This document shows, one piece after another, positions 1-64,000 of a stretch of 64,000 bases of DNA. Positions within the stretch are counted from its first letter, which is position 1. Each line of letters opens with the position of its first letter. Where the stretch lies: assembly GCF_014200575.1 (NCBI RefSeq), contig NZ_JACHBZ010000001.1, forward strand, positions 496,001 through 560,000, written 5' to 3'. The stretch is from Mucilaginibacter saanensis. GTDB lineage: Bacteria > Bacteroidota > Bacteroidia > Sphingobacteriales > Sphingobacteriaceae. The notes beneath the pieces are model-generated. The model was not told where the DNA came from and searched no databases. It worked only from the letters and a program-made list of their open reading frames with translations. The position numbers were made by a program, and so were the translations under genes.

Positions 1-993
1 ACCAACACCGGCAAGTATATCGATAACTATAACATTAAACTGTTTAATACAGCAGCTTATCTGCAATATGAAATAAAACCGGTGGCTGCCCTACGCATCG
101 TAGGCGGTTTACGGTATGACAGGGTGCACTATGATTTCGATAATAGTTTGCCAGCCGGCCAAACCAAGTACAAAGAGCAGGAAACCAATAACTTTAACAT
201 TGTGGCCCCTAAATTGGGCTTAACGTATGATTTAGGACAGAACAAAGGGTTTTATGCTAATTACAGCGTTGGTTTTCAGCCGCCCGAAACTGGTGATCTG
301 TACAGCTCACGTCAGTTAACCCCATTAAAACAGGCTACCTTTGATAATTACGAGGTAGGCGGATGGTTTTCGGCATTCAATAAAAAGCTATATTTTGAAC
401 TGAGTGTGTTTGACCTGGAGGGGCATAATGAGATCATTAACCAGTTACTGCCTGATAATACCACCCAAAATCAAAATGCAGGTGCTACACGTCACCGGGG
501 TATTGAATATGCTTTAACCCTGGCCCCGGTTAAGGAACTAACTTTCAGGTTTAGCGGTACTAATGCAAGGCACACCTATGTAGAGTATAGTGAGGTAACC
601 ACCAATTATAATACAGGTGCCAATACGGTAATTAGCTATAATGGCAAACGCATGAACAATGCGCCGGCCTGGATAGCAAATTCTGAGCTTACCTATAAAC
701 CGGCATATCTGCCCGGGTTTAGGATAGCAACCGAGTGGCAGCATATTAATGAATATTATACCAACCCGGCCAATACCAAAACCTACAGCGGCTATGATAT
801 TTATAACTTGCGTTTAGGGTATGACATTAAAAGCAGTGTGTTAAAGGGAGCGGGCATTTGGTTTAATGTGCTTAACTTAACCAACAAGCTTTATGCCACT
901 ACGGTAACCAGCAACCAGTATGGCGATACATATAATGCCGCACCGCCGCGTACTTACACATTAGGCATCAGTTACTCTTTTTCAAAATATTGA
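1..993 (+). CDS. TonB-dependent receptor, C-terminal part (5' end outside window)
   Basis: The frame is open from base 1, so the GTG at 82 is internal and the gene begins upstream of the window. The visible 330 residues are the beta-barrel part of an outer-membrane TonB-dependent receptor: alternating aromatic strands, the segment FYANYSVGFQPPE typical of siderophore-receptor barrels, and a last strand (RTYTLGISYSF) ending in an aromatic outer-membrane signature. No plug domain is visible. The PepSY protein starts 3 bases after the stop, so the two are almost certainly co-transcribed. That pairing is usual for iron-siderophore or other metal uptake. The ligand cannot be read from the barrel alone. 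Confidence 0.88.
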   Translation, partial: TNTGKYIDNYNIKLFNTAAYLQYEIKPVAALRIVGGLRYDRVHYDFDNSLPAGQTKYKEQETNNFNIVAPKLGLTYDLGQNKGFYANYSVGFQPPETGDLYSSRQLTPLKQATFDNYEVGGWFSAFNKKLYFELSVFDLEGHNEIINQLLPDNTTQNQNAGATRHRGIEYALTLAPVKELTFRFSGTNARHTYVEYSEVTTNYNTGANTVISYNGKRMNNAPAWIANSELTYKPAYLPGFRIATEWQHINEYYTNPANTKTYSGYDIYNLRLGYDIKSSVLKGAGIWFNVLNLTNKLYATTVTSNQYGDTYNAAPPRTYTLGISYSFSKY

Positions 994-995
994 TC

Positions 996-2447
996 ATGGC
1001 ATCAGCAGCAGTAAAAAGTAAATTTTATAAATGGCATCGTGTACTGGGCTTAATAGGCCTGGTACCGGTCATTTTTTGGACATTGAGCGGCTTGTCGCAT
1101 CCATTTATGTCAAACTGGTTCAGGCCGGTAATTGCCAAAGAGGTGTTCAAAACCTTATCGCAAAGCAAAATGAAACCCGTACTATCCATTCAACAGGTAA
1201 TGGACAAGAACAACCTTCCGGATCTGCGGAATTTTAACCTGGTTAATTTTTCAAAAGGCACGTTTTACCAGGTATTGGGGCGCGACAGCGTTTACAAATA
1301 TTATTCGGCTACTGATGGCGTACTGTTACCCAACGGTGATGTACAATACGCCGAGTACCTGGCCCGCTTTTTTACACAAGACTCTACATCTACCCTGAAA
1401 AGTATAGTGCTGCAAACATCATTTGATGGACAGTATCAGCCAATCAATCACCTGTTGCCCGTTTGGAAGGTATCTTTTAACCGTCCGGATGGTATGGATA
1501 TATATATAGAAACAGGCCAGAGTCGTATGGGTACCTTTAACAATAATACCCGCAAAGCATTTTTATGGGTGTTTGAACAATTTCATACCTGGCAGTTTTT
1601 GGCCGATATTGCCGGCGATACGTTCCGCAACGTGTTTTTGCTGGTAATCATGAGCGTCCTTCTGTTTTCGCTCATCAGCGGGTTAACTATTTATGGCCTG
1701 TTCTGGAAAAAGTTTAAAACCATACAGCAAAATCGTAAAGCCAAGGGCACCGTTGATAAACGTTTTGTTCATCGTTTTCACAGGCAAATAGGGCTTATCG
1801 TTTCCTTTGTCATGTTCACGTTTGTGATAAGCGGAGCATTCCATTTATTTGTGAAGCTATATAATAACGATCCTGAAAAGACCGACTACGGGCAGGTGAT
1901 CACTCGCAAACAGTTATGTGTGTCAAACCTCACTTTACCTGCAGCTGATAGCACCATCAAGAAAAACGGTTTGGTAAGCTTCGGCGGAAACGTCTTTTAT
2001 CAGATAGTCGATAATAAAAAGCAGGTTTTATACTTTGATGCACAAACCGGCAAGGAGCGTGAGCTTGGCGATGAGGATTATGCACGGTTTTTAAGTGGCT
2101 ATTATCACACGGCAACCCAGGGCTTAAAAACCTTTAAAGGCCGGGTTAAGGTAGATCTGATAAAACAGTTTGACAATGAGTACGGATTTATCAATAAGCG
2201 CCTGCCGGTTGAAAAGGTAAGCTATCCTAATGGAGATAACTGGTATATAGAAACCACATCGTCAAAACTGGCCACCAGAGTTGCCGGTATTGACAGGGCC
2301 GAGGGGTTATCCTTTATTTTTCTGCATAAATACTTTGGCATGAGTTGGGCCGGTAAGGATATTCGCGATCTGGTGAGTATGCTGGCGGCAATGGGCGTAT
2401 TGGTGGTGTCATTATTTGGCTTTGCCTCCTTTATTAAAAACAAGTAA
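996..2447 (+). CDS. PepSY-associated TM helix domain protein
   Basis: This 483-residue inner-membrane protein has the PepSY_TM layout: TM1 near residues 15-36, a large periplasmic part, a TM pair near 213-236 and 263-285, a second periplasmic part and a last TM near 458-478. Conserved His residues sit next to the helices (HRVLGLIG at the start, HTWQF before TM2, HRFHRQIGL before TM3, HKYFGMSW before TM4). Family members are thought to reduce or pass metal ions after TonB-dependent import. I chose the ATG at 996; a TTG two codons upstream would overlap the receptor stop. It is followed after 2 bases by a metal-binding lipoprotein, which suggests a three-gene metal operon. Confidence 0.85.
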   Translation: MASAAVKSKFYKWHRVLGLIGLVPVIFWTLSGLSHPFMSNWFRPVIAKEVFKTLSQSKMKPVLSIQQVMDKNNLPDLRNFNLVNFSKGTFYQVLGRDSVYKYYSATDGVLLPNGDVQYAEYLARFFTQDSTSTLKSIVLQTSFDGQYQPINHLLPVWKVSFNRPDGMDIYIETGQSRMGTFNNNTRKAFLWVFEQFHTWQFLADIAGDTFRNVFLLVIMSVLLFSLISGLTIYGLFWKKFKTIQQNRKAKGTVDKRFVHRFHRQIGLIVSFVMFTFVISGAFHLFVKLYNNDPEKTDYGQVITRKQLCVSNLTLPAADSTIKKNGLVSFGGNVFYQIVDNKKQVLYFDAQTGKERELGDEDYARFLSGYYHTATQGLKTFKGRVKVDLIKQFDNEYGFINKRLPVEKVSYPNGDNWYIETTSSKLATRVAGIDRAEGLSFIFLHKYFGMSWAGKDIRDLVSMLAAMGVLVVSLFGFASFIKNK

Positions 2448-2449
2448 TC

Positions 2450-2659
2450 ATGAAAAAAACAATCATAATCTTTGCTTTAACGGCATTGTCATTAGGTGGC
2501 ATTACAGCTTGTAACCATGGTGGACAATCAACCACAAAACATCAAAAGAAGGGTAAATATATATGTACCATGCACCCTAACGTAAGCGCCGATAAGCCCG
2601 GTGTTTGCCCTAAATGCGGCATGGAACTGGTAGAGCGGGATACTACGGACGATAAGTAG
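2450..2659 (+). CDS. Small heavy-metal-binding-domain lipoprotein
   Basis: The protein has 69 residues. Residues 1-20 form a signal peptide ending in a lipobox with Cys21 as the lipidation site. After a short polar linker comes a heavy-metal-binding domain of the YHS-like kind found in CusB adaptors and copper ATPases: Y37, C39, M41, H42, P43, then C53-P-K-C56-G-M58. The Cys, Met and His set suits Cu(I) or a similar soft metal. It starts 2 bases after the PepSY gene and is probably the last gene of that operon. A role as a periplasm-facing metal chaperone is inference. The copper-type domain argues that the upstream receptor may not be a classical ferric-siderophore system. Confidence 0.82.
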   Translation: MKKTIIIFALTALSLGGITACNHGGQSTTKHQKKGKYICTMHPNVSADKPGVCPKCGMELVERDTTDDK

Positions 2660-2689
2660 ATAATATATTATTCACACCCCAAATACAAT

Positions 2690-2772
2690 TTGTCATTCTG
2701 AGTGATCGCGAAGAATCTGTTCACGAATTAGCTTATCGTGAAATAGATCCTTCGTACCTCAGGATGACAATT
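2690..2772. repeat. Imperfect intergenic palindrome, copy 1
   Basis: The whole 83 bases fold back on themselves: the outer arm TTGTCATTCTGAG pairs with CTCAGGATGACAA and an inner arm CGAAGAATCTGTTCACGA pairs imperfectly with TCGTGAAATAGATCCTTCG. A related palindrome with the same TTGTCAT-CTGA start and GAAG-ATCT core lies at 49202-49257. Elements of this look are scattered between genes in many Bacteroidota genomes. It lies between the convergent ends of the metal operon and a minus-strand gene and could act as a bidirectional stop for transcription, although it has no clear T run. Confidence 0.7.
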
Positions 2773-2789
2773 TTATAGCTTTTTTATTC

Positions 2790-3146
2790 TTACTTCTTTC
2801 TCATCAGCGTTGTATGGGTCTTTGCGCCATTGAGTGCAATGTCAACCCCAACTGAGTCACCATAAAATTTGCCGGTATGCTCAATCTCCATATCGCCAAG
2901 CATTACGGTAAATTTAAAATTGGTACCGGTTATTTTACCGTCATCAATAGGTATTTCTCCCTTGGGGGTTTTGGCTGTACCGGTTAATTTGTCACCATCA
3001 ACCTTAAAGTTATAAAGCAGTGGATATACTTCGCCTGTATCGGTTTTCAATGTACCGGTCCACATTCCCGAGAAATCAGCAATGGTAGCAAAACTGGCTA
3101 AAAAGCAGCATAATAACAGGGCGGTTGTTAAAAATTTCCTTTTCAT
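2790..3146 (-). CDS. Small secreted protein of unknown function
   Basis: The 118-residue product has a clear signal peptide (residues 1-20, cleavage near SFA-TIA). The mature part is made of short beta strands with Gly turns (FSGMWTGTLKTDTGEVYP, DKLTGTAKTPKGE, ITGTNFKFTVMLGD), suggesting a small lipocalin-like or beta-sandwich fold. Similar short secreted proteins are common in Bacteroidota and lack an assigned function. Its start is divergent from the GH28 gene. No catalytic motif is visible. Confidence 0.7.
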   Translation of the reverse strand: MKRKFLTTALLLCCFLASFATIADFSGMWTGTLKTDTGEVYPLLYNFKVDGDKLTGTAKTPKGEIPIDDGKITGTNFKFTVMLGDMEIEHTGKFYGDSVGVDIALNGAKTHTTLMRKK

Positions 3147-3234
3147 GAGTGTTGTTTTTCAATCACTAAATGTAGAATCCCTATTAAAATTAATCATGAA
3201 CTATAGGTTAAATTTACCTGATAATTATAGCCTT

Positions 3235-4815
3235 ATGTATTACCTCTACTCCCGATTTACGATAGCTGTTATGTTGTTCTTGCTATCTGTTAGCTCCTAT
3301 GCGCAAAGTTTTAATATTAAGGACTACGGCGCGGTTGGCGACGGGAAAAGTATAAGTACAACGGCCATACAAAAAACTATTGATGCCTGTTACAAAAATG
3401 GAGGTGGCCGGGTATATGTGCCCGCCGGGATTTTTATTACGGGCACTGTAAATTTAAAAAGCAATATTAACCTTTACCTTGAAAACGGTGCTGTTTTGCA
3501 AGGGAGTGAAAACTTGAAAGACTATCAAAGCTACTCCCTGCCGCAGTATGGTATTAACTATTATGGTATTTTATACACCGTTAATGCCGAAAACGTTTCT
3601 ATCACCGGGCAGGGTACTATTGATGGTAATAATAAAGTTTTTTATGATTTTGAACATGCCAAAAAAATGGATGCCAATAGCACCAAACTTACCCGGCAAA
3701 AAGAAAATTACCGGCATGTGGCAAGTGGTATTGGAGATGGGCCGGTAGTGCCAAAAGATCGTCCTCGTCAAATGGTGATATTCAGTCAATGTAAAAATGT
3801 GCAGCTACGCGATATTTCACTCCTCAACTCCCCGTTCTGGACCCTGCATTTTGCAGATTGCGATCTGGTGAACGTTAACGGTATACGCCTGTGGAGCGGT
3901 TTGCTGGTACCTAATGCAGATGGTATTGACGTAACCAGTTGCAGCAATGTGGTAATAGCCAACTCAGACATCCGCTCGGGCGATGATGCCATTGCCATTG
4001 TTGGATATGATCATCATTTCGAAATTCCTGGTTTTAGCGGCATACGGCATGTGTCTGAAAACATTATTGTAACTAATTGTAACCTGCAATCATACTCAAG
4101 CGGCATCAGGATAGGTTTTCTGGATCAAAATACGGTTCGTAACGTGCACGTAAGTCATGTAAATATTACCAACTCAACCCGTGGGATAGGTATTTTTTTA
4201 CGTGATGAAGGTTCCCTCAAAAATATCAGTTTCTCAGATATGACCATTGAAACCCATTTACGAACAGGTGACTGGTGGGGCAATGGCGAGCCAATCCATA
4301 TTTCGGCAGTGCGTGGTAAGGAGCTTGTAAAACTGGGCACTATAAAAAACGTGAGTTTTGATAACATTACCTGCAAAGGCGAAAATGGAATACTTATTTA
4401 CGGATCAGATGAGAGCGTGATACAGGATATTAAATTCAATAATATATCTTTTGAATTGTTGAACAGTAAATTGAACGATGTAGCCGGCGGTAATATTGAT
4501 ATGCGCGGAGCACTTGCTGAAAAAGATCAACTATTTCAGCATGATATCCCCGGTTTATTTGCTCATGATGTAGATGGCTTAGCTATTAATAACTTTAAGC
4601 TTGTTTGGGATAGCACAATTACCCAACCATATTTTACCCATGGTATTGAGGTGAATAATTTTAAGGATGTAAAAATTACCAACTTCAATGGTAGGGCGGC
4701 GCCGTCAAATAAAAATGCGTATCGTATATACCTGAGCAAGGGTGATAATGTTACGCTGGATACTAAAGATGGCGTGCACACTGATGGGGTTACAGGGGTA
4801 AGCGTAATAAAATAA
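3235..4815 (+). CDS. Glycoside hydrolase family 28 (polygalacturonase-type)
   Basis: The 526-residue product has a signal peptide (cleavage after SSYAQ) and a right-handed parallel beta-helix. The opening FNIKDYGAVGDGKS is the hallmark of pectin-acting beta-helix enzymes. GH28 catalytic Asp motifs are visible as NADGID followed by SGDDAIAI. The classical GHG histidine motif is replaced by SSGIRIG, and RGIGIF occupies the RIK region, so substrate or linkage may differ from plain polygalacturonan. I chose the ATG at 3235 because it gives a compact signal peptide; an ATG at 3196 is the alternative, and the longer open frame from 3082 would overlap the divergent gene. Likely secreted or periplasmic pectin breakdown. 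Confidence 0.85.
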   Translation: MYYLYSRFTIAVMLFLLSVSSYAQSFNIKDYGAVGDGKSISTTAIQKTIDACYKNGGGRVYVPAGIFITGTVNLKSNINLYLENGAVLQGSENLKDYQSYSLPQYGINYYGILYTVNAENVSITGQGTIDGNNKVFYDFEHAKKMDANSTKLTRQKENYRHVASGIGDGPVVPKDRPRQMVIFSQCKNVQLRDISLLNSPFWTLHFADCDLVNVNGIRLWSGLLVPNADGIDVTSCSNVVIANSDIRSGDDAIAIVGYDHHFEIPGFSGIRHVSENIIVTNCNLQSYSSGIRIGFLDQNTVRNVHVSHVNITNSTRGIGIFLRDEGSLKNISFSDMTIETHLRTGDWWGNGEPIHISAVRGKELVKLGTIKNVSFDNITCKGENGILIYGSDESVIQDIKFNNISFELLNSKLNDVAGGNIDMRGALAEKDQLFQHDIPGLFAHDVDGLAINNFKLVWDSTITQPYFTHGIEVNNFKDVKITNFNGRAAPSNKNAYRIYLSKGDNVTLDTKDGVHTDGVTGVSVIK

Positions 4816-4971
4816 TTACTAATATTTATTTAGTTTTCTTCAGGTTATTGTTGATTAAAAACAATAATTGTTAAGCATACATTTTATTTATTTTGTAAAT
4901 AATGTATATTTAGCGTCTTCCTGACGCTTTATACAACATAAGTAAACTGTTATACCTAAATAATTACCTGA

Positions 4972-7191
4972 ATGAGAAAAATACTTGTACTTATCTTTTT
5001 GGCTGTGGGCTTTTTAAGGGCTTCGGCACAGGATGTTTCATTAAACAAAGGCTGGAAACTGGCCGTAGGCGATTCGGCACAATGGGCATCACCCACTTTT
5101 AATGACCAGCATTGGGCATCTGTTAATGTATCGCAAAGCTGGGAGCAGGAGGGGCACCCGGGCTATGATGGTTTTGGCTGGTACCGAATCCACGTGGTTA
5201 TCCCATCATCGTTAAAGGAAAAAGCATATGTTAAGGATAGCCTGCGTATTAACCTGGGTACTGTTGATGATAACGATGAGGTATATCTTAACGGCAAACT
5301 CATAGGCAGGTTTGGTGGTAAAACCGGCGATATAAAAACTGGTAGTTTTTATGGTCCGCGTACTTACACCATAGCTGCAAACAACCCTGCCATTTTATGG
5401 GATAAGGAAAATATTTTGGCCGTAAGGATATTTGATACCGGGGGCGATGGTGGTATATACGGCAGTAACTTTAATATTGCCATGGCCGATGTTATGGATC
5501 ATGTAAGTATAAATACCGAAGCTGATTTTGATTACGGCGACCGTAATAGTCTGAACAAATCAATAAAATTATTAACCACCAGTCAGTACAGTTACCAGGG
5601 TAAACTGGCATTTAAGGTAACCGATCCTGAAACCAACGCTGTTTTGTACGAAAAAACAAACGATGCTGCCTTTACCAGCGGTAAACCATTTACCTACACG
5701 TTTGAGATAGCCAGGTTAGAGAAAAAATCATATACTATTACCTATACTTTTACCGACCAAAAATCTGGTAAAGAGCTTGTCAGGACTGAAACAACGCCTT
5801 ATATACTTACCCCATACCCATCGGCAAAGCCTAAAATAAATGGCGCTGATGTTTTTGGTGCGCGCGCAGGTAACCCGTTCCTGTATCTTATACCAGCAAC
5901 CGGTAAAAAACCTTTGGTGTATAAAGCTGCAGGCTTGCCCGATGGCCTAAAACTGGATGCAGCTACCGGTATCATTACAGGTGCCGTGGCGCAAAAAGGA
6001 AGCTATTCGGTTACGCTCACGGTAAGCAATAGGCTGGGTGTTAAAACTAAAAACTTTACTATTGTTATCGGTGATAATATTGGTTTAACGCCTGCACTGG
6101 GCTGGAACAGCTGGAATGCATGGGGCTTAAGTGTTGACGATAAAAAGGTACGCATATCTGCAAAAGCAATGGCCGACAGGCTAAGCGCACATGGTTGGGC
6201 CTATGTTAATATTGATGATGGATGGGAGGCCGAACAACGCCAGGCTGATGGTAAAATAACAGCCAACAGCAAGTTTCCTGATATGAAGGAGCTTACCGAT
6301 TATGTGCATGGTTTAGGTTTACGCATGGGTATTTATTCGTCGCCGGGGCCGCGCACTTGCGGTGGGTTCCTGGGTAGCTGGCAGCATGAGGAGCAGGACG
6401 CCCAAACTTATGGCGATTGGGGTATTGATTATTTAAAATATGATTGGTGCTCATACTCTGAAGTTACCCCGGCAAATCCTGATCTGCCTGCTTTAAAAAA
6501 GCCTTACCAGGTAATGCGTGGTGCATTGGACAAGATAAACCGCGATATTATGTTTAGCCTTTGCCAGTATGGCTGGGGCGATGTTTGGCAGTGGGGAGCA
6601 GAGGTTGGCGGCAACAGCTGGCGCACTACCGGTGATATTCAGGATACCTGGAGAAGTTTGTCATCTATCGGTTTCAACCAGGATAAGGCATCACCATTTG
6701 CACAGCCCGGCCATTTTAATGATCCGGATATGCTGGTTGTGGGTAAAGTGGGCTGGGGCCCCAGCCTGCATAACACCCGCCTTACGTTTGATGAGCAGTA
6801 TACCCACATTAGTCTTTGGAGCTTGCTGTCGTCACCTTTGTTAATTGGTTGCGATATGGGGCATCTGGATAAGTTTACGCTTAATTTGCTTACCAATGAT
6901 GAAGTATTGGCTATTGATCAGGATGCTTTGGGTAAGGGTGCTGCAAGGTATATTAAAAACGATAGGTACCAGATTTGGGTAAAGGAATTGAAGGATGGCA
7001 GCAAAGCCATTGGTATATTTAACCTGTCAGACAAATATCAAACCATCAGTCTTGATAAAAACGACCCGGCACTAAAGGGTTTTACCAAATTCAGGGATGT
7101 ATGGCAGCAAAAGTTTATAGTTGCAACGGGTAAGGCATTCAGCACCAAGGTAGCACCGCACGGAGTTACATTGATCCGGGTTGAGAAATAG
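4972..7191 (+). CDS. GH27 alpha-galactosidase with N-terminal jelly roll and putative Ig domain
   Basis: The 739-residue secreted enzyme has a signal peptide (1-20), a galactose-binding-like jelly roll (about 40-160, containing WASVNVSQSWEQEG), a linker, a putative Ig domain (about 290-365, GLPDGLKLDAATGIITG) and a GH27/clan-D barrel from about 375 (LGWNSWNAWG, NIDDGWE). The predicted nucleophile is Asp491 in KYDWC and the acid/base Asp555 in TTGDIQDTW, by analogy with human GLA Asp170 and Asp231. A C-terminal beta-sandwich ends the protein. It would release terminal alpha-galactose from galactomannan, pectin side chains or similar. It follows the GH28 gene with 156 bases between, so it may be separately transcribed. 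Confidence 0.92.
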   Translation: MRKILVLIFLAVGFLRASAQDVSLNKGWKLAVGDSAQWASPTFNDQHWASVNVSQSWEQEGHPGYDGFGWYRIHVVIPSSLKEKAYVKDSLRINLGTVDDNDEVYLNGKLIGRFGGKTGDIKTGSFYGPRTYTIAANNPAILWDKENILAVRIFDTGGDGGIYGSNFNIAMADVMDHVSINTEADFDYGDRNSLNKSIKLLTTSQYSYQGKLAFKVTDPETNAVLYEKTNDAAFTSGKPFTYTFEIARLEKKSYTITYTFTDQKSGKELVRTETTPYILTPYPSAKPKINGADVFGARAGNPFLYLIPATGKKPLVYKAAGLPDGLKLDAATGIITGAVAQKGSYSVTLTVSNRLGVKTKNFTIVIGDNIGLTPALGWNSWNAWGLSVDDKKVRISAKAMADRLSAHGWAYVNIDDGWEAEQRQADGKITANSKFPDMKELTDYVHGLGLRMGIYSSPGPRTCGGFLGSWQHEEQDAQTYGDWGIDYLKYDWCSYSEVTPANPDLPALKKPYQVMRGALDKINRDIMFSLCQYGWGDVWQWGAEVGGNSWRTTGDIQDTWRSLSSIGFNQDKASPFAQPGHFNDPDMLVVGKVGWGPSLHNTRLTFDEQYTHISLWSLLSSPLLIGCDMGHLDKFTLNLLTNDEVLAIDQDALGKGAARYIKNDRYQIWVKELKDGSKAIGIFNLSDKYQTISLDKNDPALKGFTKFRDVWQQKFIVATGKAFSTKVAPHGVTLIRVEK

Positions 7192-7214
7192 TTACCTGAG
7201 GTAATTGATACCAT

Positions 7215-7266
7215 AAAAGCATGTCAGTTTTGGGATTAAATATATCCCGGAATGACATGCTTTTTT
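7215..7266 (+). terminator. Terminator after the GH27 gene
   Basis: Outer arms AAAAGCATGTCA and TGACATGCTTTT pair perfectly, an inner GGGAT/ATCCC pair extends the stem, and a T run follows. It lies 24 bases after the GH27 stop. Confidence 0.8.
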
Positions 7267-7362
7267 ATTTTATGATGATGAGGAAAGCGAGGCTGTTGAC
7301 TTACGTTTTTATCAGCGCAGTATCCTCTTATTGTAGCGGATTGAAAATTATTATAAAGGCTC

Positions 7363-8265
7363 TTAATTTGTAGGAGTGGTATAATAATAAATGGGTGCAA
7401 AAACACCTTCACTGGTGGTATAAAAGCCTTTGGCGTCGGGGGTAAAGCCTATTGCTTCACCTTGCTTTTCTGGTTTGTAAGGCACTTCCTCAGGTTTTCT
7501 GACCATGGTATCCCAGATATGTTCTTTAGGCTGGCGACGCCAGTAATAAACTTTTTCGTAGCTCCTTAACAAAACCTGTTGCCCGTCTTTTGATATATCT
7601 CCGCCGGTTATCCATTTAAATGGCCTAAAGCCTGGGAAAAACAGCCTGGCACGTTTAGTAAGCTTAAGGGTATCATTAGCTGTGTAGTTTAACGGGGCTG
7701 TGTAAACGCCTACGGTATCGCTGCGTTTGGTTACTATGTATAGCAGTTTCTCAACAGGGTCTATCATTAAAGTTTCGGCATCCTTGGCGCCATCAGGGTA
7801 TTTTAAATTTACGGGTACCGCCACAACGTTGCTCAGGCTATCGGTTGCCCATGATTTTTTTTCAGGGATGCGGTAAATAGTAAGAAAAGGCCACCAATTG
7901 TTGTTATCACCGATATCGCCAATATAAACATAGCTTTTGCCTTTAACAGGGCCCGGACCTACGGCTATATCTTCGCAATCACGTACCCCTAAGGGTTTGT
8001 GGGTACCGTTAAAGTAAATGGTAGTTTTTAATTTGCCATCGGGGGTTATCGCGAAAAAACGACTTGTATCGCCGCTGTCATTATGTACATAATAAATGTT
8101 CGGACTAATAGATGATGCCGCAATGCCGGATATTTCATCCATTTGTTTACTGCTGAGCGTACCACTTTGTACCTTTTTATCAAATAGCCTGTGCTTGGCA
8201 AAGGCCCCCACGAAAATGAGGATGATAAAAGGTATTAGTAATTTTAACTTTTTTGATCTGCTCAT
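7363..8265 (-). CDS. Membrane-anchored propeller-like protein of unknown function
   Basis: The 300-residue protein has one N-terminal hydrophobic segment (about 8-24) and no lipobox, so it is probably anchored with its bulk outside the cytoplasm. The rest consists of repeated beta-strand units around DEISGIAAS, VRDCEDIAVGPG, VYIGDIGDNN, KDAETLMIDP and GEAIGFTPDAKGFYTTSEG, the pattern of a beta-propeller in which each blade carries an acidic turn, similar to esterase-like phytase propellers. No catalytic residue can be assigned. It stands alone on the minus strand, convergent with the GH27 gene. Confidence 0.7.
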   Translation of the reverse strand: MSRSKKLKLLIPFIILIFVGAFAKHRLFDKKVQSGTLSSKQMDEISGIAASSISPNIYYVHNDSGDTSRFFAITPDGKLKTTIYFNGTHKPLGVRDCEDIAVGPGPVKGKSYVYIGDIGDNNNWWPFLTIYRIPEKKSWATDSLSNVVAVPVNLKYPDGAKDAETLMIDPVEKLLYIVTKRSDTVGVYTAPLNYTANDTLKLTKRARLFFPGFRPFKWITGGDISKDGQQVLLRSYEKVYYWRRQPKEHIWDTMVRKPEEVPYKPEKQGEAIGFTPDAKGFYTTSEGVFAPIYYYTTPTN

Positions 8266-8437
8266 GTTATTTATTGCAAATAATAACGCAAATTAATCAA
8301 AATAGTATGAAGATCGCATTAATTAAATAATGTTAATGTGTAAATAGTGAATGAGTTACCTCTTTAATGCGCTCAAAAAGCTCTTGAATGACAGGTAATA
8401 ATAATTAATTTTCGGGCAGCTTCAAAAGCCTTTAGGA

Positions 8438-9274
8438 TTAATAGATGTCCTTTTCGGGTTGCTTTCTTTCAAATTTCTGGAATGGGATTTTAACGGCGCC
8501 AATAAAACTGCCATTAAGGTTTTCGTCCATGTGGGTATCAATGCCAAAAACGGTTTCTTCCCGGCTCAGTTTGCCATAAGTACCAAATAACCTGTCCCAG
8601 ATGCTTAATACATCACCATAATTGCAATCGGTATAAGGCAGTTGGTAGTGATGATGCACGTGATGCAGGTTAGGGGTAATAAAAACCAGGGATACTACTT
8701 TATTAACTCTTTCAGAAAAACGGAACTCGGTATGAGCTATAATATTTGAAAAGGATTGAAAGGTTTGCCGTAAAATTAAAACACCTATAGCGGGGCCACA
8801 AATAAATACCCAAAGCATCAGGAAACAGGTACGTACGCAGGTTTCGCAAGGGTGCTCGCGCGTGGTTGTTGATACATCTACCTTAAGATCACTATGATGA
8901 ACCAAGTGAAATTTCCACAAGGGCTCTACTTTATGCATAGTAACATGATAAGTATATTCACACAGATCCATCAGTATAAATAAGGTGATATAATATACCC
9001 AGGGGTTATAGTGGTAGGGGATAAAATTGATAAGCCCCCAATGATGGGCCGTGACCCATGAGGATATTAAAACAACAAAGGTTGTTAATAGCAGCTGTAT
9101 AGGTAATGCGGTAAAAATAAATGAAGCATTTACCGCAGTGTGTTTCCATTTATTTTTGATGCCGTCAATAGAGGCCATCATTTCGGCAAACCATAGGCTT
9201 GTTATAACGCCTGCATATAATATTACTTGTGTTAGATCTTCGTGATGAGAGAAAAATGAGCGCAGTTCTGCCAT
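8438..9274 (-). CDS. Sterol desaturase / fatty acid hydroxylase family protein
   Basis: This 278-residue membrane protein carries the di-iron histidine clusters of the fatty acid hydroxylase superfamily: H110-xxx-H114, H123-xx-H126-H127, H181 and the H204-H209 cluster (LHHVHHH). Hydrophobic segments lie near 17-35, 50-72, 93-108 and 150-172. The family includes sphinganine C4-hydroxylases, sterol desaturases and fatty acid hydroxylases. The next gene upstream on the same strand is a DEGS-like desaturase, which favours a lipid-tail substrate, perhaps a sphingolipid; this is inference. The 217-base gap holding a terminator means the two are probably not one transcript. Confidence 0.86.
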   Translation of the reverse strand: MAELRSFFSHHEDLTQVILYAGVITSLWFAEMMASIDGIKNKWKHTAVNASFIFTALPIQLLLTTFVVLISSWVTAHHWGLINFIPYHYNPWVYYITLFILMDLCEYTYHVTMHKVEPLWKFHLVHHSDLKVDVSTTTREHPCETCVRTCFLMLWVFICGPAIGVLILRQTFQSFSNIIAHTEFRFSERVNKVVSLVFITPNLHHVHHHYQLPYTDCNYGDVLSIWDRLFGTYGKLSREETVFGIDTHMDENLNGSFIGAVKIPFQKFERKQPEKDIY

Positions 9275-9452
9275 AGTTTATGCTAATAGGGTTATAAAGG
9301 TAGTGTATTTTATAACTGTTTCATTAACATGACTTGGCGTCTTCATCATTTGTTCATTTTTCTCGGCGTGTTAAAACAGTTAACGAATATCATTATTATA
9401 CCTATGTCGGGTTTTGGAAACACAGGTAAAGTGGTAAAAAGTTAGGGTATAA

Positions 9453-9482
9453 AAAAATGGGCTCCTTCAGAAGCCCATTTTT
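9453..9482 (-). terminator. Terminator after the desaturase gene
   Basis: A perfect 11-bp stem (AAAAATGGGCT with AGCCCATTTTT, loop 9464-9471) begins 10 bases beyond the desaturase stop on the minus strand, with runs of A and T on both flanks. Confidence 0.75.
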
Positions 9483-9491
9483 AATGCTTGT

Positions 9492-10532
9492 TTATTTGTC
9501 AATGCTTGTGGCCAGTTCTGATTTTAAGCTATCAATTTTGGTTAAGTCAGCATCGGGTTTTGATATGTCTGTTAGGGCTACCCGGCCGCGATCTTTACGC
9601 AAAATGCGGTTAAATAGTGATATTTCACGATCAAAAAGAAAGCGGAAAAATAACTTTGTCCATGAAGTATGGTAATACAGCGTATCATAATATTCAGGAG
9701 CTGTTCTTTTAATTTCAGGTAGTTTGTTCCATGGTATAGAAGGGAAATCATGGTGCTCATTGTGGAAACCCACATTAAAGGCTACTACGTTAAAATTGCC
9801 ATAGTAGCTATAAGTTTCCTGTTCGGCGCTATGGGTAAGGTAATGTTCCTGTATCCAACGGGCACCTAGTGGATGTAAGCCCACCGAAAAAAAGAAGCTT
9901 AGCAATAAAAATGCTATAGCAGGCCAACCCATAAAATACCAAATAATTGTTGTAAACGCTACCTGCATTAAAACGTTTGTTAGTATCCAACCGTCAAAAG
10001 GATGGATCTCCCTTAATCGCGATAAGCGGAATACCTGGAAAACCGGGTAAAATAATAACCACAAGGCCTTACCTAAAAAAGAATTGTTGATTAGCTTAGC
10101 TTCCCATTTATTAGGTAAATCGGCATCAAGCTCATGTACACCCTGAAAAGAGTGATGTTTGATGTGATATTTTTCAAATGATATAGCGCTTGGGAATATT
10201 TGCGGTAAATTGGCAAACATAGACGCCCAACGATTTGCGTTACGATTTTTAAATAGTAGCTGGTGTGTGCACTCATGTATCATTACAAACAAACCATGAT
10301 CGGCAAAGGCACCCAACAAATATGCAGCACCTACAATTAGCCACCAAGGCTGGTCGCGCAGAAACCAGGCTAAAACTACCTGAAAACTTACCAAACCAAT
10401 GATAGCAAATATGGTATTTGGGTTTTTACCTATTAGTTTCCGTAATTGTGGAAACTGCTTTAAAATTTTTTTTGTACGGATACGATGAGGTTCAGACTCC
10501 TGGGAATAAACAAAATCAGTTTTCTTAATCAT
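9492..10532 (-). CDS. Sphingolipid delta-4 desaturase-like (DEGS-type) membrane desaturase
   Basis: The 346-residue protein has three histidine boxes HECTH (86-90), HIKHH (123-127) and HNEHH (257-261). Box sequence and spacing closely follow animal DEGS1 (HExxH, HxxHH, HNEHH), and so do the flanks: an N-terminal DFVYSQESEPHRIRTKKIL like the lipid-DES region, FANLPQIFPSAISFEKYH, GLHPLGARWIQEHY, and ETYSYYGNFN followed by NVGFHNEHHDFPSIP. DEGS enzymes introduce the 4,5-trans double bond into dihydroceramide. Bacterial acyl desaturases such as DesA do not share these flanks as far as I know. I chose the ATG at 10532; the open frame extends nine codons upstream to a TTG. Sphingobacteriaceae make sphingolipids, so this role is plausible but unproven. 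Confidence 0.85.
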   Translation of the reverse strand: MIKKTDFVYSQESEPHRIRTKKILKQFPQLRKLIGKNPNTIFAIIGLVSFQVVLAWFLRDQPWWLIVGAAYLLGAFADHGLFVMIHECTHQLLFKNRNANRWASMFANLPQIFPSAISFEKYHIKHHSFQGVHELDADLPNKWEAKLINNSFLGKALWLLFYPVFQVFRLSRLREIHPFDGWILTNVLMQVAFTTIIWYFMGWPAIAFLLLSFFFSVGLHPLGARWIQEHYLTHSAEQETYSYYGNFNVVAFNVGFHNEHHDFPSIPWNKLPEIKRTAPEYYDTLYYHTSWTKLFFRFLFDREISLFNRILRKDRGRVALTDISKPDADLTKIDSLKSELATSIDK

Positions 10533-10651
10533 ATAAAATGGAAACGTTAAATATAACAATAACGTGTTGAAAATATCGTTTTGTTGTAAAAAATTATCCT
10601 ATGAGATAAAAACTTCATAAACATTTCATGAATATTTTATATAGAGTTGTC

Positions 10652-11653
10652 TTACTGCTGCTTGAATACCAGTACTTTAAAGGTATTCGGCAGCGTTTTG
10701 CGGGTTCCCGGTTCAAACTCGGCTACGCTTAAATAAATTTTGTGGGTTTGATTGTCCAGCGCCATGGTTTTGGCCCTGTTGGCTGTTTTTAATATCTGTA
10801 CAACGCTATAATCATCGGCTGTTTTTTGCTTGATAATGGTAGTTGTACCATCGCCACATGAGCAAAATATCAATTTTGTTTCGGGATCATAAACTACAGC
10901 GTCAACCCCGGCACCTATAGGTAAAGTGCTGACTACCTTGCCCGTATTTGTATTAACTACGCTTACACCTTTGTTTTCGCGACAAACGGTAAACAAGCGT
11001 TGCCCGGCAGCATCTAATGCCAGGCCGGTAGGGCCTCCGCAAGGAGCAAGGGGATAGTTTTTAATTACTTTAAGCGCTTTGCTGTCAATTACGTTCAGGC
11101 TGCTTTTATCCTCCAGGTTGTTGTAAATTTTACCTTTGCCATCGGCCACAGCAAATTCAGGGCCGCCACCCAAGGCAATCGTACCCACTTGTTTAAGGGT
11201 GCCCGGATCAATAACGGATGAGTTATTACTTTCGCCGTTAAAGCTAAAAACGCGGTTGGAGTATGGGTCGTACATAATGGCATCAGGGCCGTTGGCATCA
11301 GTTAGGGCTATAGTGGCAATAACTTTAAGCGTTTTTAAATCAAAGGCAACTACCGCATTGGCCTTACCATCGCTGATAAACCCGCGGTTCAGGCTGTTCA
11401 CAATGGCAATGCCATGAACGCCTTTCATATTGTCAACTAAGCCAATGGGTTGGTCTGTAGTAAGATCAATAACATTCACGGCCGTGCCGTGCGATACATA
11501 TAAACGCCGGTTTACTTTGTCAATGGTTAAGTAATCATAACTGCCATCACCAGGTATAGCAATGGTTTTATCGGGTGCATAAACCTGTGCCCTTGATATA
11601 AACGGTGCTAAACCTGCAGCCAGCATGGCGAGAATTAAAACGTGCTTTTTCAT
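10652..11653 (-). CDS. Secreted YVTN/YncE-type beta-propeller protein
   Basis: The 333-residue protein has a signal peptide (cleavage near SRAQ) and a series of about 45-residue blades of the YVTN/YncE type (YDYLTIDKVNRRLYVSH, NVIDLTTDQPIGLVDN, VAFDLKTLKVIATI, SVIDPGTLKQVGTI, NVIDSKALKVIKNY, SVVNTNTGKVVSTL). Such propellers are periplasmic binding or scaffold proteins without a known reaction. It lies 54 bases downstream of the RND pump on the same strand and is probably the last gene of the efflux operon. I chose the ATG at 11653 because it places the signal peptide correctly; the open frame runs seven codons further upstream. Confidence 0.85.
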   Translation of the reverse strand: MKKHVLILAMLAAGLAPFISRAQVYAPDKTIAIPGDGSYDYLTIDKVNRRLYVSHGTAVNVIDLTTDQPIGLVDNMKGVHGIAIVNSLNRGFISDGKANAVVAFDLKTLKVIATIALTDANGPDAIMYDPYSNRVFSFNGESNNSSVIDPGTLKQVGTIALGGGPEFAVADGKGKIYNNLEDKSSLNVIDSKALKVIKNYPLAPCGGPTGLALDAAGQRLFTVCRENKGVSVVNTNTGKVVSTLPIGAGVDAVVYDPETKLIFCSCGDGTTTIIKQKTADDYSVVQILKTANRAKTMALDNQTHKIYLSVAEFEPGTRKTLPNTFKVLVFKQQ

Positions 11654-11707
11654 GTTGAATATTGCTTGTGGCAATGAAATTAACCTTTAAATCTGTAGAA
11701 AAGCTGT

Positions 11708-14700
11708 TTAACTCAAATGGTTTTCGGTTGATGGTTGCGGAAAACCATTGCGATATAAAATACGCAGCATAGCAGGTAAAACTATCAGCAATAGGGGCAG
11801 AGCGGCTAAAAAGCCACCTATTACCGCTATGGCCAATGGCTGGTGCAACTGTGCGCCGGTGCCAATGCCCAATGCCAATGGGAGCAAGGCTATAATGGCC
11901 CCAAGAGCTGTCATCAGTTTTGGTCGTAAACGGGTGCTAATCGCATAATTTACAGCATCATCAATGGTGTTGCTTAACGCGCTTTCTTTAAATTGCAAAA
12001 ATGTAAAGATGGCATTTTCACCAATGATGCCCACTATCATAATTAAGCCGGTATAACTGCCCACGTTTAATGGCGTGCCGGTTATAAAAAGTGCCAGGAA
12101 ACTGCCGGCTATGCCTAATACACCAATAATGAGTATCAATATAGCGATCCTAAATTGTTTAAACAGAAAGAGGATAACTCCAAAAACTAACAAGCTTGCC
12201 GTTATTAATATAATCAATAATTCTTTAAATGATTGTTGCTGCTCGGCATAAGCGCCTCCGTATTCCACGTGGTACCCCTGCGGAAAGCTGATGTTTTGCG
12301 ATATGGTTTTTTGAATAGCCGGCATCACCGTACCCAAATCACTATTCTCTAAGCGGGCGCTGATTATATTTACATTTTGAAGATTTTCACGGTTTATCTC
12401 GGCATCGCCGCTTTTCAGGTCAACGGCGGCAAGATCACTTATGGGCACCAGTTTGCCGTTGGGCAAAAATATATTGAGTTTATTGATCCCGCTTACATTG
12501 AGCGAGCGGTTACCCGGGTAAACCATGCGGATAGGGGATAACTGTTCTTTCTCGAGCAGGTTGCCAATCACGTTACCTTCCAACGCTGTTTGTACCTGGA
12601 GCTGCAGGCTGGCAGGGGTAATATTATATTGTGCCAGTTTACTATAATGCGGATCAATACTAACCGATGGTCCGGCTATCACAATACCCGGTAGCACATC
12701 GGCTGTTCCTTTAACCTGTTGCACGGCGGCGGCTATTTGTTTGGAAAATACTTGCAGTTTTTTAGGATCATCACCAAAAACTTTAATCTCGATAGGTTCG
12801 GCCGAGGTTGTAAGATCTCCAAGCATATCGGTAATTACCTGCCCAAATTCAACTACCAGCGCGGGTTGCGTAATGGCTATCTTTTTACGCAGATCGCTTA
12901 TTACCTCTTCAGTGGTTTTATCACGTTTTTTTTGAAGCTGTATCAGGTAATCGCCTTTGTTTGGCTCTGTAATAAAAAAGCCCATTTGTGTACCAGTACG
13001 ACGCGAGTATGCGGTAACCTCCGGTTGTTTGATAATTATTTTTTCTATTTCGCGCAACATCCTGTCGGTTTCTTCCAGTGATGTTCCCGGCGGCGATGCG
13101 TAGTCAAGTACGATACTACCTTCGTCCATCTCGGGCAGAAATCCGGTTTCCAATTGCGATGGTATCAGCACAATTACCGCCACCAAGCCCAGCATAATAA
13201 GGATGGCTACATAGGGCCTCAGGATAAAAAAGCTCACCCATTTATGCTTCTGAACCGGATGCGGCTCTCTTGGAGCAGTTTTTACGTCGTCTTTAAACTT
13301 CGGCTTAGGAGTTAGTAATAAGTAAATTACAGGCAACCCAATCCAGGTTACAAAAAACGAGCATACCAATGTGATAATCATGGTATTGGTAAGTACTTTG
13401 AAATAAGCACCCGCCACGCCCGTCATTAATACAAATGGTATAAATATCACAATGGTACTAATGGATGAGCCTACCATGGCCGGGAACAGATAATCAATGG
13501 CTTTTTGTATCAGATGGCGGCTAAGTTCATCGGGATGCTCCTCATGGGTGCGATGGATCTGTTCAACTACCACAATGGCGTCATCAATAATTAAGCCTAT
13601 GGAAGCCGCAATGGCACCCAGCGTCATGATATTAAAAGTATACCCCAGTGCATAAAGTACCAGCAGCGTAAGCCCGAGGGTAACCGGTATGGTAATAAGG
13701 ATGGTTGCACTTGCCTTAAACGATCGTAGAAAAATAACGGCCACAATAATGGCCAGTAATAGGCCTATCCACAGGCTGTCGCTTACACTTTTAACAGAAT
13801 CGTTCACAAAATCGGCCTGTTCATAATAAGGCTTTATGCTTACACCGGCCGGTAATATTTTTTGCAGGGCCTTTACCTTTTGATCCATATCTGTTGACAA
13901 GGATATCAGGTTGGCATTAGGTTGCTTAATTACAGCAATCAGCACACCATCGTGCCCGTTGGCGTTAATGCGGGTGTATTCAATACCTTCATTAATTTGT
14001 ATACTGGCAAAATCTTTAAGCCTTACTACTCTTTTGCGGTTATTGCTGATCACCAGGTCTTCCAATTGCTCTTTGGTATTGATGGTGGCATCGGTAACGG
14101 TTAAGTATAATAGCTTATAATCAGACAGGTAACCTCCCGACTTTACAAAATTGGTTTGCGTAAGCGTATTGCTGATAATATCAGGAGTAAGCCCCAGAGA
14201 GCTCATTTTTTGAGGATCAAGCGTGAGCCAGTATTCTTTTAATTTACCCCCGATCACCCGGATTTCCGATACACCATCAACCTGCGATAAAAAAGGCTTT
14301 ACCGTATACGTGGCAATCTGACGTAATTCTATAGGCGATTTATTATGGCTCTCCAGTGTATATCCACTCACCGGCAGTATAGATGGGTTCATTTTCTCAA
14401 CAGAGATATTTACATCTGCCGGCAAATCATTCTTGATCTGATCAATTCTTGATTGTATGCGCTGCTGACTCAGGTCAATATCTGCATCCCAATTGAGCAG
14501 GGCCGATATTTCGCAGCTGCCCCTGCTGGTTGTACTGCGCACCAGTTGTAAATCAGGAACCTGTTTAATAGCATTTTCGAGCGGTTTGGTAACCGTAACC
14601 ATCATTTTATTTACCGGCTGTAAACCTTGATCTGCAATGATCTTGATTTTGGGGAAAGTGATCTCGGGAAAAAGCGACGTTTGTAATTTGGAGTATGCAA

Positions 14701-14782
14701 ACAGCCCCCCCATAATGATGAGGGCCAGTACCAAGCCCAGTGGCTTGCGGTGCGATATGAAAAAGTTTTTTCCGGCGGTCAT
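11708..14782 (-). CDS. RND efflux transporter, inner-membrane pump
   Basis: The 1024-residue protein has the twelve-TM RND architecture: TM1 near 13-31, a large periplasmic porter domain, a TM block about 335-540, a second porter domain and a TM block about 850-1010. The TM4 motif SIGLIIDDAIVVVEQ carries the paired Asp residues of the proton relay of drug-type (HAE) pumps; metal-type pumps have a different DFG-DGA pattern. It therefore probably exports a small molecule by proton antiport. Its ATG overlaps the adaptor stop (TAATG), so translation is probably coupled. It forms a tripartite pump with the adaptor and TolC genes just upstream. Confidence 0.92.
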   Translation of the reverse strand: MTAGKNFFISHRKPLGLVLALIIMGGLFAYSKLQTSLFPEITFPKIKIIADQGLQPVNKMMVTVTKPLENAIKQVPDLQLVRSTTSRGSCEISALLNWDADIDLSQQRIQSRIDQIKNDLPADVNISVEKMNPSILPVSGYTLESHNKSPIELRQIATYTVKPFLSQVDGVSEIRVIGGKLKEYWLTLDPQKMSSLGLTPDIISNTLTQTNFVKSGGYLSDYKLLYLTVTDATINTKEQLEDLVISNNRKRVVRLKDFASIQINEGIEYTRINANGHDGVLIAVIKQPNANLISLSTDMDQKVKALQKILPAGVSIKPYYEQADFVNDSVKSVSDSLWIGLLLAIIVAVIFLRSFKASATILITIPVTLGLTLLVLYALGYTFNIMTLGAIAASIGLIIDDAIVVVEQIHRTHEEHPDELSRHLIQKAIDYLFPAMVGSSISTIVIFIPFVLMTGVAGAYFKVLTNTMIITLVCSFFVTWIGLPVIYLLLTPKPKFKDDVKTAPREPHPVQKHKWVSFFILRPYVAILIMLGLVAVIVLIPSQLETGFLPEMDEGSIVLDYASPPGTSLEETDRMLREIEKIIIKQPEVTAYSRRTGTQMGFFITEPNKGDYLIQLQKKRDKTTEEVISDLRKKIAITQPALVVEFGQVITDMLGDLTTSAEPIEIKVFGDDPKKLQVFSKQIAAAVQQVKGTADVLPGIVIAGPSVSIDPHYSKLAQYNITPASLQLQVQTALEGNVIGNLLEKEQLSPIRMVYPGNRSLNVSGINKLNIFLPNGKLVPISDLAAVDLKSGDAEINRENLQNVNIISARLENSDLGTVMPAIQKTISQNISFPQGYHVEYGGAYAEQQQSFKELLIILITASLLVFGVILFLFKQFRIAILILIIGVLGIAGSFLALFITGTPLNVGSYTGLIMIVGIIGENAIFTFLQFKESALSNTIDDAVNYAISTRLRPKLMTALGAIIALLPLALGIGTGAQLHQPLAIAVIGGFLAALPLLLIVLPAMLRILYRNGFPQPSTENHLS

Positions 14783-15711
14783 TATTGCACAATTTTAACT
14801 TTGGCGGTATCAGCCAATCCATAATTACCGCTTACCACTATTTGATCTTTTGCCGAAAACTTGGGTGATAATATCTCTACCCGGTCGCCGCTTTCAATGC
14901 CTTTGGTAATGGGGGTTTTAATTGCAGTAGTTGGGTTAATGAGTTTCATTACCCAAAATTGAGTTTGAGTTTCATTGGTCAGTATAGCTGATTTGGGTAA
15001 TGATGCCGTATTGGGCCTTGATGATTTGATGATACGGGCTTTTGCCACCAGGTTTTCAGGGATCAGGCTATTACTGTTTACTTTAATTACCATACCCTGT
15101 GTTTGCGATAAGGTATCAACTGATGGCATTACTGAAGCCACTTTGCCGTTTAGCTTTTCGCCGCCAGGCAATAGTAATTGTACATCCTGGTTGTTTTGTA
15201 CGTAACGGCGCATTTCATAGGGCAGCTGCATAATAAAAGCAAAGCTCGACCTGTCGCTTATTACAGCCAGTTGTTCACCATCCTGCACATAATCCCCCTG
15301 TTGATGGCTTAATTGGGTAATATAGCCGTTACCTGCTGCCTTGATGCGGTTTACGCCAGAAAATTTAAAAGTGGTATCTAATACATTAATACTGTTGCCG
15401 ATGCTTTGCGCTTCCTTGGTTTTTATGGTGAAAATTGTTTCGCCTTTACTTACATAATGGCCAAGCTGGGTATTTACTTTTTGTACGTAGCCGTTGGCGT
15501 TGGCCTTCACAAAGTTTTTCTGTAAAAAAACAGATGTGGCGCTCAGGTCAACATAATCAATCATAGAACTGTCGTTTACTGTGGTTACGGTAACCGGTGT
15601 TTGTGAGGCCACAGCAGCTTCCTCATCACCTGCTGGCTGAGTTTTACTTTTGCAGGAGAACAGCAGTAGCGGCAGACAGGCAATGATGTAATATATAGAT
15701 TTAAGTTTCAT
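14782..15711 (-). CDS. RND efflux periplasmic adaptor lipoprotein
   Basis: The 309-residue membrane fusion protein has an N-terminal lipoprotein signal with lipobox LLFSC (Cys20). It contains the split biotinyl-lipoyl motif (VKANANGYVQKVNTQLGHYVSKG and IKAAGNGYITQLSHQQGDYVQDG) with only a very short segment between, so the alpha-helical hairpin is reduced or missing, followed by a beta-barrel region (LPYEMRRYVQNNQDV) and a membrane-proximal domain. It links the inner-membrane pump to TolC. It sits 1 base after the TolC-family gene and overlaps the pump start by 1 base. Confidence 0.9.
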   Translation of the reverse strand: MKLKSIYYIIACLPLLLFSCKSKTQPAGDEEAAVASQTPVTVTTVNDSSMIDYVDLSATSVFLQKNFVKANANGYVQKVNTQLGHYVSKGETIFTIKTKEAQSIGNSINVLDTTFKFSGVNRIKAAGNGYITQLSHQQGDYVQDGEQLAVISDRSSFAFIMQLPYEMRRYVQNNQDVQLLLPGGEKLNGKVASVMPSVDTLSQTQGMVIKVNSNSLIPENLVAKARIIKSSRPNTASLPKSAILTNETQTQFWVMKLINPTTAIKTPITKGIESGDRVEILSPKFSAKDQIVVSGNYGLADTAKVKIVQ

Positions 15712-15712
15712 G

Positions 15713-16948
15713 TTATCGGTTCCAGTAATTTAACTGATTAATGAGCTGTAAATTAGTGATATTGGTTTGTGTTTTGAGGTTTTTTATACTCAGGTAATTG
15801 TTAATGGCCAGCACCAGATCGGCAATACGGAGGTCGCCGGTTTGCAGCAATTGCGTATCTACCTTGATCAGGCTTTCTGAAAACTTCATCTGTTCATCAA
15901 TTTGCGCAAGCAGACTTTCGTTACCCGTAATTTGCTGATTTAACTGGGCAATTTGCTGCCGGTATTGCGTATCAAAAAAGGCTTTGTAGTTTTTCCGGGT
16001 ATCTTCTTCCAGCGATAATTTATGGTATTGGATTTTACGTTGCCCTCCATCATAAATAGGCAGGGTAAAGCTAAAGCCTACACTTACGCCAAAGTTTTTA
16101 TACGGTTGCGAGGCAAAATCTGAATTGTAACCACCATCGGCCAGCAGGTTTATTTTAGGTTTGTACGCAAAGTTAACCAGCGTTTTACTGTTTGCCAGTT
16201 TAAGGCTGTCCAGTTTATATTGATTAAAAAATATGCTGTTGTTAACATCGGGCGTGTAGGTTTTTTGAATTCCGGGCTCCTGTAGTTCCATGTAGCTGGT
16301 ATCGGCTACGCCGGCCAGGTAGTTTAGCGTTGCATAATCGTTTTTGTATTGCATCCGCGATTGTAAAAGCTGCAATTGCTGTTGCTTTAAGGTAACCAAA
16401 AAAGTAAGGTAATCGCTTTGCCGGTAAACATTGGTACGGGTAAGTTTTTTAAGCAGGTCTTCTTCATGGTTAAGCAGGGTTACAATTTCCTGATTAAATT
16501 TTAATTGTTGCAAACTGCCATAAGCGGTAATGTACTGCGCGGTAACCGCCTTTTTCAAGTCCTGTTCAGATATTTTGGCTGTATTGCCAACTGATTGCGA
16601 CAACAGCGTAATGGCATCAACCTGTGCGGCTATGTTTTTTTTACTATCTAAGGATTGATTTATGCCCAATAAGGCATTAAGCGTGTGCTCATTAGTAATG
16701 GCTGCCGCATAGCCGTAGCCATTTTTAACAGGTGCATATAAACCTGTACTGGTAGCGTTTACCTGCGGTTTATATCCGGCCCTGATGCGCAGGCTATCCA
16801 ACTGACTGGAGGCTATCTGGTTTTTGAGATCCTTAAGCAGCGGGCTGTTATTTTTTGCCAATTCAAGGTAATGATCAAGCGTATAAGTTTGCGCCCGGGC
16901 ATAGTTATGAATGAATATGAATAGTATAAGGCCGAAAAACCACTTCAT
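15713..16948 (-). CDS. TolC-family outer-membrane efflux channel
   Basis: The 411-residue protein has a signal peptide (cleavage near ARAQ) and two long heptad-like coiled segments in each half, as in TolC-family channels (start YTLDHYLELAKNNSPLLKDL; second-half landmark FSFTLPIYDGGQRKIQYHK). It would form the outer-membrane exit duct for the RND pump encoded after it. The order TolC, adaptor, pump, with gaps of 1 base or less, is a tight operon. The kinase gene ends 82 bases upstream on the same strand. Confidence 0.88.
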   Translation of the reverse strand: MKWFFGLILFIFIHNYARAQTYTLDHYLELAKNNSPLLKDLKNQIASSQLDSLRIRAGYKPQVNATSTGLYAPVKNGYGYAAAITNEHTLNALLGINQSLDSKKNIAAQVDAITLLSQSVGNTAKISEQDLKKAVTAQYITAYGSLQQLKFNQEIVTLLNHEEDLLKKLTRTNVYRQSDYLTFLVTLKQQQLQLLQSRMQYKNDYATLNYLAGVADTSYMELQEPGIQKTYTPDVNNSIFFNQYKLDSLKLANSKTLVNFAYKPKINLLADGGYNSDFASQPYKNFGVSVGFSFTLPIYDGGQRKIQYHKLSLEEDTRKNYKAFFDTQYRQQIAQLNQQITGNESLLAQIDEQMKFSESLIKVDTQLLQTGDLRIADLVLAINNYLSIKNLKTQTNITNLQLINQLNYWNR

Positions 16949-17030
16949 TAATTAATATATAAATGCTATTTAAACATAGCTAAACTATAACACAATTCTG
17001 AATAAATTTGGGATGGGTATCGTAACAAAT

Positions 17031-18278
17031 TTAAAAGATAACGGCAAATACATGATAAGGGGGCTCAAATTGATACTTGAGCGAGAAGTTGAAATTTTCG
17101 CAGATCTGTTTGCTGATGGTAAGCCCAAGCCCGCTGCCATCAGAGCCTGACGATTTATGGAAACGGGTAAATATATGTTCTTCGGGCAGTGGGGTATTAT
17201 TTCCTGTGTTTTTAATACACAGGCTATTAACAGTTAAATGAATATCAATTTGACCACCTGCATGATTGTGCCTTACTGCATTAATGATCAGGTTATTGAG
17301 CAGTATCTCAATTAAATAGCGGCTGCCTATAATTTCCTTGTCATCAAGCCCTGCGGTAACGGTAATCTGTTTATCCTGAAAAATGTCTTCCAGTTGCACC
17401 AGCATTTCTTCTATCAGCGTACGTAAATTGATGTTTTGCTGATCTGTCATCAGCCGGTTCTCAATCTTAACTAATAATAATAATGACTGATTAAGTCTGC
17501 TCAGTCTTGATACCGCATTGTACAGGTCAGTAAGCAATTTGCTTTGCCTGTCGCTAAAATTATCAGTTTGTATCAGGGTATCCAGTTTTGAATTAATAAC
17601 GGCAATTGGCGTCAGCAATTCGTGTGATGCGTTTTCGGTAAATGCCTTCAGGTCTTTATAATCATGTTTAGCTTTTACAGACATGTTAATTGCCGCCCGG
17701 TTAAGCTCATTAAACTCATCAATATTGGTAGTGGTTTGGGCAATTCCCTGGTTGTCGGCAATATTAAATAGCTTAAGCTCCTTTAAAATGCCATAAAAAG
17801 GCTGCCACAAACGATTTAAAATTAGCCTGTTGGCAATAAGCAGCACAAGCAATAAAAACAGAATAACACCAATGGTAATACCAAATATGATCTGTATCAG
17901 ATCTTCGGTTTCTACTTTTGATTCAACAATAAGTATTTTGTAGTATTTGCCGTTAACCGTAACCGAAGTGATCAGTCCGCGACCGGATTCATATTCATTC
18001 TTTTCTTTACGGTACCGGGTATTAATAAACTCCCGTTTAACGGAGTTTATGGCTGCTTCGCTAAAGGTTATCTGCTGGTCTTTGGAGTCAAATACCTGCG
18101 GTAAGCTATTGTTTAATTTTACGTAATCAAAAACTTCATCTTCCTCAACTTTTAGTGCTTTATCATTCTGATCGTTTAATATCCAGCTGATAGCCTGGTA
18201 ATAAATAATCCCAGTAATTACCATTACAATAATAGTAGTAACAATATTTACACGGTTATATAAGGTAAGCAGCTTCAT
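17031..18278 (-). CDS. Membrane sensor histidine kinase
   Basis: The 415-residue kinase has TM segments near 13-33 and 128-152 bracketing a sensor region of about 95 residues. The DHp helix carries the H-box ENASHELLTPIAVIN, and a HATPase domain follows with the N-box NNLIINAVRHNHAGG and the G-box SGSDGSGLGLTISKQICENF. It overlaps the response regulator by 4 bases (ATGA), so the pair is translationally coupled. The position upstream of an RND operon on the same strand suggests it senses envelope stress or the pump substrate. Confidence 0.9.
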   Translation of the reverse strand: MKLLTLYNRVNIVTTIIVMVITGIIYYQAISWILNDQNDKALKVEEDEVFDYVKLNNSLPQVFDSKDQQITFSEAAINSVKREFINTRYRKEKNEYESGRGLITSVTVNGKYYKILIVESKVETEDLIQIIFGITIGVILFLLLVLLIANRLILNRLWQPFYGILKELKLFNIADNQGIAQTTTNIDEFNELNRAAINMSVKAKHDYKDLKAFTENASHELLTPIAVINSKLDTLIQTDNFSDRQSKLLTDLYNAVSRLSRLNQSLLLLVKIENRLMTDQQNINLRTLIEEMLVQLEDIFQDKQITVTAGLDDKEIIGSRYLIEILLNNLIINAVRHNHAGGQIDIHLTVNSLCIKNTGNNTPLPEEHIFTRFHKSSGSDGSGLGLTISKQICENFNFSLKYQFEPPYHVFAVIF

Positions 18279-18952
18279 TGATCAACAAATTTGTAGCCCA
18301 TACCGTAAGCGGCCTGTATATAGTCGTTACTGCCGGCTTCCACCAGTTTTTTGCGGATGTTTTTAATATGCGAGTAAATAAAGTCGAAATTATCGGCCAG
18401 GTCAATACCATCGCCCCATAGATGTTCGGCAATAGCGTTTTTAGAAACTACCTTACCTTTGTTGGCAATAAAATAAATAAGCAGTGCAAACTCCTTACGG
18501 GTAAATTTAACGGGTTTATTATTTACTTTAACCGTTTTTGCCTGCAGATCGATACTGATTTCGTTAAATACCAGCTGGTTACTGCCGTTATACATTTTAC
18601 GCCTGATAATGGCCGATACGCGTGCTTTGAGCTCGGAAAGGTGGAACGGTTTTACCAGGTAATCATCTGCCCCCAGATCAAGCCCTTCCAGGCGGTCGTC
18701 AAGTGAGTTTTTGGCCGATATGATAAGCACCCCATCAGTATAATTATTTTCCTTTAGTTTTTTGAGTATGCTGATGCCACTCCCCCCGGGCAGGGTAATA
18801 TCCAGCAGTATACAGTCATAACGGTATAATTCAATTTTGGATATGGCCGCAGGGTAACTGTCCGCGGTTTCGCAAATATTACCGGCTTCGGTAAAGTATT
18901 CCTCAATACTCTCGCGCAGGCCCTCTTCGTCTTCAATGATCAGTAGCTTCAT
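18275..18952 (-). CDS. OmpR-family response regulator
   Basis: This 225-residue regulator has a receiver domain with acidic cluster E7-D8-E9, phosphoacceptor Asp51 (ILLDITLPG) and conserved Lys101 (LVKPFH). A winged-helix DNA-binding domain follows (about 125-223; FTRKEFALLIYFIANKG, VSKNAIAEHLWG, YGMGYKFVD). It is the first gene of the minus-strand run that continues with the kinase and the efflux genes, so it probably autoregulates and controls the pump. Confidence 0.93.
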   Translation of the reverse strand: MKLLIIEDEEGLRESIEEYFTEAGNICETADSYPAAISKIELYRYDCILLDITLPGGSGISILKKLKENNYTDGVLIISAKNSLDDRLEGLDLGADDYLVKPFHLSELKARVSAIIRRKMYNGSNQLVFNEISIDLQAKTVKVNNKPVKFTRKEFALLIYFIANKGKVVSKNAIAEHLWGDGIDLADNFDFIYSHIKNIRKKLVEAGSNDYIQAAYGMGYKFVDQ

Positions 18953-19132
18953 TTTTGGTTATGCGTGTTGAATGGTGAGCCGAATGAAAGTTAAAAATAG
19001 TAAAATCAAAACTACTAAGTCAATTTGTACACATTCTGTATTTTGCAGCATTTTGAATTTATTTTAAAACAAAACAGAATCTATCCAAAATGGTAATGTA
19101 ATTTTAGCAATACTTATAACTCAAAATTCAAT

Positions 19133-19546
19133 ATGTGGTGGATATACGCGCTGCTATCGGCATTGTTTGCCGCACTTACTGCAATATTTGCCAAAATAGG
19201 CATTAAAGGGGTTGATACCGATCTGGCAACCGCAATACGTACGGTAGTAGTACTGATACTGGCCTGGGGCATAGTGCTGTTTAAGGGCAGCAGCCAGGGT
19301 ATAACCGGCTTAACTAAAATAAACTGGACATTCCTGGTGCTTTCTGGATGTGCAACAGGCCTTTCATGGATCTGTTATTTTAAAGCATTGCAATTGGGCA
19401 AGGTATCGCAGGTAGCCCCGGTTGATAAATTGAGTGTTGCCATAGCCATTGTACTGGCTGTTGTGTTTCTGGGCGAACCGATTACATTTAAAACGGCAGC
19501 TGGCGCTTTATTGATCATTGCGGGTACTTTTGTGCTTATATTTTAA
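19133..19546 (+). CDS. Single-domain EamA (DMT superfamily) transporter
   Basis: The 137-residue protein has four to five TM helices and one EamA repeat (WWIYALLSALFAALTAIFAKIGIKG at the N-terminus and AIAIVLAVVFLGEPITFKTAAGALLIIAGTFVL at the C-terminus, with GEP in the conserved position). Full DMT exporters have two such repeats, so this half-size protein probably works as a dimer. Substrate unknown. It stands alone, divergent from the response regulator. Confidence 0.85.
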   Translation: MWWIYALLSALFAALTAIFAKIGIKGVDTDLATAIRTVVVLILAWGIVLFKGSSQGITGLTKINWTFLVLSGCATGLSWICYFKALQLGKVSQVAPVDKLSVAIAIVLAVVFLGEPITFKTAAGALLIIAGTFVLIF

Positions 19547-19670
19547 TAGTATACCAACTAATGTGCTGATTTGTTAACTGTTTTGTAACAAATACACAAC
19601 AATTGATAAAATCCAGTTTTAATCCAATCTTTCTTTTCAAATTCGCGGCTTAATTATCTGTTTAAAAGTA

Positions 19671-22148
19671 ATGAAGGCCATTTTTATACCGTTTTTGTTT
19701 GTTGTTTTTTCTGTAAATGTATATGCCCAGGTTAACCCCGCTGCTAAAGGTAAAATTAGTGGTAAAGTTACCGATGCATCTAACAAACAACCGGTTGATT
19801 ATGCAACCGTATCACTTTATAAACAGGGGAGCACATCGCCTTTTAATGGCATCAGTACCGACCCTAAAGGAAATTTTAGCATAACACATGTGCCTGCCGG
19901 CGAATACAAAATTACAGCCGATTTTATGGGGTATCAGCGTGCTACCATTGAGCATGTAGTGCTTAAGGATGGCGGTAGCATATCCATAGGTGAAATAAAA
20001 CTGACTCCAATGGCGCACCAGCTGCAAGGGGTAACCATAACCGCCAAAACGCCTACTGTTGAAAACCGGATTGATAAAATGATTTACAACCCGCAGAATG
20101 ATCTGAGCGCACAGGGAGGTGTTGCCATTGATATTTTGAAAAAAGTACCTCAAATAACTGTTGATATTGACGGTAACGTGGAGCTGCAGGGTAATGCCAA
20201 CATTCGTTTTTTAATAAACGGAAAGCCATCAAGTATTTTTGGTGCAAGCCTGGCTGATGCACTGGCCAGTATACCAGCCAGCCAGATTAAGAGTATTGAG
20301 GTAATTACCAGTCCAGGCGCTAAATATGATGCCGCCGGAACAGGTGGTATAATAAACATTATTTTAAAGGACAGCCGTGTAGAAGGAGTTAATGGAAGTG
20401 TCAACCTATCGGCAGGTACCCGCCGCGAAAACGGTTCATTTAACTTGAATGTGCGTAAAGGCAATTTTGGAGTGAATGCCTTTTTTAGCGGTAACGAGCA
20501 AATTAACAGCAACTCACCCAATACCCGTAACCGTACTTCGGTAGATAGTTTAAAAAATACTACTACCTTGTTTCAGCAGGGAAGCAATAACTTTACCCGT
20601 AACGGGTATGAGTCGGGCCTTAACCTTACCTGGAACATCACCAAGCATGACGATCTTACCGGTTCTATCGGTTTTAATCATTTTGGCAACCATGGTAATG
20701 GTATAACCAACCAGGATCAAAATGTGGTTAATGACCTCGGCGAGCAACTGAGCGATATGAAAAGTATCCGTAACTCCAGCAGTAAATTTAACGGTACCTC
20801 AACTGATGTAAGTTTGAGCTATAAAAAAACGTTCGATAAAGAAGGGCAGGAGCTTGATGTGTTGTATAACGAAAGCTTTGGTAATAATAGCTTCAGCTCG
20901 TTTCAGCAACAGGATTATTTAACCCCGGGCATACCCTCGTCGGGTATATCAAACATTAACCCGGGGAAAGACAGGGAAACAAATATTTCTGTTGATTACA
21001 CCCATCCGGTAAGCAAAAACTTTACAATTGAAACCGGGGCCAAGCTTGACTTTAGCCACATTAACAATAGCATTATTACCGATACTTTACAAGGCGATGG
21101 ATTTGTACCTAACCCTAACCAAACCTATGGCTTTACTTATGATCGTAAAATATATGCTTACTATCTGTCGGCCACTACATCGGTATTTAATAACTTTCTG
21201 GATATAAAGGCGGGTTTACGCGATGAATATACAACTACCACGGCCGATTTTCAGGGTGTTAATATTCCGGCTTATAATTTACTCGCGCCATCTTTGGTGT
21301 TTTCGCATAAGTTTGGTGGCAGCCAGTCTGTTAAAATTAGCTATAGCCGCCGTGTGCAACGCCCGGATTATGGCGATCTGAACCCATTTTTAAATATCAG
21401 CGATCCGCATAACATCAGTACCGGTAACCCTAACCTGAAACCCGAATTGGGAAATAATTTTGAACTGGGTTACAATAAATCGTTTGATAAAGGAGCTAAT
21501 ATTAATATAGCCGCGTTCTATCGAAAAAATACAGATGATATCCAATCGTTCACTACTTTTTATTCGGAACTGCCGGTAAACGGCACAACTTATACTGATG
21601 TATCCTTAAACCAACGATACAATTTAGGATCTGAAGTGCGCACAGGTATCAATTTGTATGGCTCATTGCCGGTTTCAACTAAGCTGAGCCTGCGTACCAA
21701 TATGATATTTTCTGACAGGATCAGCAATAACCCGGGCAGTCCTAGCGTAAGCGGGTTTGCCTATCGGTTAAACTTAAATGCGCAGTACAGTTTTGGGCAC
21801 GATCTGAGTGCGGAGTTCTTTGGCAATTATAACTCATCACAAAAAGGCATACAGGGTACCAACCCTAAATTTGTATTCTACAATTTTGCCGTACGCAAAA
21901 TGATCCTGAATAAAAAATTCAGCTTCGGGCTCACGGCATCTAATCCATTCGCCAATTATGTGGGGCAGCGCGCAACAACATTTGGCAGCAACTTTAACCA
22001 GGTAAACATTAGGCAGATACCTATACGCTCGTTTGGAATAAGCCTGAGCTACAAATTTGGTAAGCTTGAGTTTAAGAAAGATGAACACAAAGATAAAGAA
22101 GATGATATGGGTACCCCTGACACCCCTGCTGATACAAAAGCAAAATAA
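19671..22148 (+). CDS. TonB-dependent receptor-like outer-membrane beta-barrel protein
   Basis: The 825-residue protein has a signal peptide (cleavage near VYAQ), a carboxypeptidase-regulatory-like domain (about 28-115, GKISGKVTDASNKQPVDYA), a plug-like domain (about 120-225, with IDILKKVPQITVDIDGNVELQ and GTGGIINIILK) and a long barrel (about 235-800). This is the outer-membrane beta-barrel family 3 arrangement frequent in Bacteroidota. The tail is highly charged (KDEHKDKEDDMGTPD). No SusD-like partner follows; a terminator lies 58 bases after the stop, so it is a single-gene unit. Substrate unknown. Confidence 0.88.
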   Translation: MKAIFIPFLFVVFSVNVYAQVNPAAKGKISGKVTDASNKQPVDYATVSLYKQGSTSPFNGISTDPKGNFSITHVPAGEYKITADFMGYQRATIEHVVLKDGGSISIGEIKLTPMAHQLQGVTITAKTPTVENRIDKMIYNPQNDLSAQGGVAIDILKKVPQITVDIDGNVELQGNANIRFLINGKPSSIFGASLADALASIPASQIKSIEVITSPGAKYDAAGTGGIINIILKDSRVEGVNGSVNLSAGTRRENGSFNLNVRKGNFGVNAFFSGNEQINSNSPNTRNRTSVDSLKNTTTLFQQGSNNFTRNGYESGLNLTWNITKHDDLTGSIGFNHFGNHGNGITNQDQNVVNDLGEQLSDMKSIRNSSSKFNGTSTDVSLSYKKTFDKEGQELDVLYNESFGNNSFSSFQQQDYLTPGIPSSGISNINPGKDRETNISVDYTHPVSKNFTIETGAKLDFSHINNSIITDTLQGDGFVPNPNQTYGFTYDRKIYAYYLSATTSVFNNFLDIKAGLRDEYTTTTADFQGVNIPAYNLLAPSLVFSHKFGGSQSVKISYSRRVQRPDYGDLNPFLNISDPHNISTGNPNLKPELGNNFELGYNKSFDKGANINIAAFYRKNTDDIQSFTTFYSELPVNGTTYTDVSLNQRYNLGSEVRTGINLYGSLPVSTKLSLRTNMIFSDRISNNPGSPSVSGFAYRLNLNAQYSFGHDLSAEFFGNYNSSQKGIQGTNPKFVFYNFAVRKMILNKKFSFGLTASNPFANYVGQRATTFGSNFNQVNIRQIPIRSFGISLSYKFGKLEFKKDEHKDKEDDMGTPDTPADTKAK

Positions 22149-22206
22149 GGTGATAGCGGAGGGAAGCATTAATATGATTGCAGTTTATCAGGTAATAAAT
22201 CTTCAT

Positions 22207-22252
22207 AAAACAAAGCGGTAGAAATTAGCTAATTTCTACCGCTTTGTTTTTT
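22207..22252. terminator. Bidirectional terminator, 44-bp perfect palindrome
   Basis: Bases 22207-22250 are a perfect palindrome (left half AAAACAAAGCGGTAGAAATTAG) with A and T runs at its ends. It lies between the convergent ends of the TonB receptor-like gene and the DUF47 gene and can serve both. Confidence 0.85.
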
Positions 22253-22277
22253 AGTCTTTATATGGGTAAACCAGTTG

Positions 22278-22907
22278 TTAGCCGTTCTTGATCAGGATGC
22301 TTTCAATAATAAGGGTGGCATCCTCACAGCTATCGGTGGCCGTTTCCATTGCCATAAAAACATCGGTATATTTTATAAGCTGTATGGCATCGGTTTCATT
22401 AGCCAGTAAATCGGCAAAAGCTTCGTTATAAACAGTATCGGCCTGGTATTCCAGTTTTTTGATGCTGTTGCAAATTTCAAATATATGTGCCGAATTACCC
22501 AGATTATTCATGGCATCAATAGCCTTTTGCAGCTCGGTACTGGTTTGCAGTATCAAGTTGGCCAGGCTAATGATAGGAGGTGTTATTTTAGGTACGTCAT
22601 ACAAGTGTATCCTGCGCGATGCCATGGCAATGCTATCGGCCACATCGTCAACGGCGGCAGCTAAATCGCACATATCCTTACGCTGAAACGGCGATACCAG
22701 TGTTTTGCCTGATTCTGAAAATACCTGGTGGGTAAGTTCGTAGCTTTTTATTTTTAACTTATCAATATGGGTGAAATTGTACTTTTGTTCAAAAACATCT
22801 GCTGAGTTTACTGCGGTGTTAAGTAGGGTGGCCATTTCGGCAACGTTAGCAGCAGCTTTGTTAAACAAATCATAAAAAATCTTATTTGAGTTGGGAAATA
22901 TCGACAT
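22278..22907 (-). CDS. DUF47 (PhoU-like) phosphate transport regulator
   Basis: The 209-residue helical protein has PhoU/DUF47 features: the opening FYDLFNKAAANVAEMATLL, the acidic metal-binding-like stretches DLAAAVDDVADSIAMASRR and ETATDSCEDATLIIESI, and alternating helices suggesting a bundle. Family members commonly sit next to a PiT-type phosphate permease and modulate it. Here no permease is adjacent; the gene ends at a shared terminator and is followed upstream by 189 bases without a gene, so its partner must lie elsewhere. Confidence 0.85.
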   Translation of the reverse strand: MSIFPNSNKIFYDLFNKAAANVAEMATLLNTAVNSADVFEQKYNFTHIDKLKIKSYELTHQVFSESGKTLVSPFQRKDMCDLAAAVDDVADSIAMASRRIHLYDVPKITPPIISLANLILQTSTELQKAIDAMNNLGNSAHIFEICNSIKKLEYQADTVYNEAFADLLANETDAIQLIKYTDVFMAMETATDSCEDATLIIESILIKNG

Positions 22908-23096
22908 GGAGCTGAACTTTTATGATCATGTTTTATATGTGGCAGTAATTAAAGCATTGTTTGTTAATTGCTTAGCTTGTATAAGCTATCAATAATTCTG
23001 CTGCTAAATGTAGATATTAATTTGCTGTTAAAAGTCACGGTATTGTTAACGTAGTGTTAATTTAATATTATTAAATGATTGGCGTATATTTACGGT

Positions 23097-23336
23097 ATGC
23101 CTAAGCACAACTTACCTACTTATGCCATTGTTGAATTATTAATAAGATTATCACAATACAACTACTTAATAGGCGATTATAAAAACCATAGTGTGTTTGA
23201 TACTGGCGTTATGGTTAAAACCTCTGGTGGCAGCATTAGTTTCCCTGCAAGCATTATTATGAAACAGTTTGAAAACCCCAGCGCGATAACCGAAAGTGAG
23301 CTGGCTAAGATAGCGTTGCTTTTTAAGCAGAGTTGA
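23097..23336 (+). CDS. Small hypothetical protein
   Basis: This 79-residue product (starting MPKHNLPTYAIVELLIRL) has no recognisable domain. It is mixed in charge, has a helical N-terminal half, a Gly/Ser turn (KTSGGSISFPASI) and a helical C-terminus, with no TM helix and no signal peptide, so it is probably cytosolic. I chose the ATG at 23097; the open frame also extends to a TTG six codons upstream. A TATATTTA -7-like box lies only a few bases before the ATG, so either the transcript is leaderless or that box is not used. Confidence 0.5.
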   Translation: MPKHNLPTYAIVELLIRLSQYNYLIGDYKNHSVFDTGVMVKTSGGSISFPASIIMKQFENPSAITESELAKIALLFKQS

Positions 23337-23430
23337 TTTACCGCTTGTTTGTAAAATGTTTTGTAACATTTAAGCCTTCATAAAACAATATGACCAAACT
23401 GTTTATTGTATTAGGTATAAGTTCATTATT

Positions 23431-23631
23431 ATGAAACCCGCTGATAAACATTTTAAATTTATAAACAGTAAAACTGGTTATGTAATTTATTATCATTCCA
23501 TAAGCAGCGAACGCCCTGACCAGGAAATAAAGGCCGAGCTGCAAAAAGTAAAAACGAGGGTGGCCATCCAAAACGGTATTTATCTGGAAACAGTTTACTG
23601 GGAAGAGATGAGGGAAAATGCTGAATTGTAA
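23431..23631 (+). CDS. Small hypothetical protein
   Basis: The 66-residue product starts MKPADKHFKFINSKTGYVI at an ATG and has an amphipathic, charged composition with many Lys and Glu residues and no TM segment. The N-terminal part looks like two or three beta strands (FKFINSKTGYVIYYHSIS) followed by a helix (PDQEIKAELQKVKTRVAI). It lies 94 bases after another small gene on the same strand. I do not recognise the family, and expression is not proven. Confidence 0.42.
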   Translation: MKPADKHFKFINSKTGYVIYYHSISSERPDQEIKAELQKVKTRVAIQNGIYLETVYWEEMRENAEL

Positions 23632-23975
23632 GTAAGCTTTGCATTTGTCTGGGCCTGTTTTTACGTCTTACTATCATCATGGGATTAGTATATCCTGTAA
23701 ACACCAATATAACTTCATCGTAACTACTATAGTTAAAAATAAAAACCCTGCCTTGCGGCAAGGATTAAAAAAAACACAACAATTGTTTAACCTTAGGGCC
23801 ATGAAACCCTAAGGTTAATTCCTAACTGCAATGCGATATTCTGTTATAAGCAAACAGCGCTATATATCATTTGGTTTTAATATACTTGTATATAGTATGC
23901 CACAGTTACCTGCTTTTTATTTGTAAAGCAATAGCAAGCAAACAAATTTCATCCTATATTTATACCAATTAAATT
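23632..23975. other. Intergenic region with two inverted repeats
   Basis: No gene is visible in these 344 bases. Bases 23751-23763 form a 5-bp hairpin (CCTTG/CAAGG). Bases 23787-23818 form a perfect 12-bp stem (TTAACCTTAGGG with CCCTAAGGTTAA, 8-base loop). Read on the minus strand the larger hairpin is followed, after about 16 bases, by an eight-T run; read on the plus strand there is none. The rest is AT-rich leader before the DUF2911 gene. Confidence 0.55.
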
Positions 23976-24506
23976 ATGAAGAATATTATGAAAAGATTTT
24001 TTAAAACTAAAGCATTATTGCTTTTAGCATTTGCAATGTTAACCACTGCAGTTAGCTTTGCCCAAAGCAAAAAACCAGCAAGTCCGCATGATAGTACCAC
24101 TGCGGTAGTAGCCGGTTCAACTATTAAAATTAAATATGGCAGTCCTTATGTAAAAGGGCGCAAAATATTAGGCGAATTAGTGCCTTTTGATAAAGTATGG
24201 CGCGCAGGTGCCGATTCATCTACCAGCGTTACTACCAGCAAAGCTATCAAGGTTGAAGGTAAAACGCTTCCGGCTGGCAGGTATGCCTTTTTCGTTATAC
24301 CTTCTGCAAAAGGAACCTGGACTATCATTTTCGATAAAAACCCTAAACAATGGGGTGCTTATACCTACAAAGAAAGCAACGATCAGCTAAGGGTTACCGT
24401 TAAAGGAAAAACCATTCCGAAACAGGAAAGCCTTACCTATACTATTGGTAAAGGTGGTTTTAGCCTGAAATGGGATACGTTTGAAGTGCCTGTAGCTATT
24501 AAATAA
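23976..24506 (+). CDS. Secreted DUF2911 domain protein
   Basis: The 176-residue protein has a signal peptide (cleavage near SFAQ) and a single DUF2911 domain (about 48-172) recognisable by IKIKYGSPYVKGRKILG, DKVWRAGADSSTSVTTSK, LPAGRYAFFVIPS and KNPKQWGAY. DUF2911 proteins are common exported proteins in Bacteroidota with a predicted beta-sandwich and no known activity. Gene-level context gives no hint; a terminator follows after 29 bases. Confidence 0.9.
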   Translation: MKNIMKRFFKTKALLLLAFAMLTTAVSFAQSKKPASPHDSTTAVVAGSTIKIKYGSPYVKGRKILGELVPFDKVWRAGADSSTSVTTSKAIKVEGKTLPAGRYAFFVIPSAKGTWTIIFDKNPKQWGAYTYKESNDQLRVTVKGKTIPKQESLTYTIGKGGFSLKWDTFEVPVAIK

Positions 24507-24535
24507 GATTTTTTTCTTGACCTGATCACATTAAG

Positions 24536-24556
24536 GCCCCGCTAAGGGGCTTTTTT
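24536..24556 (+). terminator. Terminator after the DUF2911 gene
   Basis: GCCCC, loop GCTAA, GGGGC, then six T residues. Confidence 0.85.
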
Positions 24557-24645
24557 ATGATCTGGCTTTGCCTGTGATTACCATACAGCTATTGGTTTAA
24601 ATGTTATTTTAGCAAAGTACTGTTAGCCCCCAACTTTTACCGCTG

Positions 24646-25737
24646 ATGCATTATACCCCCGCTAAAAAAATATTGTTTATAAGATTAGCCGCCATACTGT
24701 TAATGACCCTGGCTATTTTTATACTTATGCAGATGGCAGGTAATCCCCTGTGGATTGAGCATTATTACTCCGGTGGTTTATATGTATTTATCTGCCGGGT
24801 GCTTCATCCCGTTTTAAATATATTTCCATTTAGCGTTGGCGATGTATTGTACATAGCTGTTGTGGGATACTTAATTTATAAGGCTGTGGGGCTTTTTAAA
24901 TTAGTGCTGAAAAAGCAATTTAAAACCGCAGGTATATGGTTGTTGGGAGTGGTAATAGGTGTGCAATTAGGTATGCTGGCATTTTATCTTTTCTGGGGAC
25001 TCAATTACTTCAGACCATCGGCCGCCCAGCGGCTGCATCTGCAGGATACTTCTTTTACCACCGCCAACCTGCAGGCGGTAACTAAATTGCTTATAGATAG
25101 TGCCAATGCTACAAGGGCGCGCGTTACCATTGCCGATTTAGCTCAAAGTAATCATGATATTTACCAAAAGGCTGTTAATGCAGTAAGTTCACTCTCGGCA
25201 GATTCTGTTAACTTTCGTTCCTATCATCCGGGTGTTAAACCATCGTTGCTAACGCCATTGTTAAACTATATCGGCACGTCCGGATATTATAATCCCTTTA
25301 CTTCCGAAGCACAGATCAATTATCAGATGCCCGTTTTTAACCGGCCGTTTGTAGCCTGTCATGAAATGTCGCACCAGATGGGGTATGGAGCCGAGGACGA
25401 AGCCGATTTTGCAGGCTTTATAGTTGCCGTACAATCACATGATCGTTTATTGCGCTATTCGGCCTATCATCTTGCAGTTAGCGAGTTTATGTATTCGCTG
25501 GCCCGCAGGGACACGGTAGCTTTTAAAAGATTAAAAGCCCAGATTTCAAAACAGGTACATTTGGATTACGTAACCGAACATAAATACTGGCTGTCGTATG
25601 AGAATAAGTTAAACGCAATAACAAGTATTTTTTATGATAATTTTTTAAAGGCTAACAATCAACCCCAGGGGCTTGAAACGTATAATCGCATGGTATTGTT
25701 GGTAATGGCGTGGGAGCGCAAACATTGGGAGCCTTAG
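24646..25737 (+). CDS. DUF3810 membrane protein with HExxH metallopeptidase motif
   Basis: The 363-residue protein has three TM segments in its first third (about 8-27, 61-79, 97-120), then a soluble domain containing H239-E-M-S-H243 followed by GAEDEADFAGF, the pattern of a zinc metallopeptidase active site. This matches DUF3810, a Bacteroidota family with no established function that I know of. The catalytic domain probably faces the periplasm. A peptidase role is inferred from the motif only. It is transcribed alone. Confidence 0.88.
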   Translation: MHYTPAKKILFIRLAAILLMTLAIFILMQMAGNPLWIEHYYSGGLYVFICRVLHPVLNIFPFSVGDVLYIAVVGYLIYKAVGLFKLVLKKQFKTAGIWLLGVVIGVQLGMLAFYLFWGLNYFRPSAAQRLHLQDTSFTTANLQAVTKLLIDSANATRARVTIADLAQSNHDIYQKAVNAVSSLSADSVNFRSYHPGVKPSLLTPLLNYIGTSGYYNPFTSEAQINYQMPVFNRPFVACHEMSHQMGYGAEDEADFAGFIVAVQSHDRLLRYSAYHLAVSEFMYSLARRDTVAFKRLKAQISKQVHLDYVTEHKYWLSYENKLNAITSIFYDNFLKANNQPQGLETYNRMVLLVMAWERKHWEP

Positions 25738-26091
25738 TGGTAGTTGACAATACTGTCGTGAGATTATCATCCATAAAAAAAATGCGTTCCGTATCTCACC
25801 CCGGAACGCACCGCAATATCATATCAAACGATATTGTATCAACTAAATCTCAGATATCATGCTTAATGAGTACCTAAGCTCTTATATATATTTACCGTTG
25901 CCAGGGCGTCAGTAAACAAAAATTTATTACTTTGTAATTATGCTGTTTTGAGCAGTAATTATTATTTGCGGGCCCAGTTATGAATAACGGAATGTGAACG
26001 CAGGCGTGATTTAAATATTGTGTATTTAAGCGGCGAAATTAATGTTATTATTAATAATGTATTGGATTTTTTTAAGAAAAAAGTCGGTTTG
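25738..26091. other. Intergenic region holding RNA-like element copy A
   Basis: No protein gene is visible in these 354 bases. The left half holds the minus-strand structured element described at 25775-25894. The right half (25895-26091) is AT-rich and carries the leader of the acylase gene. The frame of that gene stays open to a GTG at 26020, but the signal peptide indicates the ATG at 26092. Confidence 0.6.
25775..25894 (-). ncRNA. Structured RNA-like element, copy A (two hairpins, terminator)
   Basis: Read on the minus strand this element opens with TAAATATATATAAGAGC and contains GATTTAGTTGAT. Hairpin 1 is CAATATC, loop GTTTGATAT, GATATTG (25836 down to 25814). Hairpin 2 is TGCGTTCCG, loop GGGTGAGATA, CGGAACGCA (25810 down to 25783), followed by eight T residues. 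A second copy lies on the plus strand at 39128-39267 with the same order, the identical second loop and a different but still paired first stem. No minus-strand protein gene lies just upstream, so this copy would have to come from its own promoter. An independent small RNA is inference; a mobile terminator cassette is the alternative. Confidence 0.5.
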
Positions 26092-28302
26092 ATGGGTAAG
26101 AATATTGTTACTATAAGATGTTGTTTGATTTTTACTTTAATATTTTACCCGGTAATAAATTATGCCCAGGCGTTTAATCGGCAGGAAATTGAACGTGCCC
26201 AGGCAATGGCAAAAACGGTAACCATCATCAGGGATAACTGGGGTGTACCGCATATTTATGCCAAAACGGATGCTGCAGTAGTTTTTGGCTTAATGTACAC
26301 CCAATGTGAAGACAACTTTAAAGGTATTGAACGTAATTATCTTTACCAATTGGGTCGGCAAACGGAAGCCGACGGCGAAAATAGCCTTTACACCGATGTG
26401 CAATTACAATTAATTGCCGACAGTGCCGATGCTATAAAAGATTATAAGGCCAGTGCACCATGGTTTAAAAAACTAATGGATGCCTTTGCTGATGGAATTA
26501 ATTATTACCTATATAAACATCCCGAAGTAAAACCTAAAGTATTTAAGCGGTTTAAGCCCTGGTATGCATTAATGTTTACGGATGGCAGTGTAGCGGCTAC
26601 CGAAACCGGGGGGATTAAGCTCTCAGAAACAAAAGATTTTTATGAAGCAGGCGAACAAAGGCTTGGTATGGCGACTAAAAGGCCTGTCCCGGTTTATGAT
26701 ATGACTAATGAGCGTGAAACCGGATCAAATGGTTTTGCTATTGCGCCTTCCAGGTCGGCATCCGGGCATGCCTTGTTGTATATTAATCCGCATGTGCCTT
26801 TTTACTTTCGCAGCGAAGTAGAGCTGGTGAGCGGTGAGGGGCTTAATGTATACGGAGCAGTTACGTGGGGGCAGTTTTTTGTTTATCAGGGGTTTAATGA
26901 ACATTGCGGCTGGATGCATACCAGCAGCTATTCTGATGTGGGCGATCTATATGCCGAAAAGGTTACCAAAAAAGGCGGTAAGTGGTACTATGAATACAAT
27001 GGTGGCCTTAAAGCAATAACCACCCGTAAACTGTTACTGAATATAAAAAACGGGGATAAACTGGAGCAACGATCTGTTACCGGCTACTACACGCACCATG
27101 GCCCGGTATTGGGTAGCCGCAATGGCAAATGGCTGGCCCTGAAAGCCAATAACCGCTCGTATAACGCCCTGCTTGAGTCGTGGCTTATTACCAAGGCAAA
27201 TACGCTGGCACAGTATAAAAAAGCCATGGAACTGGTGTCAAACACGTCTAACAGTACAGTTTATGCTGATGATAAAGGCAATATTGTGTTTTGGTACGGC
27301 AATTATATTCCTAAGCGTAACCCCAAATTTGACTGGAGCCTGCCCGTTGATGGCTCTACCTCCGCAACTGAGTGGCAAGGCGTGCATTCGCTTAAGGATA
27401 TTATAACTAATATAAATCCGGCAACCGGCTGGATACAAAATTGTAATTCTTCGCCCTTTACAGCATCTGGATCAAGCAGTCCCGATAAAAATAAATACCC
27501 GGTTTATATGGCTCCCGATGGCGAAAACTATCGCGCCGTTACCGCCATTAAATTGCTAAAGGATGCCAAACATATCACCCTTGACACGCTGATAGCAAAA
27601 GGGTATAACCATTACCTCGCTGCCTTTGATGATCTGTTGCCTGCCTTATTTAACGCTTATGACAATGCACCTGATTCTGTTAAGCAATCACTTGCAGAGC
27701 CGGTGCAGTTGCTGCGGCAATGGGACAAATATTGTGCGGCAAACTCCGTAGCCAGCACACTGGCTATTGAGTGGGGAACGCTCATGATGAAAACAATGCC
27801 GCCGCCGCAAACAGATCAGGAAAGTACTTTTATTACCCAACGTGTGAAAAAACTTTCACAAACCAGTGCAGCGCAGCAGCTTGATTTTTTAACCGCAGTT
27901 TTAAAAAACCTGCAAAGCCGCTTTGGTACATGGAAAATGCATTGGGGTGATGTAAACCGTTACCAGCGACCTGCTGATGGCATTACGTTTGATGATCAAT
28001 TGCCAAGTATCCCAGTGGGAGCAACGGGATCAGGGTTTGGACAGTTGCCATCGTTTCAGAGCCGTACGGCAAATACGCAGAAACGATACGGCTACTCGGG
28101 TAACAGTTTTATTGCAGCGGTGGAGTTTGGTACCAAGGTAAAGGCTAAGAGCATTATCACCGGTGGACAATCTTTTGATCCGGCATCAAAAAACTTTACC
28201 GACCAGGCTCAGGGCTTTATTGACGGTAAGTTTAAGGATGTGCTGTTTTATAAAAACGATGTGCTTAAGCATGCACAGAAAACCTATCATCCGGGTGATT
28301 GA
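26092..28302 (+). CDS. Penicillin acylase family (Ntn-hydrolase) enzyme
   Basis: The 736-residue exported protein has a signal peptide (cleavage near NYAQA). The alpha-chain opening VTIIRDNWGVPHIYA and LMYTQCEDNF is typical of the penicillin amidase family. Autocleavage would expose Ser212 in ETGSNGFAIAP as the N-terminal nucleophile. The beta chain follows with NPHVPFYFRSEVEL and later WIQNCNSSPF. Family members cleave amides such as acyl-homoserine lactones, beta-lactams and N-acyl peptides or lipids. The substrate cannot be decided from sequence. I chose the ATG at 26092 over a GTG at 26020. The next gene starts 24 bases later and may share the transcript. Confidence 0.9.
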   Translation: MGKNIVTIRCCLIFTLIFYPVINYAQAFNRQEIERAQAMAKTVTIIRDNWGVPHIYAKTDAAVVFGLMYTQCEDNFKGIERNYLYQLGRQTEADGENSLYTDVQLQLIADSADAIKDYKASAPWFKKLMDAFADGINYYLYKHPEVKPKVFKRFKPWYALMFTDGSVAATETGGIKLSETKDFYEAGEQRLGMATKRPVPVYDMTNERETGSNGFAIAPSRSASGHALLYINPHVPFYFRSEVELVSGEGLNVYGAVTWGQFFVYQGFNEHCGWMHTSSYSDVGDLYAEKVTKKGGKWYYEYNGGLKAITTRKLLLNIKNGDKLEQRSVTGYYTHHGPVLGSRNGKWLALKANNRSYNALLESWLITKANTLAQYKKAMELVSNTSNSTVYADDKGNIVFWYGNYIPKRNPKFDWSLPVDGSTSATEWQGVHSLKDIITNINPATGWIQNCNSSPFTASGSSSPDKNKYPVYMAPDGENYRAVTAIKLLKDAKHITLDTLIAKGYNHYLAAFDDLLPALFNAYDNAPDSVKQSLAEPVQLLRQWDKYCAANSVASTLAIEWGTLMMKTMPPPQTDQESTFITQRVKKLSQTSAAQQLDFLTAVLKNLQSRFGTWKMHWGDVNRYQRPADGITFDDQLPSIPVGATGSGFGQLPSFQSRTANTQKRYGYSGNSFIAAVEFGTKVKAKSIITGGQSFDPASKNFTDQAQGFIDGKFKDVLFYKNDVLKHAQKTYHPGD

Positions 28303-28326
28303 TTAAAGAATGGGGTGTCATAAAGA

Positions 28327-28815
28327 ATGAAAAAATATCTGCTGATAACTTTATTAGCTTTTTACTGCGGTAATTTATTTGGGCAAAGTGTTACCCTTAA
28401 TGATCTTACCAATATATCAAACCTGCCTAATGATGAGGCTCATAATTACCTTGTTGTAGGTAAGGGATTCAGGAAAAATTACGTGCAGGATGTTAACAGC
28501 AACACGCTTGAATACCTACACAAAGTAAGCGCTGACAAAAAAGAGGAAACCGTAATAATAGGGGAGGGTGTTAAATTAAGTAATGGTACCATACTGCGTA
28601 CTGTTACCTACAAATCACAAACAACGCAGCATTTATTCAATTTAATAACCCAGGCAAAAAATGCCGGCTTAAAAATGAATATTCAGGGTGCCGATGCGAT
28701 GAACAACATTTACCTGTTTGATAACAACTTTTTTCATATCACTATTTTTGTAAACCGAAATAATAACTTCGGCTCTATTGAGATAAAACAAAAGGAGTTT
28801 CTGGGGTTTGATTAA
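28327..28815 (+). CDS. Secreted hypothetical protein
   Basis: The 162-residue product has a signal peptide (cleavage near LFGQ) and a mature part rich in Asn and Thr with alternating strands and helices (VTLNDLTNISNLPNDEAHNY, KAGLK-type helix LFNLITQAKNAGLKMNIQG, then FHITIFVNRNNNFGSIEIKQK). I recognise no family. It follows the acylase gene by 24 bases on the same strand, so a shared transcript is likely, but no functional link can be read from the sequence. Confidence 0.65.
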   Translation: MKKYLLITLLAFYCGNLFGQSVTLNDLTNISNLPNDEAHNYLVVGKGFRKNYVQDVNSNTLEYLHKVSADKKEETVIIGEGVKLSNGTILRTVTYKSQTTQHLFNLITQAKNAGLKMNIQGADAMNNIYLFDNNFFHITIFVNRNNNFGSIEIKQKEFLGFD

Positions 28816-28900
28816 CCAACGATTACTTTTTTTCTATCCGTTTAAACACACCTAAATCCCAAGCGGCTTTATTATATTGCATAACCAATTAATAAAGTCT

Positions 28901-29893
28901 ATGAAATTTATTAGCCGTAAAAAGTTTATAACTACTGCTGCGCTGGCTACAGCGGGTATTCCGTTTGGTTTGAATGCACTGGGTAAAAGCAGATCGACGC
29001 CAGAAACTTTGACTGATGATAACTTTGTTGATGCCCTGTCTGCCGAAAAAATTAAGGTAAGCATATTTTCAAAACACCTGCACTGGCTTAACTATACTGA
29101 TATGGCTGCTTTGGCTGCCGAAATGGGCTTTGACGGTGTTGACCTTACCGTAAGGCCAGACGGGCACGTATTACCAGAAAACGTTGCTATTGATTTGCCA
29201 AAGGCTGTTGCCGCGGTTGAAAAAACCGGGCTAAAGGTTTACTCCGTAGTAACCAACATTATGCACCCTGATGAAAAGTATGCAGCAGATATTTTAAAAT
29301 CAGCTTCGTCATTGGGTATCAAATATTATCGTACTGCCTGGTTTAACTACAACAAGAACATGACCATTCCGGCAAATTTGGAGATAATCAGTAAGCAAAT
29401 GGCCGGGCTGGCTGCCCTGAATAAAAAGCATGGTATACATGGTGCTTACCAAAACCATTCGGGCGATTTGTTTGGCGCATCGGTTTGGGATTTATGGCTG
29501 GCGCTTAAAGATCTGGATCCGGCATCAATAGGTTGTCAATATGATATCAGGCACGCCACCACCGAAGGGGCCGACACCTGGGCTACCTCTATACAGCCAC
29601 TGGTGCCTTATATTAAAACCACCAACATTAAAGATTTTTATTGGGAAAAGAAGGATGGAAAATGGCAGGTGAAAAGTGTACCGTTAGGTGAAGGGATGGT
29701 TGATTTTAAGAAATACTTTGAGGTAATTAGACAACACGACATCGGCGGGCCGGTTAGCCTGCATTGCGAATATGAACTGGGCGGTGCGCAGGATGGCGCC
29801 AAACAATTAACCATAAGCAAACAGCAATTTACCACAGCCGTACAAAAAGACCTGGTTACGTTAAGGGGATGGTTAAAGGATAATGGCTTATAA
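28901..29893 (+). CDS. Sugar phosphate isomerase/epimerase family TIM-barrel protein with export signal
   Basis: The 330-residue protein starts with SRKKFITTAALATAGIPFG, a signal of the type seen in Bacteroidota exported isomerase-like proteins; it has an RKKF stretch but not the full twin-arginine motif. The body is an AP-endonuclease-2-type TIM barrel: MAALAAEMGFDGVDLTVRP, GVYQNHSG-like AYQNHSGDLFG, CQYDIRHATTEG, TTNIKDFYW and LHCEYELGG with the expected metal-binding Glu, Asp and His residues. It probably acts on a sugar or sugar-derived substrate in the periplasm. I chose the ATG at 28901; the open frame starts eight codons earlier at a TTG. It is a single-gene unit. Confidence 0.85.
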   Translation: MKFISRKKFITTAALATAGIPFGLNALGKSRSTPETLTDDNFVDALSAEKIKVSIFSKHLHWLNYTDMAALAAEMGFDGVDLTVRPDGHVLPENVAIDLPKAVAAVEKTGLKVYSVVTNIMHPDEKYAADILKSASSLGIKYYRTAWFNYNKNMTIPANLEIISKQMAGLAALNKKHGIHGAYQNHSGDLFGASVWDLWLALKDLDPASIGCQYDIRHATTEGADTWATSIQPLVPYIKTTNIKDFYWEKKDGKWQVKSVPLGEGMVDFKKYFEVIRQHDIGGPVSLHCEYELGGAQDGAKQLTISKQQFTTAVQKDLVTLRGWLKDNGL

Positions 29894-29977
29894 TAATCAA
29901 ACAATAAAAATGCCTGCGTTATGCATAAATGAAGATTAAATGAATTAATTAATTTATAACTAACTTATTTCAAACAA

Positions 29978-30010
29978 TTTGCATTTATAACAAGTTTGTT
30001 ACTATATTTA
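29978..30010 (+). promoter_or_regulatory. Candidate Bacteroidota-type promoter of the DoxX gene
   Basis: TTTG at 29978-29981 and TATATTTA at 30003-30010 are separated by 21 bases, matching the -33 TTTG and -7 TAnnTTTG pattern with one mismatch. The start codon lies about 80 bases downstream, leaving an untranslated leader of about 70 bases. Confidence 0.4.
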
Positions 30011-30079
30011 GTACAGGTAATACATACCGTTTTAACTCCATAAAACGGTGCTTACCAAAACCAATTAACCTTTAAAAAA

Positions 30080-30085
30080 AGGAGG
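30080..30085 (+). promoter_or_regulatory. Strong Shine-Dalgarno site before DoxX
   Basis: AGGAGG ends 6 bases before the ATG at 30092. Almost no other gene here has such a site; Bacteroidota translation normally does without it. Confidence 0.6.
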
Positions 30086-30091
30086 CTTGTC

Positions 30092-30532
30092 ATGAACATG
30101 GTTCATAAAATTGAGAACTGGGGCGATACCCATCACCCTAAAATCCTTGACCTGATGCGCATTGCGCTTGGCGTGTTTTTATTGTTAAAAGGTATAGCCT
30201 TTATGGAAAATACAGCTTACCTGAAAAGCCTTATTGATGGTCAAAATGTAGTTGATTTATCGCCCATGCTGTTAATGATGGTGGTTTATTATGTAACCTT
30301 TGCACACATGGTTGGGGGGGTACTGATAGCCATAGGTATATTGACGAGGGCAGCATCTATTGTTCAGATCCCGATAGTTTTGGGTGCCGTATTTTTAACC
30401 AGTATTTTTAATGAACCCATTAATGCTACCGCCTGGCCATCTATAGTGGCCCTGGTGCTGCTGGTTGTATTTGCTGTTTTAGGTTCGGGCCCTATATCGT
30501 TAGATAAATACCTCGCGGAATGCAGCGAATAA
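30092..30532 (+). CDS. DoxX family membrane protein
   Basis: The 146-residue protein has four TM helices (about 18-40, 60-85, 88-105, 115-135) in the DoxX pattern: LDLMRIALGVFLLLKGIAF at the start and FAHMVGGVLIAIGILTRAA in the middle. DoxX proteins are linked to thiosulfate oxidation, carotenoid or oxidative-stress functions and are often just called membrane subunits; the role here is unknown. Unusually for this window a strong GGAGG lies 6 bases before the ATG, which supports the chosen start and suggests high translation. Confidence 0.88.
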   Translation: MNMVHKIENWGDTHHPKILDLMRIALGVFLLLKGIAFMENTAYLKSLIDGQNVVDLSPMLLMMVVYYVTFAHMVGGVLIAIGILTRAASIVQIPIVLGAVFLTSIFNEPINATAWPSIVALVLLVVFAVLGSGPISLDKYLAECSE

Positions 30533-30552
30533 CAGGTTAGCCATATAAATGG

Positions 30553-30828
30553 CTAATATCCAGTTACCAGTTCATCGGCATAACACCATAACCATCGCTC
30601 GCCGGGCTCGGCCGATATAACAACCGGGTGGCCTGTAGCATGGAAATGTTTTGTCATGTGTGTATTTGGCGAACTGTCACAGCATAGCGTAACGCCACAG
30701 GTTTGACAGGTACGTAGGTGCATCCACGAGGAATGCGTTTTTACGCACTCCTCGCAAATGTAGTCCTGGGGGTGTTTAATATCGGTAACTGCTGCCAGGT
30801 GCTGGCATATTTCATCTTCCTGCATCAT
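30553..30828 (-). CDS. UBP-type zinc finger protein
   Basis: The 91-residue protein is a stand-alone zf-UBP domain. Zinc-ligand candidates in order are C8, H10, C25, C28, C41, C44, C49, H57 and H63 or H67. The end RWLWCYADE (78-86) corresponds to the WCY segment that in eukaryotic USP5 or HDAC6 fingers shapes the pocket for the free ubiquitin tail. Bacteria without ubiquitin still encode such fingers; the ligand is unknown. The ATG overlaps the stop of the upstream fusion protein by one base (TAATG), so the two are translationally coupled and probably function together. Confidence 0.85.
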   Translation of the reverse strand: MMQEDEICQHLAAVTDIKHPQDYICEECVKTHSSWMHLRTCQTCGVTLCCDSSPNTHMTKHFHATGHPVVISAEPGERWLWCYADELVTGY

Positions 30829-32489
30829 TAAACTTCTGCTAAGTATTTGTGTACAAAACTAATGGCCATGGATCCTTCGCCTACTGCTGATGCTACACGA
30901 TTCATGGCTCCGGCACGTACGTCGCCGGCTGCAAATATGCCTGAGCAACTGGTTTCTAATAAAAACGGATCGCGTTTCAACTTCCATATTTTACCAAAAC
31001 CCTCGTAACTGCGTAACTCTCTGCCGGTTTCAATAAAATCCTTGCTGTTTTTTATAATGTCAAGTTTTATCCAGTCGGTGTATGGTTTGGCGCCAATAAA
31101 AATATATAAGGCATTGGCTACTTTGGTAGTTGTTGCCTGTGTTTTACAATTACGCAGCGTAAGTTTTTCGAGGCAGTTGGTGCCCTCTGCTTCAATTATC
31201 TCCGTATCAGGTATAACCTCAATGTTCGGCGTGTCCGCAATCTGATTAATCAGGTAGGCCGACATAGTAGCCACCAAATCTTCCCGGCGAATGATGATAT
31301 ACACATTCTTAGCAAATTTAGACAGGTGCATAGCGGCCTGCCCTGCAGAGTTGCCTCCGCCTGTTACATATACCTCTTTGCCGGTACAGGCAGTGGCTTC
31401 TGTAGTAGCTGCGCCATAATAAATGCCGGCCCCGGTGTAATTTTCAACACCTTTTACCTCCAGTTTGCGATAGTCAACCCCGGTGGTAATTACCACAGTA
31501 CGGCTAATGATTTCCGGGCCATCGTCCAGTATAATTGTTTTATAGCCGTCTTTCTGTTTAATATCACTTACTGATTGCGGCGATAAAAACTCGGCTCCTA
31601 AACGCATAGCCTGGCTTATGGCGCGCCTGGTAAGGTCGGCACCACTCAGGCCCGCAGGGAAACCAAGATAGTTTTCAATGCGCGAACTGGTACCTGCTTG
31701 GCCGCCTGGTGCCTTACGTTCAATCAATAAAGTTTTTAAACCTTCTGATGCGCCGTAAACAGCGGCAGCCAGCCCTGCTGGCCCTGCGCCTATGATCACC
31801 ACGTCATAAACATCAGTGAGCGTCTGTGGGTTTTTATCCAGTTTTTCGGCGATGGCCTTTATAGTTGGTTTCGCTATATAGCTGCCATCTTCAAATACTA
31901 CCAGCGGCAGGCAGTCCGTAGTTAAGTTATTAAGTGATAAAATACCGCCTGCATCTATGTTTTTTTCTACATCTAACCAGCGGTAAGGTATCAGGTTGCC
32001 CGCCAAAAAGTCTTTTATTTGGTGCGATTGCGGCGAAAACTGATAGCCCAATAGTTTAATACCCACAAATTCGGGTACATAGCTATTTTGCCAGTCGTCA
32101 AGCAGGTCATTTATTACCGGGAAAAGCTTTTCTTCCGGCGGATCCCATGGTTTCATCAGGTAATAGTCAAGCTGCACATCATTAATGGCTTTTATGGCAG
32201 CTTCCGTATCGGAGTAAGCGGTAAGCAATACACGCTTGGCATCCGGATATATTTTTTTGGCTTTTTCAAGAAACTTAACACCTTCCATCTCGGGCATGCG
32301 CTGGTCGCAAAGAAACAGGGCAACCACGTCAGAGCCATTTCTAAGCTCGGTTAGGCTTTCGAGTGCTTCATGTGCCGACGTTGTACTCAGTATTTTGTAC
32401 TCTTTACCATACTGCGATCTTAAATCGCGGCTTATGGACCGCAGTACCTGCGGGTCATCATCAATTGAAAATATTATGGGGCGGCTCAT
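30828..32489 (-). CDS. Response regulator / glutaredoxin-like / thioredoxin-reductase-like fusion flavoprotein
   Basis: Three parts are visible in 553 residues. Residues 1-125 are a receiver domain with acidic triplet D10-D12, phosphoacceptor Asp62 (FLCDQRMPEMEG), Thr90 and Lys113. Residues about 140-220 look like a glutaredoxin fold (YRWLDVEKN, LPLVVFEDGSYIAKP) with the CxxC position replaced by SPQSH. Residues 227-553 are a two-dinucleotide-binding reductase: FAD motif GAGPAG (234-239), NADPH motif GGGNSAG (377-383), FAD motif GIFAAGDVR (518-525). Where thioredoxin reductase has CATC this protein has AATTEAT, so no redox disulfide exists there. It probably passes electrons to something else, or senses redox state, under phosphorylation control. 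Coupled to the zinc finger. Confidence 0.88.
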   Translation of the reverse strand: MSRPIIFSIDDDPQVLRSISRDLRSQYGKEYKILSTTSAHEALESLTELRNGSDVVALFLCDQRMPEMEGVKFLEKAKKIYPDAKRVLLTAYSDTEAAIKAINDVQLDYYLMKPWDPPEEKLFPVINDLLDDWQNSYVPEFVGIKLLGYQFSPQSHQIKDFLAGNLIPYRWLDVEKNIDAGGILSLNNLTTDCLPLVVFEDGSYIAKPTIKAIAEKLDKNPQTLTDVYDVVIIGAGPAGLAAAVYGASEGLKTLLIERKAPGGQAGTSSRIENYLGFPAGLSGADLTRRAISQAMRLGAEFLSPQSVSDIKQKDGYKTIILDDGPEIISRTVVITTGVDYRKLEVKGVENYTGAGIYYGAATTEATACTGKEVYVTGGGNSAGQAAMHLSKFAKNVYIIIRREDLVATMSAYLINQIADTPNIEVIPDTEIIEAEGTNCLEKLTLRNCKTQATTTKVANALYIFIGAKPYTDWIKLDIIKNSKDFIETGRELRSYEGFGKIWKLKRDPFLLETSCSGIFAAGDVRAGAMNRVASAVGEGSMAISFVHKYLAEV

Positions 32490-32542
32490 AGGGTCTTTTC
32501 TAAAGGTAAATTATTAATATTCTATCAGGTATCGGGTAGTTC

Positions 32543-32617
32543 GTATCAAGATTCTTTTAGAGCTAATAGTACTACTTTGAGAAACTGTCTTGATACTTGA
32601 TACTCTCTACTTGATAC
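32543..32617. repeat. CTTGATAC direct and inverted repeats
   Basis: Three copies of CTTGATAC (32589, 32596 and 32610) and the inverted GTATCAAGA (32543-32551), which pairs with TCTTGATAC (32588-32596), fill the 135-base gap between the cNMP-kinase gene and the fusion gene. The stem could weaken read-through inside the operon, or the copies could be protein binding sites. Short satellite-like repeats of this look may occur between other genes of the genome. Confidence 0.5.
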
Positions 32618-32624
32618 TCATAAG

Positions 32625-34025
32625 CTATCCGTCAATCAGGAAGCAAACACTAAACACGGTATGCCCGGGTTGTGATTTTACTTTTATGGAGCCACGGTGT
32701 TGTTTTACAATACGTTGCACAACCTCAAGCCCCATGCCGGTTCCTTTGCCCATTTCTTTTGTAGTAAAGAACGGATCAAACACCAGGCTTTGTATATCCG
32801 GCGGAATGCCCGGCCCATCATCAACTATAAAAACTTCAACAAACTCACGGTCGCGGCGGGTTTTAATGGTTAGCGTACCTTTACCGCTGGGTTCCATAGC
32901 ATCAATGGCGTTATCAATCAGGTTAGTCCATACCTGGTTAAGCTCGCCTATCAGGGCCTTAACTTCGGGCAGGGTTTCATCAAAATCTTCAACAACGTTA
33001 ATGTTCCCTTTTCTTATCTTATAGCCAAGCATGGTAAGCGTGTTGCGGATGCCTATGTGTATATCGGCATATTGCTTGTCCTGTGCCCTGTCCATGTGGG
33101 TAAAAGTTTTAACAGAACTTACCAGTTCAGCTATGCGCCTTGCCGATTCCTGGATGTCCCGTACCATTTTTTCGGTAATCAGCATATCGCTTATCCAGTT
33201 TAATACATGGGTTAAACTTTCAGCTGGGGTATTTTGCTTAAATACTTCCAGCGCGTCAATGGAGCAATTAAAATCAACGTAGCTTTCGGCAATCTCGTAG
33301 CTGTTTTCTACTTCATTTTCATCAAACCATTCAATTATTTCATCTTCGCGTTTGGTGCGTTGTTTAAGGCTAAGCCGGGTTGTGTTTTTATCATCAAGCA
33401 GTGCAAACAAGTTTTGAGTAATGGCGCTAATCTGTTCAACACTCATCTTAATGCTAAAGATGGTCTTGATGCTTTCTGGTTCCTGCTCCAGGTGTTTTTT
33501 TAATGTTAACGAATCACGTACAATAGCCGATGCCGGATTGTTTAACTCATGCGCAAGCCCTGCCGATAATTTACCCAGCGCCATCATTTTTTCATTTTGC
33601 TGCTGCAGGGCAGTAAAATCACGAACACGGGTGGTCATGATATTAACCAGTGCCTGCGTAAGTTCATAATGATTTTTTATCATGTCAGGTATCAGCTCAG
33701 TCTTAAAGCTGCGCATTTGCAGCTTACCCACAGCCTGAGCATATCCTTTTGAAATTTTACCTCTTGAAAACGGCAGGTACCCAGTAATATTTCCAGGGCC
33801 TACAACTGTAAAATCGCGCCGGGAGCTGCCCTGCATCATGAAAAAGCGCATGCTGCCATCAACCATAATATGGGGGCCGCTCATGGGCTCGCCGGGTTGC
33901 ATCAGATATTCCCCATCCTCAAGAATGTTGTCCACGCTGTTGTCTAACAACCATTGCAGTTGATCTTCAGGTACTCCATTAAAAGCTTCGAGCGATTGCA
34001 GCCAGGATGCGGTTATAGTTTGCAT
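32625..34025 (-). CDS. Cyclic-nucleotide-binding-domain histidine kinase
   Basis: The 466-residue cytosolic kinase has an N-terminal cNMP-binding/Crp-like beta-roll (about 10-115; EDGEYLMQPGEPMSG, VVGPGNITGYLPFSRG), a short helix, a DHp domain with His159 (LGKLSAGLAHELNNPASA) and a HATPase domain (NQVWTNLIDNAIDAMEPSG, DDGPGIPPD, KGTGMGLEVVQRIVKQH). No TM segment is seen. It lies directly upstream of the receiver-domain fusion and is its probable phosphodonor. The roll lacks the full RxAS-type phosphate cassette of cAMP receptors, so the ligand may be something other than a cyclic nucleotide. Confidence 0.88.
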   Translation of the reverse strand: MQTITASWLQSLEAFNGVPEDQLQWLLDNSVDNILEDGEYLMQPGEPMSGPHIMVDGSMRFFMMQGSSRRDFTVVGPGNITGYLPFSRGKISKGYAQAVGKLQMRSFKTELIPDMIKNHYELTQALVNIMTTRVRDFTALQQQNEKMMALGKLSAGLAHELNNPASAIVRDSLTLKKHLEQEPESIKTIFSIKMSVEQISAITQNLFALLDDKNTTRLSLKQRTKREDEIIEWFDENEVENSYEIAESYVDFNCSIDALEVFKQNTPAESLTHVLNWISDMLITEKMVRDIQESARRIAELVSSVKTFTHMDRAQDKQYADIHIGIRNTLTMLGYKIRKGNINVVEDFDETLPEVKALIGELNQVWTNLIDNAIDAMEPSGKGTLTIKTRRDREFVEVFIVDDGPGIPPDIQSLVFDPFFTTKEMGKGTGMGLEVVQRIVKQHRGSIKVKSQPGHTVFSVCFLIDG

Positions 34026-34175
34026 GTATTAAAATTAGCTATTATTATTCAATGGTTTTGCGGGTGCATAAACAATTATGCCCATACCAAACCAGGCAAA
34101 ATTGCTTTTGCTAAAATACGCATGATTTTTAAATTGGATAGCTAAACCCAATTTAAGTTACAGTACGATGTTAAA

Positions 34176-34922
34176 TTATATCCACTTGCTCAGAAACTGG
34201 CCAAAGGGTTCTTTGTACTGATCGCCAACGGTAATATTCACGGTGCCAATTTGCAGCGCATTGCGGGTAATGGAGTTTATTTTATCAAGTGACACAATGT
34301 AGGAGCGGTGTACCCGCATAAAACGTTTGGAGGGTAATTTTTCTTCGAGTGCCTTTAAGCTGGTGAGGGACAGCAACGGCTTTTCTGTATTTTGAAGATA
34401 TATTTTTACGTAATCTTTAAGGCCCTCCATGTATAAGATATCTTTAAGTGCAATACGTACCAGTTGATACTCAATTTTTAAAAATAAATAATCTTCTTCT
34501 GGATGCTGGGGAACGGCATCCGGGGCGGCAGCTGTATTTGAACGCTGCAGTAATTCAACATAGGTTAAGGCTTTGTTTGATGCATGCAAAAATTCCTCGT
34601 AATTAAAAGGCTTAAGCAAATAGTCAAGCGCATCAACCTTGTAACCTTCAAGCGCAAACTGATTGTAAGCGGTTGTAAAAATGATGCGGGGTTTGTTGGC
34701 ACTCCGGCTATCCAATACGCGGGCCAGTTCAATACCGTTTAAATTGGGCATTTGTATATCCAGAAAAACAAGGTCGATCTTTTGGGTTTGCAGGCCAACC
34801 AGTGCTTCAACAGCGCTGGAGTACCTGCCTGCCAGTTTTAAAAATGGTGTTTGCTCAATAAAGGTACAAACCAAGCCAAGCGCCAGTGGCTCATCATCAA
34901 CTGCTATACAATTTAATATCAT
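34176..34922 (-). CDS. LytTR-family response regulator
   Basis: The 248-residue regulator has a receiver domain (D9-D10, phosphoacceptor Asp55 in LVFLDIQMPNLNG) and a C-terminal LytTR DNA-binding domain (about 140-245; LVRIALKDILYMEGLKDYV, FMRVHRSYIVSLDKI). It overlaps the kinase gene by 4 bases. Such pairs in Bacteroidota regulate neighbouring outer-membrane genes; the divergent TonB receptor at 36273 is a candidate target, which is inference. Confidence 0.92.
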   Translation of the reverse strand: MILNCIAVDDEPLALGLVCTFIEQTPFLKLAGRYSSAVEALVGLQTQKIDLVFLDIQMPNLNGIELARVLDSRSANKPRIIFTTAYNQFALEGYKVDALDYLLKPFNYEEFLHASNKALTYVELLQRSNTAAAPDAVPQHPEEDYLFLKIEYQLVRIALKDILYMEGLKDYVKIYLQNTEKPLLSLTSLKALEEKLPSKRFMRVHRSYIVSLDKINSITRNALQIGTVNITVGDQYKEPFGQFLSKWI

Positions 34923-35989
34923 GCCAGGTTGAGGGTTAGGTTAACGTTATAAGTATTGGCTGTGGTGTTTTCGTCTATCAACAAGGTATACTTACCCGGA
35001 TAAAGCAGGTCAAGACGGCGTATGGTATTGGTTAAACCGATACCCTTATTTTCTTCAATATTGGTGTTATGATCTTTAAATATACCATTCTGCACCTCCA
35101 ATACCAGTTCATTGGCATGTTGCCTGATATTAATGATGATACTGCTGGGCAGGGTAGCGCTAATGCCATGTTTAAAAGCGTTTTCAACAAAAGGTAAAAT
35201 TATCATTGGTGCTACCGGCATGTCATTTAAATCGGGCGGTAGGTTAAATGCTATGGTAACCTTATCCGTAAGGCGCAACTGCATTAAGCTAATGTAATCT
35301 TTTATAAAGGCAATTTCCTGGCTGAGTAATGCTGTACTGTGCTGGGTATCATATAGCACATACCGCATCATGCGTGATAGCTGGTGCAGCGCCTTGCGTG
35401 ATGTATCGGCATTAATCAGTGTAAGTGCATAAATATTATTAAGCGTATTGAAAAAGAAATGCGGATTGATCTGTGCTTTCAGGAACGACAGTTCGGAGCT
35501 TATTTTATCCTGCTCCAGAGCCTCGCGCAGCCTAATGTCACTTTGCCATTTTTGTATGGCGGTTATGCTGGTGCTGATACCCAAAACCAAAGAAATAATA
35601 AATATCATGGCAAGATCAAAATCGTGGCGGTTGTTACGCGGTTTTGGGGGGCCATGCTTGTGAAAGGCAGTGTCCATCAACTGGTGCATATTGAGCCAGC
35701 TATCTGTAAAGCTGTTTATTAAATATATAACAGTTATTAAAGCCAGTACAAACAAAAAGTACATGCCGGTACGGTGTTTTAATAAAAGCTGCGGCACCAG
35801 TAGGCCCGAGTTAACATAAAATGCTATCACCAGCATACTTAAAACAATAGCCTGCTTTATCCAGAACTGGTAGGGGAGTTCGATATTCCATGATAGCGGC
35901 TGGTACAGAAATAATCCGAGGCCCAGTACTACCCAGGTAAGTACATGTATAAGTATGGTTATAGAATTACTTTTTGATTTAAGGCTCAT
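34919..35989 (-). CDS. LytS/YehU-type sensor histidine kinase
   Basis: The 356-residue protein has four TM helices in its first 150 residues (about 12-28, 44-62, 74-95, 128-145), then the His-kinase core with KAQINPHFFFNTLNNIYAL, the HisKA-7-type signature in which the His is phosphorylated, and an ATPase region with APMIILPFVENAFKHGI. It pairs with the LytTR regulator. The loop between TM3 and TM4 contains HKHGPPKPRNNRHD, a His/Pro-rich stretch that might bind a metal or ligand. Confidence 0.9.
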   Translation of the reverse strand: MSLKSKSNSITILIHVLTWVVLGLGLFLYQPLSWNIELPYQFWIKQAIVLSMLVIAFYVNSGLLVPQLLLKHRTGMYFLFVLALITVIYLINSFTDSWLNMHQLMDTAFHKHGPPKPRNNRHDFDLAMIFIISLVLGISTSITAIQKWQSDIRLREALEQDKISSELSFLKAQINPHFFFNTLNNIYALTLINADTSRKALHQLSRMMRYVLYDTQHSTALLSQEIAFIKDYISLMQLRLTDKVTIAFNLPPDLNDMPVAPMIILPFVENAFKHGISATLPSSIIINIRQHANELVLEVQNGIFKDHNTNIEENKGIGLTNTIRRLDLLYPGKYTLLIDENTTANTYNVNLTLNLA

Positions 35990-36272
35990 GGATTGCGTAT
36001 TGTTGGTTGCCGCTATGTGATAAATTTAAACATATAATTTGTCAATATTACTAATCAAAAAAGGCATTGGTCAATCATAATCGCTCAAGAGGCAAAACTT
36101 ACCGACCGGCAGTCAATATCAGTCTTTAAAAAGCTTAATATGGCAATATGCAGATAACCAGATGCTTTTATGGGTTAAAAACAGGCCTTTATCTATGTGT
36201 TTACAGCCGCGGTCTATTGTGTTTTTTACAGTAAAGGTATTGGTGTTGATTTGCCCAACAACATCACGAACA

Positions 36273-39113
36273 ATGAAATATTTATACCTGTTCATAACCG
36301 CAGCTTTATTGCTCAATCTTAAGGCCCATGCACAAAGCGGCCGCGACATTCAAGGTACGGTAAAGGATTCGACAGGAGTGACCCTGCCGGGTACTACCGT
36401 AAAAATGCTAACCGGTACCGATAGTACAACGGTTATTACCGATGCCAGCGGGGGCTTTTCCTTTAGCAAGGTTAAGGTTAACCAGTTTAGTTTGGTGGTG
36501 CAGTCCATAGGTTATCAGCCCATAAAACGCAGATTTATTCTGAATGCCGATACCAAACCAACGGTACTGACCCCTATTATTCTGAAAACCGAAACATACA
36601 TGTTAAATACGGTTACCATTGCCGATGTAAACCCGGTAAAGCTAAAGGAGGATACCATTGAGTTTAATGCCGATGCTTATAAGGTACGCGATAACGCCCC
36701 GGTTGAGGATGTGTTGAAAAAACTTCCTGGTGTTGATGTGGATAAAGATGGGAATGTAACTGCCCAGGGTAAAAGTGTAACCAAGGTGCGGGTAAACGGG
36801 AAAGACTTTTTTGGAGGCGACTTAAAAACAGCCACTAAAAATTTACCTGCCGATATTGTTCAAAATATACAAATTATTGATGATTACGGCGATCAGGCTA
36901 ATTTAACTGGTGTAAAAACCGGCGAACCTGACAAGGTTTTAAATATTACCATAAAGCAAAGTAAAAACTATGGCTACTTTGGACAGGCCAGCGTAGGCGA
37001 GGGGCGTGACGCAATCCCGGGCATATCGAACGATAAGGAGGGTAACCGTTATGTTGCCCAGGCAAACGTTTTTAGCTTTAGCGGCGACAGGCAGCTGGCA
37101 TTTTTAGGCAACCTGAATAACACAAATACCAACCTGTTTAGTTTTGGCGGCGGTGGCCCGAGAGGTGGCGGCCCAGGCGGCCCGCCGGGATCAAATAGCA
37201 ATTCAACCAATGGTATTACTACTGCCCGCTCATTCGGGTTTAACTATCGCGACAGCTGGGGTAAAAAGGTAACCGCTTATGGTAGCTACAGCTTTGCTGA
37301 TAATACAGTTTTTACACTGAGTAAAACCATTCAAAACAACCTTTCGCCAAGTAACCCAAGTACCAACACGCAAAGCAGTACACAAAACGATGAGAAGCTG
37401 AACCACCGGTTTAATTTCAATATCGAATACAAACCCGATACGGTTAACTACATCAAGATAACCCCGTCATTTGCATACGCTAAAGTAAATACAACCCAAA
37501 TTGGCAGCAGCGATTTGATTAATAATGCCGAAACTATCTCCAATTATAACTTTAATACGCTTAGCAATTCGTCTGAGCCAAATTATGGGGCCAACATCTT
37601 GTTTAACCACAGGTTTAATAACCACGGTCGTAATTTTAGCGTAAATGTTGGTGCAGGCAGTTACAGTATTAATAAATATCAAAATCCGGTTTATACTTAT
37701 ATTGATGGAGCTGCCAATGCGCCGCTTAACCAGTTTATTAATACCGATAGCCGCACAGACAGTATTGGTACTACGTTGTCATTTCTGGAACCGGTGAGTA
37801 AACGCGGATACCTGGAACTAAATTATGCGTATCACTATGCCTATACAACGGCTGATAAGCTTACAGATACCCTTGCAGATGACGGTAGCCGCCAGCAGTA
37901 TGACCTGCTGAGCAATAACTACAACTCTACTTTTATAACCAATCGTTTTGGGCTTAATTATAGGTTTATAGCCAAAAAATATAACTATACGCTGGGCGTG
38001 GTAGCACAGCCATCGGTTTTAAAAGGGGAGTCATTAATGGCAGGCTCATCAACTAACATCAGCATGTTTAATTTTGCACCTACTGCAAGGTTTATTTACA
38101 ATTTTTCGCGTAATCAGTCACTAAGTTTAAACTATAATGGCAGTAGCAGCACACCAACCTATACAGAACTGCAACCGGTTACTGATTTCTCCAACGCATC
38201 ATACCCGGTACAAGGTAATCCAGATCTGAAGCCTGAGTTTAATAATAACCTTTCTATCAAGTATAACAAATTTAATTTCGAGAGCGGGAATGTGTTCTTC
38301 AGTAATTTCTCGTTTACCAAAACCGACAATAAGATAGTTGCCAATACCATTAATTATCCTAAGGTTTACGCTCCTGACAGTAAGCTGGCAGGGAGTATAT
38401 TAACACAATATTTAAATGCCGATGGTTACTACTCAGCTTCGGGATTTTACGTATTTGCCAAGCCCTGGGAAAAAAGGAAATATAATTTATTTTTTATTGG
38501 TAACATTTCATACAATAACAACATCTCATACATATCAAATGTAGATGCTGATACCTATCAAATGACCACCGAAAAAAACATCGCTAAAAACCTGGTGCTA
38601 TCGCAAGGCGTACGCTTCCGCGTAAGTATTAACGATGTTATTGATGCAGAAGCAAGCACAAGCTACAGTATCAACAAGTCAGACAATTCCATAAGCCAGG
38701 CCAATATTAACAACAACTTCAGGATGCTTAACCTGGGCCTTAATGGCAAAAATTATATTTGGAAGAACTGGACCTTTAGTTATGACTATTCTAAAGTGCT
38801 GTATTACGGCTATACCGGTGCTACTAACCCTAATATATTGAATACATATATTGAGCGCAGGTTTTTAAAACAAAACATCGGTACGCTTCGTTTATCAGCA
38901 ATGGATGTGTTTAACCAGAATACCGGTTATACCAGCACCCAGAGCGGCAGCTACGTAACTCAAACCAGTTCAAACCGCTTAGGACGATATTACCTGCTTA
39001 CCTTTACACTTAAACTACAGAAATTTGCCGGGAAGAAACCAACTCCCGGAGGACCTGGCGGGCCAGGTGGACCACCTCCAGGCGGCGGCCCCGGAGGACC
39101 GCCACCATTTTAA
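36273..39113 (+). CDS. Large TonB-dependent receptor-like protein with Gly/Pro-rich tail
   Basis: The 946-residue protein has a signal peptide (cleavage near AHAQ), a carboxypeptidase-regulatory-like domain (about 22-105, RDIQGTVKDSTGVTLPGTT), a plug (DAYKVRDNAPVEDVLKKLPG and VRVNGKDFFGGDLKTATKNL) and a barrel of about 650 residues. Odd features are an internal Gly/Pro-rich loop near 290-310 and a C-terminal Gly/Pro-rich tail of about 24 residues after the last barrel strand. I chose the ATG at 36273 for the signal peptide; the frame is open upstream to 36162. It is divergent from a LytS/LytTR pair and followed by RNA-like element copy B. Confidence 0.88.
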   Translation: MKYLYLFITAALLLNLKAHAQSGRDIQGTVKDSTGVTLPGTTVKMLTGTDSTTVITDASGGFSFSKVKVNQFSLVVQSIGYQPIKRRFILNADTKPTVLTPIILKTETYMLNTVTIADVNPVKLKEDTIEFNADAYKVRDNAPVEDVLKKLPGVDVDKDGNVTAQGKSVTKVRVNGKDFFGGDLKTATKNLPADIVQNIQIIDDYGDQANLTGVKTGEPDKVLNITIKQSKNYGYFGQASVGEGRDAIPGISNDKEGNRYVAQANVFSFSGDRQLAFLGNLNNTNTNLFSFGGGGPRGGGPGGPPGSNSNSTNGITTARSFGFNYRDSWGKKVTAYGSYSFADNTVFTLSKTIQNNLSPSNPSTNTQSSTQNDEKLNHRFNFNIEYKPDTVNYIKITPSFAYAKVNTTQIGSSDLINNAETISNYNFNTLSNSSEPNYGANILFNHRFNNHGRNFSVNVGAGSYSINKYQNPVYTYIDGAANAPLNQFINTDSRTDSIGTTLSFLEPVSKRGYLELNYAYHYAYTTADKLTDTLADDGSRQQYDLLSNNYNSTFITNRFGLNYRFIAKKYNYTLGVVAQPSVLKGESLMAGSSTNISMFNFAPTARFIYNFSRNQSLSLNYNGSSSTPTYTELQPVTDFSNASYPVQGNPDLKPEFNNNLSIKYNKFNFESGNVFFSNFSFTKTDNKIVANTINYPKVYAPDSKLAGSILTQYLNADGYYSASGFYVFAKPWEKRKYNLFFIGNISYNNNISYISNVDADTYQMTTEKNIAKNLVLSQGVRFRVSINDVIDAEASTSYSINKSDNSISQANINNNFRMLNLGLNGKNYIWKNWTFSYDYSKVLYYGYTGATNPNILNTYIERRFLKQNIGTLRLSAMDVFNQNTGYTSTQSGSYVTQTSSNRLGRYYLLTFTLKLQKFAGKKPTPGGPGGPGGPPPGGGPGGPPPF

Positions 39114-39545
39114 GACTGATAAAGCCTTAAATGATATTTAAAGACCTTACCACCCGTGAGAAAGATGGTGAGAAAGATCAAACATGAGCTTGATCTGGAT
39201 TTAGTTGATGTTATTGGTTTATTCAATAACTGTGCGTTCCGGGGGTGAGATACCGGGACGCTTTTTTGTATTTAGTTGATATACGTAGATTGCATTATTT
39301 AAGTTTATTGATTTATTAGTTTTTAAGCAGGTGTAATGTTATTTTACTGCCTTACAGCTGTTTAAAACAAAAAAAAACTCTTATTAAAAAAATAAATAGA
39401 ACCGGTAAATAAAAATAATTGGCTAAGTGTGTATTTATAACACTACCAAATATAAGTATTGTTTTTTAATGTACAATCGATTGTAGAAAATTGTGAAATT
39501 TATTTAGAGAGTGAGCAATTTTATTTTTCAGATAGTTTACAATGT
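39114..39545. other. Intergenic region with RNA-like element copy B and AT-rich tail
   Basis: No protein gene is visible in these 432 bases. The left part holds the structured element at 39128-39267. The remaining 278 bases are very AT-rich (several A and T runs) and contain the perfect palindrome TACAATCGATTGTA at 39472-39485. This lies between convergent genes, so a promoter is not expected here. Confidence 0.6.
39128..39267 (+). ncRNA. Structured RNA-like element, copy B (two hairpins, terminator)
   Basis: Element B starts 15 bases after the TonB receptor stop with TAAATGATATTTAAAG and contains GATTTAGTTGAT. Hairpin 1 is GTTATTG (39210-39216), loop GTTTATT, CAATAAC (39224-39230). Hairpin 2 is GCGTTCCGG (39234-39242), loop GGGTGAGATA, CCGGGACGC (39253-39261), then six T residues. 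Compared with copy A, six of seven stem-1 pairs differ yet stay paired, while loop 2 is identical. B is about 20 bases longer than A in its first third. It could be a 3'-UTR-derived RNA of the receptor transcript or its specialised terminator. Confidence 0.5.
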
Positions 39546-40802
39546 TTACAGATTGTAGTGTATGCCTGCCATTACGCTGCTTAAATTAAACGAATAATTA
39601 CCCCCTTGTGCTGATCTGGATGTTCCGTTATTAGTTAATGAGGTTGAAAATGCATAGGCCACAGAAATATCAAACTTTTTGCTGATAACCAAACCAGCTT
39701 TTGCAGGATAATTTACCCAATACTTGTTAAGGGTAAGATAGTTTTCGGTATGAACATCCGTATAAGTGTTAGTGTAAGAGTTGCCTGAATTCTTTGCGAA
39801 ATTAAATGTTATGCCCATATCCAGATAAAATTTAAGGTTATCGGTATTATAAAGGTTAATTAATACCTGCGGATACAGAGCCACCACATATTGGCTAAAT
39901 GCGTAATGGCCGTGAGGTTTCTCGGGCTGGTTATAGTAGCTGTCTACAGTGCTTTGGTAAGAGTCTTTGGTAAAAAGTACTTCGGCTCTTAGTACCAGTA
40001 GCTTTACATTGGGGTTGGCATAAATATTAGCACCTATTGATACGGTAGGGTTAATGTTGCTGGTATTTTGAGCGTTATAAAATGGCAATGTACCCTTTGG
40101 TTTTATAGTACTGGCACTAATGCCAGCACCTATAAAAAAAGTTACCGCACCAGCGGTGCCATAGTCTTTATTATCAATAGTCATCTTATTGATTTTTTTG
40201 GCTATGTTTTCCAGTTCACCTCCGTTATAGTCGGCTTTTTCAATAAGACGTTTCAAGTTATCTACATCATTATATTTTTGTGCCAGGGCATACAACTGCG
40301 CAGTAAAGCCATTCTCTATATGTGTTGAAACGCCGCCATCGGGTTTGTGATATTGTCTGAAAATTAGTTCGTAAGGTAAGTTAGTCTGATTGTCGGCTAT
40401 AAAATACCGGGTTTTAATAGCATCAATATAGCTATAGAGTGTAACATTGGGCCCTTTTTGTAATATCCTTAAAAAAACGGTATCGGTAACAAAACTGGTA
40501 TCGCGGCCTATTGATAAATGGGAAATGTTGGTGGCATCGGTACTTATGCGGCCAATATAATAGCTGTAAGCCTCATTTAAAACACCAAAAGCCCTTATAG
40601 TGCCTGCTGTGTAATTTTTAACGCCGCTTGCATCCTTAAAGTCAACATTATGCGGGTTGTTTTGCCATTCTCTTAAATTGATAAAGCCGCGTACAGTATC
40701 GCCTTTGGTGGTAACAATATAACCAGGTTTGTAATTGCTTTGTGCGAGTGTAAAAAGAGGAGATAAAAGTATAGTTAATGCTATACTGTAAAAATATTTC
40801 AT
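39546..40802 (-). CDS. Secreted protein, probable outer-membrane beta-barrel
   Basis: The 418-residue protein has a signal peptide (cleavage near TLAQ). The N-terminal part begins YKPGYIVTTKGDTVRGFI, a motif common in Bacteroidota exported proteins of unknown function. The C-terminal part (about 215-418) has alternating strands ending in FNLSSVMAGIHYNL, resembling a small eight-stranded barrel. Upstream it is divergent from an AraC regulator. No function is assigned. Confidence 0.72.
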   Translation of the reverse strand: MKYFYSIALTILLSPLFTLAQSNYKPGYIVTTKGDTVRGFINLREWQNNPHNVDFKDASGVKNYTAGTIRAFGVLNEAYSYYIGRISTDATNISHLSIGRDTSFVTDTVFLRILQKGPNVTLYSYIDAIKTRYFIADNQTNLPYELIFRQYHKPDGGVSTHIENGFTAQLYALAQKYNDVDNLKRLIEKADYNGGELENIAKKINKMTIDNKDYGTAGAVTFFIGAGISASTIKPKGTLPFYNAQNTSNINPTVSIGANIYANPNVKLLVLRAEVLFTKDSYQSTVDSYYNQPEKPHGHYAFSQYVVALYPQVLINLYNTDNLKFYLDMGITFNFAKNSGNSYTNTYTDVHTENYLTLNKYWVNYPAKAGLVISKKFDISVAYAFSTSLTNNGTSRSAQGGNYSFNLSSVMAGIHYNL

Positions 40803-40956
40803 GTGATTAGTTAGGTATTATAATAGCAGTTGCACTAAAATACAATAGTAAGTAAAATAATAATAACAATTATTTTACATCAACTGTCGAAATAAAAAAT
40901 GAGCTATTTTTACATTTTTTATCTATGTTTACCTAATCAATTGTAAATTAAGTTGA

Positions 40957-41829
40957 ATGAAACCTCTTTTGCTAAAAGTTTCTTCGGGCCCGGCACATTC
41001 ATTTAGTGTAAGGCATGATGTGTTGCCCGATATCAATAACAGGTGGCATTGCCATCCTGAGCTTGAACTCATCTACTTTAAAAAGGGTGGTGGTACCCAG
41101 TTTATTGGCGATAGCATTAAACAATTTAAAGCCGGCGATATGACGCTGGTAGGTTCAAACCTGCCGCATTATTGGCGTTTTGACGATGCCTACTTTTATC
41201 ATGATGAAAACATCAAGGTAGAAATGATCGTGGTGCATTTTTGTGAAAATTTTTGGGGCGATCAGTTTTTGCAATTACCGGAGAATAAACTGATAAAAGT
41301 TTTACTTGAACGATCAAAAAGAGGCTTGCAGATTACCGGCAGCACCAAAGAAAAAGTAGCTGACCTGTTGGCCTCTATGCTTAATACCGACGGTGCCGAC
41401 AGAATAATTATGTTGCTAAAGGCTCTTAATACCGTGGCTATTAGTACGCCTGTTAACTATTTAACCTCCATTGGTTTTAAATATGATCATAACGAATCTG
41501 AAAACGACCGGTTGAATAATATCTACGAATATTCGGTACGTAACTTCAGAAAGAAAATATACCTGGATGAGATAGCCGAAATAGCGGGAGTGAGCTCTAA
41601 CTCGTTTTGCAGGTATTTCAAGTCAAAAACCCGTAAAACATATTCTCAATTTATTATTGAGATAAAAGTAGGGTATGCCTGCAAATTACTAATTGAAAAT
41701 AAGCTGAATATTAAACAGCTGTGCTATGATAGTGGTTTCAATAACTTCTCTACCTTTCATAAACACTTTAAACAGGTAACAGGTAAAAGTCCGCTGATGT
41801 ATCAGAAAGAATTTACAAAAAATCCATAG
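40957..41829 (+). CDS. AraC-family transcriptional regulator
   Basis: The 290-residue regulator has an N-terminal cupin (RWHCHPELELIYFKKGGGT, IKQFKAGDMTLVGSNLPHYW) and a C-terminal pair of helix-turn-helix motifs (LDEIAEIAGVSSNSFCRYFK and IKQLCYDSGFNNFSTFHKHFK). The cupin suggests sugar sensing. It lies divergent from the barrel-like gene and 111 bases before the permease; target unknown. Confidence 0.92.
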   Translation: MKPLLLKVSSGPAHSFSVRHDVLPDINNRWHCHPELELIYFKKGGGTQFIGDSIKQFKAGDMTLVGSNLPHYWRFDDAYFYHDENIKVEMIVVHFCENFWGDQFLQLPENKLIKVLLERSKRGLQITGSTKEKVADLLASMLNTDGADRIIMLLKALNTVAISTPVNYLTSIGFKYDHNESENDRLNNIYEYSVRNFRKKIYLDEIAEIAGVSSNSFCRYFKSKTRKTYSQFIIEIKVGYACKLLIENKLNIKQLCYDSGFNNFSTFHKHFKQVTGKSPLMYQKEFTKNP

Positions 41830-41890
41830 TATTTGGGGCTGCGGATAAAAGAATTTGAAAAGGAATGGGTTTTCCGGATAGCGGGATAGG

Positions 41891-41920
41891 TTGAAAAATA
41901 GGGAATTATCTCTATATTTA
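41891..41920 (+). promoter_or_regulatory. Candidate promoter of the FtsX-type permease
   Basis: TTG at 41891-41893 and TATATTTA at 41913-41920 are 19 bases apart, resembling the -33/-7 pattern of Bacteroidota promoters; the ATG follows 20 bases later. Confidence 0.4.
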
Positions 41921-41940
41921 GCGTTCAACCTCTTCAAATC

Positions 41941-44361
41941 ATGATACGTAATATTCTACTGGTTACTTACCGCAACCTTGTAAAAAACAAAACCTACACT
42001 TTTATTAATGTAACAGGTTTGGCGCTGGGTATGGCGGCGTTCATACTCATTACTGCGTTTGTGAATTTTGAAAAGAGTTTTGACCGCATGCATCCCGACG
42101 CCGCCGGTATTTATCGGGTCGAGAGCCAGTTTTACCGTGGCGATAATCTTACCGATAGCTGGCCAACCAGTACCAACGGTTACGCACCGGCCATGAAGGC
42201 CAACCTGCCCGAGATACAATCTTATGCCCGTATTAACTGGAGCAATTCTGAGCGCGTAGTAAAGTATAACAATACCAAATACAGGGAGCAGCATGTTTGC
42301 TTTGCTGATAGTAATTTCTTTAGTTTTTTTGCGTATCCACTGGTTAAGGGCGATCCTTTAACGGTGCTTAAAGAGGTGAATACTATGGTGATCTCTCAGT
42401 CGGCAGCAAAAAAATATTTTGGGAATGCCGATCCTGTGGGTAAGTTTTTGGATGTAAATACCCTTGGTGATAGTTTTCATTGTATGGTTACGGGTGTGTT
42501 TAAAGATATTCCGGCAAATTCTACCATGCAGTTTAATTTTCTGATTTCCTGGTCAACCTCATCCAAATTTGTTCAGAATTTCTGGTACCAGCATGAAAGT
42601 TACACTTTTGTAAAACTAAATCCAGGTGCCAATATCCCGGCGCTGGAGGCCAAATTTCCTGCATTGGCCGAAAGGTATAAAACCGGCTCATCATTTAAAG
42701 ACCTGAAATGGGCCATACGATTGATACCACTTACTGAAATTCATTTAAACCCCGCCAAGCCCTATGAAATTGAGGTTAAGGGCAACCGTTTTGCGGTGAA
42801 TTTTTTGAATATCATAGCTTACATTATCCTGCTGATTGCCTGTATCAATTATATTAACCTGGCAACAACCAAATCGGTTGATCGCGCCCGGGAGGTTGGC
42901 ATCCGTAAGGTAAGCGGTGCCCATGCATCGCAGCTTGTCCTGCAGTTTTTAATGGAATCGTTTATCATTAATATGGTGGCGCTGTGTGCCGCCATTGCAT
43001 TGGTACTTGGTGCCCGTTACGGATTATTACACTATTTATATGACAGTAACACTTATGGCTTATTGTTTAATAGCGCATTATTATTAAAAGTGAGCGGTGT
43101 GTTTTTGGGCAGCATTTTAGTATCGGGTATTTATCCGGCTATGGTATTGTCGCGGTTAAAGCCCATAGCAGTGCTTAAGGGGCGCTTTGCATTTTCAAAA
43201 AGCGGCGTGTTATTGCGCAGGGGGATGGTGGCGTTTCAGTTTATGGCATCTGTACTGCTAATTGCGGGCACTTTTGCAGTTTACAGGCAAATTGTTTACA
43301 TGAGCGACCAAAATACCGGCGTAAACATTGATCAAACCATTGTGATAAAAACACCGGTAAATACCAGCAACTATACACAAAAAATCAATAGTTTTAAAAA
43401 TATGCTGCTCGCTTTTCCGGGTGTAAAAGCTGTTACGCTTTCGGGGGCGGTACCCGGTAAAGAAGTACGTGAGTTTTTAGCAAACCGGCGGTTTGGCGCA
43501 CCCAAATCGGCAGAGCAAGCTTATGAAATGCTGAAGGTTGACCATGATTTTATGCAGGCCTACAGCATGCAGCTGGTAGCAGGCAGAGGTTTTGATAAAG
43601 GCCGCCCGGCAGATTCAATCGGTGTGGTGTTGAATGAAACTGCGGTAAAGCAGTTTGGCTTTGCCTCTGCGCAGGAGGCTGTCGGCCAAAAGGTATGGCT
43701 CGAAACAGTTGATAAGCACCCGGATGAAGTTATAGGTGTTATCAAAGATTATCATCAGCAATCGTTACAACAAAAATATACTGCCGTTATCCTGTTTATG
43801 GATCCCTCCTTATCATGGATCCCGGCCGACTACTTTTCGGTTAAGGTGAGTCAGAATAACATGGCCCAAATGGTTGGGCACATTAAAACTACCTGGAACG
43901 ATAATTTCCCGGAGTCGTCATTTGATTTCTTTTTCCTTGATGATTTTTATAACCGGCAGTACAGCCAGGAAACACAGTTTGGGCATGTGTTCACGCTGTT
44001 TTCGTCGTTGGCTATATTTATTGCCTGTATTGGTTTGTTTGGTTTAACTGCATACTCTGCGGCTCGCCGTACCAAGGAGATCGGAGTGCGCAAGGTATTA
44101 GGTGCATCGGTGCAAAGTATTATATCATTACTTACCTGGGATGTGGTAAAGCTCATCCTGGTATCAAGCCTGTTTGCTTTGCCTTTAGCCTATATTTTTA
44201 TTAACCTTTGGCTTAATAATTACGCATTTAAGGTAGCCTTAACCTGGTGGCAGTTTGTGCTGCCGGTATTTACGCTGGTGGCTATTGCCATCGCTACTAC
44301 GTTCTATTTAACCTTCAGGGCAGCACTGGCAAATCCTACATCGTCATTAAGAAATGAGTAA
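41941..44361 (+). CDS. FtsX-like ABC transporter permease (MacB-type)
   Basis: The 806-residue protein has the usual Bacteroidota layout of two MacB periplasmic core domains and two FtsX blocks: TM1 near 20-42, core 1, three TMs around 285-405, a TM near 428-448, core 2, and three TMs around 680-790. The C-terminal motif RRTKEIGVRKVLGASVQSI is diagnostic, and its counterpart VDRAREVGIRKVSGAHASQ is in the first half. No ATPase gene is adjacent, so it must pair with an ATPase encoded elsewhere. Substrate unknown; roles include export of peptides or lipoproteins. Confidence 0.92.
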   Translation: MIRNILLVTYRNLVKNKTYTFINVTGLALGMAAFILITAFVNFEKSFDRMHPDAAGIYRVESQFYRGDNLTDSWPTSTNGYAPAMKANLPEIQSYARINWSNSERVVKYNNTKYREQHVCFADSNFFSFFAYPLVKGDPLTVLKEVNTMVISQSAAKKYFGNADPVGKFLDVNTLGDSFHCMVTGVFKDIPANSTMQFNFLISWSTSSKFVQNFWYQHESYTFVKLNPGANIPALEAKFPALAERYKTGSSFKDLKWAIRLIPLTEIHLNPAKPYEIEVKGNRFAVNFLNIIAYIILLIACINYINLATTKSVDRAREVGIRKVSGAHASQLVLQFLMESFIINMVALCAAIALVLGARYGLLHYLYDSNTYGLLFNSALLLKVSGVFLGSILVSGIYPAMVLSRLKPIAVLKGRFAFSKSGVLLRRGMVAFQFMASVLLIAGTFAVYRQIVYMSDQNTGVNIDQTIVIKTPVNTSNYTQKINSFKNMLLAFPGVKAVTLSGAVPGKEVREFLANRRFGAPKSAEQAYEMLKVDHDFMQAYSMQLVAGRGFDKGRPADSIGVVLNETAVKQFGFASAQEAVGQKVWLETVDKHPDEVIGVIKDYHQQSLQQKYTAVILFMDPSLSWIPADYFSVKVSQNNMAQMVGHIKTTWNDNFPESSFDFFFLDDFYNRQYSQETQFGHVFTLFSSLAIFIACIGLFGLTAYSAARRTKEIGVRKVLGASVQSIISLLTWDVVKLILVSSLFALPLAYIFINLWLNNYAFKVALTWWQFVLPVFTLVAIAIATTFYLTFRAALANPTSSLRNE

Positions 44362-44396
44362 AAGTTAGCCGGAATAACCGCGTTTGGGTAACAACT

Positions 44397-44924
44397 ATGG
44401 CCGAAATAAAAATTGAATTGTTAAGTAATACTCCCGGAACACGTGCCGCGCTGAGTAGGATACTGGTTGAGGTAGTGGCTAACGGTGGCTCGGTAGGGTT
44501 TATGCATCCGCTATCTTTAGTCGAAGCCGACAGTTTTTGGGAAGCCTCGCTGACCGCTGCTGCAAAAGGCGACCGCATTGTGCTGGGAGCTTTTGAAGGT
44601 AGTAACCTGGTAGCAACAGTAACATTACTGCTCAGCTTGCCACCTAACCAACCGCACCGGGCCGAAATAGCCAAGATGATGACCTTAGTTAGTTACCGGG
44701 GGAGGGGTATAGCCAAAATGCTGTTGCAGGCTGCCGAAGGTTTGGCTGTGGAGCATCAACGTACGCTGCTGGTATTAGACACCGCACAGTACGAGGGCGC
44801 ATCTGGGCTTTATGAAAAACAAGGGTTTAACTTAACGGGCATAATTCCTGATTATGCCCTAAAACCACATGGCGGATTAACAGGTACTATGGTATATTGG
44901 AAACGGATAGGAAAGGCCGTTTGA
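44397..44924 (+). CDS. GNAT family N-acetyltransferase
   Basis: The 175-residue protein has a GNAT fold: strand AEIAKMMTLVSYRGRGIAKML with the acetyl-CoA pyrophosphate loop RGRGIA, the following helix LLQAAEGLAVEHQ, then LLVLDTAQYEGASGLYEKQGFNLTG, which is the classic beta5-helix segment. Substrate unknown. It lies 36 bases after the permease gene on the same strand. Confidence 0.88.
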   Translation: MAEIKIELLSNTPGTRAALSRILVEVVANGGSVGFMHPLSLVEADSFWEASLTAAAKGDRIVLGAFEGSNLVATVTLLLSLPPNQPHRAEIAKMMTLVSYRGRGIAKMLLQAAEGLAVEHQRTLLVLDTAQYEGASGLYEKQGFNLTGIIPDYALKPHGGLTGTMVYWKRIGKAV

Positions 44925-44928
44925 AATT

Positions 44929-45522
44929 TTATGATCTTTTTAAATCTTCATTCAGCACTTCAATAATTTTACCTTTCGCTACAAGCACGGTGCCTTCGTA
45001 AAGCTGAAAATCAAGCCCATTAAAAAGATGCTTTTTAAAAGTGTCTTTCCCTAATATCCTGATTTCGGAATTGATGGATTCTCCCGGAAATACCCTGTCC
45101 TGATCTATAAAGATCTGCTCGGCAGAGGTCATTTCCCTTTTGCCGTCGACTTTAAAATGCGGACGGTATCCTGAGTAGGCGTATGACTTTCTTCCGCCTT
45201 CAGTTGTTCTTAAATAATAAAGTTCGGCAGTAAAATCAGGGTGCTCCTTTTTAAGTTTGGTTATATGGGTAATACACGCGGTGTCATTAATGCAAAACGC
45301 AATGTGATGGTTAAATTCATTAGCTGCTATCTCTGCCGATTTAATCAGCATCTGATCCTGAATTATGGCAACTGTTTCCGCATCAAAAGAATAAAATTCA
45401 TTTTGCAGATCTTTGATCCTTGTAATCCACTGGCTTAATGAAGCATGGATGTCTTTAGCATAAACCGTATGAATAAATTCGTTAGAATTAATTTTTGTAC
45501 GATAAGAAAATGTTTCGATCAT
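44929..45522 (-). CDS. EF-Tu domain III-related protein
   Basis: The C-terminal half of this 197-residue protein (about 100-195) follows EF-Tu domain III: FTAELYYLRTTEGGRKSYAYS, GYRPHF, DRVFPGESINSEIRI, GLDFQLYEGTVLVAKGKI match FEAEVYVLSKEEGGR, GYRPQF, MVMPGDNIKMVV and GLRFAIREGGRTVGAGVV in EF-Tu. There is no GTPase domain. The N-terminal half is helical (SLSQWITRIKDLQNEFYSF, MLIKSAEIAANEFNHHIAF) and unrecognised. The protein might mimic EF-Tu surface contacts, but that is inference. I chose the ATG at 45522; the open frame begins six codons earlier. Confidence 0.8.
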   Translation of the reverse strand: MIETFSYRTKINSNEFIHTVYAKDIHASLSQWITRIKDLQNEFYSFDAETVAIIQDQMLIKSAEIAANEFNHHIAFCINDTACITHITKLKKEHPDFTAELYYLRTTEGGRKSYAYSGYRPHFKVDGKREMTSAEQIFIDQDRVFPGESINSEIRILGKDTFKKHLFNGLDFQLYEGTVLVAKGKIIEVLNEDLKRS

Positions 45523-45754
45523 ATAAAAGACTAAACTCAAATATAAAAATTATACGCATTAAAAATAATTTATGTAAAAGCTTGCAAGAAAGCTCTTTTT
45601 GCCTTGGCTGCGAAGCTTAAACGGGAGTAAGCCAACGTCATATTATGCCTGCCCATGCCAAAAAAGCTGAACACTTTGGTTATTTTCTGATAACTATTTT
45701 ACGGCAAACTTTATTTCTTTGTATTACCAATATAACCTGATTGGTAAAGTATTT

Positions 45755-46087
45755 ATGGGCTACAGATATTGTTTAACACTTGATTTGGTTGATGACGAAG
45801 GCTTAATTGCTGAATACGAAAAATATCATGAGGCTATATGGCCCGAAATTCGGAAAAGCATTGTTGATTCAGGTATTACCAATATGGAGATTTACCGGTT
45901 TGGCGTGCGTTTATGCATGATCATGGAAACTAATGATAGTTTCAGTTTCGAAGATAAAGCTGCAGCCGATGCCGCTAATGATAAAGTGCAGAAATGGGAA
46001 ACCCTGATGTGGAAATACCAGCAGCCTGTAAAGGGTGCTTTAAAGGGTGAAAAGTGGGTTTTAATGAATAAAATATTTGCCTTGTAA
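45755..46087 (+). CDS. L-rhamnose/L-fucose mutarotase family protein
   Basis: The 110-residue protein is a RhaM-type mutarotase: YCLTLDLVDDEGLIAEY, the conserved YHEAIWPEI with the catalytic-type His, and RFGVRLCMIMETND, then WKYQQPV. The enzyme interconverts alpha and beta anomers. The position in front of a GH29 fucosidase and a fucose catabolic set suggests L-fucose as substrate. I chose the ATG at 45755 because the family begins with this segment; the frame is open to 45719. Confidence 0.88.
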   Translation: MGYRYCLTLDLVDDEGLIAEYEKYHEAIWPEIRKSIVDSGITNMEIYRFGVRLCMIMETNDSFSFEDKAAADAANDKVQKWETLMWKYQQPVKGALKGEKWVLMNKIFAL

Positions 46088-46109
46088 CCTATTGTCAACT
46101 AAATAAATT

Positions 46110-47471
46110 ATGCTTAGAAGAACTCAATTATTATTAGCCTTCGTGCTTTTAACTTTCTCGCCGGTATTGGCGCAAAAAATGATAGGCAACGAAACCGATG
46201 CCCAAAAAGAAAAACGTATGGAATGGTGGAAGGACGACCGTTTTGGTATGTTTATTCACTGGGGGTTATACTCTGGCGCAGCGCGGCATGAGTGGGTAAA
46301 GCATAATGAAAAAATAGATAATGCCGGCTACCAGAAATATTTTGACCAGTTTAACCCCGATCTGTTTGATCCGCAAAAATGGGCCGCAGAAGCTAAGGCT
46401 GCCGGTATGAAATATGCCGTATTAACTACCAAGCACCACGAAGGTTTTTGCCTGTTTGATTCTAAATACACCGATTATAAAGCACCTAACACTAAAGCCA
46501 AGCGCGATTTAGTGCGCGAGTATGTGGATGCTTTCCGTGCGCAGGGTTTAAAAGTAGGTTTTTACTACTCATTGCTTGACTGGCACCACCCTGATTATAC
46601 TATTGACGAAATTCATCCGCAATCGCCAAAAGATAAAAGTGATGCTTCTTATGCTGCGTTAAATAAAAATCGCGATATGGCAAAATACCGCGAGTATATG
46701 CGCAACCAAATTACCGAGTTATTGACCAAATATGGTAAAATAGACGTCCTGTGGCTTGATTTTTCATTCCCACGTGCAGATGGCCATGGTAAAGGTAAAG
46801 ATGAGTGGGGATCTGTTGAGCTTCTGAAACTGATCAGGAAATTACAGCCGGGTATTATTGTTGATAACCGCCTTAACCTGGAAGAATATAAAGATGGTGC
46901 CGATTTTGAAACTCCGGAACAGGTAAGCACTGCCGAACTGTTGAAATATCGTGGCAAAACCTGGGAAACCTGTCAAACTTTTTCAGGTTCATGGGGATAT
47001 TATCGCGATGAAAATACTTGGAAAACGCACCGCCAGCTTCTTGACCTGTTAATTACATCAACAAGCAATGGTGGTAACCTGATTCTGAATGTTGGTCCAA
47101 CTGCCCGCGGCGAATTTGATTACCGTGCAAATAACGCGCTTGACAGCCTGAGCCACTGGATGCATGCTAACAGCAGCGCTATTTACAATTGTACCTATGC
47201 CCCTGATACTTATAAAGCACCAGACAGTTCAAAACTTACGTATAACAAAGCTGCCGGACGCTTATATGTCCACCTGTATAATTATCCCAACACAGGCAAG
47301 CTTATTTTACCGGGATATAAGGGTAAAATTAAATATGCGCAGTTTTTAAATGATCACTCAGAATTGCTTTATAAAGAATCGGCAACAAATCCGGATGACC
47401 TGGTGGTGACCCTGCCATTTAAAAAACCGAATTACGAAATACCGGTAATTGAATTAACCCTGCAGGAGTAA
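46110..47471 (+). CDS. GH29 alpha-L-fucosidase
   Basis: The 453-residue enzyme has a signal peptide (cleavage near VLAQ), so it acts outside the cytoplasm. GH29 landmarks are WWKDDRFGMFIHWGLYS, YAVLTTKHHEGFCLFDS, YYSLLDWHHPDY and IDVLWLDFSFP, where Asp217 is the predicted nucleophile by alignment with family members. A C-terminal beta-sandwich follows. It starts 22 bases after the mutarotase and releases L-fucose for the enzymes encoded next. Confidence 0.95.
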   Translation: MLRRTQLLLAFVLLTFSPVLAQKMIGNETDAQKEKRMEWWKDDRFGMFIHWGLYSGAARHEWVKHNEKIDNAGYQKYFDQFNPDLFDPQKWAAEAKAAGMKYAVLTTKHHEGFCLFDSKYTDYKAPNTKAKRDLVREYVDAFRAQGLKVGFYYSLLDWHHPDYTIDEIHPQSPKDKSDASYAALNKNRDMAKYREYMRNQITELLTKYGKIDVLWLDFSFPRADGHGKGKDEWGSVELLKLIRKLQPGIIVDNRLNLEEYKDGADFETPEQVSTAELLKYRGKTWETCQTFSGSWGYYRDENTWKTHRQLLDLLITSTSNGGNLILNVGPTARGEFDYRANNALDSLSHWMHANSSAIYNCTYAPDTYKAPDSSKLTYNKAAGRLYVHLYNYPNTGKLILPGYKGKIKYAQFLNDHSELLYKESATNPDDLVVTLPFKKPNYEIPVIELTLQE

Positions 47472-47521
47472 TTAATCCGTAAATAGGTTAACTATATAGC
47501 GGGAAAAAGATAACAGAAATA

Positions 47522-49183
47522 ATGTCAGTACAAAAAGAAACGTTTTTAAGAATACACCCGCATGATAATGTGCTGGTAGCCTTGCAAAACCTGGAGCAGG
47601 GGACACCGATAAATTTTGAGGGTAACACCTTTACTTTAACGGAGCGCGTAGCTGCAAAGCATAAATTTGCAATAAATGAACTGCCTGCCTGTCACGAAAT
47701 TTATATGTATGGGGTTTTGGTTGGTAAAACTACCAGTACCATACCGCAAGGTGGTTTGCTCAGTACGCAAAATGTTCATCACGCATCAGAAGGTTTTCAC
47801 CTGGGCGAGCGTAAGCTGCAATGGCACCAGCCCGACGTTAGTAAATTTGAGGATAAAACATTTATGGGCTATCACCGCGCAGATGGCTCGGTAGGTACAG
47901 CCAATTATTGGATAGTAGTACCATTGGTGTTTTGCGAAAACCGCAACATTAATGTTTTAAAAGAAGCCCTGGTTGATAAGCTTGGCTATAAAAAAGCCAA
48001 AAGCTACGAAGGTGATGTGGAGCAATTGATGGAACTTTACCAGGCTGGCAAGTCTGTTGAGGAGATATTGAATGCCGATATACAGGCATCTGCTGAGAAA
48101 GCAAACTCGAAAAGGTTATTTAAAAATATTGATGGTATTAAATTCCTGAACCATAGTATGGGTTGCGGCGGTACCAAGGATGATTCTGATGCCTTGTGTG
48201 GATTAATTGCAGGGTACATTACCCATCCAAACGTAGCGGGTGCCACTATTTTAAGTTTGGGCTGCCAACATGCACAGGTAAGTATTTTACAGGCCGAAAT
48301 AGCCAAACGTGATGCAGCATTCAATAAGCCAATGGTAGTGCTGGAGCAGCAAAAAGTAGGTACAGAGAGCGAGTTGCTGAAACAAGCTCTTAAACAAACC
48401 TTTGCAGGTTTGGTACAGGCCAACCAAACACAACGCGAGCCGGCTCCGTTATCCAAGCTTTGTATTGGTTTGGAATGTGGTGGCTCTGATGGTTTTTCCG
48501 GTATTTCGGCAAACCCTGCATTGGGTTATGTGTCTGATCTATTGGTGACGATGGGCGGATCGGTGATTCTTGCGGAATTTCCGGAACTTTGCGGCGTTGA
48601 ACAAGAGTTAAGCGACCGCTGTGTTGACGAGGAAACTGCTAACCGTTTTATGCACCTGATGACCACCTATAATGCCCGCGCCGAGGCAGATGGTTCTGGC
48701 TTTTATGCCAACCCATCACCCGGAAACATTCGTGACGGTTTAATTACCGATGCTATTAAATCGGCAGGGGCGGCAAAAAAAGGAGGGACATCACCGGTTG
48801 CGGCTGTGCTTGATTACCCTGAAAAGGTAACCAAACCAGGATTAAATCTTTTATGTACCCCTGGCAGTGATGTAGAAAGCACGACTGCGGAGGTAGGTTC
48901 TGGCGCTAATATCGTATTGTTCACCACTGGTTTGGGTACACCCACAGGTAATCCTATCACACCGGTGGTAAAATTATCTACCAATACGGTGATGTATGAA
49001 AAAATGCCTGATATTATCGATATTAACTGCGGTACCATTATTGAGGGTGAAGAAACCATTCAGCAGGCAGGCGAACGCATATTAAACTATGTGATACAAT
49101 TAGCCAGTGGCGAAATCGAACCTAAGTCAGTGAAACTGGGTCAGGATGATTTTATTCCCTGGAAGAGGGGCGTATCATTATAA
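47522..49183 (+). CDS. UxaA-family dehydratase (probable L-fuconate dehydratase)
   Basis: The 553-residue protein has an N-terminal SAF domain (about 10-90) and a C-terminal UxaA dehydratase core with HSMGCGG, CQHAQVSILQAE, GLECGGSDGFSGISANPA and NPSPGN. Altronate dehydratases of this family use a metal and dehydrate sugar acids to 2-keto-3-deoxy acids. In this operon the substrate is more likely L-fuconate than altronate, because the neighbours handle fucose. Enolase-type L-fuconate dehydratases are the better known solution, so this would be a non-orthologous replacement. It starts 50 bases after the fucosidase. Confidence 0.88.
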   Translation: MSVQKETFLRIHPHDNVLVALQNLEQGTPINFEGNTFTLTERVAAKHKFAINELPACHEIYMYGVLVGKTTSTIPQGGLLSTQNVHHASEGFHLGERKLQWHQPDVSKFEDKTFMGYHRADGSVGTANYWIVVPLVFCENRNINVLKEALVDKLGYKKAKSYEGDVEQLMELYQAGKSVEEILNADIQASAEKANSKRLFKNIDGIKFLNHSMGCGGTKDDSDALCGLIAGYITHPNVAGATILSLGCQHAQVSILQAEIAKRDAAFNKPMVVLEQQKVGTESELLKQALKQTFAGLVQANQTQREPAPLSKLCIGLECGGSDGFSGISANPALGYVSDLLVTMGGSVILAEFPELCGVEQELSDRCVDEETANRFMHLMTTYNARAEADGSGFYANPSPGNIRDGLITDAIKSAGAAKKGGTSPVAAVLDYPEKVTKPGLNLLCTPGSDVESTTAEVGSGANIVLFTTGLGTPTGNPITPVVKLSTNTVMYEKMPDIIDINCGTIIEGEETIQQAGERILNYVIQLASGEIEPKSVKLGQDDFIPWKRGVSL

Positions 49184-49201
49184 AGTAAAAGAAGTTTAAG
49201 T

Positions 49202-49257
49202 TTGTCATGCTGAACGGTGTGAAGCATCTATTAGCCGATCCGTTTAGTATGACAAAA
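49202..49257. repeat. Imperfect intergenic palindrome, copy 2
   Basis: Arms TTTGTCATGCTGAACGG and CCGTTTAGTATGACAAA pair with two mismatches; the centre contains GAAGCATCT. It is related to the palindrome at 2690-2772 (TTGTCAT-CTGA start, GAAG-ATCT core). It sits inside the fucose operon between the dehydratase and the SDR gene. Confidence 0.65.
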
Positions 49258-49269
49258 TGTAATAAGAAG

Positions 49270-49312
49270 ACCCTCTTTCCGCCGCAGGCGATGACAGGGC
49301 GAGTCAGTTCGC
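49270..49312. repeat. Degenerate inverted repeat before the SDR gene
   Basis: CCCTCTTTCCGCCG and CGCCGAAAAGAAAG lie 15 to 20 bases apart around GGCGATGACAGGGCGAGTCAG and can pair partially. It looks like a remnant of another intergenic repeat. Low certainty. Confidence 0.3.
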
Positions 49313-49343
49313 CGAAAAGAAAGATTATAAAAAAAAATCAACC

Positions 49344-50108
49344 ATGTTTAAATTGACCAATAAATCGGTAGTTATTACAGGCGGTGGCAGCGGTATAGGC
49401 AGGGCCATGTCTGTATTATTTGCGCAGCAGGGTGCCAATGTGCACATCATTGAGTTAAATGATAAGGCAGCAGCCGATACAGTAAGTGAAATTGAAGCAG
49501 CAGGCGGAAAAGCAATCGGCTATGCCTGTGATGTAAGCAGTCAGCAGCAGGTGGTTGATACCTTCGGCAAAATATGCCCCATTGATATTTTAATTAATAA
49601 TGCAGGTATTGCCCACATTGGCCGTGCCGATAACACCAGTACAGAAGATTTTGAACGCGTATTTAACGTGAACGTAAAAGGTGCTTACAATTGTTTGTAT
49701 GCTGTTGTTCCGCTGTTAAAGGCTAATGGCGGTGGTGTTATATTAAATACAGCATCCATTGCGGCAAGCGTTGGTATTACTGATAGGTTTGCCTATTCCA
49801 TGAGCAAGGGTGCTATACACGCCATGACACTTTCTGTAGCGCGCGATTACCTGCATGACAATATCAGGTGTAACTGTATTTCGCCGGCACGCATTCACAC
49901 TCCTTTTGTTGATGGTTTTATATCCAAAAACTATGCGGGTAAAGAAGCCGAAATATTTGAAAAACTATCCAAAAGCCAGCCTATTGGCCGCATGGGGAAA
50001 TCAGAAGAAGTAGCGGCATTGGCGTTATTCCTATGCTCAGACGAGGCCGGTTTTATCACCGGAACCGATTATCCTATTGATGGTGGTTTTATTACGCTGA
50101 ATAACTAA
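49344..50108 (+). CDS. SDR-family dehydrogenase of fucose breakdown
   Basis: The 254-residue protein has a classical SDR fold: cofactor motif TGGGSGIGRAM (about 12-22), NNAGIAHIG, catalytic Ser in LNTASIAAS and YSMSK with catalytic Tyr and Lys, and a C-terminal GTDYPIDGGF. Likely reaction here is oxidation of 2-keto-3-deoxy-L-fuconate at C4; L-fucose 1-dehydrogenase is the alternative. Only one such gene is present, so one of the two oxidation steps is encoded elsewhere. Confidence 0.9.
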   Translation: MFKLTNKSVVITGGGSGIGRAMSVLFAQQGANVHIIELNDKAAADTVSEIEAAGGKAIGYACDVSSQQQVVDTFGKICPIDILINNAGIAHIGRADNTSTEDFERVFNVNVKGAYNCLYAVVPLLKANGGGVILNTASIAASVGITDRFAYSMSKGAIHAMTLSVARDYLHDNIRCNCISPARIHTPFVDGFISKNYAGKEAEIFEKLSKSQPIGRMGKSEEVAALALFLCSDEAGFITGTDYPIDGGFITLNN

Positions 50109-50133
50109 TTTTAAAAACAACATTACAACTAAT

Positions 50134-50979
50134 ATGAAGCTTATACGATTTGGTGCAAACGGACAGGAAAAACCTGGAGTAATCCTTAACGATAAAAAAT
50201 ATGACGTTTCGGCTTTTGGCGAAGACTACACCGAACAGTTTTTTGAAACCGATGGTGTTGCCCGTTTGGCAGCTTTTATAAAAGATAAACAGTTACCTGA
50301 AATAGCTGCCGATGTACGTTTGGGCAGCCCGATTGTGCGCCCGTCAAAAATTGTATGTATTGGCTTAAACTATGCCGATCATGCTAAGGAAACCAATGCG
50401 CCGCTGCCGCCGGAGCCCGTAATTTTCATGAAAGCTACCACTGCTATTGTGGGCCCTAATGATAATATCGTGATCCCCAAAAATTCGGTAAAAACCGACT
50501 GGGAAGTGGAGCTGGCCATAGTGATAGGCAAAAAAGCTTCATATGTTGATGAAGCCAGTGCTATGGATTATGTAGCCGGATATGTATTGCATAATGATGT
50601 GTCTGAGCGTGAGTTTCAATTGGAGCGTAACGGCACTTGGGATAAAGGAAAAGGGTGTGATACTTTTGCACCGCTTGGTCCCTTTTTAGCTACTCCTGAT
50701 GAAATTGCTGACCCGCATAACCTGCGTTTATGGCTTAAGGTGAACGGACAAATTCTACAGGATGGCACCACTGCTAATTTTATATTTAATTTACCTCATT
50801 TAATTTCATATACCAGCCAGTTCATGACTTTGCTGCCGGGTGATATTATATCAACCGGTACGCCTGCAGGTGTTGGTTTAGGTATGAAGCCGCCATTTTA
50901 TTTAAAACCTGGCGATGTAGTGGAGCTGGGTATTGATGGTCTGGGCGAATCAAAACAACACGTTGTAGCTTATGCTTAA
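50134..50979 (+). CDS. Fumarylacetoacetate hydrolase family (probable 2,4-diketo-3-deoxy-L-fuconate hydrolase)
   Basis: The 281-residue protein has an N-terminal lid (MKLIRFGANGQEKPGVI) and the FAH catalytic domain: KIVCIGLNYADHAKETN, PVIFMKATTAIVGPND, WEVELAIVIG (metal-binding Glu), NDVSEREFQ, GDIISTGTPAGVG. Members hydrolyse or cleave 3-keto acids. In the fucose route this would split the diketo acid into pyruvate and lactate. The amidohydrolase start overlaps its end by 8 bases. Confidence 0.9.
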   Translation: MKLIRFGANGQEKPGVILNDKKYDVSAFGEDYTEQFFETDGVARLAAFIKDKQLPEIAADVRLGSPIVRPSKIVCIGLNYADHAKETNAPLPPEPVIFMKATTAIVGPNDNIVIPKNSVKTDWEVELAIVIGKKASYVDEASAMDYVAGYVLHNDVSEREFQLERNGTWDKGKGCDTFAPLGPFLATPDEIADPHNLRLWLKVNGQILQDGTTANFIFNLPHLISYTSQFMTLLPGDIISTGTPAGVGLGMKPPFYLKPGDVVELGIDGLGESKQHVVAYA

Positions 50980-51802
50980 AATTGATTCACACCAGCATTT
51001 CTGGATATTTGACCTGGTTAGAGATAGCTGGATCAACGATGAAATGCTGGTGATCAAACACGATTTTTTACCAGCCGATCTGTTGCCCGTATTACAGCAA
51101 AATGGTATTGACGGTTGTGTAGCCGTACAGGCCAGTCAATCTGATGAAGAAACCCAATTTTTGTTGGATCTTGCTGCCGAAAACCCTTTTGTTAAAGGGG
51201 TAGTAGGTTGGGTTGATCTGAGAGCTGTCAATCTTGATGAAAAACTGGAGCAGTATAAGAAACACAATAAACTGAAAGGTTTCAGACACATTTTACAATC
51301 GGAACCCGATAAGCAGTATATGCTGCAATCTCAATTTCAAAAAGGGATTTCGCGTTTGCAAAAATATGGCTATACGTATGATATACTGATATACCCGGAA
51401 CACCTGCCTTATGCGGAGCAACTGGCGGGCGGTTTTCCTGACCAACAATTTGTAGTTGATCATTTAGCCAAGCCGCATATCAAAGACCATCAAATAAGCG
51501 AATGGGAAAGGGATATTAAGGCCCTGGCCCAGCATCAGAATGTGTATTGTAAAATATCGGGTATGCTTACCGAGGCAGACTGGGCATTGTGGAAAACTGA
51601 GGACTTTACACCCTATCTGGATGTGGTATTTAATGCTTTTGGAGCCAACCGGGTAATGTTTGGTTCAGACTGGCCCGTATGCTTACTGGCCGGAGGTTAT
51701 AACGGTACCATGAAGGTCATGCATACTTATTGTGAACAGTTATCAGTAACGGAGCAGGAACTATTTTGGGGCGGTAATGCCTCAAAGTTTTATAATTTGT
51801 AG
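50972..51802 (+). CDS. Amidohydrolase family (probable L-fucono-lactonase)
   Basis: The 276-residue protein belongs to the amidohydrolase-2/COG3618 group: metal motif DSHQHFW at the N-terminus, QASQSDEETQFLLDLA, FVVDHLAKPHIKD and VMFGSDWPVCLL with the catalytic Asp. Such enzymes open L-fucono- or L-rhamnono-lactones. The gene overlaps the FAH gene by 8 bases and ends the operon; two terminator-like hairpins follow. Confidence 0.9.
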   Translation: MLKIDSHQHFWIFDLVRDSWINDEMLVIKHDFLPADLLPVLQQNGIDGCVAVQASQSDEETQFLLDLAAENPFVKGVVGWVDLRAVNLDEKLEQYKKHNKLKGFRHILQSEPDKQYMLQSQFQKGISRLQKYGYTYDILIYPEHLPYAEQLAGGFPDQQFVVDHLAKPHIKDHQISEWERDIKALAQHQNVYCKISGMLTEADWALWKTEDFTPYLDVVFNAFGANRVMFGSDWPVCLLAGGYNGTMKVMHTYCEQLSVTEQELFWGGNASKFYNL

Positions 51803-51855
51803 TTTCCCAAAATGATATTTGTTTCTCATTTTGAGAAACAAGGTGTTTGCACAAA

Positions 51856-51921
51856 ACAACAGCTGGTGAGTACAGTGGCTAAAAGTCAGTTTTTGTCAGT
51901 AGGCTGTTGTAATCTTTTTTT
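51856..51921 (+). terminator. Terminator candidate of the fucose operon
   Basis: ACAACAGC (51856-51863) pairs with GCTGTTGT (51903-51910) across a 39-base loop; a seven-T run follows (51915-51921). Confidence 0.5.
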
Positions 51922-51968
51922 GATTTTCTTTAATTTTTCTGCAGTCAGGATATAGTTCTTTGTTAGAG

Positions 51969-52002
51969 GCGGGCGGGCAAATGATATTTGCCCGCCCGCT
52001 TT
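51969..52002 (+). terminator. Strong GC-rich terminator
   Basis: GCGGGCGGGCAAAT and ATTTGCCCGCCCGC form a perfect 14-bp stem with a 3-base loop; only a short T run (TTT) follows. Confidence 0.7.
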
Positions 52003-52244
52003 GGTATTAATATTTTGTTAGCCGGATTGTGCCTTGAGGCTGGTATGAATGTGCGTCGTATGTTGCAATAAATCAATTATTTATGATCTAAGTCATAATA
52101 AAAATGTAATAATTAGCGTCAATAAAAATTATGGCACATATTTAGCTATATAACATTTAAATTGCAGTTAAACATTAAACCGGTAAGTAAGGCACTCAGT
52201 TTCTACGTTTTAACATGCTTTAAATAAAATTTATTGAAAAAGTT

Positions 52245-52454
52245 ATGTACATTATTTTATTACAAATTACAGCTCTGCTGGCTGTAGTAATCCTGCCGCT
52301 ATTAGCTGTACGGAAAAAGTTCAGGAAAAGATCAAAACCTACCACCTTTAAGTATAAGATTGATACCAACACTGAATATGCCCGTTATGCAATAAACGAG
52401 GATGGTTTCCTGGAAGAGATCACCGAAGGGAAATTATCAAAACACAAACACTAA
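52245..52454 (+). CDS. Small single-TM protein
   Basis: The 69-residue product starts at an ATG with one hydrophobic helix (about 2-22, YIILLQITALLAVVILPLLAV) followed by a strongly basic stretch (RKKFRKRSK) and a polar tail with an ATP-grasp-free, acidic helix (NEDGFLEEITEGK). Positive-inside rule places the tail in the cytoplasm. Unknown family. A bidirectional terminator follows 10 bases later, which supports it as a real gene. Confidence 0.55.
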   Translation: MYIILLQITALLAVVILPLLAVRKKFRKRSKPTTFKYKIDTNTEYARYAINEDGFLEEITEGKLSKHKH

Positions 52455-52463
52455 CATCGTGTA

Positions 52464-52507
52464 ATACAAAAGCCATTGTCCGGTTTACTGGACAATGGCT
52501 TTTGTAT
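52464..52507. terminator. Bidirectional terminator
   Basis: A perfect 18-bp stem (ATACAAAAGCCATTGTCC with its complement, loop 52482-52489) between convergent genes, with A and T runs in the stem ends. Confidence 0.85.
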
Positions 52508-52524
52508 TTTAAACGCTTTTTTTA

Positions 52525-53022
52525 TTATAAGCTCCCTTCATCGGCACTTGGGCCGTAACTACCCGGTATCGGGATATTGAGCAGACGTAAATACACACCC
52601 AATTGCGCCCTGTGATGTACAGTTTGCGAGTAAGACATCCTGATCACCTCAGCCTTGGTTGATACACTTAAAATATGATCGCCGTTACGAAGCGTCCAGT
52701 TTTTTTCCAGATCTTCATCCTTGGCCTGTTCCAGATGGGTTTTGCCGCTCTCTAATGACTCTTCAAAAAAACTTAACAGATCTGTGTTGTTATCAATCGG
52801 ACTAACTTTATAAGGATTACTGGCAAAATCAAGTTCGTTAGTGGTTAATGCCATGGCTACCCAGCCAGGTAGTTCAGCAATATGCGTGGCCAACCGTTGT
52901 ATGGTCATACTTTTTTCGTGTGGTTGCCATTGGTATTTATCGTTGGGGATACGCTCCAACATTTTGCGGGTTGTTTGAGCTTCCTGCTCCATTTCTTTTA
53001 ATAACATGGGGATCATTGACAT
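52525..53022 (-). CDS. DinB family protein
   Basis: The 165-residue helical protein has DinB-superfamily features: MLLKEMEQEAQTTRKMLERI, YQWQPHEKSMTIQRLATHIAELPGW and VHHRAQLGVYLRLLNIPIPG. The His residues (in ATHIAEL and VHHRAQ) form the metal triad. Family members are metal-dependent thiol transferases or of unknown function. The ATG at 53022 is chosen; a second ATG two codons later is possible. Confidence 0.88.
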   Translation of the reverse strand: MSMIPMLLKEMEQEAQTTRKMLERIPNDKYQWQPHEKSMTIQRLATHIAELPGWVAMALTTNELDFASNPYKVSPIDNNTDLLSFFEESLESGKTHLEQAKDEDLEKNWTLRNGDHILSVSTKAEVIRMSYSQTVHHRAQLGVYLRLLNIPIPGSYGPSADEGSL

Positions 53023-53057
53023 ACCTTTATAGTTTAATTTGTTTACTGTTTTTGTTT

Positions 53058-53222
53058 ATGATTCAAAGTAACAAACAGCAAGTGACAGCCCTATGTCAGC
53101 AAGTTTTCCTGAATAAAAAAATGGTTGAAAAGTATCTGTTTTTAGAAGAAAACGAATTGAAAATAGCAGGAAATTTAGCAGCAATTATTCATTTGTTTTT
53201 GCTGACCTTTATCAAAACCTAA
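53058..53222 (+). CDS. Possible small protein before GT2
   Basis: A 54-residue frame starts at an ATG 6 bases upstream of the glycosyltransferase gene. It has a helical, amphipathic N-terminus (IQSNKQQVTALCQQVFLNK) and a hydrophobic C-terminal segment (LAAIIHLFLLTF). It is divergent from the DinB gene. Position fits a translational leader or small partner of the GT2; codon use cannot be judged at this length. Low confidence. Confidence 0.35.
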   Translation: MIQSNKQQVTALCQQVFLNKKMVEKYLFLEENELKIAGNLAAIIHLFLLTFIKT

Positions 53223-53228
53223 TTTACA

Positions 53229-54362
53229 ATGATACTTCTTTACTATAGCATAGTGGTAAGCGTTTCATGGGTAGCCATGATCATTTACCTGCTCATTGGC
53301 TTTAAAAAAATTAAACAGTTAGGCAGGCAGCCTATCATTGAAGATGAGCCGCCGCTTTCTATTATTATTGCCGTACGCAATGAGGAGGAAGATGTGGAAA
53401 AAGCACTGCTAAGTGTTTGTAATATCAATTATAGCAACTACCGGCTTATTGTTGTCAATGACAGATCTACCGACCGTACTGCTGACATATTGCAGGGATT
53501 TGCCGGCCGGTACCCAAAACTTCGCATCATCACTATTGACACATTGCCTGAAGGGTGGCTGGGTAAAAACAATGCGCTGTATCAGGGCTATATCAACAGC
53601 TCGCAGGAATGGCTGCTTTTTGCTGATGCCGATATTGTATTTCATCCAGATGCGATAAATAAGGCTTTGGGATATGCGGTAAAGCAGCAGCTTGATCATC
53701 TAACCATGCTGCCTGAACTCATATCAAGATCTGCAATTTTAAACAGCGTATTTGGCACGTTTTGCATCATATTAATGACCCACATGAGGCCCTGGGATGC
53801 TAAGAAGCCTAAATCAAAAGCTTTTGGCGGTATTGGTGCTTTTAATTTAGTAAGACGCAGTGCTTACGAAAAAATAGGTACACATGCCAGTATCAGATTA
53901 CGACCGGATGATGACCTGCAGCTTGGGCATCATATTAAAGCTGCCGGCTTACGGCAGGATGTTTTGGCGGGTAAGCAATATATCCGTTTAGAATGGTACA
54001 AGAACCTGCAACAATTTATGAACGGATTACTTAAAAATTCATTTGCGATAGCTGAATACAGGTTGGGTAAATCAATTGCAAACACTATATCCGTATTGCT
54101 TTGTTTTGCGCTGCCTATGCCGGTGATGTTGATATTTGGTTCGGCAGATATCCGTTTAATGGCCGGGGTTGTATTTTTATTCCAGGTAATATATATGGTA
54201 GTTGTACCGCCCAATAAATGGTGGTATGCCTTTATGGTTTCATTTGCAGGTTTCCTGGTGGCTTATATCACCATCAAATCGGCGCTGGTAACGCTGGCTC
54301 AGGGGGGTATCTACTGGCGCGATAGTTTTTATCCGCTGGCTATGTTGAAAGGTAAAAAGTAG
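53229..54362 (+). CDS. Family 2 glycosyltransferase, membrane-bound
   Basis: The 377-residue protein has one N-terminal TM (about 5-24), a GT2 domain (about 44-230; LSIIIAVRNEEEDVEKALLS, VVNDRSTDRTADI, DADIVFHPDA with the DxD metal site, DDDLQLGHHIK) and three C-terminal TMs (about 280-350). This arrangement resembles CrtQ/HpnB-like enzymes that glycosylate carotenoids or hopanoids; cell-wall or lipid glycosylation is equally possible. Confidence 0.88.
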   Translation: MILLYYSIVVSVSWVAMIIYLLIGFKKIKQLGRQPIIEDEPPLSIIIAVRNEEEDVEKALLSVCNINYSNYRLIVVNDRSTDRTADILQGFAGRYPKLRIITIDTLPEGWLGKNNALYQGYINSSQEWLLFADADIVFHPDAINKALGYAVKQQLDHLTMLPELISRSAILNSVFGTFCIILMTHMRPWDAKKPKSKAFGGIGAFNLVRRSAYEKIGTHASIRLRPDDDLQLGHHIKAAGLRQDVLAGKQYIRLEWYKNLQQFMNGLLKNSFAIAEYRLGKSIANTISVLLCFALPMPVMLIFGSADIRLMAGVVFLFQVIYMVVVPPNKWWYAFMVSFAGFLVAYITIKSALVTLAQGGIYWRDSFYPLAMLKGKK

Positions 54363-54443
54363 CGATGCGGTATTTAATTTTTTAAGCAATATACTTTACC
54401 TGCCCGTGTTAACTTATATTAGTAACAATATAAAACCGTTTGT

Positions 54444-55226
54444 ATGAGAAAAATACTCCTGCTTTTTTTATTACTGAACCTGACCATTAATGCCTATACG
54501 CAACAGCCAACAAAAAAAGCCATTATTGTACTTACCTATGATGATGCATTGCAGTCGCAGCTTAAGGTAGCATTGCCACAGCTTGAATCCGCACACTTAA
54601 ACGGCACCTTTTTTTTAGCAGGATATAACGTTACCCCTGCAAGCATACCGGCCTGGCGGGAGGTTGCCAAAAAAGGTAACGAGCTGGCAAATCATACACT
54701 TTATCATCCCTGTATTATCACAACCGGGAAGGGGAACCCGGCAAATAATTCTGCCAATTATACCGTGTACACTATACTGCGCGAAATAAGCGAAACCAAT
54801 AATCTGTTGTATGCGGTTGATGGCAAAACATCACGCACATTTGCTTATCCCTGTACCGAGTTAGCAGTAGGGGGAGTAAACTATGTAGACTCCCTAAGAA
54901 CTTCGGGTTTAATAAAATATGCCCGCATAGGTGGCAATGCAGATGCCGTAATAACCGATTTTAAAACACTTGATCCTTTATTAGTACCATCATGGGCAGC
55001 AGTAGGGGTTACCACAGGCGACGAACTCATTGCTTTTGTTAAAAAGGTACAGCAGCGCGGGGGCATGGGGGTTTTTATGTTTCACGGCGTTGGCGGCGAT
55101 TATTTAACTACCCCTGCATTGGCACACAAGCAATTGTTAACCTATTTGCGACAGCATGCCAATGAGATAGAAGTACTCACCTTTCAACAAGCGATGGATA
55201 AGGTTAGCCAGGCAAAGCACCATTAA
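54444..55226 (+). CDS. Polysaccharide deacetylase family protein
   Basis: The 260-residue secreted protein has a signal peptide (cleavage near AYTQ) and the NodB motifs: TYDDA (first Asp pair), GNELANHTLYHPC (metal His residues), FAYPCTE and FMFHGVGGDY. It probably removes N- or O-acetyl groups from cell-surface or dietary polysaccharide. It lies 81 bases after the GT2 gene. Confidence 0.9.
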   Translation: MRKILLLFLLLNLTINAYTQQPTKKAIIVLTYDDALQSQLKVALPQLESAHLNGTFFLAGYNVTPASIPAWREVAKKGNELANHTLYHPCIITTGKGNPANNSANYTVYTILREISETNNLLYAVDGKTSRTFAYPCTELAVGGVNYVDSLRTSGLIKYARIGGNADAVITDFKTLDPLLVPSWAAVGVTTGDELIAFVKKVQQRGGMGVFMFHGVGGDYLTTPALAHKQLLTYLRQHANEIEVLTFQQAMDKVSQAKHH

Positions 55227-55241
55227 TATGCTGAACCTAAC

Positions 55242-55625
55242 TTAGGCTACCAATTGTTCAAATAATTTTACAAGGGTTAAATCAGCATCTAAACATAAGC
55301 CGGGATGTACTTTTGATGATTGTACCACGGTACTGCGGGTAGCGGTAAGCCAGCGAAACCGTGATGCAATATCCAGTTTAGCAATAGGGCCGCCATGTTT
55401 GTCGCCATTGCATATCCTTTCAAATGAGTAGATGTTATCTTTAAGGCAATCCATATCCAATGTATTGGAAAAAGCGATTATCCGTACTTCATCCAGCAAA
55501 AAACGAACTTTCAAAAAGCGTTGCTTAGGGCAATACAAAACAACACCAACGTTTATAAACTCCTCGCGTTCTACCCTTGGCACAACGCGTATTACGGCGT
55601 ACTCAAATAATTGCAGCTCTTGCAT
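55242..55625 (-). CDS. DUF3037 protein
   Basis: The 127-residue protein shows the DUF3037 signature: FEYAVIRVVPRVEREEFINVGVVLYCP, FDCL-like DMDCLKDNIYSFERIC and FRWLTATRSTVVQSSKVH near the end. Function unknown. Its start lies inside the last 23 bases of the HipA-like gene on the same strand, so the two are co-translated and presumably work together. Confidence 0.85.
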   Translation of the reverse strand: MQELQLFEYAVIRVVPRVEREEFINVGVVLYCPKQRFLKVRFLLDEVRIIAFSNTLDMDCLKDNIYSFERICNGDKHGGPIAKLDIASRFRWLTATRSTVVQSSKVHPGLCLDADLTLVKLFEQLVA

Positions 55626-56403
55626 ATTGTGCTTCTTTTACAAATATATCTGACGCAGCTATGCGCGTAGTTAAAAAACGGGTATAAACGTCGCGGCGTT
55701 CATCGGGTGTGCCATTTTCTGAATCATCAGTAAGCCATTCATCCGGAATCAGATTTACAATGGCACTAATACGTTCATCCGTTAAAATAGCGCAAAATTC
55801 GGTGTCAACCTCATCCAGCTCAGATGCCTGCGGAAGTAACACATGGTCCTTAACCTGGGCAAACGGGCGCATAGCCTGTTCCTGCCAGTTATGCCACGAG
55901 TGATGGAAATATAATGCCGCGCCGTGGTCAATAAGCCAAAGTTCCTTATGCCACATCAGCATGTTGGTGTTACGCGGTGTACGGTCAACATTGGTAAGCA
56001 GGCAATCCAGCCAAACTATTTGCGAGGCCAGTTTAGCATCAAGGGTATTCACTACCGGGTCAAAAGTAATTGCTCCTGATAAATAATGAAGGGCCAGGTT
56101 AAGCCCTACGCTAAATTTCAACAGATCCTGTATCTCTTCGTCGGCCTCTGAGCGGCCAAAAGCCGGGTCAAGATGGGCAAATACCAGTTCTGGTATTTTT
56201 AAACCTAACAAGCGGGCAATTTCGCCGCCAATCAGTTCGGCAATAAGCGCTTTTACACCCTGGCCTGCCCCTCTAAACTTTAGTACATATAAAAACTCGT
56301 CGTCGCCTTCGGCAATAGCAGGTAATGAACCACCCTCGCGCAAGGGGGTTACATAGCGTATCACATTAATGGTTCTGAGTTGTGGTTCAGCGTAATTCAT
56401 CAT
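55603..56403 (-). CDS. HipA-like kinase family protein
   Basis: The 266-residue protein has kinase-like motifs of the HipA-2 family: VLKF with Lys42, IAELIGGEIARLLG with Glu56, DCLLTNVDRTPRNTNML with the catalytic-loop Asp140 and Asn145/Asn147, and WLIDHG with metal-binding Asp159. It lacks the N-terminal HipA subdomain and no HipB-like antitoxin gene is adjacent; instead a DUF3037 gene overlaps it. The substrate is unknown. HipA proper phosphorylates glutamyl-tRNA synthetase. Confidence 0.85.
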   Translation of the reverse strand: MMNYAEPQLRTINVIRYVTPLREGGSLPAIAEGDDEFLYVLKFRGAGQGVKALIAELIGGEIARLLGLKIPELVFAHLDPAFGRSEADEEIQDLLKFSVGLNLALHYLSGAITFDPVVNTLDAKLASQIVWLDCLLTNVDRTPRNTNMLMWHKELWLIDHGAALYFHHSWHNWQEQAMRPFAQVKDHVLLPQASELDEVDTEFCAILTDERISAIVNLIPDEWLTDDSENGTPDERRDVYTRFLTTRIAASDIFVKEAQYARAAII

Positions 56404-56544
56404 GGATATTCAAAAAATTTATGCAGCTATCTTCCTGATGAAAAATACAGGATGACAGATGACCTGAAAATTAGGGCAAATTTTTGATAAACCAACAAAA
56501 TTAATCCAATCAGTTACCAAAGTATAGCAGTACCGCTTTTAAAT

Positions 56545-56589
56545 ATTTACGTAAAATCACCTGTCAGTAAACCTGTATTTTACGTAAAT
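56545..56589. promoter_or_regulatory. Candidate paired operator TTTACGTAAA
   Basis: ATTTACGTAAAAT (56545-56557) and ATTTTACGTAAAT (56577-56589) are perfect inverted repeats, and each contains the palindrome TTTACGTAAA. The two palindromes are 33 bases apart, about three helical turns, as expected for cooperative binding of two dimers. Confidence 0.5.
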
Positions 56590-56618
56590 GCCGTAACTCA
56601 ATTCCGTAACAACCCTGC

Positions 56619-56648
56619 TTGCATTTTAGCTTGGTTAAAATATATTTG
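56619..56648 (+). promoter_or_regulatory. Candidate promoter of an intergenic RNA
   Basis: TTG (56619-56621), 19 bases, then TATATTTG (56641-56648), a full match to the -7 consensus TAnnTTTG. No gene starts within 300 bases. Confidence 0.4.
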
Positions 56649-56654
56649 GATTAT

Positions 56655-56781
56655 AATATCAACCGTTACCATGATGTAAATAACTCCTGAAATGCATTTT
56701 AAGGAATAAAGATAATAGGTTATAAATTAGGGATAATAACTTAGGGACAGCCGGCTACAGCGATGTAACGGCTGTTTTTTT
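56655..56781 (+). ncRNA. Candidate small RNA
   Basis: A transcript from the promoter-like pair at 56619-56648 to the terminator at 56747-56781 would be about 125 bases and contains no open frame of note. Existence is inferred from signals only. Confidence 0.3.
56747..56781 (+). terminator. Terminator in the gap before the GAF kinase
   Basis: ACAGCCG (56747-56753) pairs with CGGCTGT (56769-56775), then six T residues. No plus-strand protein gene precedes it for over 1.5 kb, which is why an RNA gene is suspected. Confidence 0.65.
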
Positions 56782-56949
56782 GTATATAAAAAAGTAATTG
56801 GATAAAATTACAAACACGGAAATAGTACCATTGCTATTAAAACAAATTTGCCAGGCAGGGGTTAATTGCCGGGTTATGTTTCTATCGATTTAACCAGGTA
56901 ATTTTAGCACATTCGATGCTTTTTTTTATTTGTAAATAATAATATTAAT

Positions 56950-58167
56950 TTGTACTATACACTTGAATTAGAAAACACAAAATTGGCACATATTGAAGCG
57001 GGTTTTAAGGAAGATGTTGAAGCCGTAGGTAAGATTGATGCGGTTGCTTCTATATTAGAAGTTATTTGCCGCACTACGGGAATGGGATTTGCCGCAATTG
57101 CCAGGGTTACGCCTGAAAGGTGGATAGCCTGTGCTGTACGTGATGAGATACAGTTTGGCTTGTTACCTGGTGGTGAATTAAAGGTAGAAACCACCATTTG
57201 CCATGAAATACGGCAAAATCATCAGGCGGTTGTTATTGACCATGTTGCTGAAGATGCATTTTACGCCCATCACCATACCCCACAGATGTATGGTATCCAA
57301 AGTTACATTTCTATACCCATCATCCTGAAAAATGGGAATTTTTTTGGTACGCTCTGCGCTATTGACCCCAGGCCGGCACGCTTGAACAATCCGGAAACTA
57401 TTGGGATGTTTAACTTGTTTGCCGAGCTGATTGCTTTTCATCTGGATGCTATTGAACAATTGGCCATTAATGAATTAAAATTAATGGAGGAACGTAAAAC
57501 AGCCGAATTACGTGACCAATTTATTGCCATATTGGGGCATGACTTGCGTAATCCTGTAGGTGCGGTATCAAACGTGGCGCAGATCCTGTTGCGTATGCCA
57601 CTTGATGAACGGGTAAAACGCCTGGCTACCATAGTGCAGGATTCATCATACCGGATGAAAGGTCTGATAGATAATATTCTTGATTTTGCCAGTGGACGCA
57701 TGGGCGGCGGGATAACTTTAACCCGTGCTGATCATGAACCGCTTAACGATATATTGAATCAGATTATAACCGAACTAAAGGTTATATGGCCAGGCCGCGA
57801 AATAAATGCAAATTTTACTTTAACCGAATCTGTAAACTGTGATGGCAGACGCATAGCACAGCTTTTTTCAAACCTGTTGGGTAATGCGCTTACCCATAGT
57901 AAGAAAGACACACCGGTGAATGTTAATGCAGTTAGTGCAGATGGGCAATTTGTTTTATCTGTATCCAATTTAGGTAGCAAAATTCCAGATGATGTTGCTG
58001 ATCGCCTTTTTCAGCCATTTTCACGTGGAGAGGTTGGCCCCGGGCAACAGGGCTTAGGTCTTGGCTTATATATTGCCTCTGAAATTGCCCACGCACATGG
58101 CGGTACACTTACGGTATGCTCAACGCATGATAATACCTGCTTTACCCTGCAAATGCCGGTAAAATAA
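56950..58167 (+). CDS. GAF-domain histidine kinase (TTG start likely)
   Basis: The 405-residue cytosolic protein has a GAF domain (about 25-170; AVASILEVICRTTGMGFAAIA, SYISIPIILKNGNFFGTLCAID), a DHp domain with the His in ILGHDLRNPVGAVSN and a HATPase domain (LFSNLLGNALTHSKKD, GPGQQGLGLGLYIASEIAHAHGG). No ATG lies in frame upstream before the stop at 56905, and the first in-frame ATG is inside the GAF domain, so a TTG at 56950 (or a nearby non-ATG codon) is the probable start. No response regulator is adjacent. Confidence 0.85.
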   Translation: MYYTLELENTKLAHIEAGFKEDVEAVGKIDAVASILEVICRTTGMGFAAIARVTPERWIACAVRDEIQFGLLPGGELKVETTICHEIRQNHQAVVIDHVAEDAFYAHHHTPQMYGIQSYISIPIILKNGNFFGTLCAIDPRPARLNNPETIGMFNLFAELIAFHLDAIEQLAINELKLMEERKTAELRDQFIAILGHDLRNPVGAVSNVAQILLRMPLDERVKRLATIVQDSSYRMKGLIDNILDFASGRMGGGITLTRADHEPLNDILNQIITELKVIWPGREINANFTLTESVNCDGRRIAQLFSNLLGNALTHSKKDTPVNVNAVSADGQFVLSVSNLGSKIPDDVADRLFQPFSRGEVGPGQQGLGLGLYIASEIAHAHGGTLTVCSTHDNTCFTLQMPVK

Positions 58168-58274
58168 GATGAGTTGCACTTTGCTAATAACGATTCAAAA
58201 CCGGGTAATGAAATTATTAAATACTATTTACTTACATTAGCAATAGTTGTATATTAACAGAAGGACAAATATCA

Positions 58275-59072
58275 ATGGCTACTTTACTATCATCAGGTAA
58301 TTATTTTGGTACAGAAAAGCAGTATAATGATGATGTTTTATTTAAGTTAAACATTACACAATACCAGCCTTTTGATGATATTCATGAACACTACCATGAA
58401 AATGCCTATTTGTCATTACTGATCAATGGGAACTATCAGGAATCGAGCCGGATAGAAGAAAGCGTTATTAGTCCTGGCGAAATACTTTTCAGACCTGCAG
58501 GTTATCACCATGCTAATCATTTTATGGCTTTGGGCGGCAAATGTCTTAATATTGAACTGAAAAAAGAATTATTGGACATTTATGAACAGGCATCTCCAGT
58601 TCCAAAAATGGCTCTTACTTATAAAGCAGGAACTTTTGAATACCTGTACCGCATTATGTACAGCTTTGCCAGTAATACAGCTATTACCTTATCAGACGAA
58701 TATATTTTTAACTGGCTGGCAGAAAATGCATCCTATAAAATTCCTATCCGCCTGCTGTGGTTACCTAAAGTGAAAGCTATTCTCGAAAACGAATTTGGGA
58801 ATCATCATACGCTTAATTCCATAGCTAACAGGGTATTTGTACATCCCATATATCTGGCACGGGCTTTTAAGGAAAGGGAAGGTTTAACCATAGGAGAGTA
58901 TCAATTAAAGATGCGCGTTAAAAAAGCGATGCAGTTATTGTTTAACACTAATATCCCTATTGTTGAAATTGCTTTTCTGGCAGGCTTTACCGATGCTACC
59001 CACCTTATCAGATCCTTCCGATTATATTATCAGGTTACTCCTGCTAAATTCAGATTGGCATTAAAAAGTTAA
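58275..59072 (+). CDS. AraC-family transcriptional regulator
   Basis: The 265-residue regulator has an N-terminal cupin-like part (DIHEHYHENAYLSLLINGNYQ, VISPGEILFRPAGYHHANHF) and two C-terminal helix-turn-helix motifs (HTLNSIANRVFVHPIYLARAFK and PIVEIAFLAGFTDATHLIRSFR). It is followed after 51 bases by the M1-type peptidase and may control it. Confidence 0.9.
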   Translation: MATLLSSGNYFGTEKQYNDDVLFKLNITQYQPFDDIHEHYHENAYLSLLINGNYQESSRIEESVISPGEILFRPAGYHHANHFMALGGKCLNIELKKELLDIYEQASPVPKMALTYKAGTFEYLYRIMYSFASNTAITLSDEYIFNWLAENASYKIPIRLLWLPKVKAILENEFGNHHTLNSIANRVFVHPIYLARAFKEREGLTIGEYQLKMRVKKAMQLLFNTNIPIVEIAFLAGFTDATHLIRSFRLYYQVTPAKFRLALKS

Positions 59073-59123
59073 TCTGATACTATTACAATAAAGCACATGG
59101 CTGTTTCTTTGTAATAAAAAAAG

Positions 59124-61142
59124 ATGGATCAATATCAGCTATATCAAAAATTAGTTACCGGGTTATTCAAGCTTATTGGAGGTTGTATATTATTGATGCC
59201 AATATCCGTACAGGCACAACGAAGTTTAAATTACCAGTTGCAGGCAAGCGTTAATCTGGCAAAACAAAGTTTTGATGTGAAGGGGACACTTACCTTTTTA
59301 ACTGAACCTTACGCAACCGATTCAGTTAAAATTGTATTGAGTAAAACGGTAAAGCCACCTATATTAGAGCTATCAGGCGCAAAAGCTACTATGCAAAGCA
59401 GTGTTAATGCCACTGGCGATATAGCTTATACGTTTAAATTTGTAAATAAGCTAACTGCCGGTACACGTTTAAAACTTAATTACCAATATGAACGGGGAGC
59501 AGCACCTACTTTTCAATATTATATTGATAGCATTTTCTGTATGGCATCAGGTTACGGATCGGCTTGGTATCCGCAAGTAATTTCAACTTCTGCAGACGGG
59601 AATGCGGAATATACGAAGGGAACAGGTTCTATTACAGTCACTACACAGCCTTATCTTACAGCAGTTATGGCCGCATGTGATGTTAAGGTCAGCAGTAAGG
59701 CTAATAGTCGGATTTTTGAGTTCCATTATACGGAGCCTGATATATTTTCATTAAACCTCGGCAACTATATCCGGCACGAATACAAAAGTAAGATCCCATT
59801 TTATACTTATACCCTAAATAGCGATATTGATGGTGATAATATATCACACAATGCAGCAAATGTGATGGATTTCCTGGCCACACAATTTGGCCCGCTCAAT
59901 ATTCCCAATTTTTGTATCGTAGAGTTTCCCGAATATATTGCCGAAAAAACAGGCATTGGGGGCGCCAGTATGTTAGGTGGAATATTAATGCCCACGGATG
60001 CCTTGCGTAAATTTAACTATGCCCTGTTTGGCCATGAAATTGGGCACCAATGGTGGGGGAATAAAATAAACTCAAAAGGTGTTAAAGGCAGTTCTATGTT
60101 ATCAGAAGCATTTGCACAGTATGGTTCATTACAGGTAGTTAATCATTTTGATAGTACAAACGTGGTCAATTACCGTAAAAGGGGTTATCCAGGCTATATC
60201 AATGACCAATGTGGGTTGGGATATCTGAAAAACGCCGCCGCCGGTAACGATGAGCCTTTAAGTAAGTTAAGCGGTAGTAATGAACACATGATTGGGGATA
60301 GTAAAGGGTTTTTAGTGTTGGAGTTACTGTCGCGAACGGTAGGTAAAGTGCAGTTTAATAAAGCATTGCATACCATAAATGCTAAATATAGCCGTACAGG
60401 GTTAACATGGGACAATTTTTTGAGTGAAATAGATACGGTTAACGGCAGCAATTTACAGTGGTTTTATCAACAATGGTTTGAGCGTACCGGTGCGCCGTCA
60501 TGGCAAACCAGTTGGCAACAACAGCAGCAGAGTGAATTACAACTCATTATAATCCAAACAGATAGCGTATATCGCTTGCCTCTTGAAGTATTGATTGTAT
60601 ATAATAATGGCACGACATCCTTGCAAAAGATCAACATCAATGAAAAAGTTTCTAAAGTGAAATTACCTGTTACCGCAAGTGTAAAATCGGTTACTATTGA
60701 TCCTGATTTTAAAGTAATACATTGGGCTGATGACCTTACACCTATAGCCTTGGATTTGGGTAAGGTACAACAAGTTATTAAGTTAAGAATGGAACAGAAA
60801 AACGATGAAGCGGTTAATCTGGCCCTGTCATTTATTAAAGCAGGAATCCCTTCAGATAAATTTGGATTAGAGTTTTCCCTTTTTTATTATTTAGGAAGAA
60901 TAACCTTTAACCAGAATAAAACTACCGAGGCATTGGCTTATTATCAACGGGCTCTAAAGTGCGTAACACGTAATGCGGACTTGCTGGCGTATACTTATTA
61001 CAGGATAGCCATGATTGCTGTTATTCAAAAAGATAGTGCACTATCACAATGGGCGGGTGATAATGCCGTTAAAGCCGATGCGATGAACCATAATTTTGAT
61101 AGCATGTCATCAAAAATTGCTCAATTGAAAATAGAACGCTGA
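59124..61142 (+). CDS. M1-family (aminopeptidase-type) metallopeptidase
   Basis: The 672-residue protein has a hydrophobic signal near residues 13-32 (cleavage near VQAQ), an N-terminal beta domain, and a gluzincin site H304-E-I-G-H308-QWWGN with Glu328 in LSEAFAQY. The distance from the second His to the Glu is 19 residues between, one more than the usual 18 of M1 enzymes. A GAMEN motif is replaced by GIGGASMLGG. A C-terminal helical part (about 540-672) resembles TPR-like repeats. Probably an exported peptidase of altered specificity. Confidence 0.85.
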   Translation: MDQYQLYQKLVTGLFKLIGGCILLMPISVQAQRSLNYQLQASVNLAKQSFDVKGTLTFLTEPYATDSVKIVLSKTVKPPILELSGAKATMQSSVNATGDIAYTFKFVNKLTAGTRLKLNYQYERGAAPTFQYYIDSIFCMASGYGSAWYPQVISTSADGNAEYTKGTGSITVTTQPYLTAVMAACDVKVSSKANSRIFEFHYTEPDIFSLNLGNYIRHEYKSKIPFYTYTLNSDIDGDNISHNAANVMDFLATQFGPLNIPNFCIVEFPEYIAEKTGIGGASMLGGILMPTDALRKFNYALFGHEIGHQWWGNKINSKGVKGSSMLSEAFAQYGSLQVVNHFDSTNVVNYRKRGYPGYINDQCGLGYLKNAAAGNDEPLSKLSGSNEHMIGDSKGFLVLELLSRTVGKVQFNKALHTINAKYSRTGLTWDNFLSEIDTVNGSNLQWFYQQWFERTGAPSWQTSWQQQQQSELQLIIIQTDSVYRLPLEVLIVYNNGTTSLQKININEKVSKVKLPVTASVKSVTIDPDFKVIHWADDLTPIALDLGKVQQVIKLRMEQKNDEAVNLALSFIKAGIPSDKFGLEFSLFYYLGRITFNQNKTTEALAYYQRALKCVTRNADLLAYTYYRIAMIAVIQKDSALSQWAGDNAVKADAMNHNFDSMSSKIAQLKIER

Positions 61143-61188
61143 TGGGCTGTAAAGGAAACTGTATTTTAAGATTTCTCCTTTTACTAAC

Positions 61189-61566
61189 TTATGATCTGAA
61201 AACGGTTTCAAGCAGTATACCTGTAGGGGTACGTAAAAATATCCGGCGTTCGCCAATATCGGGCAGGTTCATGATGGAGTGCGCTACATCATGATCAATA
61301 AATTTTTGTTTAAAAGCATCGTAGTTTTCCATATAGAAAGCAGTATGATCGATGGCTTCGGCGGCGTCATTTTGCTGTTGCTCATGATAAGATGAACTTT
61401 GTATCAGATGTATCAGCGGGGCATCTTTATAATACAACCAATAACCGGGGATACCGGCACCTATAACCGCAGGTCGTGAACCCACTGTTAAATCAAAAAT
61501 ACGAATTAAGAAACCCTTTGTTTGTTCAACGTGCCTTGTACGCAGGGTAGTATGATCAATATGCAT
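61189..61566 (-). CDS. VOC-family (glyoxalase-fold) protein
   Basis: The 125-residue protein has one vicinal-oxygen-chelate module pair: IDHTTLRTRHVEQTKGFLIRIF, then IDHTAFYMENYDAFKQKF and IFLRTPTGILLETVF, with metal-ligand candidates His4, His68-type and Glu at the C-terminus. It could be a dioxygenase-like or resistance protein; substrate unknown. Convergent with the peptidase gene. Confidence 0.85.
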   Translation of the reverse strand: MHIDHTTLRTRHVEQTKGFLIRIFDLTVGSRPAVIGAGIPGYWLYYKDAPLIHLIQSSSYHEQQQNDAAEAIDHTAFYMENYDAFKQKFIDHDVAHSIMNLPDIGERRIFLRTPTGILLETVFRS

Positions 61567-61669
61567 AATTTTATATTAAATTTTACAATACAAAATTGGC
61601 TGATCATCCCCTCATGAAAAAATGTAACTAATCATGAAAAGTATGTATAAAACGTAGGCGACAATAGCT

Positions 61670-62488
61670 TCAACGTTGATGCTTTTCTTTTTTAAACACA
61701 GATGGGGTTTGATGAAAATGGGCTTTAAAGGCATTACTTAAATGGCTTTCATCGGTATAGCCAAACTCATTGGCAAGTTGTGATAGCGTTTTATCGTGAT
61801 GTATTAATTGATGGGCAATTAATTTTAAGGCATATTCCTGTACATATTTTTTGTAAGAACTGCCCGTTGCCTTACTAAAATACTGGTTAAAATAGGTTTT
61901 ACTGATATGGAAATTATCAGCTATGATCTGTGTAGCCAGGAGGTGTTTTTGAATAATGTGCTCATCAATATAATTAAGTATGGCCTGTATCTTTTGATCC
62001 CTGGGCGTTACCGCATTCTGATCGGCATCATTGGCCATAAGCGACAAAATAAGCGACAATGCATTTTTAATGATGATGTGCTGATAGCTGCCTTTTCTTT
62101 TGTTTTCGGCAATTATAAGGTCCATTAACTGACCAACCTGTTGTTTGCCATTGCCTGTCAACGCTGTTTTATGATAGCTTGACGATATGCGCGTAAAAAC
62201 CTGTTTAAAATCTTCGTCCATTAAAAAATCATGAAAAAAGCCTTCGTGAAATTTAATGATACAGATGGTGCATTTTTCCTGGAAGATAAAAAAATGGTTG
62301 TCGTTAGGAGCCAGGATAAACAGATCGCCTTTTTGGTAATTATAACTACACCCATTAACTATATGCTGACCTTTGCCCCGTATAATGTATTGCAGTTCAA
62401 AATGAGTATGCTTGTGCACAGGTAAATGCCATTCATTTTTTATCACAAAGTCGATATCGAGTTTTTGGGTAAGGTTCCTGATATGCAT
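61670..62488 (-). CDS. AraC-family transcriptional regulator
   Basis: The 272-residue regulator has a cupin with His-rich start (LPVHKHTHFELQYIIRGKGQH, YQKGDLFILAPNDNHFF) and two helix-turn-helix motifs (ATQIIADNFHISKTYFNQYF and LSQLANEFGYTDESHLSNAFK). It sits 103 bases upstream of the VOC gene on the same strand and is divergent from the DGPF gene; either could be its target. Confidence 0.9.
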   Translation of the reverse strand: MHIRNLTQKLDIDFVIKNEWHLPVHKHTHFELQYIIRGKGQHIVNGCSYNYQKGDLFILAPNDNHFFIFQEKCTICIIKFHEGFFHDFLMDEDFKQVFTRISSSYHKTALTGNGKQQVGQLMDLIIAENKRKGSYQHIIIKNALSLILSLMANDADQNAVTPRDQKIQAILNYIDEHIIQKHLLATQIIADNFHISKTYFNQYFSKATGSSYKKYVQEYALKLIAHQLIHHDKTLSQLANEFGYTDESHLSNAFKAHFHQTPSVFKKEKHQR

Positions 62489-62686
62489 TGCCGAAAATTA
62501 CAATTTTATTCCCTTGCTAAAGTCCTTATATAATTTGAATTTTAGTATAGCTGTTTTAACTATTTGATTTAACTTGTAAATGTTTAACCGGCGCTAATCG
62601 TATTTTTTAAAAAGATATTTACCAGATTGTCCAATTTAAAACCCCGTGATCGTCATTGGGTTTTTAACAGTAAAACTTAACCGAAA

Positions 62687-63028
62687 ATGAAAGATTTTTT
62701 ATTTGTATTCAGAAATGATGCGCAGACGATGACTTCGGGCTCACCTGAAGAAATGCAGGCCCTTACCAAGCGATGGATGGATTGGATTGGTAGTATTGCA
62801 GCTCAAAATAAATTAACCAGCCACGGTAACCGTTTGGCGCATGGTGGTAAAGTAGTACGCCCCGATAATATAATAACCGATGGGCCTTATACCGAAATTA
62901 AAGAGTTGGTTGGCGGATATAGCATTGTTAAAGCCGATACCCTTGAAGAGGCGGCAGAACTGGCTAAAGGCTGCCCTATTTTGACACTTGGCGGCAATGT
63001 GGAAGTACGGGAAATTAGTGTAATGTAA
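62687..63028 (+). CDS. YciI/DGPF-family protein
   Basis: The 113-residue protein belongs to the YCII-related family that carries a DGPF-like motif: DFLFVFRND at the start, WMDWIGSIAAQNKL, and DGPYTEIKELVGGYSIV in the centre. Such proteins accompany ECF42-type sigma factors in many genomes, as is the case here. Function unknown. A perfect hairpin separates it from the sigma gene. Confidence 0.9.
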   Translation: MKDFLFVFRNDAQTMTSGSPEEMQALTKRWMDWIGSIAAQNKLTSHGNRLAHGGKVVRPDNIITDGPYTEIKELVGGYSIVKADTLEEAAELAKGCPILTLGGNVEVREISVM

Positions 63029-63039
63029 AGAACAATCTA

Positions 63040-63070
63040 AAAAGCCTTTATAAACGTTATAAAGGCTTTT
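63040..63070 (+). terminator. Hairpin between DGPF and sigma genes (attenuator-like)
   Basis: AAAAGCCTTTATAA and TTATAAAGGCTTTT form a perfect 14-bp stem with a 3-base loop, only 7 bases before the sigma factor ATG. It can act as a terminator or attenuator, or hide the sigma start. Confidence 0.65.
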
Positions 63071-63077
63071 ATTGCGA

Positions 63078-64000
63078 ATGGAAGAGCAGGAATTAATACC
63101 ACATCTATTCAGAACAGAATACCGCAAAATAACTGTGGTACTCTGTAAACTTTTTGGCATTGAAAATATAGAAATAGCCGAGGATATAGCCAGTGATACT
63201 TTTTTACTGGCTTCCGAGCTATGGGGGCTTAAGGGGTTACCACAGAACCCTGCTGCATGGTTGTATACCGTGGCTAAAAATAAGGCCCGCGATTATTTAA
63301 GGCGGAATAATAATTTTAATCAAAAAATTGTTGAGCAAATAAAACTGGCATATTCCGGAACCGAAGAAATTGAGATTGACCTGTCTGACCGCAATATTGT
63401 TGACAGCCAGTTACAAATGTTATTTGCTGTTTGTCACCCCGCAATTCCGGCGGAAGCCCAGGTGGCATTGTCATTACGGATACTTTGCGGCTTTGGTATT
63501 AATGAGATTGCTGATGCTTTTTTAACCAATAAAGAAACCATTAACAAGCGGCTTTTCAGGGCTAAAGAGAAACTGCGGATTGAAAAAGTGAAAATTGAAT
63601 TTCCGGGCGAGGCCGAGATCAGCAGGCGGCTTGAAACTGTTTTAACTACCTTGTATCTGCTTTTTAATGAAGGCTATTATTCTTCCAATCAGGATGTTAC
63701 GCTGCGACAGGATTTGTGCCTGGAGGCCATGAGGCTAACTCATCTGCTCATTGAAAATAAGTCAACAAATCTGCCTTTTGTAAATGCCTTACTCTCATTA
63801 ATGTGCTTTCATGCATCGCGTTTTGAGGCCCGGGTTAATAATAATGGCGAAACCATTTTATACCAGGATCAGGATACCGGCCTGTGGAACCAGGAGCTCA
63901 TACATAAAGGCGAGCATTTTTTAAACCAGGCATCGCAAGGGAATGCCATTTCAAAATATCACATAGAGGCTGGCATCGCCTATTGGCACACCATTAAAGC
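63078..64000 (+). CDS. ECF sigma factor, ECF42-like (3' end outside window)
   Basis: An ATG at 63078 opens a frame that stays open to the window edge (307 codons seen). Region 2 is visible in AEDIASDTFLLASELWGLKG and PAAWLYTVAKNKARDYLRR; region 4 in ALSLRILCGFGINEIADAFL and TINKRLFRAKEKLR. A long C-terminal extension follows (LYLLFNEGYYSS, AMRLTHLLIENK, ALLSLMCFHASRFEAR), as in ECF42 sigma factors, which lack a classical anti-sigma factor and are linked to DGPF proteins. The DGPF gene lies immediately upstream. Confidence 0.88.
   Translation, partial: MEEQELIPHLFRTEYRKITVVLCKLFGIENIEIAEDIASDTFLLASELWGLKGLPQNPAAWLYTVAKNKARDYLRRNNNFNQKIVEQIKLAYSGTEEIEIDLSDRNIVDSQLQMLFAVCHPAIPAEAQVALSLRILCGFGINEIADAFLTNKETINKRLFRAKEKLRIEKVKIEFPGEAEISRRLETVLTTLYLLFNEGYYSSNQDVTLRQDLCLEAMRLTHLLIENKSTNLPFVNALLSLMCFHASRFEARVNNNGETILYQDQDTGLWNQELIHKGEHFLNQASQGNAISKYHIEAGIAYWHTIK

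Follow-up and report, generated by a model that had tools for sequence, protein, structure and literature searches.

Two known protein families are the closest described relatives of the flavoprotein considered here. Low-Mr thioredoxin reductase (TrxB; TIGR01292) resembles it along the sequence (230 bits), in the motifs for FAD and NAD(P)H and in an acidic residue adjacent to the position of the disulfide, and with alkyl hydroperoxide reductase F (AhpF) it shares a thioredoxin-fold part preceding a thioredoxin-reductase body. Unlike TrxB, however, it lacks the CxxC motif, scores below the TIGR01292 cut-off for thioredoxin-disulfide reductases (343.45 bits) and carries additional N-terminal receiver and redoxin-like domains, and unlike AhpF, it lacks both CxxC motifs, contains only one redoxin-like domain and has gained a receiver. 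The combination of a receiver with a thioredoxin reductase has already been noted in print; the two passages concerned do not mention the lost cysteines, the zinc finger, or the Kef and quinone context described below.

The zinc finger encoded next to this flavoprotein belongs to the same fold family as the eukaryotic ZnF-UBP domains of USP5, HDAC6 and USP49 and has their pattern of zinc ligands, but in the bacterial finger C-C-D, with one inserted residue, takes the place of the eukaryotic C-G-R, the arginine of which is the carboxylate-binding residue for the ubiquitin tail. The closest solved chain is the bacterial UBP finger 2IDA (8.9e-27), which is 51% identical over the 80-residue aligned part and has the same Cys/His pattern and CCD, and whose molecule name, “Hypothetical protein”, gives no function. 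The MhqR regulon of Bacillus subtilis, which provides quinone resistance, is similar in that an MhqO-type dioxygenase and an esterase lie beside the finger in one family and a DoxX gene adjoins the finger analysed here; the bacterial module differs from that regulon in adding a kinase, the flavin fusion, the finger and Kef.

Within the 64-kb stretch of DNA that we analysed (the window), the genes for the kinase, the fusion and the finger run in one direction, as the original prediction had it (Table 1). The kinase and fusion genes are separated by 135 bp, and the sequence TAATG gives the fusion stop and the finger start one base in common. All three products look soluble; for the kinase, a maximum 19-residue hydropathy of 0.91 indicates that there is no membrane span. 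The fusion and finger families are both already known and large (at least 8000 and 6389 relatives, respectively), and the conserved gene set that links a sensor kinase, a flavin enzyme without the cysteines of related thioredoxin reductases and a small “ubiquitin-type” zinc finger is uncharacterised.

Table 1. Features of the kinase, fusion and finger genes (positions are those of the window).
Feature	Position	Strand	Details
Soluble sensor histidine kinase	32625..34025	-	466 aa; CAP-like residues 35-118, HisKA-like, HATPase_c residues 361-461
CAP-like (cNMP_binding fold) kinase input domain	33672..33923	-	PF00027, 3.4e-4, 21.0 bits vs 27.5 cut-off
Fusion: receiver, glutaredoxin-like part and thioredoxin-reductase-like flavoprotein	30828..32489	-	553 aa; Pfam
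Receiver domain of fusion (residues 6-118)	32136..32474	-	PF00072 Response_reg, 2.3e-15
Glutaredoxin-like fold without CxxC (fusion residues ~144-216)	31842..32060	-	profile match to 2lqo
Thioredoxin-reductase-like FAD/NAD(P)H body (fusion residues 228-550)	30840..31808	-	PF07992 Pyr_redox_2, 2.8e-31
AATTEAT (fusion residues 360-366), in place of the CxxC-acid site	31392..31412	-	Glu364 = 31398-31400
Bacterial zf-UBP finger	30553..30828	-	91 aa; PF02148, 7.1e-12
Finger Cys50-Asp51, at the eukaryotic C-G-R position	30676..30681	-	alignment of 127 finger rows

The receiver of the fusion has the residues of a response regulator, with Asp10, Asp11, Asp62, Thr90 and Lys113 invariant in 20/20 aligned fusions. 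The middle domain is detectable by profile only: a profile built from 16 sequences (A2) matches 2lqo, the mycobacterial glutaredoxin-like protein Rv3198.1 (E 5.3e-9). At the redoxin's CxxC position the fusion reads SPQS (residues 152-155), neither the CxxC nor the CxxS of a glutaredoxin, in agreement with the prediction that this part lacks CxxC. The further claim that the reductase body keeps both nucleotide sites proved right in outline, since the FAD and NAD(P)H motifs GxGPxGL, GGQAG, GxxNSAGQ and GDVR are each found in at least 97% of 82 homologues. AATTEAT does replace the disulfide of thioredoxin reductase, as had been proposed, and the active-site CxxC is missing from the reductase body in 82/82 homologues, none of which has CxxC at the redoxin site either. 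Because the dithiol is absent from all of these proteins, the label “thioredoxin reductase” is misleading. What has been kept is the acidic residue beside the lost motif: Glu364, onto which the Asp of C-A-x-C-D falls in both printed alignments, is present in 81/82 homologues, and Tyr358 in 82/82. A structure model of the fusion (pLDDT 73.9, pTM 0.46) is too weak to support claims about domain packing; a Foldseek search with it placed AhpF at ranks 2, 5 and 8, with TM-scores of 0.20-0.42 among the 50 matches listed.

Loss of both cysteine sites throughout the homologues, together with the fusion of regulatory domains (receiver or CAP) in front of the reductase, could mean that the reductase-like body is a sensor rather than an enzyme, its bound FAD and NAD(P)H reporting the redox state to the receiver, the kinase and the finger. 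We consider this unlikely, as Glu364 and Tyr358 are nearly invariant, which would not be expected of a dead enzyme, and forms of 404-430 aa that have neither receiver nor CAP domain exist.

The kinase contains a clear HATPase_c domain (2.7e-25), whereas its HisKA and cNMP_binding matches in Pfam are only below cut-off. His159 lies within the HisKA-like sequence GLAHELNNP, and simple patterns recover the boxes of a sensor histidine kinase in most of 67 relatives (H box, H[EQ][LMI]NNP, 67; N, 60; G1, 63; F, 61). The description “cNMP-type” stands as a fold label only; the cAMP-style motif R-(S/A/T)-(A/T) occurs in 1/67 kinases but also in 0/21 Crp-type controls, so this test does not discriminate. 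A profile of six reductase-fused CAP domains was compared with 8 of the 67 kinases: for 6/8 the CAP domain ranked higher than any of the 21 Crp-type controls, and that of the window kinase came just behind one control. The reverse test placed 4/6 reductase CAP domains above all controls (one by 0.1 bit) and 2 not, and a single-sequence CAP search of the kinase's own genome matched two other proteins and did not find the kinase. These sequence comparisons are only suggestive of a CAP domain common to the kinase and the CAP-type reductases.

The finger is a clear member of the zf-UBP family (45.8 bits against a cut-off of 22.7). The alignment comprises 127 rows (124 distinct sequences), in which the zinc ligands C25 and C28 are conserved in 126/127 and C41, C44, C49, H57, H61 and H67 in 127/127. 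Following C49, Cys50 is present in 127/127 rows and Asp51 in 125/127, giving an invariant C-C with Asp, and no row has an Arg anywhere from position 50 to 53 (0/127). The finger thus does not have the arginine of a UBP finger that binds ubiquitin tails and, with C-C-Asp at the C-G-R site instead, is not expected to bind diglycine. Both ligands originally put forward, a C-terminal diglycine and the fusion's own C-terminus, are therefore unlikely on sequence: in addition to the missing Arg, none of the 82 homologues of the fusion finishes with Gly-Gly, and the final position is variable among them (V 32, S 18, N 12). The finger may nevertheless make contact of a different kind with the fusion C-terminus. 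The structure model of the finger (pLDDT 63.8) is too weak to support claims about a pocket.

To assess linkage, we sampled 296 Bacteroidota genomes evenly, 41 of which have a full-length relative of the fusion. A finger lies within 6 kb of the full fusion in 20/41 of these genomes and no finger does so for the other 21/41. The triad is also found, with a different gene order, in Streptomyces and Tsukamurella, and at these loci, as in the window, genes overlap by one to four bases. The neighbourhood is therefore conserved beyond this genome and across two phyla; its absence elsewhere, which would have counted against the original prediction, is not observed. The finger also adjoins reductases wired in other ways, namely CAP-type forms in Rhodococcus, Streptomyces, Rhizobium and Agrobacterium and bare forms (Paraburkholderia, locus L165), which supports its proposed role as a partner of the reductase body. 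At the same time, the finger appears to be accessory, because about half of the Bacteroidota fusions have none nearby and the stretches read in Nostoc, Gloeothece, Caballeronia and Deinococcus contain kinase and fusion but no finger. Since such pairs are common, as are fingers that have no fusion, the three could simply be separate stress genes that share an island and have no joint function. This is very improbable given the short gene overlaps, the recurrence in several gene orders and two phyla, and the linkage of the finger to three differently wired reductases. Overall, the original prediction is supported for the phosphorelay residues, the flavin and nucleotide motifs, the lost CxxC, the linkage and the finger partnership, and is not supported for the ligand.

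Outside the window, the even sample contains 31 finger loci, and the genes around them offer clues to function. A Kef-type antiporter is encoded in 21/31, an MhqO-type dioxygenase in 13/31, an esterase in 12/31, and a DsbA-like protein, preceding the finger, in 11/31; all four usually belong to the operon in one family of Bacteroidota, the dioxygenase being of the ring-cleaving type. In four of the Kef loci the antiporter is fused to the finger, and these account for the four long finger frames of the sample, among the 34 listed places of which no natural finger-reductase fusion was found. One neighbouring dioxygenase has “ring-cleaving dioxygenase mhqO” as its best solved relative (1.4e-70) and also matches 2,6-dichloro-p-hydroquinone 1,2-dioxygenase (1.4e-33). 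EgtB and EgtD, enzymes of ergothioneine synthesis, are encoded in 11/80 named finger loci, and the pair at one of these (L020) scores above both NCBIfam cut-offs. Such surroundings suggest that the genes protect against chemicals that attack thiols, for example quinones. Counting against this, all 13 dioxygenase loci belong to a single family (f23), and some settings point to other roles, with DnaK-GrpE-DnaJ-ClpB-TrxA operons in actinobacteria (Rhodococcus, Streptomyces) and glycogen genes in cyanobacteria. Within the 64-kb window, queries for Kef, dioxygenase, esterase, DsbA-like protein, EgtB and EgtD gave no match; an mhqO-like and esterase-like pair of this genome is located on another contig.

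We tentatively propose, as a reading with somewhat less than an even chance of being correct, that the genes form a phosphorelay-gated NAD(P)H-flavin module for defence against thiol-reactive electrophiles, probably quinones, a function deduced from context. The soluble kinase would use its CAP-like domain to detect a signal in the cytoplasm and would phosphorylate the receiver of the fusion, and phosphorylation would gate an NAD(P)H-FAD oxidoreductase in which the ancestral disulfide and redoxin cysteines are gone but the acidic residue beside the flavin is kept. Because both cysteine sites are gone while the acid remains, we suggest that a small oxidant would take electrons straight from the flavin; the likeliest such acceptor is a quinone or another electrophile that reacts with thiols. 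The finger would sense this stress, or serve as an adaptor for it, independently of ubiquitin, and would be coupled to the reductase here and to a Kef-type K+/H+ antiporter in other genomes. A more specific version, which we regard as rather unlikely, makes the finger a thiol or electrophile receptor that switches both the dithiol-less flavin reductase and Kef antiporters, ubiquitin-tail recognition being a later reuse; the invariant Cys50, by fold no zinc ligand, may lie at the place of the eukaryotic ubiquitin-tail pocket. The quinone and electrophile neighbours, Kef-finger fusions, retained acidic residue and large known families all go beyond the first reading of the locus. The proposed module gives one testable role to a large group of genes that often carry no more than the names “FAD-dependent oxidoreductase” or “thioredoxin reductase” and “UBP-type zinc finger” and, if correct, would provide a case of phosphorelay gating of a flavin enzyme as well as a function for a ubiquitin-family zinc finger in cells presumed to be ubiquitin-free.

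Some neighbours would fit a reductase that still reduces disulfides, with the dithiol supplied in trans by a thioredoxin, a DsbA-like protein or finger Cys50 docking at the flavin. In Rhodococcus and Streptomyces trxA immediately precedes the finger and reductase, in Gloeocapsa thioredoxin-domain and DsbA-family genes precede the reductase, and both the DsbA-like genes before 11 of the 31 fingers and the invariance of Cys50 could be understood in this way. We nevertheless judge it distinctly unlikely, as two of the DsbA-like neighbours read CPYS, with a single cysteine at the site, the window has no DsbA-like match, and the 82 homologues have no CxxC at either site. The chaperone operons of Rhodococcus and Streptomyces, and the Clp ATPase, Hsp20 and HdeD genes adjoining the Paraburkholderia finger-reductase pair, would instead suit a finger that reads the C-termini of damaged proteins, much as eukaryotic UBP fingers read ubiquitin tails, beside a reductase of the heat or oxidation response. 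This is quite improbable, since every finger row lacks Arg at the C-G-R site and no recurrent chaperone is present among the named Bacteroidota neighbour clusters, which are a minority of the clusters.

The three genes of the original prediction, a kinase, a fusion and a finger transcribed in one direction, proved to be real, and all three lie on the minus strand at the coordinates listed in the table. The kinase is soluble as judged from its hydropathy, the fusion joins a receiver to a glutaredoxin-like domain and a thioredoxin-reductase-like body, and the finger is the sole zf-UBP match within the Mucilaginibacter genome. The finger family is already known, with a solved structure; the closest solved relative of our finger is 2ida, named "Hypothetical protein". 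Burroughs et al. 2011 reportedly dealt with prokaryotic binuclear treble-clef fingers, possibly including the bacterial UBP finger. A literature search of limited extent found no paper on the kinase-fusion-finger triad, the passages of PMC4506424 examined do not mention it, and receiver-thioredoxin reductase fusions have been mentioned in print (PMC5847659).

Features of the window and of compared loci from other genomes (L-numbers)
Feature	Location	Coordinates	Strand	Remark
Kinase (CAP-like/histidine kinase)	window	34025-32625	-	
Fusion	window	32489-30828	-	
Finger (zf-UBP)	window	30828-30553	-	
DoxX-family gene (PF07681)	window	30092-30532	+	convergent with finger
LytTR-like response regulator and LytS-like kinase	window	34176-35989	-	upstream of triad; kinase identified by eye
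Fusion gene	L013	5304-6966		two overlapping frames; metagenome contig
DsbA-like protein	L144	5412-5933		before finger; CPYS, one cysteine at site
DsbA-like protein	L158	6248-6769		before finger; CPYS, one cysteine at site
Kef-finger fusions	L136, L139, L141, L147			

We searched an even sample of 296 Bacteroidota genomes with zf-UBP and with the fusion. Matches to zf-UBP above cut-off occurred at 32 places in 31 genomes, and 41 genomes contained the fusion at full length (alignment beginning no later than query residue 4, E ≤1e-90). A finger lies within 6 kb of the fusion in 20 of these 41 genomes (window included) and is more distant or on another contig in 5, and the zf-UBP search gave no finger over cut-off in 16; by simple arithmetic, linkage in 20/41 is far above what two genes placed at random in a genome of several Mb would give. 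Within ~12 kb around every finger place except the window's own (31 finger loci, one of them cut short where its contig ends), kinase, fusion and finger occur together in 19, which are drawn from five families (f8, f10, f23, f29 and f41, with f23 dominant) and hence are not 19 independent cases. Two further finger loci contain a fusion relative that lacks a receiver match, one of them a bare reductase of 422 aa (L165) and the other a 553-aa protein with an N-terminal part of unassigned identity (L163). Among the 80 best named loci, which come from a sequence-driven search biased to close relatives, all three genes are found in 40, and fusion and finger alone in 4 more. The split frame of the fusion gene in L013 is perhaps an assembly error.

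The finger matched 87 plasmid records and the fusion 130, and we examined 22 regions from these matches (60 listed per query). Tsukamurella and Streptomyces fungicidicus have the order fusion-kinase-finger with 4-base overlaps, followed in Tsukamurella by a gene for S-(hydroxymethyl)mycothiol dehydrogenase. The finger adjoins a CAP-type reductase, in which the same body lies behind a CAP domain, in Rhodococcus, Streptomyces, Rhizobium and Agrobacterium (the latter two assigned by CAP likeness in a separate comparison); on the actinobacterial plasmids of Rhodococcus and Streptomyces (L087, L088), finger and reductase come after dnaK-grpE-dnaJ-cbpM-clpB-trxA. It adjoins a bare reductase in Paraburkholderia, with Clp, Hsp20 and HdeD close by, and in Burkholderia pyrrocinia, where the two genes are divergently transcribed. 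Fusion and kinase occur with no finger within the stretch in Nostoc sp. C052, Gloeothece, Caballeronia and Deinococcus aetherius, and also in Nostoc edaphicum, where other genes separate them. Cupriavidus, D. aquaticus, Gloeocapsa and Novosphingobium have the reductase with no kinase or finger homologue within the stretch; Oscillatoria, Variovorax, another Deinococcus and Arthrobacter have a finger without the reductase, and the Hymenobacter finger has next to it a reductase-like match that is only partial. One reductase body is therefore found receiver-fused, CAP-fused and bare, and the finger accompanies each form, which we regard as the best evidence that the finger pairs with the reductase body and not with the receiver.

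Among 82 aligned fusion relatives, 70 of them with a receiver, CxxC is absent from the disulfide position in every case (three carry one elsewhere in the sequence), Tyr358 is conserved in all 82 and Glu364 in 81. In two HMMER alignments of thioredoxin reductases, Glu364 aligns with the Asp of C-A-x-C-D, which we take to be a catalytic acid in E. coli TrxB. That both cysteines are lost and the acid is kept suggests that the flavin is active and would meet its acceptor directly.

The finger alignment comprised 127 rows, 124 of them different, after one of 128 was set aside for a motif unlike the cutting pattern. Trp35, Leu38, Arg39, Cys41, Cys44, Cys49, Cys50, Ser53, His57, His61 and His67 are invariant, and Asp51 is present in 125 rows. 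Whereas eukaryotic fingers have C-G-R at this site, the bacterial rows have Cys50 and Asp51, and Arg is absent from positions 50-53 in all 127. Going by the cross-brace order of zinc ligands in this fold, Cys50 is not one of them, consistent with its retention in three actinobacterial fingers (L091, L099, L100) that are missing the third-site ligands Cys8, His10 and Cys82.

Of the 31 finger loci from the even sample, 21 contain a Kef-type antiporter (as a gene of its own in 17, as a fusion with the finger in 4), 13 an MhqO-type dioxygenase, 12 an esterase (phospholipase/carboxylesterase) and 11 a DsbA-like protein; L166 holds one more dioxygenase, at a distance of 4 kb from a finger match that is itself weak. 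All 13 dioxygenase loci belong to f23, which has 17 finger loci and the usual order dioxygenase-esterase-Kef-DsbA-like-finger-kinase-fusion, with mostly short gaps (L137, L144, L157). For the L151 dioxygenase the closest solved relative is 3oaj, named "ring-cleaving dioxygenase mhqO", with a further match to a chlorohydroquinone dioxygenase; the esterase we take to be MhqD-like, after the Bacillus regulon. For two antiporters tested, the best NCBIfam name was glutathione-regulated KefC, with a score below cut-off. In L138, L143 and L141 the finger is beside or within Kef, with no receiver-reductase fusion within the stretch. EgtB and EgtD occur at the finger locus in 11 of the 80 named loci, ten of these with the triad. 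MhqO and MhqD respond to quinones, and Kef to electrophiles. Because the convergent DoxX gene is the only queried neighbour within the window, and the mhqO-like and esterase-like pair of this genome is on another contig (C19), such a function would be carried over to the window by homology. The single cysteine of the DsbA-like CPYS site in L144 and L158 matches the dithiol loss in the fusion.

Of the 80 best named loci, 20 have a DoxX gene behind the finger, transcribed from the other strand, and Bacillus quinone-resistance operons include DoxX genes. Homologues of the LytTR-like/LytS-like pair precede the kinase in several Mucilaginibacter loci; the regulator is nearest to NCBIfam BtsR/LytR, with a score below cut-off.

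The finger also adjoins DUF5996, of unassigned function, in 12 of loci L002-L081 and in L084 and L091. This pairing, found in Bacteroidota, a cyanobacterium and an actinobacterium, makes DUF5996 a second conserved finger partner; in two of the 80 named loci (L043, L044) an esterase accompanies the pair, with a dioxygenase ~6 kb off. Finger paralogues in L039-L041, L047 and L049 lie directly 3' of a bacterial-like globin gene, in several loci near a membrane histidine kinase and an Anbu-like proteasome-type protein (the latter identified by eye). In a weakly resolved tree, triad, DUF5996-linked and globin-linked fingers are clustered, and not cleanly separate.
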